This document shows, in pieces, positions 1 to 40,060 of a stretch of DNA of 40,060 nt; position 1 is the stretch's first letter; each line of letters begins with the position of its first letter. The stretch lies in assembly GCA_016288005.1 (NCBI GenBank), contig JAEEXY010000024.1, positions 1-40,060 of the forward strand. Direction: 5' to 3'. The notes beneath the pieces were generated by a model. That model searched no databases, was not told the origin of the DNA, and worked only from the letters and a program-made list of their open reading frames with translations. Position numbers and translations under genes: made by a program. The stretch comes from Lachnospiraceae bacterium. GTDB taxonomy: Bacteria > Bacillota > Clostridia > Lachnospirales > Lachnospiraceae.

Positions 1-209
1 AGCCCTGCGGAAATGCTGCCGCCGGGTGAATCGATGTACATCTCGATCGGACCGGTGCCCTGAGAATCCAGATAGAGCAGCTGAGCGTTCACACTCATCG
101 CCAGCTCCGAGGTGATGGGGCCCTGTACTATTACTATACCCTGGTTAAGCAAAGTAGAGAAGATGTCACTGTATGCTTCCCCATTAAATTTTACTGTAGG
201 TATTATCAT
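1..209 (-). CDS. ClpP-like serine protease, N-terminal part (runs off window)
   Basis: This is the first about 69 codons of a ClpP-family protease; the rest lies beyond base 1. The reading frame shows the typical ClpP start: an amphipathic N-terminus (AYSDIFSTLL), a hydrophobic strand (GIVIVQGPI), the AQLLYLD helix and the oxyanion-loop signature MYIDSPGGSISAG. Housekeeping ClpP usually has YINSPGG, so the Asp and the overall divergence suggest a paralogue rather than the main ClpP. The start is the ATG at 209, with AAAGGA about 8-10 bases upstream. The catalytic Ser, His and Asp lie outside the window and cannot be checked. It follows a CbxX-type AAA+ gene, separated by an 88-nt gap holding strong hairpins. 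Confidence 0.8.
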   Translation of the reverse strand, partial: MIIPTVKFNGEAYSDIFSTLLNQGIVIVQGPITSELAMSVNAQLLYLDSQGTGPIEMYIDSPGGSISAG

Positions 210-235
210 TCAAGTTCATCCTTTCTGTAAACACC

Positions 236-271
236 GGCTCTGAATCAGAGCCGCACGTGCGGCCCTGATTC
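236..271 (-). promoter_or_regulatory. Two competing hairpins between the AAA+ gene and clpP-like gene
   Basis: Bases 242-256 and 257-271 form a 15-bp inverted repeat (GAATCAG-GCCGCAC type arms with one G.T wobble and no real loop). Bases 236-242 and 246-252 form a second perfect 7-bp hairpin (GGCTCTG/CAGAGCC, loop AAT on the plus strand). The two share bases and cannot both form. There is no U-run after either, so a classic terminator is unlikely. An mRNA processing, stability or attenuation role that uncouples clpP expression from the upstream gene is inferred. Confidence 0.5.
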
Positions 272-297
272 ATGCCGTATAACCTTATTTTATTATG

Positions 298-2589
298 TTA
301 CCCTATGAGGCTTATCACACGTGCTGCACGTCCCGAACGCGTCTGTTCCATCTTCCTGAGGGATGCGATAGCACTGCGCACGTCAGACGCTGTCATAGTC
401 TTCAGCTCCTCTTCAGATACTTCGTCCAGATTTCTGCCATCCATGATGCCCGAGTGCAGACGCATTGCTTCCGCCAGCAAACTCTTGCCTTCCCTCGCGT
501 TACCGAACGAAGGATCCTGCGTCCTCTCCGAGAAGTATGCCGCCACGTCAAACTTCAATGCAGGCACTTCCGCTTCGTCAAATACGTATCCGGCATTCGC
601 GCACTGCTTCATGAAGATATCGGACATCTGTGCCCCGTCATACGAGGGGAAATCGATGACCGTTGCTATGCGGCTCTTGATTCCGGGGTTAGAGTTGAGA
701 AACGTCTTCATGAGGTTGTCAGACTCTCCGGAAGATGATCCGCCGTACCCGGCAAAAATGTAGAACTTGTCGTTTTTCTCGGACGCTTCCGAAAGAAGCA
801 TGCACAACTCTGCAAGTGCTTCGGATGCATAGGGTGATCTGTGCTCAGCACTCTGTCCGAGTGAGTAACACTCATCGACCATAAGCACGTCAGCATTGTC
901 AGCAAGTGCGCGGACTTTGGCGCTCGTCTGTCCGACGTATCCGGCTTGCAAACCACTTCCGCTAACAACTGTAAAGCGTCTCCCGGGCAGTAAGGACTCC
1001 TCAAAGAGAATGTCAGACAGTGCCTGTCCTATCGTGGACTTACCTACTCCGGGAGGTCCCGCGAAGAGAACTGCGGTGATCGGTTCACATTTGAGTCCGC
1101 GCTTCCTGCGGGCCTTGTTGAGCTTCATTGCGTTCACGAGCGCTCTGATCTCCTGCTTGGTGGACTCCATACCTTCAAGCGAGTTAAGAAGATCCCATCC
1201 GCGCAGTCTGGTACTCTCGCCGGTGTTCAGACGTCCGAGAAGTTTGAATACCTCCATGCTCAGTTCTTTGGACTCTCTCTTGGTGGCCTCGCGCAGGAGC
1301 AAGTCATTGAGGAACGTAGCCCTTAAGTCGCTCATCGACTTATTGAGACGCTGTATGAACTCCTTACGGGGGAACTCTGTAGGGATCGAAAGGCCGTGAA
1401 CATCGCAAAGCCCCTCAAAGACTGTCTCGTAATAAGCCGCATCATCCGCAGGTGCAATATCTACCGCAGACGCATTGTACTTGACCATGGCAAGAAGGGA
1501 CGCCGAACTTCCTGAAGGTGAATAATCATCATCGTCCGACTTAAAGCTCGCATCAGGCTCAAACGTAAGCACAAAGATGTGTCTTTTGTTATGGATAACC
1601 CTGCCTATAGCGTCACTGAGCATCTCTTCATTCATGTAGAATCCGTTTGTCATGTTGAGGATGATCATAGAACCGCAGTGTTCCATAAAATAAGGTGTCT
1701 TAGGTGTCGCATTTCCCACCCCGGTTAATGTCATGTCACCGAGTCCGAATCCGACATCCGGCTTATTGAAGAGCAGATCATCGAGAATAGCAACAGGAAT
1801 AACATTGGCAATACTGGGTTCTTCCGTGGGATCGTAATTCTCCAGTTCGAATTCGTCCGGATCCGTATAGATCTCATTTACAGCGATATTCTCCTTTGCG
1901 TTCTGCTTGATCGCCAGATACGATGCCGCCTGAAGTCCGAATTCCATCTTTGTGGTTCTGATGAAGATCACCTGACTTCTTAAGTCGGTCTCCGTCATTT
2001 TCATAAGAGGTTTAAAGGGATACGCGCCCTTATCGATATCATGCTCAAGTGTGTTGTAAGCACATATCCTCGGGAGCACTACCGCCTGTCTTAATGTACC
2101 GTCCGCCCCCCACGCACGCCTCTTATCAACAGAAAGAAGAGTAATGTTCTCATCGCTCCTGACATTGAAATCACAGGGGAGTGTGAGCTCTTCCTCGGTC
2201 CAATAAAACGGATCTTCGATGGGTTCGTCAAAGTCCTTCCCTTTATCCTTATACTCCTGTATCATCCTGTAGATATAGTTCGCCTCAAGAGTCCTGTTGA
2301 ACTCTTCTTCTGTGGTATTCGCGCGAAGCCTGCCGACATCCGTAAGCGCCCACACTGACTGGTCAAGAAGGATCTCGTTCTCTGCATCGCCTTCCTTCTC
2401 GAGTGCGATCAGGGTCTCAAGAGTCTTCTTGCTGTTTGCCTTCTCGGTCACTGCAAAATTGGTCTTGCTTGCAATGTCCGCGAGTGAGCGGTACTCACCC
2501 TTCTCATCCTGCGCAAGAATGCCGCGAACGACATCCATGCGCTGCGCAAGGTCATCTTCCTTGCTAGCAATATAGGTTTTCTTTGCCAT
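298..2589 (-). CDS. AAA+ ATPase of CbxX/CfxQ (SpoVK-like) type with long unknown N-terminal region
   Basis: 763 aa. The C-terminal third (about residues 460-700) is an AAA+ module: Walker A AGPPGVGKST near residue 510, the pore-side segment GYVGQTSAK that CbxX/SpoVK proteins carry, Walker B VLMVDECYSL near 570, and the NPGIKSRIATVIDFPSY segment that holds the arginine finger in this family. The first about 450 residues match no domain I recognise; they include an early winged-helix-like stretch and an acidic SDDDDYSPSGSS linker. ATP-driven remodelling of a protein partner is inferred from the family. An AAGGAG box sits 8 nt before the ATG, and the gene starts 17 nt after the DnaB-like gene. 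Its downstream neighbour is a ClpP-like protease, but no IGF-type ClpP-docking loop is visible in the AAA+ part. Confidence 0.82.
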   Translation of the reverse strand: MAKKTYIASKEDDLAQRMDVVRGILAQDEKGEYRSLADIASKTNFAVTEKANSKKTLETLIALEKEGDAENEILLDQSVWALTDVGRLRANTTEEEFNRTLEANYIYRMIQEYKDKGKDFDEPIEDPFYWTEEELTLPCDFNVRSDENITLLSVDKRRAWGADGTLRQAVVLPRICAYNTLEHDIDKGAYPFKPLMKMTETDLRSQVIFIRTTKMEFGLQAASYLAIKQNAKENIAVNEIYTDPDEFELENYDPTEEPSIANVIPVAILDDLLFNKPDVGFGLGDMTLTGVGNATPKTPYFMEHCGSMIILNMTNGFYMNEEMLSDAIGRVIHNKRHIFVLTFEPDASFKSDDDDYSPSGSSASLLAMVKYNASAVDIAPADDAAYYETVFEGLCDVHGLSIPTEFPRKEFIQRLNKSMSDLRATFLNDLLLREATKRESKELSMEVFKLLGRLNTGESTRLRGWDLLNSLEGMESTKQEIRALVNAMKLNKARRKRGLKCEPITAVLFAGPPGVGKSTIGQALSDILFEESLLPGRRFTVVSGSGLQAGYVGQTSAKVRALADNADVLMVDECYSLGQSAEHRSPYASEALAELCMLLSEASEKNDKFYIFAGYGGSSSGESDNLMKTFLNSNPGIKSRIATVIDFPSYDGAQMSDIFMKQCANAGYVFDEAEVPALKFDVAAYFSERTQDPSFGNAREGKSLLAEAMRLHSGIMDGRNLDEVSEEELKTMTASDVRSAIASLRKMEQTRSGRAARVISLIG

Positions 2590-2606
2590 ATGCCTTACTC
2601 CTTTTT

Positions 2607-3488
2607 TTATTTTTCACAGCGAAACGGATCGCTGCCCTGTTCCTTGTTGCCGTTGTCGTAAAAGCGGTGTGTCTCCGGATCAATCCTGAAGCTAACTGTG
2701 TTTCTTATGGGCAGCACGCCGCCCTTTTCGATGATGAACTCCGCGATGCCCTTGTCCTTGCTGCAGGAGTCGTAATACTCATCCCTGTACAGGAAACCCG
2801 CTATATCCACCCCGCTGTCTCTCGCGATATTCATGTCCCCGCATCCGATCATAGGTCTGTGGTCGGCCCTTTTCGTCTCAACCTGTTTTCCGACCTTATA
2901 CGTTAGGATGACCGCAACATTCTTTCTTTGTGCAATGTCCTTCAGGCAGTAGCAGGCATGTCTGGCAGGGCTTAAGACCTTATCCTTGTAACAGCCGAGA
3001 TCAAGCCCCCTGAAACTGTCTATGATCACCACCTCTGTCCCCTTAAGGTCTCCGTCGAGCTTGGCCTCGATATCCGCGGGAGTGACACCGTAACCGTTCT
3101 CTATTGAGATGTTTCCGTTGCACATTTTCCCGGCCGCCTCATCGAAGCGTTCCTGTTCATAAGGCCTCAACTCTCGAAGACGGATCATTTTCTGGGGAAC
3201 CGCCGCAGCTATCCCGATCAGATGCTCTGCAAGAATATCCTCCCTTCCGGGCGGGCGGTCACCCCAGAAATATGCAACCTTCTTAGTCTGTCCGAAGGCC
3301 AGCCTCCCGACAATATTGAGGCATAACGATGTAAGCCCCATCTTAGGCCTCGCACCGATCATCATGACATCCCCTTTTCTAAAGTTCACCTCCTTATCCA
3401 GCTCCGCAAATCCCGTCTTGATCTGCTCTTTGCGGATCCTCACCGTTTCTTTCAGTACATCTGCCTGTTTCGCGTCAAGTATCATCAT
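2607..3488 (-). CDS. DnaB-helicase-C-like RecA-fold protein with Walker A lysine replaced by leucine
   Basis: 293 aa covering only the RecA-like C-terminal domain of replicative helicase DnaB; the N-terminal DnaG-interacting domain is absent. Shared landmarks are KTGFAELDK at the start, GARPKMGLTS at the Walker A position (DnaB has GARPSMGKT), VVIIDSFRGL at Walker B, DHRPMIGCGDMN in place of the DnaB loop, and DIAGFLYRDEYYD, nearly identical to the DnaB GFLYRDEYY box. Leu52 replaces the catalytic Lys (codon CTT), so ATP hydrolysis is probably lost or strongly altered. The ATG at 3488 is preceded by GAGG and overlaps the 3' end of the Nudix frame by 14 nt, so translation was probably coupled to it. 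A structural or regulatory role is inferred. Confidence 0.75.
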   Translation of the reverse strand: MMILDAKQADVLKETVRIRKEQIKTGFAELDKEVNFRKGDVMMIGARPKMGLTSLCLNIVGRLAFGQTKKVAYFWGDRPPGREDILAEHLIGIAAAVPQKMIRLRELRPYEQERFDEAAGKMCNGNISIENGYGVTPADIEAKLDGDLKGTEVVIIDSFRGLDLGCYKDKVLSPARHACYCLKDIAQRKNVAVILTYKVGKQVETKRADHRPMIGCGDMNIARDSGVDIAGFLYRDEYYDSCSKDKGIAEFIIEKGGVLPIRNTVSFRIDPETHRFYDNGNKEQGSDPFRCEK

Positions 3489-3909
3489 TACCGGCGACCT
3501 CTTTTCTCCTGATCGCTTCGGCGACTATGCCGTCGGCCGGGGCGAACATGATTCCGTCGAAATCATCAACGGTAATCCATTTCGCGTTCAAATGCTCAGT
3601 AAGCGTGATACTGTCCGAGATTAGCCTGCAGGCGAACACCTGCATATGCAGGTGGAACGTCGGATAGTCATAGTCGATCGTATCGATCAGCTCTCCGACC
3701 TCGATCTCCGCCTTAAGTTACTCGCGTATCTCGCGCCTTACCGCATCCTCTGCCGCCTCTCCGGCTTCGATCTTCCCACCCGGGAATTCATAGAAGCCTT
3801 TAAGATCTCCATGATCGCGCTGCGCGGTGAAGAACTCTTTCCGTCCGTTCATGCCGTTCCTTTCGATCGCAGCAGCCACCACATCGATGCATGTTTTCTC
3901 ATTACTCAT
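3475..3909 (-). pseudogene. MutT-like Nudix hydrolase interrupted by an in-frame stop in the Nudix box
   Basis: The frame reads as a complete Nudix protein of about 144 codons, broken once by TAA at 3718-3720. Before the stop come IDVVAAAIERNG, FFTAQRDHGDLKGFYEFPGGKIEAGE and RREIRE. After it come LKAEIEVGEL, DYPTFHLHMQVFACRL, LNAKWITVDDF and MFAPADGIVAEAIRR, the usual MutT order. The stop falls exactly on the second Glu of REIREE (codon 64), a metal ligand; GAA to TAA is a single change. Unless suppressed or a sequencing error, the 63-aa product lacks a full active site. Intact relatives clean 8-oxo-dGTP or other nucleotides. The ATG overlaps the preceding gene by 4 nt (ATGA). Confidence 0.8.
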
Positions 3910-4958
3910 ACAGTTACCTCCTTATTCTCTTTAAGTTCCTGCAGGTATCTCTTGATCAATTCGTAATCACTTGCCAGGAACTTATTCTTTTCATTGATAA
4001 GATCAACGAGTGCTTCGTAACCTTCTATGGAACTTTTAATTACCTTTCCGATAAAGTTAATATCCGTTCTTCCGGGTTCCTTAACCGGGTCCACTTTTTC
4101 GTCCCCAAATATCCCCCAGATAGGCTCCCCAAGCCAGATCCCGCCATGGTATCTCACCCAGTCTTCGATGAGAAACTTGCCGTCTATGGTTAGCCTTTTC
4201 TCCGATGCGTTTACTATCCTGTGCAGGTAGGCTTCCCAGAAGGGACCGCCGTCAAAATAGACGTATTCGAGATTTTTACAGCCCTCAAAGCAATCATTTA
4301 AGCCCTGGTTCTGAATATAGTCTTCACAGGTAAAAATGCAGTTGCTGGGTCCCGTTTCGAGATAGAGGCGTTTAAGGTTACTGCAGTCTTTAAACATAGC
4401 TCTAAAGTCTGTCTTATCAAGCCATCCCCGCTCTTCTGCCACCGGGAACTTAACTCCTCTCATGTCGATCTCTTCCACGGTACAGTTCTTAGTAAAAAGG
4501 TATTCAACATTGCTGCAATCTCTCAGATCCCAGCCGGATATATCGATCCGTTTCGCATCACTGTACGAGAAGGTATTGTATAATTGAACCACATTAAAGG
4601 GTGCTTCCGGCTTTACATCATCCCCGAGACCCGTTCTGAGCCTGAAGTATCCGTAACCTACCTCATCAGAATGTCCGAAATTCATCTTCCTTTCGTACAT
4701 CCCGGCCGGCAGCACGACAAGGTTCAAGCGTTCATTGCGGAAATCCACGTCCGCGCCGCTGTGTATGACACGGCTCCTATCTTCGAAGGCCACTTCATAA
4801 CCCGGATTGCGCTGTCCGAATCTGGTGCAGTTCTCGTCAGTCCAGGTGGAAGGATCTTCAAGAACTAAGCCACACTCCGCGAGCTTACAAATCTTCTCCT
4901 CTCTGTCGCATTCACCAAACCTCTTCGGAGATACTCTGTTCATTGCCTCAGCACTCAT
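3906..4958 (-). CDS. BspA/DUF285-type repeat protein, no secretion signal
   Basis: 350 aa. The middle part carries the short repeats of the BspA-like (DUF285) family: RIDISGWDLRDCSNVEYLF, EEIDMRG, FRAMFKDCSNLKRLYLE, LNDCFEGCKNLEYVYFDG. These units stack as a leucine-rich-repeat-like solenoid. Family members are usually surface proteins, but this one has no signal peptide, lipobox, membrane segment or sorting signal, so it is predicted to be cytoplasmic, possibly a binding scaffold. The ATG at 4958 is chosen because AGAGAGGAG sits 6 nt upstream; a TTG 21 nt earlier would overlap that ribosome site. The stop overlaps the Nudix start. An upstream hairpin with a U-rich tail may attenuate its transcription. 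Confidence 0.7.
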   Translation of the reverse strand: MSAEAMNRVSPKRFGECDREEKICKLAECGLVLEDPSTWTDENCTRFGQRNPGYEVAFEDRSRVIHSGADVDFRNERLNLVVLPAGMYERKMNFGHSDEVGYGYFRLRTGLGDDVKPEAPFNVVQLYNTFSYSDAKRIDISGWDLRDCSNVEYLFTKNCTVEEIDMRGVKFPVAEERGWLDKTDFRAMFKDCSNLKRLYLETGPSNCIFTCEDYIQNQGLNDCFEGCKNLEYVYFDGGPFWEAYLHRIVNASEKRLTIDGKFLIEDWVRYHGGIWLGEPIWGIFGDEKVDPVKEPGRTDINFIGKVIKSSIEGYEALVDLINEKNKFLASDYELIKRYLQELKENKEVTV

Positions 4959-4977
4959 TCTGTTCTCCTCTCTTTCC

Positions 4978-5028
4978 AAAAGAAAAAGAGGCTATCCGGC
5001 AAAGGTTCATCACCTGTACCGTATAGCC
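4978..5028 (-). terminator. Hairpin with U-rich tail between the 58-aa gene and the BspA-like gene
   Basis: On the minus strand GGCTAT (5028-5023) pairs with ATAGCC (4995-4990). The stem extends by CGG/CCG across one mismatch, and an inner AGGT/ACCT hairpin sits at the tip. The stretch TCTTTTTCTTTT follows directly (4989-4978), then the ribosome site of the BspA-like gene. This looks like an intrinsic terminator or attenuator inside the operon. Confidence 0.55.
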
Positions 5029-5083
5029 CCTATGGCTGTCTCCCGAAGCCCGATCGCTCCGGTCATATTTAATTACCGTTGTG

Positions 5084-5260
5084 TTACTGAAGCCTTGTTC
5101 TGCCGTGTTCACAGATAGTCTGCTTCCTGACTGTCATGACCTTGATCCCGCCGTTGGGAGCACATCTGATCTCGACATCGTTACCCTTTTCGATCTCAGT
5201 TGCGATCATATCGGCATTTTGGATCAGCTGTTCTTTTAACAACTCACCTTTCTTGCTCAT
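5084..5260 (-). CDS. Small 58-aa protein of unknown function
   Basis: 58 aa, charged and soluble. An N-terminal helix (KGELLKEQLIQNADMIATEIEKG) is followed by an apparent two-strand unit (DVEIRCAPNGGIKVMTVRK) and a short basic tail. I do not recognise a named family. The ATG at 5260 is chosen because GAGGTGAG lies 5-6 nt upstream; a GTG at 5275 would lie upstream of that site. It is the first gene after the operon promoter, a position typical of small regulators, but no DNA-binding motif is clear. Confidence 0.6.
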   Translation of the reverse strand: MSKKGELLKEQLIQNADMIATEIEKGNDVEIRCAPNGGIKVMTVRKQTICEHGRTRLQ

Positions 5261-5312
5261 ACGCTCACCTCTCACTTCATCTCCACCGGCCGGCCCGTGC
5301 TTTGATGATATG

Positions 5313-5341
5313 ACTATAGCAGGTTTTTTCGGATTTTTAAA
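5313..5341 (-). promoter_or_regulatory. Sigma-A-type promoter of the clpP/AAA+ operon
   Basis: Minus strand: TTTAAA (5341-5336), a 17-nt spacer, then TATAGT (5318-5313). Each hexamer is close to consensus (4/6 and 5/6). It would start RNA near 5306, about 46 nt before the 58-aa gene. Confidence 0.5.
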
Positions 5342-5657
5342 TTCGCAAAATAGATGAAATTATTCCGGAGAAAACCGGGTTTTTGAGTTGTCAGACAATA
5401 GCATATGCCACACATATGGAACAATGTGTCATACTGTCTGTCCAAGACATGAGCACTTCCCTTTTGTACAAAATGCCGAAGCGGTAATCGTACAAGATTA
5501 AAAACTTCTTAACGCCTTTAAAATCAAGGCTTCCGGGCCTTTCGACCGCACTAGGATAATAGCAGGTGGCCGCCGTGCTGTCAAGGGGGTAATCTGAGAA
5601 ATCGGATTCGTTTTAATTCTTTTTCTTGATTTTTCGCCTTCAATATTCATAAACGTG

Positions 5658-5686
5658 TTGATTTTTCGCAGCGTTCATGTTATAAT
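5658..5686 (+). promoter_or_regulatory. Candidate promoter upstream of the atp operon (distal)
   Basis: TTGATT (5658-5663), a 17-nt spacer and a perfect TATAAT (5681-5686). It would give a leader of about 200 nt before atpZ. Confidence 0.5.
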
Positions 5687-5771
5687 TTTACAAATTCGAG
5701 CAGCAGTTACACGTTTCATGGACATAATAACATCCGGTGCGCTCATTATCGTGTATTTTTGCGGTTTTTGG

Positions 5772-5800
5772 TTGTATTTGCCGCATATAATCACTATAAT
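5772..5800 (+). promoter_or_regulatory. Candidate promoter upstream of the atp operon (proximal)
   Basis: TTGTAT (5772-5777), a 17-nt spacer and a perfect TATAAT (5795-5800), with a leader of about 90 nt. The -35 match is weak. Confidence 0.45.
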
Positions 5801-5895
5801 GTATATGTAGATTTATTTTCTCCGTTACGGAACTTGTGTCGGTGCCGAATTGTATTATCGTAAGATGATGCATCTTATGTGTAAGGGAATTCACG

Positions 5896-6183
5896 ATGGA
5901 TGAGAAACAGCAGAAAAGACGTAAATATCTCTCCGAAATCGCCAAGCAGCTCTCCTGGCTGACGCAGCTCGGGTTGTCGCTCATCACACCCATCCTGCTC
6001 TGCATACTGGGCTGCGTGTTTTTATGCAATAAAACCGGTGTTGGCGAGTGGATCTTCATTCCGGGCTTCATACTCGGACTCGGCGCCTCGTTTATGACAG
6101 GATACAAGTTTTTCCTGTCGGAGTCAGCAAAGAGCAAAAAAGATAAGGACAAGCGCAAGGTCGGCTTCAACCGCCACACCTGA
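5896..6183 (+). CDS. atpZ: AtpZ-like small membrane protein of the ATP synthase operon
   Basis: 95 aa with two hydrophobic helices (about 25-50 and 52-72, GVGEWIFIPGFILGLGASFMTGYKFF) between a charged N-terminus and a lysine-rich tail (KSKKDKDKRK). Position, size and two-helix pattern fit AtpZ, which accompanies AtpI at the head of many bacterial F1Fo operons, notably Na+-type ones; roles in c-ring assembly and Mg2+/Ca2+ supply have been proposed. AAGGGA precedes the ATG. Assignment rests mainly on context and topology, since AtpZ sequences are poorly conserved. Confidence 0.75.
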   Translation: MDEKQQKRRKYLSEIAKQLSWLTQLGLSLITPILLCILGCVFLCNKTGVGEWIFIPGFILGLGASFMTGYKFFLSESAKSKKDKDKRKVGFNRHT

Positions 6184-6210
6184 GCGGGTCCGGAGGAGTA
6201 CAGATCATTT

Positions 6211-6699
6211 ATGTTACAGCCCGCAGTTAAAAAAGAAACAAGGAACGTTCTCATCATCACAGTCATCGGCGTAGCGCTGATGCTGATCGTTTTTACGATA
6301 TTGCATCTGATAATCCCCGATAAGGTCCCGCTCGATTATAAGGTTTTCCTCGGCGGTATCTGCGGAGGCGCGGTCGCGTTCCTGAACTTCTTCCTGATGG
6401 CCCTGACGGTCCAGAAGGTCGCATCGATGGAGGACCGCGATCAGGCGACCAGGATGATGCGTCTCAGCTATTCGCGCAGGCTCGGCATCCAGTGCATCTG
6501 GATCGTAGTCGCGATATTCGCTCCCTGCTTTAACGCAGCGGCAGGCATCTTCCCCATTTTCTTCCCGAGCATCGGCATTAAGATCTACGGCATTTTCCGC
6601 AAGGATCTTAAGACCCCTGCCGTTCCCGCATCCGATACGGACAGCACTCCCGCGGCACAGCCTTCCGATACGGAGTCTGACGGACAGGGAAGCGTTTAA
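6211..6699 (+). CDS. atpI: ATP synthase subunit I (AtpI)
   Basis: 162 aa with four predicted membrane helices (about 15-36, 43-67, 91-108, 110-125) and a hydrophilic Pro/Ser/Thr/Asp-rich tail (residues about 134-162). AtpI is a membrane factor that helps assemble the c ring in Na+-type ATPases. The GGVCGG-like motif GGICGGAVAFLNFFLM fits the second helix. GGAGGAG lies about 12 nt before the ATG. It sits 27 nt after atpZ and 74 nt before atpB. The acidic disordered tail is longer than in typical short AtpI proteins. Confidence 0.8.
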   Translation: MLQPAVKKETRNVLIITVIGVALMLIVFTILHLIIPDKVPLDYKVFLGGICGGAVAFLNFFLMALTVQKVASMEDRDQATRMMRLSYSRRLGIQCIWIVVAIFAPCFNAAAGIFPIFFPSIGIKIYGIFRKDLKTPAVPASDTDSTPAAQPSDTESDGQGSV

Positions 6700-6705
6700 T
6701 CTTCG

Positions 6706-6733
6706 TAATTAATTAGTTTTCATAATTAATTAG
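6706..6733 (+). repeat. AT-rich direct repeat between atpI and atpB
   Basis: TAATTAATTAG occurs at 6706-6716 and 6723-6733 (period 17). It lies in the 74-nt atpI-atpB gap, just before an AGGAGGTGA ribosome site that is unusually far (about 14 nt) from the atpB ATG. No function is evident. Confidence 0.5.
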
Positions 6734-6773
6734 ATATATCTATTTTCTAGGACAGGAGGTGAAGTACTGGTAA

Positions 6774-7535
6774 ATGGACAAACTAAGTATTACAGGCCCC
6801 AAAATCCGATTTGAGATCCCGTATGATTTTCCTCTGCTCGGGCGGATAAGGATCACGGACACACTGATCATCAGCTGGGTAGTCATGCTGATCATCACGC
6901 TGCTGTGCATCTGGCTGACCAGAGGGCTCAAAGTCGAAAAGATCTCAAAGAAGCAGGCGTTTGCCGAAATGCTCGTTGAGATGGCGGATAAGTTTGTAAT
7001 AGGCAATATGGGTGAGAAGTTCGCCTACATGGTACCGTTTGTCGCCGCATTGTTCGCGACGAGCCTCGTATCCAATCTGATCAGCCTGTTCGGCGTCTGG
7101 AGCCCTACGGCCGATCTGAACACCGAGGCGGCATGGGCGATCGTAGTATTCATTATGATCACCAGACAAAAGATCAAGGCGAACGGCCTCGGCGGTTATC
7201 TGAAAGGATTTACCGAACCTATTGTCATCATGACCCCTTTTAATATGCTCTCCGAGCTGTCGACGCCGATCAGTATGGCCGGCCGTCATTTCGGAAACAT
7301 CTTATCCGGTGTCGTAATCAACGGCCTGATGTACACAGCGCTTGCCGTAGCAAGCTCAAAGCTGCTCGGGCTTCTGCCCGGCGCCGTGGGAGCACTGCTC
7401 TCACAGATTCCGATCCTGGATGTCGGTATTCCGGCTATCCTTTCGGTTTACTTCGACTGGTTCACCGGCGTCATGCAGGCATTTATCTTCTGCATGCTGA
7501 CCACGATGTATATCGCCAACGCGGCCGAAGCATGA
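6774..7535 (+). CDS. atpB: F-type ATP synthase subunit a
   Basis: 253 aa, five to six membrane helices. This is the stator half-channel subunit that passes H+ or Na+ to the c ring. The essential arginine is visible as Arg171 in STPISMAGRHFGN, matching the RLFGN motif of other a subunits. The last helix region (VMQAFIFCMLTTMYIANA) matches the family end (QA.IF..L...YI..A). An in-frame TAA lies just upstream, so the ATG at 6774 is the only reasonable start despite the distant ribosome site. A 45-nt gap separates it from atpE. Confidence 0.95.
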   Translation: MDKLSITGPKIRFEIPYDFPLLGRIRITDTLIISWVVMLIITLLCIWLTRGLKVEKISKKQAFAEMLVEMADKFVIGNMGEKFAYMVPFVAALFATSLVSNLISLFGVWSPTADLNTEAAWAIVVFIMITRQKIKANGLGGYLKGFTEPIVIMTPFNMLSELSTPISMAGRHFGNILSGVVINGLMYTALAVASSKLLGLLPGAVGALLSQIPILDVGIPAILSVYFDWFTGVMQAFIFCMLTTMYIANAAEA

Positions 7536-7547
7536 TTTTGGTAATAA

Positions 7548-7853
<306 letters not shown>

Positions 7854-7905
7854 TGAGCCTCAACGGTAACTTAGAATCATCGCATTTATAGAGGAGGTTT
7901 AGGAC

Positions 7906-8436
7906 GTGTTATTCAACATACCGTTTTTAGCAGAGACTGCTACGCAGGATCTGGTTTCGGTCGCTCCGTGGACCTTTATCGCGCAGATCTGTAACTTATT
8001 CATTCAGATGCTTCTCATTAAAAAGTTCCTCTTCAAGCCCATCCGCGAGATGCTCGCGAAGCGCCAGGAGCTTGCGGACGAAAAGATCCGCAAAGCCGAG
8101 GCCGATCAGGTTGCCGCTGAGGAGCTGAAGAGCAGCTATGAAAAGAACATGCAGCAGGCAAAAGACAAGGCGGGCGAGATCTTAGCCACCGCCCAGAAGA
8201 ACGCCGCCACTCAGAGCGACGAGATCATCAGGGCAGCAAACGAGCAGGCCATCGCCATGAAGTCAAAAGCCGAAGCTGATATCGCTCAGGAGCGCCGCAA
8301 GGCCGTTAACGAGCTGAAAGGCGAGATCGGAAGCATGGCAATGGAGATTGCCGGCAAGGTTATCGAGCGCGAGATCAGCGAGAAGGATCACGCAAAACTG
8401 ATCGACGAATTTATTGAAAATGTAGGAAAGGCATAA
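7906..8436 (+). CDS. atpF: F-type ATP synthase subunit b
   Basis: 176 aa: a short periplasmic end, one membrane helix (about residues 22-42), then a long charged coiled coil rich in Ala, Lys and Glu up to about residue 160. It forms the peripheral stalk linking subunit a to F1 through delta. Only one b gene is present, so a homodimer is expected. The start is GTG at 7906, with GAGGAGG upstream; no nearer ATG fits the TM position. Confidence 0.93.
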   Translation: MLFNIPFLAETATQDLVSVAPWTFIAQICNLFIQMLLIKKFLFKPIREMLAKRQELADEKIRKAEADQVAAEELKSSYEKNMQQAKDKAGEILATAQKNAATQSDEIIRAANEQAIAMKSKAEADIAQERRKAVNELKGEIGSMAMEIAGKVIEREISEKDHAKLIDEFIENVGKA

Positions 8437-8475
8437 TGTTTATGCCGGCACAAGAGTGCAGAAGGAGCAAATACT

Positions 8476-9015
8476 ATGACAGAGCGTGCAGGAGTATACG
8501 GAGGCAGCTTGTATGACCTCGCTGCCGAAGAACAGCTCACTGAACCCATCATGAAGGATTTGCTTGAGGTCCGCGAGATTTTCAGAGAAAACCAGGATTA
8601 CTTACGACTCTTAAGCGAACCCTCCATCAAAAGAGAAGAACGCATCGGCCTGATAGAGAAGGCGTTCGGCACGGCTTGTGAAAGATATTTTGTGAGCTTT
8701 TTGAAGCTCTTATGCGACCGCGGGATGCTCGGTGAATACGAAGGCTGCGCGGAAGCATACAAGAAGCGCTACAATGCGGATCACAATATCGCAGAAGCAG
8801 TTGTTACCAGCGCCGTTGCGCTTAGCGACGGACAGCTGAGCAGCCTTGAGAAAAAACTCGGCGAGATGAGCGGAAAGACCGTTTCCCTCACCCAGAAGAT
8901 CGACCCCAAGGTACTCGCAGGCATTAAGGTAGAGCTCGAAGGAAAGCAGCTTGACGGAACCGTTCTCGGACGTCTCTCCGGCATGTCCAGGAAGCTCGAC
9001 GAAATAATAATTTAA
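8476..9015 (+). CDS. atpH: F-type ATP synthase subunit delta
   Basis: 179 aa, the usual size for bacterial delta/OSCP, which caps the alpha3beta3 head and binds subunit b. It shows the N-terminal helical domain (YGGSLYDLAAEEQ), the central FVSFLKLLCDRGMLGE motif, and the C-terminal VELEGKQLDGTVLGRLSGM segment typical of the family. AGAAGGAG precedes the ATG. It ends 15 nt before atpA. Confidence 0.94.
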   Translation: MTERAGVYGGSLYDLAAEEQLTEPIMKDLLEVREIFRENQDYLRLLSEPSIKREERIGLIEKAFGTACERYFVSFLKLLCDRGMLGEYEGCAEAYKKRYNADHNIAEAVVTSAVALSDGQLSSLEKKLGEMSGKTVSLTQKIDPKVLAGIKVELEGKQLDGTVLGRLSGMSRKLDEIII

Positions 9016-9030
9016 GGATGGAATGGACTT

Positions 9031-10560
9031 ATGCAATTAAAACCCGAAGAAATATCCCAAGTCATCCGCAGTCAGATAAAATACTATGAGAATTCGATCC
9101 GTCAGGACGAGACCGGTACCGTACTTAACGTCGGTGACGGTATCGCACGCGCCAGCGGCCTGATCAACGCCATGGCGGGCGAGCTGCTCGAATTTGAAGA
9201 CGGAAGCTTCGGTATGGCCCAGAACCTCGAAGAAAACAGCGTTTCCGTAGTATTGTTCGGCTCAGGTGAAAATATTGCTGAAGGGCAGACAGTAAAGCGT
9301 ACCGGCAAGGTCGTTTCCGTACCGGTCGGCGAAGCATTGATCGGACGTGTCGTTAACGCGCTCGGACAGCCCATCGACGGCGCAGGTCCCATCGCGACGA
9401 CCGAGTTCCGCGCCATCGAGAGCAAGGCTCCCGGCATCTGCGAAAGACAGTCGGTTTTCGAGCCCCTTCAGACAGGTATTAAGGCTATCGACTCCATGAT
9501 CCCCATCGGACGCGGACAGAGAGAGCTGATCATCGGTGACCGTCAGACAGGTAAGACTACCATCGCCACCGATACCATCATCAACCAGAGAGACAAGAAC
9601 TGTATCTGTATCTACGTTGCCATCGGACAGAAGCGTTCGACAGTTGCGACGCTGGTTGAGAACCTTCAGAAAAACCACGCCATGGACTACACCATCGTTG
9701 TAGCCGCAAGTGCTTCGGAGGCAGCGCCTCTCCAGTACATTGCTCCTTACTCGGGCTGTGCCATGGGCGAATATTTCATGAACAAGGGAAAGCACGTCCT
9801 CGTTATCTACGATGACCTGAGTAAGCATGCGGTTGCGTACCGCGCACTTTCTCTGCTTATCCGTCGTCCGCCCGGACGTGAGGCTTATCCCGGCGATGTA
9901 TTCTATCTCCACTCGAGACTTCTTGAACGTGCCGCTAAGCTCGACGAGGCACACGGAGGCGGATCGCTTACCGCCCTTCCCGTTATCGAGACGCAGGCAG
10001 GCGACGTTTCGGCATACATCCCGACAAACGTTATTTCCATTACAGACGGCCAGATCTTCCTTGAGACAGAGCTCTTCCACTCGGGCGTTATGCCTGCGGT
10101 TAACCCCGGTATCTCGGTTTCCCGAGTTGGCGGCAACGCTCAGATCAAAGCCATGAAAAAGGTAGCCGGTACCCTGAAGCTCATCTATTCACAGTACCGC
10201 GAGCTGCAGAGCTTCGCACAGTTCGGTTCCGACCTCGATGCCGATACAAAGGCACGTCTGGATCAGGGTGCGCGAATCGTTGAAGTGCTCAAGCAGGATC
10301 AGAATTCTCCCGTTCCGGTTGAGAAGCAGATCGCCATCATTTATGCCGTTACAAAGAACATCCTTTCCAAGGTAGCCGTAGAAGACATCCGCGCTTATGA
10401 GGCCGGACTCTACACCTTCCTTGATACCGATCCCGACGGAGCAGCCTTCATGGAGGCAGTCCGCACATCGGGCAAGCTCGAGGCCGATACCGAGGAGCAT
10501 CTGAAGAAGGCCCTCGAAACCTATACGGAAAAGTTCCTCGATCAGAAAAAAGACAAATAA
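9031..10560 (+). CDS. atpA: F-type ATP synthase subunit alpha
   Basis: 509 aa. This is the regulatory nucleotide-binding subunit of F1. Walker [10 protein letters not shown] is near residue 175, followed by IYVAIGQK and [21 protein letters not shown]; the signature [14 protein letters not shown] is also present. Length and domain order (beta barrel, nucleotide domain, helical end) are complete, with no sign of damage. GGATGG lies upstream of the ATG. It is 16 nt from atpG. Confidence 0.97.
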
Positions 10561-10576
10561 TACAGGAGGATAACCA

Positions 10577-11431
10577 ATGGCTGCAAACATGAAAGCGGTT
10601 AAGCTGCGCATCAAAAGCGTGCAGAGCACGATGCAGATAACCAAAGCTATGGAACTTGTGGCATCCTCCAAACTGCGCAGAGCAAAAGAGCGTTCCGACA
10701 ACTGCCGTCCCTATTTTAAGGAGCTGTTCGGCACCTTAAAGGGCATCGCCGAGGGCAATACGGATTTCCAGTCCGTTTACTCTTCGGTTCCCGCACAGGA
10801 AAAGGTCTGCTACGTTGTCATCGCCGGTGACAGAGGTTTGGCCGGCGGCTACAACTCAAACCTGTTCAAATGTGTCGACGCCGAGACAGTCGGACGTGAT
10901 TTTGAGGTTCTTCCCATCGGTAAAAAGTCTCTCGATTATTTCAAACGCCATAAGGCAGAGATCCTGACCGAGAATTTTGCCGAAGTTGCTTCGATAGGTG
11001 TGGGCGACTGTTTCGAGATCGCCAACATCCTCTGCAAGGAGTTCAAGAATCAGACCTTCGGCAGCATCAAGCTTGTTTATACCGAGTTTGTTTCAATGCT
11101 GTCGCAGCAGCCTCACTGCATCCCCGTTCTCCCGATCTCCGATCTGGACGACGACGGACAGGATGAGCCCGTAAGAGACCTGATCCTCTATGAACCCGAC
11201 AGTATCGAAGTTTTTGACGCGATCGTGCCCGAATACGTGGCCGGCGTCATCTACGGCGCGGTATGCGACTCCATCGCGAGTGAGCAGGCTGCCAGAAGAA
11301 CCGCCATGGAATCCGCGACGAGCAATGCGGAAGAGATGATCAACACCCTCAACCTGCATTACAACCGTGCGCGTCAGGCCAGCATTACGCAGGAGATCAC
11401 CGAGATTGTCGGAGGTGCGGAAGGAGTTTAA
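10577..11431 (+). CDS. atpG: F-type ATP synthase subunit gamma
   Basis: 284 aa. This is the central rotor shaft. The N-terminal helix (KLRIKSVQSTMQITKAMELVASSKLRRA) and the C-terminal helix (ARRTAMESATSNAEEMINTLNLHYNRARQASITQEITEI, residues about 239-277) are strongly conserved; the middle Rossmann-like part includes VIAGDRGLAGGYN. AGGAGG precedes the ATG. A 45-nt gap follows before atpD. Confidence 0.96.
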   Translation: MAANMKAVKLRIKSVQSTMQITKAMELVASSKLRRAKERSDNCRPYFKELFGTLKGIAEGNTDFQSVYSSVPAQEKVCYVVIAGDRGLAGGYNSNLFKCVDAETVGRDFEVLPIGKKSLDYFKRHKAEILTENFAEVASIGVGDCFEIANILCKEFKNQTFGSIKLVYTEFVSMLSQQPHCIPVLPISDLDDDGQDEPVRDLILYEPDSIEVFDAIVPEYVAGVIYGAVCDSIASEQAARRTAMESATSNAEEMINTLNLHYNRARQASITQEITEIVGGAEGV

Positions 11432-11473
11432 GCTTCTTCCAGAAGATACGAAATATTTTTTAAGGAGAGTTGA

Positions 11474-12868
<1,395 letters not shown>

Positions 12869-12883
12869 GGAAGGAGGTCCCTG

Positions 12884-13288
12884 ATGAAGACTTTTCCCTT
12901 ACGGATAGGCACTCCCGACGGTCTGCTCTTTGACGGTGAAGTCGAGCGCGTTAAGTGCCGCTCCATCACGGGCGATCTGGCGATCCTTGCGGGACACTGC
13001 AATTACGTTACCGCGCTCGGTATGGGCGAAGCCTATATCGTCCTCGAGGACGGTACGCGCAGAAGCGCCGCCTGCATCGGCGGTATGCTCTCCGTAATGA
13101 ACGGATCATGCCATCTCCTTGCAACCACATGGGAGTTTAAGGAAGATATCGATCTCGAGCGCGCAAAGGCTTCCAAGGCCAAGGCTGAGGAAATCCTCGC
13201 AAAGCCCGACATCGACGAAAAGACAAAGACTCTCGCGGAGGCAAAACTCCGGAGAGCACAGATCCGAATAGGCGTAGCCGAAGAATAA
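12884..13288 (+). CDS. atpC: F-type ATP synthase subunit epsilon
   Basis: 134 aa. It has the N-terminal beta-barrel (TPDGLLFDGEVERVKCRSITGDLAILAGH, spanning about residues 9-38) and a C-terminal two-helix hairpin (DLERAKASKAKAEEILAK and LAEAKLRRAQIRIGVAEE) that can inhibit ATP hydrolysis. GGAGG lies before the ATG. It is the last gene of the operon, with a strong terminator directly downstream. Confidence 0.95.
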   Translation: MKTFPLRIGTPDGLLFDGEVERVKCRSITGDLAILAGHCNYVTALGMGEAYIVLEDGTRRSAACIGGMLSVMNGSCHLLATTWEFKEDIDLERAKASKAKAEEILAKPDIDEKTKTLAEAKLRRAQIRIGVAEE

Positions 13289-13297
13289 AACGAGAAC

Positions 13298-13326
13298 CCT
13301 GCCCGTGATCGCGGGCAGGGTTTTTT
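13298..13326 (+). terminator. Intrinsic terminator of the atp operon
   Basis: CCCTGCCCG and CGGGCAGGG form a GC-rich stem (13298-13320, small loop) followed by six T residues (13321-13326). It starts 9 nt after the atpC stop. Confidence 0.95.
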
Positions 13327-13406
13327 GCTATTCCTTTTTCGCTGCCTTTTTACTATAATAGATTTAAACTCAGGCAAACGATCTTGATCAAGGGTGGTGA
13401 GGCATT

Positions 13407-13892
13407 ATGGATATAAATGACATGAAATTATACAGGCGCCGTTTTATTCCCGACGAGCTCACGTTTCTCGCGGACGACGAGATACTTCACTTTGACGATG
13501 AGCTTCTCGTGACCAGATGGAAATCCCTGCATCCGCGCACAGATTTTGTCGGCGGCGTTTCTGTTTTTTTCCTGAAAGAAGGCTGGAAGGTCAGCAAGAT
13601 CCTCGACCGCGACGGCAATATACTGCACTGGTACTGCGACATTATCGACATAGTGCGCAACGAGGAAGAAAACTCGCTTACTTACGAGGATCTGCTCTTT
13701 GACGTGGTAGTCTCCCCGTCCGGCAGGATCAAGGTCCTCGACTGCGACGAGGCGGCACTTGCCTTTGAACAGGGTCTTATAACAAAAGAACAGCTCATAT
13801 ACGCCCTCAAGGCCATGCATGAGCTGCTCGAAGTGATATATCATTCGCGCTTTGACCGCCTGCAGGCAGTCTTAGACTCCTACGATAAGTAA
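13407..13892 (+). CDS. DUF402-family protein
   Basis: 161 aa. The central part has the DUF402 pattern: WKVSKILDRDGNILHWYCDI, YEDLLFDVVVSPSGRIKVLDCDE, then a helical C-terminus. DUF402 folds include nucleoside di/triphosphate phosphatases and RNA-binding FAU-1 relatives; the conserved Tyr, Asp and Asp positions of that pocket seem present. It is a monocistronic unit with a possible TATAAT (13354-13359) between the atp terminator and the gene, and GGTGGTGAGG before the ATG. Its exact substrate cannot be told. Confidence 0.75.
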   Translation: MDINDMKLYRRRFIPDELTFLADDEILHFDDELLVTRWKSLHPRTDFVGGVSVFFLKEGWKVSKILDRDGNILHWYCDIIDIVRNEEENSLTYEDLLFDVVVSPSGRIKVLDCDEAALAFEQGLITKEQLIYALKAMHELLEVIYHSRFDRLQAVLDSYDK

Positions 13893-13895
13893 GAC

Positions 13896-13997
13896 AAGAC
13901 ATGGGGACGGTTCTCAGACACGGGGACGGTTCTTCTGTCTGCGAACTAAGGCAGACAGAAGAACCGTCCCCGTGTCTGAGAACCGTCCCCGTGTCTT
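13896..13997. repeat. Near-perfect 47-bp inverted repeat at a convergent gene junction
   Basis: Left arm 13896-13942 and right arm 13951-13997 pair with one mismatch (base 13902) around the 8-nt loop GAACTAAG. Each arm holds two copies of a subunit resembling GACACGGGGACGGTTCT. The same core (GGGACGGTTCTTC) recurs at 25881-25893. It starts 4 nt after the DUF402 stop and ends 8 nt before the convergent gene end, so it probably also acts as a two-way terminator. It resembles REP-type palindromes known from many Firmicutes. Confidence 0.9.
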
Positions 13998-14005
13998 CGA
14001 TTATG

Positions 14006-14896
14006 TCAGTCCTGACCCGTAAACAGCTCTTTTATGATCAGTTTTTTATTATCCTGATACATAGTGTATGCTTTACCTTCATATACACCGAAAAAACGGT
14101 TCGGCCTGGTACTGTTCTCGTTCATATCAAGTTGTTCCAGCCCCGTTACCTTGTTTTCATCCGATACTTTTCCGGCACTCACCTCTCCCGACAAATAGCC
14201 GTTATCTGCGTCAACGTTGAGTTTAATAAGGATGCAGTAAAGGTATCCGGAATCATATGCCTGAAACTCTGCCATACTGTCCGTGTCTCCCTCTATATCC
14301 CATCGATGCTCACCATATCTTATCGTCAGAGTGGTCTCATTTTTCCTTTCGGTTGCTATGCCCGAGGAGATCAGCCGCATATCCGTATCTTCTATTACCA
14401 GTGCATAGTGTCCTCCTTTTTTGTTCAATGCCGGTTTGCCTTCCGACGTCACATAAAACCTGTCAAATTCATCGGCATTTATTTTTTCCGGAAAGGGGAT
14501 TACTGTTTCTGTATTAAACTCCTTGTCCATTATAAACACTTTGCCGGCGCCGTTATATGAGTCAAATATGTAAAACCGTGAACCACAGGCCAGAATATCC
14601 TTTGCATAGCTTAGCTCTGACAAGCTGTAATATAGTGTTTTATCACGGTTTTTGCAGATTACCCTTTGCCTCATCGTATCCAGTACATAAACTGCTCCGT
14701 CGCATACCGTAAAGCTTTCGGCGCCATAATTTCTGTCATTTCCGACCAGATATCCGACTTCATTGTCTTCCACACTCAGTGACAGCATAGCTCCGTCTCC
14801 GGCGATGTATTTCTTTCCGATCAGAGCTCCGAGTAAACACATTATAGCAGCAAAAAAACCAACAGTGCCGCCCACAACCAGTTTATTCCTCTTCAT
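14006..14896 (-). CDS. Membrane-anchored extracellular sensor-like protein, paralogue of the NlpC/P60 protein N-domain
   Basis: 296 aa. One N-terminal membrane helix (about 7-27) is followed by an extracellular beta-rich domain. It matches the N-terminal half of the operon's first gene over its whole length: NYGAESFTVCDGAVYVLDT against NYGPESFCITDEGIVILDT, INADEFDRFYV against INADAFNSFYI, and NRFFGVYEGKAYTM against NRYFTVYGNKCYLM. The pattern of short strand units suggests a beta-propeller-like fold, but I know no name for it. The start overlaps the kinase stop by 14 nt, so the two are translationally coupled. A role as co-sensor or decoy for the kinase is inferred. Confidence 0.75.
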   Translation of the reverse strand: MKRNKLVVGGTVGFFAAIMCLLGALIGKKYIAGDGAMLSLSVEDNEVGYLVGNDRNYGAESFTVCDGAVYVLDTMRQRVICKNRDKTLYYSLSELSYAKDILACGSRFYIFDSYNGAGKVFIMDKEFNTETVIPFPEKINADEFDRFYVTSEGKPALNKKGGHYALVIEDTDMRLISSGIATERKNETTLTIRYGEHRWDIEGDTDSMAEFQAYDSGYLYCILIKLNVDADNGYLSGEVSAGKVSDENKVTGLEQLDMNENSTRPNRFFGVYEGKAYTMYQDNKKLIIKELFTGQD

Positions 14897-16241
14897 TTTT
14901 CATCTCTTCGCTTTCCGAACTGAAAATGACCTTGACCGATGTACCCTGTCCGAGTACGCTGTAAATATCTATCCGGGCATCATGCAGCTCTGCTATACTC
15001 TTAGCTATAGATAAGCCCAGTCCTGTTCCTCCCGTATTCCTAGAGCGATTTTTATCCACTCTGTAGAATCTCTCAAAAACCTTACCGCATTCCTCTGCAG
15101 GTATGCCTATCCCCGTGTCCTGTATAAGCAGTACGGGGCTGCCCTCATTCCGGTATAGCCTGATCGATATGCTTCCGCCTCTTCTATTGTACTTAATGGA
15201 ATTTTCCATAATATTTTGAACCATTTCAAGAAGCAGGCCCGGATTTCCCAATACTCTTATTTTTTCGGGCTCATAAGAAATGCTTACATCAGTTTGTTCT
15301 GCGAGATGTCTAAGGTTATCTATACATTGCCTAACAATAGCATCTAATTCAATTCTGTTGAATTTATGCCCATCTTTTTGTCCCAACGCAGAAAGCGTCA
15401 AAGTATCATTTACGATCGAATTCATCCGCTCCGCGTTTCTGCTTATTTCCATTGCCCATTTTCGTTCTTCGGAGCCTGACATCAGCTTGCCCTCAAGCAT
15501 CTGGCTGTAACCGCTGATTATCGTCAGCGGTGTTTTCAACTCGTGTGAAACATTGTCCGTAAACTCTTGTTGTGTTTTTTCAAAGCGTATTATTTCTTCG
15601 TATTGCGACCGGATCTTATCCGTATACGGTTTTAATTCCATATATGGGGTTTCTATGTTGGAAATATCCAAAGACTCGGCTGTTCTGATGATCGGCTCAA
15701 CCAGACGTTTTGTGAGCAGACCCGACAGCGGAATACAGATTGCGGCTACCGATAAAGATGCAATGATTGATGCAGGCAGTGCGGATAGGATCATTTTCCT
15801 GATCGTTTTTATTCTTGTTGCTGCCCGCACGAATGACCCATCGTTCTGGCGCACAGAATAGTACAGAAAAACCGAATCAAGCTCGGCGGAATACCGTATT
15901 GCTTCTCCGGTACCCTTTTCCATCGCCTCAACTATTTCCTGCCGGCTTATATGATCATCCAGCAATCCGGGCGAGGCAAAATTATCGTACAGAACTTTTC
16001 CATTCGGACTTATCCACGACAGACGCACTATATCATTAGCATATAGCAGATTCCTAGATTGCTCCCCTGCTTCTTCCATAGAGAAATACCCGGAGCCTGC
16101 AATAACTAATGCTGTTTGCGCAAGAACTCCTCTTATTTCTTCATTTGTATTTTTATAAGTTAAAACCGTCCCCAAAACAGTCATGGCTGTAACCGTCACA
16201 ACCACTATAATAAACATACTGATAAAAATCCGCTTCCTCAC
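14883..16241 (-). CDS. Membrane sensor histidine kinase (PhoR/WalK-like architecture)
   Basis: 452 aa. A membrane helix (about 5-28), an extracellular domain (about 30-150), a second helix (about 151-175), a HAMP-like linker, and the kinase core. H-box FTDNVSHELKTPLT with His233, N-box NIMENSIKYN, G1 DTGIGIP, F-box VFERFYRVDKNRS, G2 GGTGLGLSIAKS: all catalytic boxes are intact. The start is GTG at 16241 with AGGG about 10 nt upstream. It lies 64 nt after the response regulator and overlaps the paralogous sensor gene. The partner is the OmpR-type regulator next to it, and the signal is probably cell-wall related given the neighbours. Confidence 0.9.
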   Translation of the reverse strand: MRKRIFISMFIIVVVTVTAMTVLGTVLTYKNTNEEIRGVLAQTALVIAGSGYFSMEEAGEQSRNLLYANDIVRLSWISPNGKVLYDNFASPGLLDDHISRQEIVEAMEKGTGEAIRYSAELDSVFLYYSVRQNDGSFVRAATRIKTIRKMILSALPASIIASLSVAAICIPLSGLLTKRLVEPIIRTAESLDISNIETPYMELKPYTDKIRSQYEEIIRFEKTQQEFTDNVSHELKTPLTIISGYSQMLEGKLMSGSEERKWAMEISRNAERMNSIVNDTLTLSALGQKDGHKFNRIELDAIVRQCIDNLRHLAEQTDVSISYEPEKIRVLGNPGLLLEMVQNIMENSIKYNRRGGSISIRLYRNEGSPVLLIQDTGIGIPAEECGKVFERFYRVDKNRSRNTGGTGLGLSIAKSIAELHDARIDIYSVLGQGTSVKVIFSSESEEMKNEEE

Positions 16242-16305
16242 TGCATTTCACCCTATCATCACAAATGCAAACAGATGTTAAGCTCCACCGATATTATCTA
16301 TTTTT

Positions 16306-16977
16306 CTACTCCATTGAGTAACCAACATTCCTGTATGTTTTTATCCTATAGCCATAACTCCCCAGTTTTTTCCGTAATTGCTTAATATGTGCATCAAGCG
16401 TGCGGGATTCGATTACGCAGTCAAGTCCCCATACATTTTCAAGAATGGTATCCCTTTTTAATACAATTCCGGTATTAAGTACAAGATACTTAAGCAGTTC
16501 GTACTCCTTGTATGACAGTTCGATTGTTTTTCCGTCAAGAATGACCTGCCTTCTATACTCATCAATGATCATCTCATCCAATTGGAGAGTATCGTATTTC
16601 TTCTGTGACTCGGTTCTTCTGAGTACAGCATTAACCCTTGACACAAGTTCAAGTATCGAAAACGGCTTCTTTATATAATCATCAGCCCCATCATCAAGCG
16701 CCCTGACCGTATCAATCTCTGCGCTCTTTGCTGTCACCATGATCACAGGAATTTTACGTGTTTCAGTGTTTTTGCGCACTTTTCGCAATATCTCCGTGCC
16801 ATTACTGTCAGGCAGCATGATATCAAGCAGGATCAGTTCCGGTTTTTGAGTTGACAATGCCTTAAAAAAATCCAGCGCGCATCCGAAAGTATATACAGAA
16901 TGCCCTTCTTTTTCGAGTGCATATCTTTCTATATCGCAAATGCTTTCTTCATCCTCAACTATATAAATAAATGACAT
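16306..16977 (-). CDS. OmpR/PhoB-type response regulator
   Basis: 223 aa. Receiver domain: acidic pair at Glu8/Asp9, phospho-acceptor Asp52 in LILLDIMLPDS, Thr/Ala at VMVTAKS, and the conserved Lys in YIKKPF. The C-terminal winged helix has LSYKEYELLKYLVLN and the recognition helix region SRTLDAHIKQLRKKLG, then YRNVGYSME at the end. The ATG at 16977 is chosen because a GGAG-type site lies upstream. A GTG at 17028 in the same frame overlaps the lipoprotein stop and would add 17 residues encoded across a run of ten G, so it is less likely. It probably binds the boxes upstream of this operon. Confidence 0.92.
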   Translation of the reverse strand: MSFIYIVEDEESICDIERYALEKEGHSVYTFGCALDFFKALSTQKPELILLDIMLPDSNGTEILRKVRKNTETRKIPVIMVTAKSAEIDTVRALDDGADDYIKKPFSILELVSRVNAVLRRTESQKKYDTLQLDEMIIDEYRRQVILDGKTIELSYKEYELLKYLVLNTGIVLKRDTILENVWGLDCVIESRTLDAHIKQLRKKLGSYGYRIKTYRNVGYSME

Positions 16978-16986
16978 CCTGCTTCT

Positions 16987-16996
16987 CCCCCCCCCC
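16987..16996. repeat. Ten-base homopolymer (poly-C, poly-G on the coding strand) at the response regulator ribosome site
   Basis: Ten consecutive C on the plus strand, just upstream of the regulator ATG; on the coding strand it merges into the GGGGAG ribosome site. Homopolymer runs of this length can slip. Length changes would alter ribosome-site spacing or composition, or the frame of the upstream GTG start. Confidence 0.8.
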
Positions 16997-17024
16997 GCCT
17001 GCCGCAAAAATACAATCCGGATAG

Positions 17025-18023
17025 TCACTTAGCGTTCATTAACAATTCAGAGTAGATATCGTTATAGATCCAACATGCATGCGGGTTACCGCTATACGTA
17101 TAAAAGATCCACCCGTTATTGCCCTTGCTGTCTTTGATCTGAAAACAGTCTTTTCCGTTTGTGCATATTACTTCAACATCACCCTGTATCAGGTTGCACA
17201 TTTCCGAATCCTTTGATGCTTCGGAATATACCCGGCAGTCCTCAGACAAAACATATTGACAATTATCACCGGTTATCGGGAAAACTTGCCCGTCAACAAC
17301 AGACAGCATCCTGTCGCCTTTCCTTTTTTCCCCATCCGCCATCAGAAGATCAGTCTGCAATTCCACCATTTCGTATTGTATGTCTCTGATCGTGTATTCC
17401 GCCAGTCCGAAGCATGTTTCTGCTTTTGACAGATATGCACTTCCTTGCTCGTCGTAATAAAATATCACGTCATCAAGTTCTCCGTCGTCATACTTATATG
17501 CGCGGAACGTCTGTATAAACCCGTTAGGAGACTGTTCCGACAATTCCGCTACAACAATATGCAAAACATCCTGCTTATATCCCTTAGCCAGATATGCGAT
17601 AAAAGCATTTTTCGCCTTATCGTTCTTATCCAGATCAATGATTCTGAAGCTCAGCAGATCATATGTCCAACTGTACCCTCCGTATTTATCAAATGGGTAA
17701 AACACCTCATCCCCTATTTTAAACCCATCGGTATCTTTACGGACTGTTACATCGAAGACACCGTCTTCATCATAATCAACCTCTGCCTTGTTATCAGCTT
17801 CTGTTGTACTATCGATCAAATCCATTACACGGATAGAAAACCAGCCTTCGTATGGGTTCTTTTCAACAAATGCGTCGGATTCGCCAGATGCGTCGCCCTG
17901 TGCCTTCGGTTCAACAGATAACGTTTCAGACTCCTGCCTCCCTTGTTTGCCTCTTACTCCAAGGCAGCCGGTTGCAACGATCGCGGTTAACGCAAGCATT
18001 ACAGATGCCTTTAGTATGCGCAT
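17025..18023 (-). CDS. Lipoprotein with C-terminal bacterial SH3-like domain
   Basis: 332 aa. The signal peptide ends in a lipobox IVATGC, with lipid-carrying Cys20, then a disordered acidic/Gly/Ser stretch. The middle region (about 60-240) is of unknown fold and starts with EGWFSIRVMD. The C-terminus CRVYSEASKDSEMCNLIQGD...NNGWIFYTY has the spacing of bacterial SH3 repeats, which bind peptidoglycan. The ATG at 18023 is preferred: AGGAG lies 9 nt before it, whereas the ATG at 18032 directly abuts that site. It is 16 nt after the NlpC/P60 gene and 47 nt before the response regulator ATG. Confidence 0.8.
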   Translation of the reverse strand: MRILKASVMLALTAIVATGCLGVRGKQGRQESETLSVEPKAQGDASGESDAFVEKNPYEGWFSIRVMDLIDSTTEADNKAEVDYDEDGVFDVTVRKDTDGFKIGDEVFYPFDKYGGYSWTYDLLSFRIIDLDKNDKAKNAFIAYLAKGYKQDVLHIVVAELSEQSPNGFIQTFRAYKYDDGELDDVIFYYDEQGSAYLSKAETCFGLAEYTIRDIQYEMVELQTDLLMADGEKRKGDRMLSVVDGQVFPITGDNCQYVLSEDCRVYSEASKDSEMCNLIQGDVEVICTNGKDCFQIKDSKGNNGWIFYTYSGNPHACWIYNDIYSELLMNAK

Positions 18024-18039
18024 AGTTTTCATCTCCTGT

Positions 18040-19614
18040 TTACCATCCGGTACGCATTACATATCCATTATTAAGATATTCAGATATATATTTTGTCCTA
18101 TATGCTACTTTATCATCATAATCCGCAGGATTGTTTTCTTCGAGTATCACCATTTTCCCTTCAGACTGGTTTACCCAAAGGTAAAAAAGAACTGCATGAT
18201 GTCCTGATTTAACCAGACAATCCATTGCCTGAAGACTATTCTGACTGCTTACTACGTTCAAATTGCTTGCCAGACCAGACGTATTCAGCTTGCTGCTTAA
18301 CCCGTATACCGTACATACATAACCTGAACAGTCTAATCCCGCCGTACCTGTAACAAGTGTTCCATTTGCGCTTGAAACATTTCCCGCTACTTTATTAGAA
18401 TTCATCAAAGATGAAAACGTAGGACATGAATATTGAGAGTCAAATCCTCCCCAGCAATACGGAATTCCGCTCATCGCCTTTGTCTGTCCATTATTCAGCT
18501 CACCGTTATTCTTTATGGTCAGTATATAGTCGGGTAATACGACATTGCTCATGTTCGCCGGGATTGTTGCATTAGCCAATCTCAGTGTCCAAGCAGTAGA
18601 CAGCATGCTGTTTGCTCGATTTGTTGCTTCTGTACGCGTTGTCGATGCGCTGATTGTTTCCATTTGCGCTTCCATTCTGTTTTCGTATTCCAACGCCTCC
18701 TGCACAATCATATCCATATCAGACTTGAAGTAACATGATAAATACACTTCCTCAACTCTTGTCTCTTCCTCTGTAACGATCATTAAATAGCATTTGTTCC
18801 CATAAACAGTAAAGTATCTGTTGGCCAAGGCGGTCTTCTCATTTTTTTCTACTGCATACGCACCAAGATACGTACCCATGCTATCTACTGCCTCTATAGT
18901 AATTTCCCCGGCGAGCACAGAACAGTCAGGAACCATACGTACCCTCTGATAGTACATATTCCCATTATTCTCTAATAAATACCTGACGTACTCATTCTCA
19001 CCAAACACGATACTCCATGAACTCTTTCCAGTTGCAACCGTAAGATTATTGTCATCCTTCCGTATATATTCTATTCCGGTTCTAACTAGCTTTGCTGAAG
19101 AGTCTTCAACGAGAACTGCGTATGAACTGTCGTTTCCTCTAATACATAATCTCTCATTCTCATTGATATAAAACGAGTTAAAAGCATCTGCATTTATTTC
19201 TTTCGGTAACTTCACCTCGTCAAGAAGAATGAAATTGCGCGTGTATTTTTGTACGCATCCGTAATCACCCCATGAATCAAATACGTAATAAAAGGAATCA
19301 AAATAGTATATGTCTTTGGGATAACGTACGTTTATCAACTCATGGACTGTTTCCTTGCCATTATAATCCCTTGTCAATACACGCTTGTTCAAGGTGTCAA
19401 GTATTACTATTCCCTCATCTGTTATGCAAAAACTTTCAGGGCCGTAATTCCTACTGTTTTCCGAAGAAAATCCAACTCCATTTTCCCCTGTTTTTAATAG
19501 CCAGATTGTTCTTGATATCTTTTCCTGCGCATTTCCCTGCTCAGCAAATGATGCTGACACAAGCGCCAAAGTCAGAACTACACAAATTCCCACAGTAATC
19601 ATTTTTTTCCGCAT
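18040..19614 (-). CDS. Secreted sensor-domain plus NlpC/P60-type cell wall hydrolase
   Basis: 524 aa. A signal peptide (cut likely after ASFA, residue 24) is followed by a beta-rich domain (about 30-300) homologous to the membrane-anchored protein at 14006-14896. A helical linker (about 300-350) leads to a C-terminal NlpC/P60 papain-like domain: GIPYCWGGFDS, the catalytic Cys429 in GLDCSGYV, and His472/473 in SGHHAVLFY, with a third polar residue probably in ILEENNP. Such enzymes cut stem peptides in peptidoglycan. AAGGAG lies 8 nt before the ATG. It is the first gene of the operon. Linking a sensor-like domain to a wall hydrolase, in an operon with a two-component system, suggests feedback on wall state. 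Confidence 0.85.
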   Translation of the reverse strand: MRKKMITVGICVVLTLALVSASFAEQGNAQEKISRTIWLLKTGENGVGFSSENSRNYGPESFCITDEGIVILDTLNKRVLTRDYNGKETVHELINVRYPKDIYYFDSFYYVFDSWGDYGCVQKYTRNFILLDEVKLPKEINADAFNSFYINENERLCIRGNDSSYAVLVEDSSAKLVRTGIEYIRKDDNNLTVATGKSSWSIVFGENEYVRYLLENNGNMYYQRVRMVPDCSVLAGEITIEAVDSMGTYLGAYAVEKNEKTALANRYFTVYGNKCYLMIVTEEETRVEEVYLSCYFKSDMDMIVQEALEYENRMEAQMETISASTTRTEATNRANSMLSTAWTLRLANATIPANMSNVVLPDYILTIKNNGELNNGQTKAMSGIPYCWGGFDSQYSCPTFSSLMNSNKVAGNVSSANGTLVTGTAGLDCSGYVCTVYGLSSKLNTSGLASNLNVVSSQNSLQAMDCLVKSGHHAVLFYLWVNQSEGKMVILEENNPADYDDKVAYRTKYISEYLNNGYVMRTGW

Positions 19615-19651
19615 AATAACACTCCTTTCAAATTGCGTTGTCTACTTCCCA

Positions 19652-19670
19652 TTGTGTTCGCCGAACACAA
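19652..19670. promoter_or_regulatory. Perfect 19-bp palindrome in the 5' leader of the sensor/NlpC operon
   Basis: TTGTGTTCG-C-CGAACACAA is a perfect inverted repeat about 40 nt before the start codon, immediately downstream of the predicted -10 box, so around the RNA start. It could be a repressor operator or a 5' mRNA hairpin. It is not a LexA box, because the GAAC/GTTC halves point the other way. Confidence 0.65.
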
Positions 19671-19676
19671 GAACAT

Positions 19677-19729
19677 GTTATAACGTAAATGTGAAATCTC
19701 AGGCAGTGTTAATGTGAATTCTGCGTAAA
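19677..19729 (-). promoter_or_regulatory. Promoter with repeated boxes, likely response-regulator binding site
   Basis: Minus strand -10 TATAAC (19682-19677) has no good -35. Instead, boxes TTTACG (19729), TTCACA (19718) and TTTCAC (19696) start at multiples of 11 nt, with another TTTACG at 19689. Tandem 6-mers with about 11-nt phasing are typical of PhoB/PhoP/OmpR-family sites placed over the -35 region of activated promoters. Binding by the operon's own regulator is inferred. Confidence 0.55.
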
Positions 19730-19772
19730 TTTTTATTATGCGGTCCCGATGCAAATGCCGTCACAAAAATCC

Positions 19773-20198
19773 TTATGACATTTTTGCTATCCTTCGTACA
19801 TGGTTCGCACCGTTTGAGAACTCCGTCTCGAGGAAAGTATCTACTATCTGCAGCGCCAGTCCTTCGCCGAGCACTCTTGCGCCCATGCAGAGCACATTTG
19901 CGTCGTTATGCTCGCGTGTTGCCTTTGCGCTGAAGCAGTTGTCGCAGAGCGCCGCTCTGATTTCCTTATGCCTGTTTGCCGCCATCGACATGCCGATACC
20001 GGTACCGCAGATAAGGATGCCCTTGTCCGCCTGACCCTTCATTACCGCCTGGCATACCGCCTCGGCGTAATCGGGATAATCGCATGACATCGAGCTGTAG
20101 GTCCCGTAATCGTTAAACGCGATCCCGAGGTCCTCGAGGTGCTGGATCACCGTCTGTTTCAATCCGTATCCCGCATGGTCACTTCCGATTGCTATCAT
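19773..20198 (-). CDS. rpiB: Ribose-5-phosphate isomerase B
   Basis: 141 aa, full length for RpiB/LacAB. It interconverts ribose 5-phosphate and ribulose 5-phosphate in the pentose phosphate pathway. Motifs: GSDHAGYGLK at the N-terminus, the phosphate loop ICGTGIGMSMAANR with the catalytic Cys, and ATREHNDANVLCMGARVLG. GGAGGA precedes the ATG at 20198; an earlier in-frame start would overlap that site. It sits downstream of sua5/ywlC, an arrangement also seen in Bacillus (ywlC...ywlF). Confidence 0.93.
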   Translation of the reverse strand: MIAIGSDHAGYGLKQTVIQHLEDLGIAFNDYGTYSSMSCDYPDYAEAVCQAVMKGQADKGILICGTGIGMSMAANRHKEIRAALCDNCFSAKATREHNDANVLCMGARVLGEGLALQIVDTFLETEFSNGANHVRRIAKMS

Positions 20199-20282
20199 AG
20201 TTCCTCCATTTCTTCTACACATGTAGAATATATCGTTTTCCGTGCATCACCCGATCATCGTCCGGTATGATGCTGCGGTTGG

Positions 20283-21398
20283 TCACACCTTTTCTATATG
20301 ATACCCTGCGGCTTTTACGAGCCGGTTCATGATCGCCGCGCCGAGATTGTCTCCGGGGAAGCACTCGCCGAAGATATAGGGTATCTCCTTTGCGTCGAAA
20401 TCCCTCAGCTTATCAAAAAGATTCGCGGCTATCGTCTCTTCGTTGTCGCGCGATCCCACAACCTCGATCAGCGCGTAAGGTTCACGCTTACTGCCGTTTC
20501 CTGTCCCGAGCACCGGCCATCTCCGGCTTATCTTTGCCACATAATCACCCGCAAACTCCTCACTCGCGAGTATGCCCACGACATAGCCCTCTTCGAGTTT
20601 TCTTTCGGTCGCGTCAAGTACCGCGTTCATCACATTCTCCGGCTCGCCCTCAAAGATCACGAGCTCGCCCTTCGGTGCGTAATGCCTGTATTTCATACCG
20701 GGCGCGCGCGCAACGATCGAATCGTTCCTCTCACGCTTTAAGACCGCCTTGTCATAGACGATGTCGGGAATGACGCCCTTAAGCATCTCTATCGTGATAT
20801 ATCCCGGACGCAGTATCTGCACCGGTTTCACGGTCAGATCGACGATCGTTGACTCCAGGCCGATATCCGATGAACCTCCGTCGATGATCATCTCTATCCT
20901 GCCGTTGAGGTCCTCGATAACATGCTCCGCCTTTGTGGTGCTGGGCCTGCCCGACGCATTGGCAGAGGGCGCCGCTATCGGCAGTCCCGTTTCCTGTATG
21001 AGCCTCCTTGCGATCGGGTGCGAAGGCATCCTTATCGCTACGGTATCGAGTCCGCCGGTGGTCTCCTTCGGTATGCAGTCCGCCTTTTTCATGATCATCG
21101 TGAGCGGGCCCGGCCAGAACTTATCCGCCAGCAGATAAGCCTCTTCGGGAACATCCACACACAGTTTTTCCAGTTCTTTGATATCCGCTATATGCACGAT
21201 CAGCGGATTGTCCGACGGCCTGCCCTTGGCCGCGTATATCCTCGCTGAGGCCGTAGGGTCAAACGCGTCTCCGCCGAGCCCGTACACCGTCTCCGTAGGG
21301 AACGCGACGAGTTTGCCTTCCCTCAGCAATTCGGCTGCTTCCTTAAAATCCGCGGACGTCATATTTTCCGCATCTATTTTTTTGATAATCGTTTCCAT
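20283..21398 (-). CDS. ywlC: L-threonylcarbamoyladenylate synthase (Sua5/YwlC)
   Basis: 371 aa. It makes threonylcarbamoyl-AMP from Thr, bicarbonate and ATP for the t6A modification of ANN-reading tRNAs. The N-terminal YrdC domain has FPTETVYGLG and AKGRPSDNPLIVHI (the KxR...SxN site), then GPLTMIMKK and PSANASGRPSTT. The C-terminal Sua5 domain follows residue about 235 after the linker APGMKYRHYAPK. The length fits the long Sua5 form. AAGGA precedes the ATG at 21398. It lies 84 nt before rpiB and diverges from the Re-citrate synthase-like gene. Confidence 0.93.
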   Translation of the reverse strand: METIIKKIDAENMTSADFKEAAELLREGKLVAFPTETVYGLGGDAFDPTASARIYAAKGRPSDNPLIVHIADIKELEKLCVDVPEEAYLLADKFWPGPLTMIMKKADCIPKETTGGLDTVAIRMPSHPIARRLIQETGLPIAAPSANASGRPSTTKAEHVIEDLNGRIEMIIDGGSSDIGLESTIVDLTVKPVQILRPGYITIEMLKGVIPDIVYDKAVLKRERNDSIVARAPGMKYRHYAPKGELVIFEGEPENVMNAVLDATERKLEEGYVVGILASEEFAGDYVAKISRRWPVLGTGNGSKREPYALIEVVGSRDNEETIAANLFDKLRDFDAKEIPYIFGECFPGDNLGAAIMNRLVKAAGYHIEKV

Positions 21399-21538
21399 TA
21401 TTCCTTTTACTGCGTTCCTTTCAATGAGGCCCCGGTAAACCGGAACCTTCTCTCGTATAATTAAATACAGTATAACCCCTTTTCGTCAAAAAAGACAGTA
21501 CCAATCGGCTGTTAACAGTGCCGCTTTAACAATTTACC

Positions 21539-21576
21539 TTGACAAATTCGTATACCTGTATTATTGTATACAATAA
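21539..21576 (+). promoter_or_regulatory. Promoter with overlapping GntR-type operator
   Basis: TTGACA (21539-21544), a 17-nt spacer, and TATTGT (21562-21567). The perfect 16-bp palindrome TTATTGTA-TACAATAA (21561-21576) covers the -10 box. TTGTATACAA-like sites are the usual target of FCD-type GntR repressors, one of which is encoded downstream at 23118. Repression of 21624-23774 by that regulator is inferred. Confidence 0.7.
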
Positions 21577-21623
21577 CCAGTGAAATGTATATTTATTACA
21601 ATTCAGACAGGAGGTCGACTGCC

Positions 21624-23033
21624 ATGTCAACAACACGGGTAAGCACGCTTATATTAAATCCCAACACGCATCTGCTCGAGCAGGATCCTTATTCCTACCA
21701 GCTGCAGGATATCCCGGAGCCTGAGCTTTTCCGCGAGATTTACCCCTATACCGAGGTACCGAAGATCGCGTTCAACTACCGTAAGGTTCCGGCTGACATG
21801 CCCGAGGATATCTTCATCACCGACACGAGCTTCCGTGACGGCCAACAGTCGCGCACACCGTATACTACCGAGCAAATGGTTAATATTTATAAGATGCTCC
21901 ACCGTCTTGGCGGCCCGAAGGGCATGATCCGTCAGACGGAGTTCTTCGTGTACTCGAAAAAGGACCGCGACGCAGCCGTAAAATGCATGGAGCTCGGCTA
22001 TGAATTCCCCGAGATCACGACCTGGATCCGCGCTTCAAAGCAGGACTTTGAGCTGGCGAAGAACCTCGGCATCAAGGAGACCGGCGTGCTCGTATCCTGT
22101 TCCGACTATCATATTTTCAATAAGATGGGTCTTACCCGTCGTCAGGCACTCGACAAATACATGGGCATCATCAAGGAATGCATCGAGGCCGGCCTTCGTC
22201 CGCGCTGCCACTTTGAGGACCTTACACGCGCCGATTTCTACGGCTTCGTTATACCTTTCGCTACCGAGCTGCGCAAACTTTCCGACGAGAGCGGCATCCC
22301 GATCAAGATCCGTGCCTGCGACACGATGGGCTACGGTATCCCTTATCCCGGCGTATCGCTGCCGCGTTCGGTTTCCGGTATCATCTACGGTCTCAAGCAC
22401 TACGCGGGTTTCCCGAGCGAGATGCTCGAGTGGCACGGACACAACGATTTCTATAAGGGTGTTGTAAATGCTACCACCGCCTGGATGTACGGCTGCGGCG
22501 CAGTCAACTGCTCGCTGCTCGGCATAGGCGAGCGTACGGGCAATGTCCCCGTTGAGGCCATGGTCATGGAGTACGCGTCCCTGCGCGGCACATTCAACGG
22601 CATGGATCCCCATGTCATCACCGAGATCGCGGACTATATCGTCAATGAGACCGGTTACGATCTGCCTCCGATGACTCCTTTCGTCGGCCGCAACTTCAAC
22701 CTTACCCGTGCAGGCATCCACGCCGACGGCATGCTCAAGGACGAGGAGATCTACAACATCTTCGATACAGAGAAGATCCTCGGCCGCCCCGCTTCCGTTT
22801 CGGTTACCAATACATCAGGTCTTGCGGGCATCGCGTGCTGGATCAACAACCGCTACCATTTGAGCTTTGACAAGGCCATCAGCAAAAAGCACCCCGTAGT
22901 CGAAAAGATCAAAGCCTGGGTCGACAAGGAATACGAAGAAGGCCGTGTAACGCTGATCTCCGATCCCGAGATGATCGCGCAGGTCGAGCTCTACAAGGAC
23001 GAGCTGATCGCGTCGGGTATCGATATTAAGTAA
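21624..23033 (+). CDS. DRE-TIM metallolyase: Re-citrate synthase / 2-isopropylmalate synthase relative
   Basis: 469 aa. A TIM-barrel acyl-transferase of the isopropylmalate/homocitrate synthase superfamily: FITDTSFRDGQQSRTPYT (RD.Q active loop), ETGVLVSCSDYHIF, RPRCHFEDLTRADFYGF, the metal-binding HGHNDF, and GIGERTGNVPVEAMVMEY. The pattern DTSFRDGQQ...LHRLGGP...RQTEFF matches the anaerobe group containing Re-specific citrate synthases, so acetyl-CoA plus oxaloacetate to citrate is the best guess; isopropylmalate or homocitrate synthesis is the alternative. It lacks the leucine-regulatory domain of LeuA. AGGAGG lies 9 nt before the ATG at 21624. It is followed by a GntR regulator and controlled by a palindrome over the -10 box. 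Confidence 0.8.
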   Translation: MSTTRVSTLILNPNTHLLEQDPYSYQLQDIPEPELFREIYPYTEVPKIAFNYRKVPADMPEDIFITDTSFRDGQQSRTPYTTEQMVNIYKMLHRLGGPKGMIRQTEFFVYSKKDRDAAVKCMELGYEFPEITTWIRASKQDFELAKNLGIKETGVLVSCSDYHIFNKMGLTRRQALDKYMGIIKECIEAGLRPRCHFEDLTRADFYGFVIPFATELRKLSDESGIPIKIRACDTMGYGIPYPGVSLPRSVSGIIYGLKHYAGFPSEMLEWHGHNDFYKGVVNATTAWMYGCGAVNCSLLGIGERTGNVPVEAMVMEYASLRGTFNGMDPHVITEIADYIVNETGYDLPPMTPFVGRNFNLTRAGIHADGMLKDEEIYNIFDTEKILGRPASVSVTNTSGLAGIACWINNRYHLSFDKAISKKHPVVEKIKAWVDKEYEEGRVTLISDPEMIAQVELYKDELIASGIDIK

Positions 23034-23062
23034 TATCCGTCCCGACTATCATCAGACCTGCA

Positions 23063-23088
23063 GCTGCCCATTTATCAGACCGGGCAGC
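23063..23088 (+). terminator. Hairpin between the citrate synthase-like gene and gntR
   Basis: GCTGCCC (23063-23069) and GGGCAGC (23082-23088) form a perfect 7-bp stem with a 12-nt loop, without a T-run. It may slow or partly stop transcription before gntR, or stabilise the upstream mRNA. Confidence 0.4.
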
Positions 23089-23117
23089 ATATCTTACTTG
23101 TACGATATCAGAATGCC

Positions 23118-23774
23118 ATGACAGAAATACTGACTTCATCCGAATCCGGGTCTCTGCGCGCACGCGTTTTCGCCGCGCTCGAGCAGGCCATCATCAACGG
23201 TGAATATAAAGAGGGCGACATGCTGAACGAGCTCCGTCTCACAAAGGAGCTCGGCGTCAGCCGTACGCCCATAAGAGAAGCCCTTACGCAGCTAGAGCTC
23301 GAAGGGCTTGTGAAGAATATCCAGAATAAAGGTGCCGTGGTCGTAGGCGTATCGCAAAAGGATATCGAGGACATCTACGCCATCCGTTTAAGGCTCGACG
23401 GGTTCGCTGCCCGCCTCGCCGCGGAGAATATCACGGACGAACAGCTCGACCGCCTCGAACAGGCCGTGGAGCTCCAGTCATTTTATGCGGAAAAGTCCGA
23501 CACCGAAAATGTCAGACACTTCGATTCCGAGTTCCACAACGCCATCTACGAGGCTTCGAACAACCGCCCCCTCTGCGCCATGCTGAAAAGCTTCCACAAT
23601 CAGATCCGCCGCGCGCGCGGCATATCTCTGGGAGTTTCCGGACGCAGCGCAAAGTCGATCGAGGAGCACCGCAGTATTTTTAAAGCGATAAAGGCACATG
23701 ATGCGGACCGCGCGGAGCAGCTCATGACGGAGCACATCAGAAACGCGTTCGCGAATTTCAAAGGGAAGGCTTAA
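23118..23774 (+). CDS. GntR-family regulator, FCD subfamily
   Basis: 218 aa. N-terminal winged helix: ARVFAALEQAIINGEYKEGD, MLNELRLTKELGVSRTPIREALTQLELEGLV, the classical GntR recognition helix. The C-terminal all-helical FCD domain (about 85-215) has the metal/ligand residues Asp in HFDSEFHNAIYEAS, and His in EEHRSIFKAI and MTEHIRNAF, which bind small carboxylates in relatives. No good ribosome site is visible before the ATG. It lies 84 nt after the citrate synthase-like gene, whose promoter has a matching palindrome; the effector may be a carboxylic acid of that pathway. Confidence 0.88.
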   Translation: MTEILTSSESGSLRARVFAALEQAIINGEYKEGDMLNELRLTKELGVSRTPIREALTQLELEGLVKNIQNKGAVVVGVSQKDIEDIYAIRLRLDGFAARLAAENITDEQLDRLEQAVELQSFYAEKSDTENVRHFDSEFHNAIYEASNNRPLCAMLKSFHNQIRRARGISLGVSGRSAKSIEEHRSIFKAIKAHDADRAEQLMTEHIRNAFANFKGKA

Positions 23775-23796
23775 CCCGTATCCCCCTAACGGAGTA

Positions 23797-23843
23797 TGAC
23801 AGCAGTATCATTTTATGCTATAATGATACTGCTTTTATTATTT
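23797..23843 (+). promoter_or_regulatory. Combined gntR terminator and promoter for the VYAGP-repeat gene
   Basis: GCAGTATCAT (23803-23812) and ATGATACTGC (23824-23833) form a perfect 10-bp stem followed by TTTTATTATTT, a terminator for gntR. In the same bases ATGACA (23797-23802), a 17-nt spacer and TATAAT (23820-23825) form a near-consensus promoter for the next gene. The two signals overlap almost completely. Confidence 0.65.
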
Positions 23844-23890
23844 ATGTTTGCTGCTTTCGGCGCTATGCCGCTGTTTTTCGGGAGGTCATT

Positions 23891-24712
23891 ATGGGATTCT
23901 TCAAAAAGATATTTAAAAAGCTCAAGCCGTCACCCATGAACAAGGTTTACGGCGGCCCCGAGTATTTCCGCAAAAAAGCCGGGACAAAATGTGTATATGC
24001 CGGTCCGGAATACTTCGAAAAAAAGAGAAAACAGACTTCGGCCGAAGGCGTGTATGCCGGACCCGAATACTATAATAAGCAGCGCGAAGACGCGGATATC
24101 GAGGACGTATACAACGGCCCCGATATGTTCGACGAGCCCGACGATCCCGATGAGATCGCCCTGAGCCCCGCCAGCGATGCAGGGTATCCCGCAAACTATG
24201 CGGCACGCGAAGATACATCATACCCCGGCAATCATTCCGAGCCGGACGATGCTGCTCCGTATCCGGATAACCACGCCGCCGATGCCCCGGCTGGCCCGAC
24301 AGACGACGGATCAGCAGACAAAAACATCAATTCACGCCCCATCGGCTTTGTATATGCAGGCCCCGCGTATTTTAAGGGCAAAAACGGATTCAATCCTCCC
24401 ATCGAGGCAGTTTATGCGGCACCCCAGCAGCCACCCGCAGAGACGTTCATGTGCGTATATGCGGGCCCCGATTTCTTCTCCGGTAAGGATCCTGACGGTA
24501 TTGCCCGGCCCTTGGACGATGCGCCTTCCGATACATTTAAGATGAATCCCGGCGGAGAGACCCCTATCGCAGAGATACCCGAGGGAGCATGGCGCTGCCC
24601 TGCATGCGGCAATATAAATTACGGCCGTTTCTGCAGCGAATGCGGCACAATGCGCCCCGAACCGCCCAACGGAGGCCCCAAGCCCCCGACCAATCCGACC
24701 ATGCTGGCTTGA
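23891..24712 (+). CDS. VYAGP-repeat protein with C-terminal zinc ribbon, possible radical SAM substrate
   Basis: 273 aa, no recognised family. An amphipathic, lysine/phenylalanine-rich N-terminus (MGFFKKIFKKLK) is followed by seven short repeats: VYGGPEYF (19-26), VYAGPEYF (35-42), VYAGPEYY (54-61), VYNGPDMF (73-80), VYAGPAYF (154-161), VYAAPQ (174-179) and VYAGPDFF (189-196). A disordered Asp/Pro/Asn-rich stretch (81-150) separates the groups. The end is a zinc ribbon, WRCPACGNINYGRFCSECG with Cys236, 239, 248 and 251, then a Pro-rich tail. There is no signal peptide. GGGAGG precedes the ATG. A radical SAM/SPASM gene follows 150 nt later. Repeated identical aromatic motifs look like multiple modification or docking sites, but this is inference. 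Confidence 0.7.
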   Translation: MGFFKKIFKKLKPSPMNKVYGGPEYFRKKAGTKCVYAGPEYFEKKRKQTSAEGVYAGPEYYNKQREDADIEDVYNGPDMFDEPDDPDEIALSPASDAGYPANYAAREDTSYPGNHSEPDDAAPYPDNHAADAPAGPTDDGSADKNINSRPIGFVYAGPAYFKGKNGFNPPIEAVYAAPQQPPAETFMCVYAGPDFFSGKDPDGIARPLDDAPSDTFKMNPGGETPIAEIPEGAWRCPACGNINYGRFCSECGTMRPEPPNGGPKPPTNPTMLA

Positions 24713-24734
24713 TCCGACAGCAATCCTGTCGGAT
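24712..24734 (+). terminator. Hairpin at the end of the VYAGP-repeat gene
   Basis: ATCCGACAG (24712-24720) and CTGTCGGAT (24726-24734) form a perfect 9-bp stem with loop CAATC, starting within the stop codon. There is no T-run, so termination may be partial. Confidence 0.5.
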
Positions 24735-24801
24735 TAAGTCTCTGTATGTCCGGTCTTTATCATCATGGTCGACCTTTAACCGTATACAGTGACAAGCTTG
24801 T

Positions 24802-24825
24802 ACCCACCACCCAAAGGCGGTGGGT
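24802..24825 (+). other. Second hairpin, upstream of the radical SAM gene
   Basis: ACCCACCACC (24802-24811) and GGCGGTGGGT (24816-24825) pair with one A.C mismatch around loop CAAA. Similar hairpins occur at the ends of IS200/IS605-type elements, so this could be an insertion-sequence relic; no transposase remains nearby. It could also act as an attenuator for the radical SAM gene 37 nt downstream. Confidence 0.4.
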
Positions 24826-24862
24826 CATCTTATCATCACCGATGTTCAGGAGGATTATCCAC

Positions 24863-25870
24863 ATGAGATTCAACCTAAGGCACTGCGTCTGGGAGATCAC
24901 CCTCGGCTGCTGCTTTTCCTGCAAATACTGCGGCTCTTCCGCAGACGGCAAAAAGCGCAAGAATGAGCTCACTACCGAGGAATGCATAGATGTGGCAAGA
25001 CAGCTTAAAAGCCTCGGCTGCCGCCGCGTATCGCTGATAGGCGGCGAAGTTTTCATGCGCAATGACTGGTCTGCGATCGTAGACGCGCTCACCTCCCGCG
25101 GCATCAAGACCTGCATCATCACCAACGGTTTTTTGTTCAAGGATGAGCACATCGAGCGCCTTAAAGAGGTTAATATCGAGTCGGTCGCCGTGTCTTTGGA
25201 CGGCCCCCGCGAGGTTCATGACAAATACAGACAGGAGGGCAGCTACGATCGCGCAGTCCGCGCCATAAACATGCTCTCGGCCGCAGGCATCCCTGTTTCC
25301 GTGATTTCTACGCTGAACAGCGAGAATGCCGCTCAGCTCGAAGGCTTCTACCCCATCGTTTCCTCGTTCGATATCTTCGCATGGCAGATCCAGGCCTGCT
25401 CTCCGATGGGCAACGCGGCCAAAGCAGGCATCGATTACGCCTTTGATTTCGGCGAGGTCATACGCTTTGTCGAGATGCATATGTACAGTGCGCCCTTCGC
25501 TATGGGCATCGCGCACAACATCGGTTACTATACAGAGGGCGAGCCCTATCTGCGCGGCAATTTTAACGGCGCCCCCTTCCGCGGCTGCACCGCCGGTCTC
25601 GACGGCATCGGCATCGACAGCATCGGCAATGTCCGCGGCTGCGAATCGATGTACGACGACTGCTTTATCGAGGGGAATCTCCGCGAAAAGACTCTCGCCG
25701 ATATCTGGAACAACCCCGACGGCTTCGCATACAACCGCAAATTCACACCCGACCTTCTCACAGGCAAATGCAAAGCCTGCGACAAAGCAAAATACTGTGC
25801 CGCAGGCTGCAGATCATATAATCATTTCGTGTACGGAAAGCTCTACGAGTCACCGTTCTGCGCGAGATAA
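24863..25870 (+). CDS. Radical SAM/SPASM-domain protein
   Basis: 335 aa. The iron-sulfur motif GCCFSCKYC gives CxxxCxxC at about residues 17-24, then GGEVFMR (GGE motif), ITNGF and VAVSLDGP. The C-terminal SPASM-type region has cysteines in GCTAGLDGIGIDS, RGCESMYDD, and the cluster CKACDKAKYCAAGC ending in SPFC, so one or two auxiliary clusters are expected. The family includes peptide-modifying enzymes, sulfatase maturases and heme-modifying proteins. There is no N-terminal peptide-recognition (RRE) domain. AGGAGG lies 7-8 nt before the ATG at 24863; an upstream in-frame ATG has no ribosome site. Action on the VYAGP-repeat protein is inferred from adjacency only. Confidence 0.88.
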   Translation: MRFNLRHCVWEITLGCCFSCKYCGSSADGKKRKNELTTEECIDVARQLKSLGCRRVSLIGGEVFMRNDWSAIVDALTSRGIKTCIITNGFLFKDEHIERLKEVNIESVAVSLDGPREVHDKYRQEGSYDRAVRAINMLSAAGIPVSVISTLNSENAAQLEGFYPIVSSFDIFAWQIQACSPMGNAAKAGIDYAFDFGEVIRFVEMHMYSAPFAMGIAHNIGYYTEGEPYLRGNFNGAPFRGCTAGLDGIGIDSIGNVRGCESMYDDCFIEGNLREKTLADIWNNPDGFAYNRKFTPDLLTGKCKACDKAKYCAAGCRSYNHFVYGKLYESPFCAR

Positions 25871-25874
25871 AAAG

Positions 25875-25905
25875 GACAAAGGGACGGTTCTTCCGTCCCC
25901 TTGTC
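25875..25905. repeat. Short palindrome sharing the GGGACGGTTCTTC core
   Basis: Arms 25875-25887 and 25893-25905 pair with one mismatch around TTCTT. It lies between two convergent genes (7 nt before the uxaC end) and carries the same core as the large palindrome at 13896-13997, so both belong to one repeat family and may act as two-way terminators. Confidence 0.8.
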
Positions 25906-25912
25906 TTACACA

Positions 25913-27316
25913 TCAAAATCCGAAATATCTCTTCGCATTGTTATATGAGATATCCTGTACGATCTTTCCGAGGAGCTCCTCGTCCCAAGGATACTCTCCG
26001 TTCTCCACGAATCCGGCGATCAGGTTGCACATGATGCGGCGGAAATACTCGTGTCTGGGGTATGAAAGGAAGCTTCTCGAATCGGTCAGCATGCCGATGA
26101 AGTTGCCGAGCACGCCTTCGTTGGCGAGGGACTTCATCTGCGCTTCCATGCCGTCCTTATGGTCATTGAACCACCATGCGGAGCCGTGCTGGATTTTTCC
26201 TACAGCTGTAGAATCCTGAAAGCAGCCCATGATGGTCTCGATAACTGCGTTGTCGTTGGGATCAAGGCTGTAGATGATAGTCTTCGGGAGCTTGTTCTCT
26301 TTGTCGAGCATGTTCAGGAAATCAGCCAGCTGCGGTCCGGGAGCGCCGTTTAAGATGCAGTCGTAACCGGTATCGGGACCGAGCTTAGCGAACATTCTCT
26401 CGTTGTTGTTTCTCTTGCAGCCGTAATGCAGCTGCATAACCCATCCGCGGTCTGCGTATTCCTCACCGAAGAATCCGAGGATATAAGTCTTGTACTGCGC
26501 GATCTCTTCAGCGGTAACGGCCTCGCCCGCATAAGCCTTTTTGAATACGGCATTTGCGATCTCAAAGGATGTGGGTACGCAGGGCGCGTACTCGATGCCG
26601 TGGTCCGCCACGCTGCAGCCGTGCGCCGCAAAGAAATCCATGCGGTTCTTCAGTGCCTTTTTAACGCAGTTCAGGCACGCGATCTCGACGCCTGCCGCCT
26701 CTCCGAGCTTTTTCACATAGGCCGCGAACTCGGGCTTTTCGATATTAACAACCTTGTCGGGACGCCATGCGGGGATCACGGTGATGTCAAAGCTCTCGTC
26801 CGCCTTGATCTTCTCATGATATTCGAGCGAGTCGACGGGATCATCGGTCGTGCATACGAGCTTTACATTCGACATCTTCATCATGCCGCGCGCGGTAAAT
26901 CCGGGCTCGGCAAGCTTCGCGTTGCAGAGGTTCCATACCTCCTCCGCGGTCTTTGAATTCAGCACGCCCTCATATCCGAAGAAGCGTCTGAGCTCTAAGT
27001 GGCTCCACTGGAATACGGGATTGCCGATGCATTTTTCCAGTGTCTCCGCGAATTTGAAGAACTTCTCCTTATCGGGAGCGTCGCCGGTGATATACTTCTC
27101 ATCCACGCCGTTCGCGCGCATCAGGCGCCATTTGTAATGGTCGCCGCCGAGCCATACCTCGGTGATATTTTTGAATTTCCTGTCCTCCCAGATCTCTTTC
27201 GGGATCAGGTGACAATGATAATCGATGATCGGCATCTTTGCCGCATAATTGTGGTAAAGGATCTTCGCCGTCTCGCTGTTCAGGATGAAATCCCTGTCCA
27301 TAAATGCTTTTGCCAT
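25913..27316 (-). CDS. uxaC: Glucuronate/galacturonate isomerase
   Basis: 467 aa, full length. It converts D-glucuronate to D-fructuronate, and D-galacturonate to tagaturonate. Family motifs: FMDRDFILNSETAKILYH, the metal-binding MPIIDYHCHL, WLGGDHYKWRLMRANG, VCTTDDPVDSLEYH, and GMLTDSRSFLSYPRHEYFRRI near the end. GGAGAGG precedes the ATG. It lies 12 nt after kdgK, the last gene of the hexuronate operon. The oxidoreductase and dehydratase (uxaB/uxuB, uxaA/uxuA) are not in the window. Confidence 0.95.
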   Translation of the reverse strand: MAKAFMDRDFILNSETAKILYHNYAAKMPIIDYHCHLIPKEIWEDRKFKNITEVWLGGDHYKWRLMRANGVDEKYITGDAPDKEKFFKFAETLEKCIGNPVFQWSHLELRRFFGYEGVLNSKTAEEVWNLCNAKLAEPGFTARGMMKMSNVKLVCTTDDPVDSLEYHEKIKADESFDITVIPAWRPDKVVNIEKPEFAAYVKKLGEAAGVEIACLNCVKKALKNRMDFFAAHGCSVADHGIEYAPCVPTSFEIANAVFKKAYAGEAVTAEEIAQYKTYILGFFGEEYADRGWVMQLHYGCKRNNNERMFAKLGPDTGYDCILNGAPGPQLADFLNMLDKENKLPKTIIYSLDPNDNAVIETIMGCFQDSTAVGKIQHGSAWWFNDHKDGMEAQMKSLANEGVLGNFIGMLTDSRSFLSYPRHEYFRRIMCNLIAGFVENGEYPWDEELLGKIVQDISYNNAKRYFGF

Positions 27317-27328
27317 GCTAACCTCTCC

Positions 27329-28351
27329 TTATCTCTGAACGCGTCCCGAGCCGTCTCCGCCCGCGAGCTTCTTAACCTCGTCAACGCTTACCATATTGAA
27401 ATCGCCCTCGATGCTGTGCTTTAAGCAGCTCGCAGCAACGGCAAACTCGATGGTCTCCTGGGGAGCGTAATCGTTGAGGCAGGAATAGATGAGGCCTGCG
27501 CCGAACGAATCTCCGCCGCCTACGCGGTCAACGATGTGGATGCGGTAGGTCTTGCTGAAGTAGTAATCACTTCCGTCGTAGAGCATGGCTGCCCAGTCGT
27601 TGTCATTTGCCGAGATAGAACCGCGCAGCGTGATAGCGACTTTCTTGAAGCCGAAGCGGTCAGCCAGCTGCTTTGCAACGTCCTTGTAGCCCTCATGGTT
27701 AACCTTGCCTGTGGTAACGTCAGTATTCGATGCCTTGATGCCGAATACGTCGTCGGCATCCTGCTCATTTGCGATGCATACGTCAACGTACTGCATGAGC
27801 TCGCCCATGACCTGTCCGGCCTTTTCCTTGCTCCAGAGCTTATTGCGGTAGTTGAGGTCGCAGCTGATCGTAACGCCCTTTGCCTTGGCTGCCTTGCACG
27901 CCGCTAAGCAGATCTGTGCACAGTTGTCGCTGAGAGCGGGTGTGATGCCTGTGAAATGGAACCAGTCGGTTCCCTCAAAAATGTCGTCCCAGTCGAAATC
28001 ATCGAGCGATGCAGTCGCGATCGATGAACCCGCACGATCGTAGATAACCTTCGAAGGTCTCTGGCTCGCGCCCTTCTCGAGGAAGTAGATGCCTACTCTG
28101 TCGCCGCCGCGAACGATGTCGTCGGTGTCAACGCCGAACTGACGGAGGGAATTGATGCCTGCCTGTCCGATCTCGTGCTTGGGAAGCTTTGTGACAAATG
28201 CCGCGTCAACGCCGAAATTTGCCAGCGAAACTGCTACGTTGGCCTCACCGCCGCCGTAGGTAGCGCCGTACTTATCGGCCTGTACAAAACGATAATATCC
28301 TTCGGGTGCGAGTCTTAACATGATCTCGCCGAATGTAACCACTCTTTTCAT
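27329..28351 (-). CDS. kdgK: 2-dehydro-3-deoxygluconate kinase (PfkB family)
   Basis: 340 aa. It phosphorylates KDG to KDPG. PfkB features: TFGEIMLRLAPEGYYRFVQ, GGGEANVAVSLANFG, and the C-terminal signature VDRVGGGDSFGAGLIY, with the catalytic Asp in GGGDSF. The N-terminal LRL.P.GY.R motif is typical for the KDG kinase branch. The ATG at 28351 is chosen because AAGGAGG lies about 8 nt upstream. It is 27 nt after eda and 12 nt before uxaC. Confidence 0.93.
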   Translation of the reverse strand: MKRVVTFGEIMLRLAPEGYYRFVQADKYGATYGGGEANVAVSLANFGVDAAFVTKLPKHEIGQAGINSLRQFGVDTDDIVRGGDRVGIYFLEKGASQRPSKVIYDRAGSSIATASLDDFDWDDIFEGTDWFHFTGITPALSDNCAQICLAACKAAKAKGVTISCDLNYRNKLWSKEKAGQVMGELMQYVDVCIANEQDADDVFGIKASNTDVTTGKVNHEGYKDVAKQLADRFGFKKVAITLRGSISANDNDWAAMLYDGSDYYFSKTYRIHIVDRVGGGDSFGAGLIYSCLNDYAPQETIEFAVAASCLKHSIEGDFNMVSVDEVKKLAGGDGSGRVQR

Positions 28352-28378
28352 GATCTGTCCTCCTTTTTGAAAACACAC

Positions 28379-29341
28379 TTATTTCTGAACAACGTGTACC
28401 GCAAAGCCTCCGAACTCGCCCTCGAGATAGATGGCCTTGATGTTGCCCTTTTCATCCTTCTTGGCCGAATCAGCGTTGAACTTCGCGCCGCGCTGCTCGA
28501 GATGATACATCGCGCGCTCAACCGAATTTGTCCTGATCGCGATATGTCCCATGGTGCCGAGATACTTTGACTTCATGAGCTCTACGCCGCTGCCCGCGAA
28601 AATGGAGCTGTTGCCGTCCTTACGGGCGAAACCGAACAGCTTTGCGAAGCAGTCCGCTGTATTTGCAGCATCGGACTCGCTGTCCAGATTAACGCCGACA
28701 TGAGCCACCTCAAAGCCGAGGATGGTCTCAACGGCCTCTCTCGAAAGCCTCGTGATCTCGTCGAAATTGCCCGCCGCGATAAGCTTCTTGTCTACCATCC
28801 AGCTGCCGCCGCATGCGAGCACCTTGTTGAATGAGAGATAATTGTTGATATTGCCTGCATTGATGCCGCCCGTGGGCATGAACTTGACTCCGCCGTAAGG
28901 CGCGCTCATGGCCTTGATCATCGCGATGCCGCCGGAAGCCTCCGCAGGGAAGAACTTAACCACCTCAAGTCCGTACTCGAGCGCGATCTCGACATCCGAG
29001 GGAGTCGAGCATCCGGGAGTAACGGGGATACCCTTATTTACACAGTATTCAACTACCTTGGGATTAAGTCCGGGGCTGACGATGAACTTTGCTCCCGCAG
29101 CAACCGCGCGGTCAACCTGCTCTGTCGTGAGCACGGTTCCTGCGCCCGTGAGCATCTCGGGGAGCTCTCTCGTTAATGTCCTGATAACCTCTTCTGCAGC
29201 AGCTGTCCTGAATGTAACCTCAGCGCATGCTATGCCGCCCGCCAGCAGCGCTTTGCCCAGAGGCAGCGCGTCTTTCGCATCATCGAGGGCAATGACGGGC
29301 ACAATGCCGATCTTGCCCAGCCTGACCAATACGTCGTTCAT
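28379..29341 (-). CDS. eda: KDPG/KHG aldolase fused to a VOC/glyoxalase-like domain
   Basis: 320 aa against about 210 for a normal KDPG aldolase. Residues 1-205 are the aldolase: catalytic Glu41 in AEVTFR, Schiff-base Lys129 in VVKFFPAE, phosphate-binding MPTGGI and CGGSWMV. It splits KDPG to pyruvate and glyceraldehyde 3-phosphate. From about 211 (FEVAHVGVNLDSES) to the end (GEFGGFAVHVVQK) is a vicinal-oxygen-chelate (glyoxalase/bleomycin) type domain with His at VAHVGVN and MGHIAIR and Glu at YLEGEF. Its role is unknown; it may bind a metal or the substrate. AAGGAGG precedes the ATG. It is the first gene of the hexuronate operon. Confidence 0.9.
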   Translation of the reverse strand: MNDVLVRLGKIGIVPVIALDDAKDALPLGKALLAGGIACAEVTFRTAAAEEVIRTLTRELPEMLTGAGTVLTTEQVDRAVAAGAKFIVSPGLNPKVVEYCVNKGIPVTPGCSTPSDVEIALEYGLEVVKFFPAEASGGIAMIKAMSAPYGGVKFMPTGGINAGNINNYLSFNKVLACGGSWMVDKKLIAAGNFDEITRLSREAVETILGFEVAHVGVNLDSESDAANTADCFAKLFGFARKDGNSSIFAGSGVELMKSKYLGTMGHIAIRTNSVERAMYHLEQRGAKFNADSAKKDEKGNIKAIYLEGEFGGFAVHVVQK

Positions 29342-29359
29342 TTTGTAACCTCCTTAATC

Positions 29360-29376
29360 GTTTCGTATAGTGAAAC
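29360..29376. promoter_or_regulatory. Palindrome in the eda leader, candidate operator
   Basis: GTTTC (29360-29364) and GAAAC (29372-29376) with 7 nt between, about 20-35 nt after the predicted eda RNA start. It could be a roadblock site for the divergent IclR-type regulator or another repressor. Confidence 0.45.
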
Positions 29377-29400
29377 TCTGTTTTGCTCTATGATACTTCG

Positions 29401-29429
29401 ATTATATAACCAACACCGATAAATGTCAA
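29401..29429 (-). promoter_or_regulatory. Consensus promoter of the eda-kdgK-uxaC operon
   Basis: Minus strand: TTGACA (29429-29424), exactly 17 nt, TATAAT (29406-29401). A perfect sigma-A match; such a strong promoter normally requires repression. Confidence 0.9.
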
Positions 29430-29456
29430 GAATTCCCTATATACCCTTGTGTTTTA

Positions 29457-29500
29457 TATAATCTAATGCTAATATTAAAATGTGGTTTCACAATGTGGAA
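29457..29500 (+). promoter_or_regulatory. iclR promoter -10 and imperfect palindrome
   Basis: TATAAT (29457-29462) lies about 63 nt before the iclR start, with no clear -35. TTTCACA-A-TGTGGAA (29486-29500) is palindromic at 6 of 7 pairs and fits the TTCCA/TGGAA-type sites of IclR regulators; it lies just downstream of the -10, consistent with autorepression. Confidence 0.45.
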
Positions 29501-29524
29501 TTATCTATGAAGGAAGCATCAGAA

Positions 29525-30307
29525 ATGGATACAAAAACTACCAATCCGATCCAGTCCGCGGACAGGATCTTTGCGATCCTTGAGGCGCTCGCGGATCACG
29601 GATCCATGAGGATCATCGATCTGAGTGAGCTGCTCGAGCTCCATAAAAGCACCGTACACCGTCTCCTCGCATCGCTCATCAGCATGGGCTATGTCACGCA
29701 GAACGAGCAGACCGGCGCATATGCCCTTACTTTCAAACTGGTCGAGATGTCGGGAAAGATACTTAAAAACACCGATATCCTGAGTCTTGTCAGGCCCTAC
29801 GCCGAGCAGCTCAGCAACGCCTGCGACGAGACCGTGCATTTTGTCAAAAAGACCGGGAGCAACGTTCTATATATTGAAAAGCTCGAATCCCAGTCGGTCA
29901 AGGCGCGCTCATTCCGCCTGTCATCACAGGTCGGACTCACCCGCCCTATGTACTGTTCAGCGGTCGGAAAGGTCATTCTCGCATATCTTCCCGCCGAAGA
30001 AGTTAAGTCTATATGGGATTCTTCCGATATAGTGAAAAAGACGGATTATACGATAACGGATTTTAAGACCCTAAGAAAGGAGCTTGAACTGATCCGTACC
30101 AGAGGCTATGCTCTGGACAACGAGGAAAACGAGCTGGGCATCAGATGCATAGCCGTTCCTGTTTTCGATTACCATGACACCCCGCAATACGCCCTCAGTG
30201 TTTCCACACTGGTGAGCAGGATGCCCGATGAGCGTCTCGAGAGTCTCTCTGCGCAGCTGCTTTCGACTGCCCGCGATATTTCACGGGTTTTGGGTCACAA
30301 AGAATAA
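29525..30307 (+). CDS. IclR-family regulator, probably of hexuronate catabolism (KdgR-like)
   Basis: 260 aa. N-terminal winged helix: SADRIFAILEALADHGSMRIIDLSELLELHKSTVHRLLASLISMGYV, spread over about residues 10-58. The C-terminal ligand domain has SNACDETVHFVKKTGSNVLYIEKLES, PMYCSAVGKVILAYLP and the Cys/Asp/Ala motif ENELGIRCIAVPVFDY. The ATG at 29525 with AAGGA about 10 nt upstream is preferred; a start at 29510 or 29480 is possible but has weaker ribosome sites. Divergent from eda-kdgK-uxaC, so it likely senses KDG or KDPG; family members include KdgR. It is 21 nt from the HD-GYP gene and may be co-transcribed with it. Confidence 0.88.
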   Translation: MDTKTTNPIQSADRIFAILEALADHGSMRIIDLSELLELHKSTVHRLLASLISMGYVTQNEQTGAYALTFKLVEMSGKILKNTDILSLVRPYAEQLSNACDETVHFVKKTGSNVLYIEKLESQSVKARSFRLSSQVGLTRPMYCSAVGKVILAYLPAEEVKSIWDSSDIVKKTDYTITDFKTLRKELELIRTRGYALDNEENELGIRCIAVPVFDYHDTPQYALSVSTLVSRMPDERLESLSAQLLSTARDISRVLGHKE

Positions 30308-30328
30308 CCATCAGGAGGTATTTCCCCC

Positions 30329-31426
30329 ATGGATATGAAACGTATAAATATCACCGAAGCCGCACCGGGCATGCTTGTCGCGGAGGACATCCTCAACAGT
30401 GCCAACCAGCTGATCGTCCCCAAGAACTCGGCGCTCACGGACAAGGCTATTGCCCGTATGCGTTTCCATATGATAGGCAGCTTCCGTATCTTTGTCGAGG
30501 ACGGTGAGGCTCCCGCAAAGCCCGAGCCCGTTCCGTCGGGCGCAGAGCCTTCTTATTTCGATAAGCTCCGCGATACCCCGGAGTTCATCGCGTACAGCGG
30601 TTCCTTCAACAATACCGTCTCCGTAATGGAGGAAGAGTTCAAAAAGATGCTCGACGGCAAAACCATCGCCGACACGGAGACTCTTACCGCCGCGACCACA
30701 AACCTGAGGGCTTCCTGCCGTACCGGCATTCAGGTATTCGACCTGCTCCACTGCTTCCGCGAGTACGACGACATCACCTACGCGCATTCGCTGAATGTTT
30801 CGCTGATCTGCGCCGTTGAGGGCGAGTGGCTCGGTTTCAGCGACAAGGACATCCAGGTCCTGATCCAGTGCGGTCTCTACCATGATGTCGGAAAGATGAT
30901 GATCCCGAAGTCGATCCTCGACAAGACCACACCACTTACTCCCGATGAGAAAAAAACCGTCGAGAGCCACACTGTCCAGGGCTACAATTTCCTCAAGGAC
31001 AAGGACCTCGACAACCGCATCAAGCTCAGCGCGGTCATGCATCACGAACGCTGCGACGGCAGCGGCTATCCGATGAACCTGACTGCCGACAAGATCGACA
31101 ATTTCGCAAAGATCGTCGCGATCGCCGATGTGTATGAGGCTATGACGAGCCCGCGCGCCTACCGCAAGGCAAAGTGTCCTTTCGAGGTAATGCGCATGTT
31201 TGAGAGCGAGGGTCTCTCGCATTTCGATCCCAAGTACCTGATGGTATTCATGGAAAACATCACCCAGAGTTACATGGGCACCCATGTCCGCTTAAACGAC
31301 GGCACGGTCGGCACCATCGTCTACATCAACAAGCTCTGCTACTCAAAGCCTCTGATCCAGACAAGCGACGGTGATTACATCGATCTGTCAAAGCAGAACC
31401 GCCTGTATATCGAAGCGATGCTGTAA
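30329..31426 (+). CDS. HD-GYP domain protein, likely cyclic-di-GMP phosphodiesterase
   Basis: 365 aa. An N-terminal DUF3391-like segment (ITEAAPGMLVAEDILNSANQLI), a linker, then the HD-GYP domain: HSLNVSLI, HD at His185/Asp186 in LYHDVGKMMIPKSIL, HHERCDGSGYP (about 238-248), and ADVYEAMTSPRAYR. All metal ligands and the GYP loop are intact. There is no receiver or membrane part, so it is cytosolic. AGGAGG precedes the ATG. It starts 21 nt after iclR, and a palindromic terminator follows. Confidence 0.92.
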   Translation: MDMKRINITEAAPGMLVAEDILNSANQLIVPKNSALTDKAIARMRFHMIGSFRIFVEDGEAPAKPEPVPSGAEPSYFDKLRDTPEFIAYSGSFNNTVSVMEEEFKKMLDGKTIADTETLTAATTNLRASCRTGIQVFDLLHCFREYDDITYAHSLNVSLICAVEGEWLGFSDKDIQVLIQCGLYHDVGKMMIPKSILDKTTPLTPDEKKTVESHTVQGYNFLKDKDLDNRIKLSAVMHHERCDGSGYPMNLTADKIDNFAKIVAIADVYEAMTSPRAYRKAKCPFEVMRMFESEGLSHFDPKYLMVFMENITQSYMGTHVRLNDGTVGTIVYINKLCYSKPLIQTSDGDYIDLSKQNRLYIEAML

Positions 31427-31433
31427 ATAAAAC

Positions 31434-31472
31434 GGTGCCTGTCACCATTAATGGTGACAGGCACCTATTTTT
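31434..31472 (+). terminator. Perfect 32-bp palindrome plus T-run
   Basis: GGTGCCTGTCACC and GGTGACAGGCACC arms (31434-31449 and 31450-31465, centre ATTAAT) with zero mismatches, followed by TATTTTTT. A strong terminator for the HD-GYP gene, placed 13 nt before the convergent murA end. The GTGCCTGTCACC element is, to my knowledge, recurrent in Firmicutes genomes, so it may also be a dispersed repeat. Confidence 0.9.
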
Positions 31473-31485
31473 TACAATCTTAATA

Positions 31486-32781
31486 TCAGCCCGCCTTAAG
31501 CTTGAACTTCTGGATAGCCTTTGTATCGCTGTCCTCGACTCTCTCTATCATGGCTCCGAGCTCCTTGAGCTTAACCTCAAAGTGCTCATAGCCTCTCTCT
31601 ATGTATTCAACCTGCTCAACAATGGTGAATCCCTCCGCCGCGAGTCCCGCAATAACGAGTGCCGCGCCCGCGCGAAGGTCAGGTGAGCAAACCGTAGCTC
31701 CGGTAAGCTTCTCCACACCGTTGATGATCGCGGTATTGCCTTCGACTTTAATGCTCGCTCCCATTCTGGTGAGCTCATCTACGTACTTGAATCTGTTCTC
31801 GAAAATGCTCTCCGTAACAATGCTCGTGCCAACGCTGAATGCCAGCGCCGCAGTCATCTGAGGCTGCATATCCGTCGGGAATCCGGGATATACGAGTGTC
31901 TTGAGCTGTGTATTTCCGAGTCTCTTATTCGCGATAACCCTGATGGAGTCATCGTCCTCTGTAACCTCGCAGCCGATCTCGAGAAGCTTGGCCGTAATGG
32001 CCTCAAGATGCTTCGGGATAACGTTCCTGATAAGAACATCGCCGTGTGTGGCCGCAGCCGCAAGCATGAATGTACCTGCCTCGATCTGATCGGGAATGAT
32101 CGAATAGGTGCTGCCGTGCAGGCTCTCAACGCCGCGGATCCTGATAACATCGGTTCCTGCGCCCTTGATGTTGGCGCCCATGCTGTTGAGGAAGTTCGCG
32201 ACATCTACGACATGGGGCTCCTTTGCGCAGTTCTCGAGGATGGTCTGACCCTCCGCAAGAACCGAAGCCAGCATAACGTTGATCGTTGCGCCTACCGAAA
32301 CCAGGTCGAAATAGATATGGTTTCCGATCAGCTTATCTGCCTTGGCGTTAACCATACCGAAGCTGATGTCCACGTCGGCACCGAGTGCCCTGAAGCCCTT
32401 CGTATGCTGCTCGATGGGCCTGCTGCCGATATTGCAGCCGCCCGGGAGCGGAACCTGCGCGCTGCCGCACTTTCCGAGAAGCGCTCCGATAAGATAATAT
32501 GATCCGCGCATCTTGCGCATGCTTTCGTTGTCTACCTCTACGCTGTTGATCGTGCCGACGATCCTCACCGTATGTCTGTCGATCCTGTCAACCACCGCAC
32601 CGATCTCGCGGATGGCATCAAGCAAAACGTTTATATCAAGCACATCGGGAAGGTTCTCGATGATAACAGGCTCATTGGTCATTATTGCTGCCGCAATAAC
32701 TCCGAGCGCCGCATTCTTTGCCCCGTTGATGACAACTTCACCGGCAAGGCTGCGGCCCCCTTTGATAATGTATTGTTCCAT
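31486..32781 (-). CDS. murA: UDP-N-acetylglucosamine 1-carboxyvinyltransferase
   Basis: 431 aa. It transfers enolpyruvate from PEP to UDP-GlcNAc, the first committed step of peptidoglycan synthesis. Motifs: GGRSLAGEVVINGAKNAAL at the N-terminus with the substrate Lys, and the active-site loop PLPGGCNIGSRPIEQH with Cys116, the residue attacked by fosfomycin (so sensitivity is expected). FPTDMQPQMTAAL and the closing DLRAGAALVIAGLAAEG are also present. The gene is alone on its strand; its promoter is at 32898-32871. Firmicutes often have two murA paralogues; which one this is cannot be told. Confidence 0.95.
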   Translation of the reverse strand: MEQYIIKGGRSLAGEVVINGAKNAALGVIAAAIMTNEPVIIENLPDVLDINVLLDAIREIGAVVDRIDRHTVRIVGTINSVEVDNESMRKMRGSYYLIGALLGKCGSAQVPLPGGCNIGSRPIEQHTKGFRALGADVDISFGMVNAKADKLIGNHIYFDLVSVGATINVMLASVLAEGQTILENCAKEPHVVDVANFLNSMGANIKGAGTDVIRIRGVESLHGSTYSIIPDQIEAGTFMLAAAATHGDVLIRNVIPKHLEAITAKLLEIGCEVTEDDDSIRVIANKRLGNTQLKTLVYPGFPTDMQPQMTAALAFSVGTSIVTESIFENRFKYVDELTRMGASIKVEGNTAIINGVEKLTGATVCSPDLRAGAALVIAGLAAEGFTIVEQVEYIERGYEHFEVKLKELGAMIERVEDSDTKAIQKFKLKAG

Positions 32782-32870
32782 TTTCCACCTCTATATGATT
32801 CGTTCCGAAAACGAGTTAATGATCAGCGTGACATAATTCAGACAAAGATGTCAAAATTATGGTTAAAACA

Positions 32871-32898
32871 ATTATAACACAACAGTAGAAAAAGTAAA
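32871..32898 (-). promoter_or_regulatory. murA promoter
   Basis: Minus strand TTTACT (32898-32893), a 16-nt spacer and TATAAT (32876-32871), giving a leader of about 80 nt. Confidence 0.6.
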
Positions 32899-32922
32899 CC
32901 CCTCAGAATGCCCAATCCTGTA

Positions 32923-32950
32923 TTTACTTTTCCCGATTTCGTTGTATAAT
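32923..32950 (+). promoter_or_regulatory. Promoter of the 112-aa gene
   Basis: TTTACT (32923-32928), a 16-nt spacer and TATAAT (32945-32950): the same hexamers and spacing as the divergent murA promoter 25 nt away. Confidence 0.6.
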
Positions 32951-32997
32951 ATTCGCGAAGGCAAAGCCCTACTTTTAGAAAGAAAGGATCAGAACAG

Positions 32998-33336
32998 ATG
33001 CCTAATTATCTCAATATTGTCAACGTTTCCGGAGAAGATAAGCGTCTGGTCAAGCAGGACCTTAAATTCCGCACGGGTAAGTTTATCTGGAGGATCGTAT
33101 TCAATATCCCGTTAAACCCCGCCACGGTCAATAACGACAATCTCATGGTGTATACAAGCCAGGGTACTCTGGTCGACACCAAGATCTCATACAATCCCGA
33201 TCTCCATGCGATCGAGATCGAACCTACCGAGGCCTATGCCTCGGGTGAGAATTATACTCTTCATGTTACAAAAAAGGTAGAATCAAAAGGAGGCCAGAAT
33301 CTCAAGAATGAGATCGACCTCGAATTTGTTGTGTAA
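32998..33336 (+). CDS. Small protein with a SbsA/Big_5-type Ig-like domain
   Basis: 112 aa. After KFIWRIVFNIPLNPATVNNDNLMVY comes LVDTKISYNPDLHAIEIEP, YASGENYTLHVTKKVESKGG and NEIDLEFVV, the strand order of the Big_5/SbsA Ig-like domain (FS.P.....N..V......G...). In surface proteins such domains are repeated; here there is only one, without signal peptide or anchor. AAAGGA precedes the ATG. It ends 3 nt from the convergent 794-aa gene, with no terminator between. A cytoplasmic role is likely but unknown. Confidence 0.65.
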   Translation: MPNYLNIVNVSGEDKRLVKQDLKFRTGKFIWRIVFNIPLNPATVNNDNLMVYTSQGTLVDTKISYNPDLHAIEIEPTEAYASGENYTLHVTKKVESKGGQNLKNEIDLEFVV

Positions 33337-33339
33337 ACC

Positions 33340-35724
33340 TTATTCTGTTACATCCGCAGCGATCACAGTACGGTCGTTGCTCTTAACCTGTTCAAAGCCG
33401 CCGGCCAGGAGCTTCTTTGCGTTCCTGGTCTCCATGCTGTCGATCACGCCGCCGATAAAGCGGTCTGCCTCGGCAAGGCTTCCTTCATGCACTTCCCTGA
33501 CGATCGATTTAAGCTTCTTCATTATCAGCTGATAAGCGTGCTTCTCCACATTGCAGCTGTTTTCTGCCAGCCTTACGAACAGCAGGTCTTCCATGTCCTC
33601 CATATCATATGACGGTATGTGCACGCGCTGCGGGAACATGCTGTTTATCTCTCTGTGGTCCTTCAGCAGTCTGTTAAGCTCACTCCTGTAATCAGTGATT
33701 ATCACCGCCGTCCTGCCCGCAAATCTCTCATTGGCCTTAAGGAGTCTTGCGACCGCATCCGCAGAGAGCTTTCCTGCGTTGTTGATCAGCAGGCAGCATC
33801 CGAGCAGACGCTCCATCTTGTCCTCGAGGCTCATCGCGTTGATCTTCTCCGCCTCGGAAAACGCCACCTGAGGGTTCTTTAAGAAGCCGTTCTGGTAGAG
33901 TATCTTTGTGATCCCCTTGATAATGGTCTTGCTGCCGCTGTTGTGCTCGCCCGAAACGATCAGGCACTTATTCTTGATCTGGGGATTGAGCAGTATCTCG
34001 AGAGTCTTGATGAGCTGTCCCCTGATATCGCGCTGGTAAGCGAAAAATCCGAAGTAATCCTCGAGCTGCATGCCCTTTTTGTCGAGAAATGCGGCGAGAA
34101 GGCTGTCAGCCGCTATCTTCGCGCCTCCGAGGCCCTTAAACGTATGCTGCATAAGCTCGGGCTCCGGCTCTTCGGCCTTTGAGATCGCGGCCTCGGGTTC
34201 CTCTTCTGTCTCTGCTTCGGCTTCAGTCTCCGCTCCGGACTCCTCACCGGACGCCTCCGCGTTCAATGCCGCATCCGTAGTCCTGTCATCCTCTGCCTCT
34301 GCCTCGGTATCAGTCTCAGACTCCTCGTAGGACTCTGCCCCGGTCTCTGCCTCAGACTCCTCGTAGGACTCTGCCCCGGTCTCTGCCTCAGACTCCTCGT
34401 AGGACTCTGCCCCGTTCTCAGCATCATCCTCCGGCTCAGCCTCATATGTCTCAGCGACAGGCTCTCCGTCCTCTGCCGCTTCGGACTCAACATCCTCCGC
34501 TGCCTCAGGCTCTTCTTCGTCCTCTTCGAGCTCCATATCTTCTTCTATGACGTCATCCGCCGCAGGCTCATACTCCGCGCGGCTCATGTCCGCAGCCGGA
34601 GCGTTCGCGGCTGAGCTGCCGTTATCGCCAAAGTCTTCGTCGTTAAATACTCCCGATACATCCACGGGCTCCACTTCGATGTAGCCGCCCTCATAGCCCT
34701 CTATCTGCGCGAATACTTCATCCGCGATCTTGATATCGTCCGTATCCTGCTCAAAGTCCCTGAGCTCCTCGGCAAAGTCGGACTCTTCTTCGTTTTCCCG
34801 CTCCGCATCGTCTCTGCCAGCCGCACCGGCCTCTGCTGCCGCGGGCTCTGCATATCCGTCGTCACGGACGGTCTCTGCCCCGGTATATTCCCCGGACTCC
34901 GTATAACCTTCGGTGCCGTTATCTTCCCCGACAGTTCCGGGAGTCTCTGCTGTCTCATCCGCGGACTCCCCGGGAACAACTACCATATCGTCGTCACTCT
35001 CGTCCCCGGTAAGCGAAGCCGCAGCCTCTTCGACGCTGCCTATGATCTCGACTATTCCGGAGTCGTCCGCATCCTGCGCGGCCGCAGTCTCTGCCTCGGT
35101 CCCGGCCTGCTCCCTGTTCCGTTCTGCCTTACCCGCATGCATAACGCCCGAGAGCTCGCCCAGGTAATATGCCTTCAGGGCCTTTGCCCTGTCCACGTAC
35201 TCGCCGTCGCCGAACCAGATGACTATATCGTCGCACTCTCTGATGCAGTCATCCTTTCTGCCTGCCTTATGATACAGCTTCGCGAGCTCATACGCCCACG
35301 AATCGATGTATTCCGTGGCTTTGAGCTTCTCGAGATGCTCGATCAGGGTGTCGTAATTCCTGCCCTTGATCTTGTCTATGCTGTAACGGAAGATATAATT
35401 GTAAAAATCATCGGGCGCCATCGCCTTGAACTCGCGATAATATTTCTCCGCCTCTTCGACCTTTTTCAGGCGTACCGAAAGATTGATCAGCTGCATCAGG
35501 ATGCTGCGCGTCTTTTTGCGTGAATACAATTCGTCGAGACACTCTCCCGCCTTTGCCAGCATGCCGCTCTCCAGATACAGATCGGACATTATCGTAAGGT
35601 CCGAATTGCTCCTGACCGCGGACGGACTGAGACAGTCAGCCAGCTTCAGGGCCTCCTCGTTCCTGCCTGCCCTGATATTCTCTTTCATCTGCTCCAGACG
35701 GATAAAATTCCTGTATCTTTCCAC
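33340..35724 (-). CDS. TPR / acidic linker / degenerate AAA-like ATPase protein
   Basis: 794 aa. Residues 1-190 are TPR-like helical repeats (AGRNEEALKLADCL, LEEAEKYYREF-type units). Residues about 200-520 are very acidic, low-complexity, with three near-identical 12-residue units (ESYEESEAETGA). Residues about 540-790 resemble an AAA+ domain of CbxX/SpoVK type: a Walker-A-like SGEHNSGSKT that has one residue too many between G and K, and a Walker B-like LLINNAGKLS with Asn-Asn in place of Asp-Glu. ATP hydrolysis is therefore doubtful; a scaffold role is more likely. The start is GTG at 35724 with AGGTG upstream. It is the last gene in an operon with the ABC ATPase. Confidence 0.7.
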   Translation of the reverse strand: MERYRNFIRLEQMKENIRAGRNEEALKLADCLSPSAVRSNSDLTIMSDLYLESGMLAKAGECLDELYSRKKTRSILMQLINLSVRLKKVEEAEKYYREFKAMAPDDFYNYIFRYSIDKIKGRNYDTLIEHLEKLKATEYIDSWAYELAKLYHKAGRKDDCIRECDDIVIWFGDGEYVDRAKALKAYYLGELSGVMHAGKAERNREQAGTEAETAAAQDADDSGIVEIIGSVEEAAASLTGDESDDDMVVVPGESADETAETPGTVGEDNGTEGYTESGEYTGAETVRDDGYAEPAAAEAGAAGRDDAERENEEESDFAEELRDFEQDTDDIKIADEVFAQIEGYEGGYIEVEPVDVSGVFNDEDFGDNGSSAANAPAADMSRAEYEPAADDVIEEDMELEEDEEEPEAAEDVESEAAEDGEPVAETYEAEPEDDAENGAESYEESEAETGAESYEESEAETGAESYEESETDTEAEAEDDRTTDAALNAEASGEESGAETEAEAETEEEPEAAISKAEEPEPELMQHTFKGLGGAKIAADSLLAAFLDKKGMQLEDYFGFFAYQRDIRGQLIKTLEILLNPQIKNKCLIVSGEHNSGSKTIIKGITKILYQNGFLKNPQVAFSEAEKINAMSLEDKMERLLGCCLLINNAGKLSADAVARLLKANERFAGRTAVIITDYRSELNRLLKDHREINSMFPQRVHIPSYDMEDMEDLLFVRLAENSCNVEKHAYQLIMKKLKSIVREVHEGSLAEADRFIGGVIDSMETRNAKKLLAGGFEQVKSNDRTVIAADVTE
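34315..34416 (-). repeat. 36-bp tandem repeat inside the acidic region
   Basis: Three copies (34315-34350, 34351-34386, 34387 to about 34416) of a 36-bp unit encoding a 12-residue Glu/Ser/Tyr-rich block, with almost no base changes. Recent expansion or copy-number change is likely; each unit is in frame. Confidence 0.85.
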
Positions 35725-35760
35725 CGGTCCGCACCTGCTTTCCTAATTCTTCCTCTTACA

Positions 35761-36486
35761 TTACCGCTGCCCGCAGAGCCTGTTATAGAGCTCTGTCAGC
35801 GTGATCCTTCCCTCCGGGGTCCCGAGCAGCTCGTCCTTTGCGCCGAACGCGCGGCATTTGCCGCCGTCCATCACACAGAGATGCGTCGAGATCCTCTCAA
35901 CCTCTTCCATATAGTGGCCGACGTATATAACGGCCGTCCCCTGCTGTTTAAGGCTCTCTATGGCCTCGAGTATCTGGCTGCCCGACTGTATATCGATGCC
36001 CGTCGTGGGCTCGTCGAGCACTACCAGCTCGGGTTCATGCAGCAGCGCGACACCTATGTTCAGCCGTCTCTTCATGCCGCCCGAATACTCGCTGACACGC
36101 TTTTTCAGCATATCACGGTCAAAGCCGATGATCCGGCAGACTCTCTCTGTCGCCGCGTCGAGCCCTGCTGCGGGCACTCCGTAGCTCCTGCCCCAGAAAC
36201 GTAGATTGTCCATGCCGGAAAGTGTCTCGTACAGCGCGATATCCTGCGGCACAAAACCCATCTTTGAACGGATCGCGCGCGGATTCGAGACAATGTCCTC
36301 GCCGTTGTACAGTATGGTCCCGCCGTCCGGTTTTATCAGCGTCGCGATCATCGATACGCAGGTCGATTTGCCGGCGCCGTTCGCGCCGATCATCCCGAGT
36401 ATCTGCCCCTTGTCCACGCTGAAGGACAGCCCGTCCACGACTCTTTTTCCGTGATAATTCTTGATAACGTTTTTTACTTCAAGCAT
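35761..36486 (-). CDS. ABC transporter ATP-binding protein (lone)
   Basis: 241 aa. Walker A GANGAGKST, Q-loop FVPQDIALYE, signature YSGGMKRRLN, Walker B LVVLDEPTTGID, and H-loop VGHYMEE: all complete. The sequence is of the drug/Na+-exporter (CcmA/NatA) type that normally pairs with a separate permease, but no permease gene is next to it. TTTGGAG precedes the ATG. It lies between the CNB-fold protein (23 nt gap) and the TPR protein (36 nt gap), suggesting a three-gene operon. Confidence 0.9.
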   Translation of the reverse strand: MLEVKNVIKNYHGKRVVDGLSFSVDKGQILGMIGANGAGKSTCVSMIATLIKPDGGTILYNGEDIVSNPRAIRSKMGFVPQDIALYETLSGMDNLRFWGRSYGVPAAGLDAATERVCRIIGFDRDMLKKRVSEYSGGMKRRLNIGVALLHEPELVVLDEPTTGIDIQSGSQILEAIESLKQQGTAVIYVGHYMEEVERISTHLCVMDGGKCRAFGAKDELLGTPEGRITLTELYNRLCGQR

Positions 36487-36509
36487 AACCGCTCCAAATC
36501 ACTGCCGCA

Positions 36510-38822
36510 TTACAGACTCTTATAGAATTCGAGCGTCCGCACAAGCTCCTCGGGTACTTCGATACCCTTGGCTTCGAGCGCCTTATGGCGCAGCTCCAGC
36601 TCATGGACCTTTTTGCCGCGCTCTCTGTTGCTCCTTGAAAATGCAGCTTCAAAAATAGGCTGGCGGCAGATATTCTCACGGATGTTCGCCGCAAACGGGC
36701 AATACGTCGCGAGGATCTCGCGCACTACCTTGTTAAGGCGCACGGAGCCCGTGCTCTCTGCCTTGATCCACGCCTCGTAATCGAGCGTGAATACCTGTCG
36801 CAGATTGTTTCTTCCGCGCTGTATCTGCAGCTTTACCTTTTCCTTCCACTCATCGGACAGATCGTGGTTCTTTTTGTAGAACTGGATATAATCCGAATAC
36901 TCCGCGGTGAGCGAGCGCACCTGGATATTGTTCCAGTTGACGCCCTGTATCGTCTTGCACAGCGCCCATCTGAAATGACCGAACGCGCGCGTCAGCATAT
37001 CGTTAAGGCCCGCGAACGTGAACGCAGGCGCAAAGAACCTGCCCTCGCTGTCGCGCTTTCTGCCCGTGATCTCCTGCCACATTACCACATTCTCGCCCGC
37101 GATCGGATATATCACGAAGTTCGGGTAAACGTTCTTCATCTCGTACTCGCGCTCAATGCCCTTTTCCTCATCGACAAACAGCGCCTCGCGGCAGAATACC
37201 GAGAAATCGATCGCGGTAAGGTCCTCGACCGCGAAATTCAGGCGTTTCGAGGTCATGTAGCCCCTCTCGATGTCGCCCGAGAGCTGCTCCGAATAGAGGA
37301 ACGGTACAAAGATCGAGAGCTGGCCGTTTACGACTCTGTTCGCATGGACCATGACATTGTTGATCTCGTATTCGAGCTTTTTGACGGGGTCCGAAAGGAG
37401 CTCCTGCGCCTCTTCCTCGGAGATCGCGCCGGATTTGCGCTGCTCGCGCAGTGCCTCGGCGTAGTCCTGTCCGAGATCGTTTCGTGAAGGCTCCTGTTCT
37501 TCGTTGTATATGGCCCTCAGCCACTCCGACATAGAATATACCCTGCAGGGTGAATCGACTGAGGTTTTCTTCAGTGAAAGTATCTGTACCAGCTCTTCCG
37601 GTGTGATCAGCTTTTCGCTGATAAATCCGAGGTCCAGCAGCATCTCAACGGCCTTCGGCACGGTCGCCTGGTTGAACGACTCGAGCGCAGCCAGCTTATA
37701 TACGGCATAATAATGCTCTGTAAGGCCCTTTCTGAGCTTTCTGACGGCCTCGTCGGTGCTGGCCTTGTCGGGAAGCTCCGCAAACTGCTTCAGCAGCTCC
37801 GCAAAGGCCTCGGCCTTTTCCTTGGGATAGCCCGCATAGTCCGTGATCTGCCTGAATGAATTGTTCAGGGAATTGACCATATTCGCGAGCGCGCCTTCCA
37901 CGGCCGCTCCCGCCACATCGTTCTCGTCACGGAAATCGCCGCCGCCCATGTACGCCACGAACATCTCCGCGAGCCTGTCCTCATCTACCCGCCACGTACG
38001 CAGGGTCTGGCTGCCGATCAGCTGCTTTACGAGATCGGTGTATTCCCTGCATGCGGTTATCATATCGTCGATCACCGAAGCGTCGGCGCCTTTTTTCTTA
38101 AGATCGATCGCAAGTCCCATGAGGCTCCTGAACAGGCTCTTTTCGCTGCCTGCCAGGATCATGTACAGTTCCTCGACATAATCGGCCGTCTCCTCGCATG
38201 CCTGCAGCAGCGAGTCCTCGCAGACTGTCATGCGCTTCATCTCTTCGACCGCGAGTTTCGAGCTGAAGCTGTAGAAATTCTTAAATGACTCATAAGGGAT
38301 CTTCGAATACTCCAGTAATGTCTGTGTATCGGGATGCTCGGCGACTTCCGGCGAAAAAGGCTCTATGCCCGCGATATGCGCCATGATCTCGGTCTTGCAG
38401 CCGTTTCTCTGCGCAGTGCTTAAAAACTCATCGTTAAATGCCTTCAGATCCTCGTAGAGGCTCGTTGCGCACTCGGCGAGCTTCCCCTTATGCTTTGAGA
38501 GCTCCGAGATCAGACGGGCATGGTTATACACCGTGATCCCGTTATAATCTTTGTTTGCCGCCAGCAGCGCAAAAAGCGCCTTCTCCGAATCGGCCGAAAC
38601 CGCGTAAACCGAAGCGTCTTCCACCGCTTTGCAGGTATATGAGCACGACCTGCCGAGGAGCTGTTCGAGCCCCAGAAGGGTGCCCGCGCCCATGACGATC
38701 CCGGCGCCGCTCCCCGACAGCACGACCTTGCCCTTCAGCACCATATAGATGCATCCGTCCGCCTTGCCCGCTTCGAAGATCACAGTCCCCGCCGATACCT
38801 GATTGGTTGAATTTAAAGTCAT
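36510..38822 (-). CDS. Large protein with N-terminal degenerate cyclic-nucleotide-binding fold
   Basis: 770 aa. Residues about 1-100 follow the Crp-type cNMP-binding beta-roll: VSAGTVIFEAGKADGCIYMVLKGKVVL, then GAGTLLGLEQLLGRSCSYTCKAVEDASVYAV. In the phosphate-binding cassette the usual Glu and Arg seem replaced (Leu and Cys by my alignment), so cyclic nucleotide binding is doubtful. The other 670 residues are mainly helical with no domain I recognise, and without membrane segments; a conserved-looking late part reads GKKVHELELRHKALEAKG. GGAG lies about 10 nt before the ATG. It heads the operon with the ABC ATPase and the TPR protein. Confidence 0.65.
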   Translation of the reverse strand: MTLNSTNQVSAGTVIFEAGKADGCIYMVLKGKVVLSGSGAGIVMGAGTLLGLEQLLGRSCSYTCKAVEDASVYAVSADSEKALFALLAANKDYNGITVYNHARLISELSKHKGKLAECATSLYEDLKAFNDEFLSTAQRNGCKTEIMAHIAGIEPFSPEVAEHPDTQTLLEYSKIPYESFKNFYSFSSKLAVEEMKRMTVCEDSLLQACEETADYVEELYMILAGSEKSLFRSLMGLAIDLKKKGADASVIDDMITACREYTDLVKQLIGSQTLRTWRVDEDRLAEMFVAYMGGGDFRDENDVAGAAVEGALANMVNSLNNSFRQITDYAGYPKEKAEAFAELLKQFAELPDKASTDEAVRKLRKGLTEHYYAVYKLAALESFNQATVPKAVEMLLDLGFISEKLITPEELVQILSLKKTSVDSPCRVYSMSEWLRAIYNEEQEPSRNDLGQDYAEALREQRKSGAISEEEAQELLSDPVKKLEYEINNVMVHANRVVNGQLSIFVPFLYSEQLSGDIERGYMTSKRLNFAVEDLTAIDFSVFCREALFVDEEKGIEREYEMKNVYPNFVIYPIAGENVVMWQEITGRKRDSEGRFFAPAFTFAGLNDMLTRAFGHFRWALCKTIQGVNWNNIQVRSLTAEYSDYIQFYKKNHDLSDEWKEKVKLQIQRGRNNLRQVFTLDYEAWIKAESTGSVRLNKVVREILATYCPFAANIRENICRQPIFEAAFSRSNRERGKKVHELELRHKALEAKGIEVPEELVRTLEFYKSL

Positions 38823-38893
38823 AAGAGTATTCTCCGGTCAATACACAAAAATGATTATTAAACCTTACCACTGCTCACATTTATTCATTTTCA

Positions 38894-38922
38894 ATTATAA
38901 GACAACATTTCCGCAAACGCAA
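38894..38922 (-). promoter_or_regulatory. Candidate promoter of the CNB-fold/ABC/TPR operon
   Basis: Minus strand TTGCGT (38922-38917), a 17-nt spacer and TATAAT (38899-38894). The -10 is perfect and the -35 weak. The leader is about 65 nt. Confidence 0.5.
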
Positions 38923-38932
38923 TAAATAAGGA

Positions 38933-38959
38933 CATCTCACGGGAAAAACCCGTAAGATG
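38933..38959. terminator. 11-bp hairpin downstream of the SRP RNA
   Basis: CATCTCACGGG (38933-38943) and CCCGTAAGATG (38949-38959) pair fully (one G.T) around AAAAA. It lies after the SRP RNA's own U-run and upstream of the next promoter, so it likely insulates the operon. Confidence 0.6.
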
Positions 38960-38987
38960 CCCATTATGAGAACTGTAATTGTCGCAC

Positions 38988-39257
38988 AAAAAAGCCGCGC
39001 GTTCTGCTTCGAATGAAAAATATCGCCGTTACCCATACAGTTAACTCGGTCCAGGCTGCCTCACAACACACAGAATGCACCGCTTAGTGCTGCTGTATTC
39101 CTACCCTGACACGGTTCACGGGTTCCTGTTGTGTGAGACCCAAACGTCAACATCACTTATATGGGGCTGCGCAACACGCCCCACCCTCTGCCGAACATCA
39201 CCCCTGCTGTAGCGGATTGCAGGTTCAGGGCACCGCTGACTCCCCGGCTGCGCGACA
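38988..39257 (-). ncRNA. ffs: Signal recognition particle RNA, large (Alu-containing) type
   Basis: About 265-270 nt, the size of Bacillus scRNA. The 5' GUCGCGC (39256-39250) pairs with 3' GCGCGGC (39000-38994), followed by six U (38993-38988). The Alu domain has the Firmicutes-type GGTGCCCTGAACCTGCAATC and GCTACAGCAGGGGTGA segments. The SRP54-binding domain IV is at 39112-39083: GTGTCAGGGTAGGAATACAG then CAGCAC, with the GGAA tetraloop and AGCA symmetric loop. It is bound by Ffh and directs membrane-protein translation to the membrane. It has its own near-consensus promoter. Apparent small reading frames inside it are not genes. Confidence 0.92.
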
Positions 39258-39263
39258 AATGAT

Positions 39264-39292
39264 AGTATAATGGCTTTTTCTTCCGATGTCAA
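39264..39292 (-). promoter_or_regulatory. SRP RNA promoter
   Basis: Minus strand TTGACA (39292-39287), a 17-nt spacer and TATACT (39269-39264). It places the RNA start at about 39257, exactly at the first base of the closing helix. Confidence 0.88.
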
Positions 39293-39317
39293 GAAGGCTT
39301 TATCCTGCGTATCCTGC

Positions 39318-40060
39318 TTATTCCGCAAGACCTTCCGCTATGCCGAGTACAGCGATTCCGGCGATAACCACCGCCACCGCGATGTACTGCTTTGCGTTCA
39401 GCTTTTCCTTAAGGAATATCCTCGAAAGGATCAGCGAGATAATGCTGTAGGATGCGATCATGGGAGCTGCTACAACGCCGTTGCCGCTCATCGCATATAC
39501 ATATGTTGCCTGTCCGGCAGTCTCGAATACCGCTGCAAGTATCCTGCTCACCTGATCGGAGAGCCTTAAAGGTATGAATTCGCCTGCGGCCGCAACGGTC
39601 TCGTCCTTGCCGGATGCAACGGTTGTCTTTCCGTCCAGATCGGCAAGTGCCTTCATAAGCGCCTCATCATCCTCGTCATCAATGCCCTTGAGTGTGTTCA
39701 TCGCCGCATTTTCTTTTGTGGTACCGTTATCCTTGCGCTTCTTCATCTCCGCAGCCTGTTTGATCATAAGGAAAATAAAGATGATCACGCCGCAGATAAG
39801 GAAGGTGAATTCGTAGGAAATATTCGCAACATCCTCCAAGGTCTCCTCGGTAACATTGACAAGAGGAGTAGCATCGATATCGTCAAGATAGAACGCGTCA
39901 AAGAAGGTTCCGAGCGAGTCAACGATCGCGTAAAGGATGGGCATAAGGAATGCAACGATACCGATCCTGTATTTCTCATCCGCCATCTTATCTGCCTCGG
40001 GAAGCTGCGCCCTGTCCTGCTTCAGTTTTATCCTCTCAAGCAGTCCGAGCGCAAGTACGC
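39318..40060 (-). CDS. DMT/EamA-type transporter, C-terminal part (runs off window)
   Basis: 247 codons visible; the frame stays open to the window edge, so the start is missing. Segments: helix IVAFLMPILYAIVDSLGTFF, an acidic loop, helix FTFLICGVIIFIFLMI, then a hydrophilic stretch of about 65-75 residues (KKRKDNGTTKEN...GKDETVAAAG), and a typical EamA end: TAGQATYVYAMSGNGVVAAPMIASYSIISLILSRIFLKEKL, with AVAVVIAGIAVLGI, split here across about four helices. The (A/G).(P)...Y.....LS...L.E.L pattern is the EamA signature. The substrate is unknown. The cytosolic insert between helices is longer than usual. Confidence 0.75.
   Translation of the reverse strand, partial: VLALGLLERIKLKQDRAQLPEADKMADEKYRIGIVAFLMPILYAIVDSLGTFFDAFYLDDIDATPLVNVTEETLEDVANISYEFTFLICGVIIFIFLMIKQAAEMKKRKDNGTTKENAAMNTLKGIDDEDDEALMKALADLDGKTTVASGKDETVAAAGEFIPLRLSDQVSRILAAVFETAGQATYVYAMSGNGVVAAPMIASYSIISLILSRIFLKEKLNAKQYIAVAVVIAGIAVLGIAEGLAE

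Follow-up and report, generated by a model that had tools for sequence, protein, structure and literature searches.

PlpX-type spliceases remove a tyrosine from within a protein chain, with tyramine excised, and rejoin the ends. The PlpX/PlpY system falls in nif11-class radical SAM maturase 3 (TIGR04103, which we take to be the same as IPR026482). MftC of the mycofactocin system (TIGR03962) is also a SPASM enzyme; it acts on a tyrosine and an adjacent valine, its product is a redox cofactor, and the mycofactocin precursor uses a C-terminal VY. Cyclophane (triceptide) formation needs a residue with a beta-carbon two positions after the aromatic one, and sactipeptides and ranthipeptides carry conserved cysteines in the core as thioether donors. 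In part of PMC11002830, PlpX is placed in the IPR026482 subclass. In the sections of PMC10533398 drawn on here, the tyrosine is the reaction site of XYG substrates, the leader is dispensable for PlpXY, the splice tags contain GYGLP or LYGLP, one tag type (AGYGVVFP) has no proline at Y+3, and the ketoamide tool consists of PlpXY and a ten-residue tag. According to a portion of PMC8326336, MftC joins the tyrosine to the neighbouring valine.

The window, i.e., the whole 40,060-nt stretch analysed here (Lachnospiraceae bacterium, GCA_016288005.1, contig JAEEXY010000024.1), contains two genes on the forward (+) strand that can be compared with these systems: an ORF encoding a putative substrate of 273 aa (23891..24712; the partner) and, downstream of it, a radical SAM/SPASM gene (24863..25870, 335 aa). 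The partner carries seven VYx[GA]P sites at residues 19, 35, 54, 73, 154, 174, and 189, namely VYGGP (core 1, 23945..23959), VYAGP (core 2, 23993..24007), VYAGP (core 3, 24050..24064), VYNGP (core 4, 24107..24121), VYAGP (core 5, 24350..24364), VYAAP (core 6, 24410..24424), and VYAGP (core 7, 24455..24469). An earlier note on this DNA had counted seven copies of VYxGPxxF; seven sites are indeed present in the VYx[GA]P form, but six of them are VYxGP and five match VYxGPxxF exactly (the last residue of site 3 is Y, and site 6 reads VYAAPQQP). A second motif occurs three times between cores 4 and 5, as YPANY (24185..24199), YPGNH (24221..24235), and YPDNH (24260..24274). In 20,000 residue shuffles of the partner, VYx[GA]P was found 0.013 times on average and at most twice, and the DNA pattern GTNTAYGCNGGNCC had four matches in the window, all inside the partner gene (mean 0.01 over 100 shuffles). 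The repeats differ in their synonymous codons and therefore do not reflect a fresh tandem duplication. Against the partner of locus L034 (90% identical, its N-terminus missing at a contig end) Ka/Ks was 0.145, with changes in 0 of 30 aligned motif residues and in 25 of 219 other residues.

Near its C-terminus the partner has a Cys4 zinc ribbon CPACGNINYGRFCSEC (24596..24643), whose C-x2-C-x8-C-x2-C pattern is read directly from the sequence, as the earlier note had it (Pfam Zn_Ribbon_1 scores 18 bits, cut-off 25). The rest of the protein is predicted to be mostly disordered, in line with the same note: pLDDT was below 50 for 236 of 273 residues and reached 70–90 around the ribbon, a weak test with an alignment of two sequences. 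The N-terminal segment MGFFKKIFKKLK (23891..23926) is cationic, while the amphipathicity also claimed for it is only suggestive, its helical moment of 0.63 being attained by 5.7% of its own shuffles. The moments of two genus partners were attained by 4.7% and 16% of shuffles, those of two C-terminal segments by 66% and 78%; the amphipathicity of these segments is weak evidence.

Among the genomes sampled from the window's class, 35 have an ortholog of the enzyme (10 + 13 + 7 + 5 by successive samples), and a protein with VYAGP or a close variant adjoins the enzyme in 33 of them. In one of the others (G018) the motif protein lies on another contig, and in the second (G566) it was not seen, the enzyme being at a contig end. 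The earlier note had named widespread VYAGP proteins without the enzyme as the finding that would speak against the pairing, and the pairing was not refuted in this way. Within the genus, the partner profile had matches in 10 genomes out of 24, exactly the 10 that carry the enzyme (these genomes supplied 8 of the 12 rows of the profile, the independent cases being G018, G020, and 14 double absences). In the family sample, 9 of 397 genomes were matched, 7 of them with the enzyme adjoining (5 are profile rows, G136 and G249 are independent); the profile found 7 of the 14 enzyme-bearing family genomes, so it may have passed over solitary VYAGP proteins that have diverged. The remaining two matches (G253 and G175), with no enzyme match at 1e-45, were considered as solitary partners and taken as chance, as G253 is motif-free and G175 offers a single IYGGP, in a frame of 947 aa. 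The strict pattern VY[AGNM][GA]P had 105 matches over 34 ortholog loci (27 positive, the window's own left out), and none in 17 XYG-group enzyme loci or 24 zinc-ribbon loci. Plasmid records held no ortholog (best matches 33–37% identity), phage records gave no match, and the enzyme was found in 0 of 268 other genomes of a wider phylum sample at E 1e-60. The gene pairing is well supported as a real system, and the co-occurrence supports the relation of enzyme and substrate that the earlier note had suggested: VYAGP is very probably what the enzyme acts on.

The motif was described from 102 sites in 27 partners (G249 contributing none) with a pattern that fixes Y and P and limits X and Y+2; the partner starts of G018, G249, G982, G1098, and G1081b were set by hand, and some partners (e.g., G433 and G136) carry an overlong N-terminus. 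The residue at Y+1 was A in 87 sites, N in 5, M in 5, G in 3, S in 1, and I in 1, valine preceded the tyrosine in 88, and glycine stood at Y+2 in 78. Across 36 partners, which were chosen for having the motif, proline occupied Y+3 for 124 of 129 VY dipeptides. By regular expression, 18 of 28 partners have a cationic stretch of the FFKKIFKK type at one end, N- or C-terminal, and 16 of 28 have a Cys4 ribbon, a share that argues against the idea that the ribbon is a recognition element. The partners vary widely in type, from zinc-ribbon proteins to one kinase-FHA protein (L057), and VYAGP therefore looks like a portable tag. A literature search for VYAGP returned one unrelated chemistry paper, and YAGP did not occur in the five papers that a further search listed.

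ATG 24863 is the most likely start of the enzyme; the ortholog alignments begin there, and an AGGAGG ribosome binding site (24848..24853) precedes it. A longer ORF opens at 24746. Its Radical_SAM and SPASM domains both exceed the Pfam cut-offs, which bears out its earlier assignment as a SPASM-type enzyme. It has the CxxxCxxC of the radical SAM cluster (residues 16–23, 24908..24931) and a SPASM region with seven cysteines (residues 242–333, 25586..25861), as in the PlpX type. These ten cysteines are invariant in all 27 aligned VYAGP rows; the Nostoc row and the two GDL rows keep them too, as do the XYG-group and Agathobacter rows, 17 of 17 (L072 partial and L051 shortened in this alignment, L098 and L099 left out). 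The best-scoring named family was TIGR04103 in 7 of 7 VYAGP enzymes scanned (207–238 bits), the window ORF reaching 218 bits against a curated cut-off of 725. Second came the GDL maturase (TIGR03913) with 185–223 bits over the same seven (204 in the window, cut-off 591.75), and every other family stayed at or below about 150 bits. Prokaryotic viperin (pVip) was rejected on score (66 bits vs. 218 for TIGR04103). Among solved structures, SkfB was the best phmmer match, and a structure predicted from two sequences was poor (mean pLDDT 42.5).

All 29 VYAGP enzymes examined have the motif WQxQxxxPMG, as do 15 of 16 XYG-group enzymes and the Agathobacter and Nostoc TIGR04103 enzymes; it takes the form WQxQxCxPM in all five class-level orthologs and is absent from two GDL, one TIGR04347, and one TIGR04133 enzymes. 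The XYG group (L059, L060, L064, L077, L078, L082, and others; L062 was missed by the enzyme pattern) consists of radical SAM/SPASM enzymes with 36–40% identity to the VYAGP enzyme and a C-terminal TPR (Pfam, all three long ones scanned; not L061). In the tree, which leaves out L072, the five class-level enzymes, and the short enzyme of G015, the VYAGP enzymes formed one clade (98/99, 28 rows). The tree did not settle the deep branching between this clade and the XYG, Nostoc, and GDL enzymes, and so does not show a sister relation to XYG.

The genes beside these relatives have comparable sites. The Nostoc TIGR04103 enzyme adjoins a precursor with LYGLPP, X-Y-G repeats adjoin XYG-group enzymes in 10 of 17 loci, with KYGYP or EYGFP in place of VYAGP, and other TIGR04103-like enzymes adjoin KYGYP, EYGFP, or LYGLP proteins, many with X-Y-small-x-Pro spacing. 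In XYG proteins, proline is found at Y+3 in 43 of 67 YG sites (11 proteins), and in L073 and L081 at Y+4. By analogy, the XYG-group enzymes would be spliceases. The DUF1843 peptides of GDL systems carry XYG, XYA, or XYM near the N-terminus; three such peptides in tandem beside one radical SAM gene have LYAAG, MYAAS, and PYGAG, without proline at Y+3, and AYA peptides flank the enzyme in L058. Together these peptides may be read as a precedent for A replacing G at Y+1. The GDL system differs in its small DUF1843 peptides and lack of VYAGP, and the window partner has no DUF1843 match.

Like PlpX substrates, the VYAGP partners have several LYGLP-like X-Y-small-x-Pro sites each. Unlike them, they mostly have alanine after the tyrosine, and the window partner looks like a resident cytosolic protein, with no Pfam or NCBIfam match to a Nif11 or NHLP leader and no leader beside the pair in the window. 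PlpY is also missing next to the window enzyme, which has the partner upstream and an opposing uxaC downstream; 42 bp separate the enzyme gene from uxaC, and there is therefore no room for a PlpY gene. The "new class" of the earlier note is too strong, because the enzyme resembles the known splicease family.

On this comparison, our preferred reading, which we hold to be somewhat probable, is a self-contained two-gene cassette for protein modification, with splicease-like chemistry on a partner that stays whole in the cell. The enzyme would recognise X-Y-[A/G/N/M]-[G/A/P]-P (consensus VYAGP) in the adjacently encoded protein, taking XYA in place of XYG, and modify every such site around its tyrosine, which in the window partner could mean as many as seven modifications. 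By analogy with PlpX, each site would likely lose its tyrosine in the form of a tyramine equivalent, a mass loss of about 135 Da, and the backbone would be rejoined, turning V-Y-A into alpha-keto-beta-valine and Ala. After modification the protein would probably stay intact in the cell, perhaps anchored at the membrane through the FFKKIFKK-type segment, and display a row of electrophilic ketoamides, which may act in protease inhibition or as a reactive scaffold. A wider form of this proposal, tentative and on the whole doubtful, places the VYAGP tag and a YP(xN) motif, which may serve to dock the enzyme, in resident cytosolic proteins, in which a PlpY-free, leader-independent enzyme would splice each tagged tyrosine. 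The tagged hosts would perhaps be membrane-tethered zinc-ribbon scaffolds and a kinase-FHA regulator, the rows of alpha-keto-beta-valine would be working electrophiles of the cell, and the process would amount to protein splicing of XYA specificity with a regulatory or structural purpose rather than to natural-product biosynthesis. If true, ribosomal beta-amino acids would extend beyond natural products to the multi-site modification of ordinary cytosolic proteins, the enzyme could supply a one-enzyme, five-residue-tag ketoamide writer, and the cellular role would be testable in a genus with natural with/without pairs. If the chemistry differs, what would still stand is a protein family that is linked to a radical enzyme and has a sharply defined motif.

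A serious if unlikely alternative is that VYAGP is modified by other chemistry, e.g., a carbon-carbon bond between Val and Tyr as in mycofactocin, epimerisation, or another oxidation of tyrosine. Five extra conserved cysteines in the VYAGP clade, at positions 8 (25/27), 17, 41, and 179 (27/27), and 53 (26/27), of which 17 and 53 are lacking in L129–L132, could mean other chemistry, and the clade is no nearer to the Nostoc PlpX-type enzyme (33% identity to the window enzyme) than to the GDL enzymes (34–35%). The Val-Tyr link described for MftC (in the portion of PMC8326336 cited above) would suit the frequent valine before the tyrosine, but TIGR03962 scores 131 bits on the window enzyme (cut-off 265), far under TIGR04103, and, unlike in the mycofactocin precursor, all seven VY pairs of the window partner are internal. 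The prevalence of glycine at Y+2 speaks against a three-residue cyclophane, and cysteine two residues before the tyrosine, found in only 20 of 102 sites, against thioether chemistry of the sactipeptide or ranthipeptide kind.

That VYAGP, or the YP motif, is an unmodified docking or scaffold tag, with the enzyme acting on another residue or protein, is improbable. The diversity of the partners would fit it, as would the YP motif, which was noticed post hoc and, present in 34 of 36 partners, is more constant than the ribbon and as constant as VYAGP itself; the related enzymes, however, adjoin repeats in which a tyrosine is followed by a small residue, XYG substrates are known to react at the tyrosine (same sections of PMC10533398), and up to 10 VYAGP-type sites per partner fit a multi-site substrate. 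A secreted RiPP (bacteriocin or signal), in which a VYAGP precursor with a leader is cut and exported, is highly improbable: small partners of 76–134 aa do adjoin the enzyme and many N-termini are cationic, but the window has no protease or transporter gene adjoining the pair, the first core can lie at residue 13 and the last only 10 residues from the C-terminus, partners reach 421 aa with folded domains, and no export signal was found in the partners, an 18-residue stretch with at least 13 A/I/L/M/F/V/W occurring in 0 of 36. A chance neighbourhood of an unrelated repeat protein and an unrelated radical SAM enzyme can practically be dismissed given the coincidence within the genus and the adjacency in 33 of 35 genomes.

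In G015 the partner is intact, and the enzyme match beside it is missing 119 residues at its start, including CxxxCxxC. The intergenic gap was −13 to +2 bases in 10 of 15 ortholog loci measured, and 150 in the window. A hairpin at 24801..24826 (+), rejected as a dispersed repeat (the sole copy in the genome at up to 2 mismatches), has an unexceptional fold energy in the window (z −1.3) and is also present in L034, where it is stronger (z −2.7). Another hairpin at 24708..24738 (+), without a long U-run after it, has a 13-bp stem (−18.9 kcal/mol, z −7.3) and may lower the expression of the enzyme relative to its substrate.

The partner protein encoded in the window (273 aa, 23891–24712), for which the earlier note had counted seven copies of VYxGPxxF, does hold seven VYx[GA]P sites (residues 19, 35, 54, 73, 154, 174, and 189), but six of them read VYxGP and only five match VYxGPxxF exactly. 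Residue-shuffled versions of the protein contained on average 0.013 such sites (maximum 2 in 20,000 shuffles), the VYAGP DNA pattern had 4 matches across the 40-kb window, every one inside the partner gene, and codons varied among the VYAGP repeats. In the alignment with L034, the locus of a yak-rumen Lachnospiraceae genome, 0 of 30 motif residues were changed vs. 25 of 219 elsewhere, and, given a Ka/Ks of 0.145, the partner gene is genuine and evolves under purifying selection. Its AlphaFold model was confident around the C-terminal Cys4 ribbon only. The neighbouring gene, already read as a radical SAM/SPASM enzyme, was upheld as such by both domains scoring above the Pfam cut-offs; its start is most likely the ATG at 24863, preceded by AGGAGG. 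Two hairpins lie between the genes, the first with a 13-bp stem (24708–24738), the second (24801–24826) shared with L034 and occurring once in the genome.

Enzyme orthologs were searched in the genus, family, and order with the enzyme of L010 as query, and in the class with the window enzyme. They were present in 10/24 genus genomes (66–100% identity), 14/397 family genomes (61–77%, followed by a gap and then by paralogs at 37–40%), 10/392 order genomes (59–67%, three already counted), and, among 391 genomes of the class, in the window's own and 5 others (55–63%), for a total of 35 distinct genomes. As the pair is missing from most relatives, including all 268 other genomes of the phylum sample, which had no enzyme ortholog, it is an accessory trait. 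The pairing of VYAGP-type proteins with a radical SAM gene was borne out elsewhere, since in 33 of the 35 genomes the enzyme adjoins a protein that carries the motif or a closely similar one. The partner gene is mostly upstream and on the same strand, downstream in three genomes (G433, G718, G1098), convergent in G166 (motif IYAPP), and present on either side of the enzyme in G1081 and G860; in G392 all that is seen of it is a fragment at the contig edge containing ATYAGP and a ribbon, in G018 it lies on a different contig, and in G566, where the enzyme starts 167 bases from the contig end, no partner was seen. The enzyme match of G015 (L007, 842–1510) lacks the first 119 residues including CxxxCxxC next to an intact VYAGP partner, which may reflect decay or an assembly fault.

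The strict pattern VY[AGNM][GA]P gave 105 matches in 27/34 ortholog loci and none in the control loci (0/17 and 0/24), and a looser one hit 31/34 ortholog loci (controls 1/17 and 0/24). A profile of the partner N-terminus matched the same 10/24 genus genomes that carry the enzyme, but as 8 of its 12 rows were drawn from those 10 genomes, only G018, G020, and 14 double absences count as independent. In the family sample it matched 9/397 genomes, seven with the match adjoining the enzyme (five of them profile rows) and two without enzyme, taken as chance although one of these, G175, has a single IYGGP; it missed seven enzyme-bearing family genomes with divergent partners. The enzyme and its partner are a system.

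The partners, 76–421 aa long and bearing 1–10 sites each, do not constitute one family. By regular expression, 16/28 have a zinc ribbon and 18/28 carry, at the N- or C-terminus, a short segment resembling F-F-K-x-[IL]-F-x-K; a simple count found a transmembrane-like stretch in 0/36. The consensus of 102 sites from 27 partners was V88 Y A87 G78 P, with a pattern that fixed Y and P and limited X and Y+2; when Pro was left free, it still stood at Y+3 in 124/129 VY dipeptides. A second motif, Y-P, which the earlier note does not mention, was counted in 34/36 partners (composition alone predicts 19.3), and YPx[NST][FYH] in 15/36 (0.29 predicted), with YPANY, YPGNH, and YPDNH in the window partner. 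This second motif is a docking candidate. In L057 (G040; 2477–3742), and likewise in L101, a protein kinase-FHA protein directly precedes the radical SAM gene; the L057 protein has TTVYAAPGE between its two domains, and the YSAP and YIAP it also contains may be coincidental.

The VYAGP enzymes form a single clade (28 rows, support 98/99) with extra conserved cysteines, which count against splicease-like chemistry; two of these cysteines are lost in L129–L132. In seven enzymes scanned, the best NCBIfam families were TIGR04103 (207–238 bits), to which the tyramine-excising PlpX belongs, and TIGR03913 (185–223), the rest reaching at most about 150, and all scores were below the respective family cut-offs. 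A second set of TIGR04103-like enzymes (XYG-group) shares 36–40% identity with them, with a C-terminal TPR in three long members scanned. X-Y-G repeat proteins (KYGYP, EYGFP, PYGFP, KYGVP, KYGV/MYGV) neighbour 10 of the 17 XYG-group loci, and none, or nothing clear, was seen at the other 7; L058, a locus of this group, has AYA-bearing small peptides. A Nostoc plasmid enzyme (annotated nif11-class maturase 3) has a Nif11 precursor with LYGLPP on one side and, on the other, a 71-aa protein in the position in which PlpY might be expected. WQxQxxxPMG is common to VYAGP (29/29), XYG-group (15/16), Agathobacter, and Nostoc enzymes and absent from four others compared; the tree left the branching order of the VYAGP, XYG, and Nostoc groups open.

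PlpX is placed in the IPR026482 subclass in PMC11002830, and PMC10533398 reports that PlpXY splicing does not require the leader and lists (Table 1) splice tags with LYGLP and GYGLP, i.e., Pro at Y+3. VYAGP has the same frame with Ala instead of Gly. In 11 XYG-type substrates Pro stands at Y+3 in 43 of 67 YG sites, making this frame common there but not universal. Three DUF1843 peptides encoded in tandem next to a single enzyme read LYAAG, MYAAS, and PYGAG, with Y+1 alternating between Ala and Gly. Because VYAGP fits the splice-tag frame and Y+1 alternates in this way, the enzyme would be expected to convert V-Y-A to keto-beta-valine-Ala. It probably works like a spliceotide enzyme, but it is not filed as one, since TIGR04103 membership fails on score, XYG motif, PlpY, and leader. 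Keto-beta residues are said to confer protease inhibition in a review citing Scott 2022 (PMC10373908); the modified partner should act within the cell, as no export signal was found. A full-text literature search for VYAGP, which did not extend to the Scott 2022 splicease-diversity paper, returned no biological report, and there is a real chance that this enzyme group is already part of a published tree.

Several further systems were also recorded. KYGY-repeat proteins with up to 13 repeats (L078) lie beside radical SAM enzymes, TPR-bearing in two scanned, at L059 (2513–3436), L060 (2545–3084), L064 (274–1437), and L078 (476–1423); their N-terminal NYGWCLSSLP or AYGWCLTGLP looks chagasin/I42-like by eye, with no such Pfam match in three scanned, and they are candidate multi-ketoamide protease inhibitors. 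Secreted-looking proteins with PYGFP/EYGYP/EYGFP, S-layer-homology-like or dockerin-like by eye, stand beside XYG-group enzymes at L076 (2484–3275), L077 (2484–3266), and L082 (2510–3115). At L097 (1537–2252) and L100 (2159–2872), the tandem DUF1843 peptides next to radical SAM enzymes contain XYG, XYA, or XYM close to their N-terminus; a term search for radical and splic- had no match in a DUF1843 protein structure paper (PMC10994174).

Near VYAGP pairs, L102 (3504–8059) encodes two dynamin-like GTPases, L104 (431–5373) an SPFH/zinc-ribbon protein and a HerA-like ATPase, and the L057/L101 cluster zinc-ribbon-like proteins and others without a convincing Pfam match. An HMGL-like synthase (Pfam) is encoded close to the window pair (21564–23033, + strand); by eye its N-terminus resembles that of a protein at L118 (10248–11681, – strand), near the pair in G249, which may be chance. 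The window further encodes a glucuronate isomerase (NCBIfam) followed by apparent kdgK and kdgA genes and an apparent regulator of the IclR type, all three judged by eye (25913–30307), and a bacterial large SRP RNA (38995–39255, – strand; Rfam RF01854, 171.9 bits).
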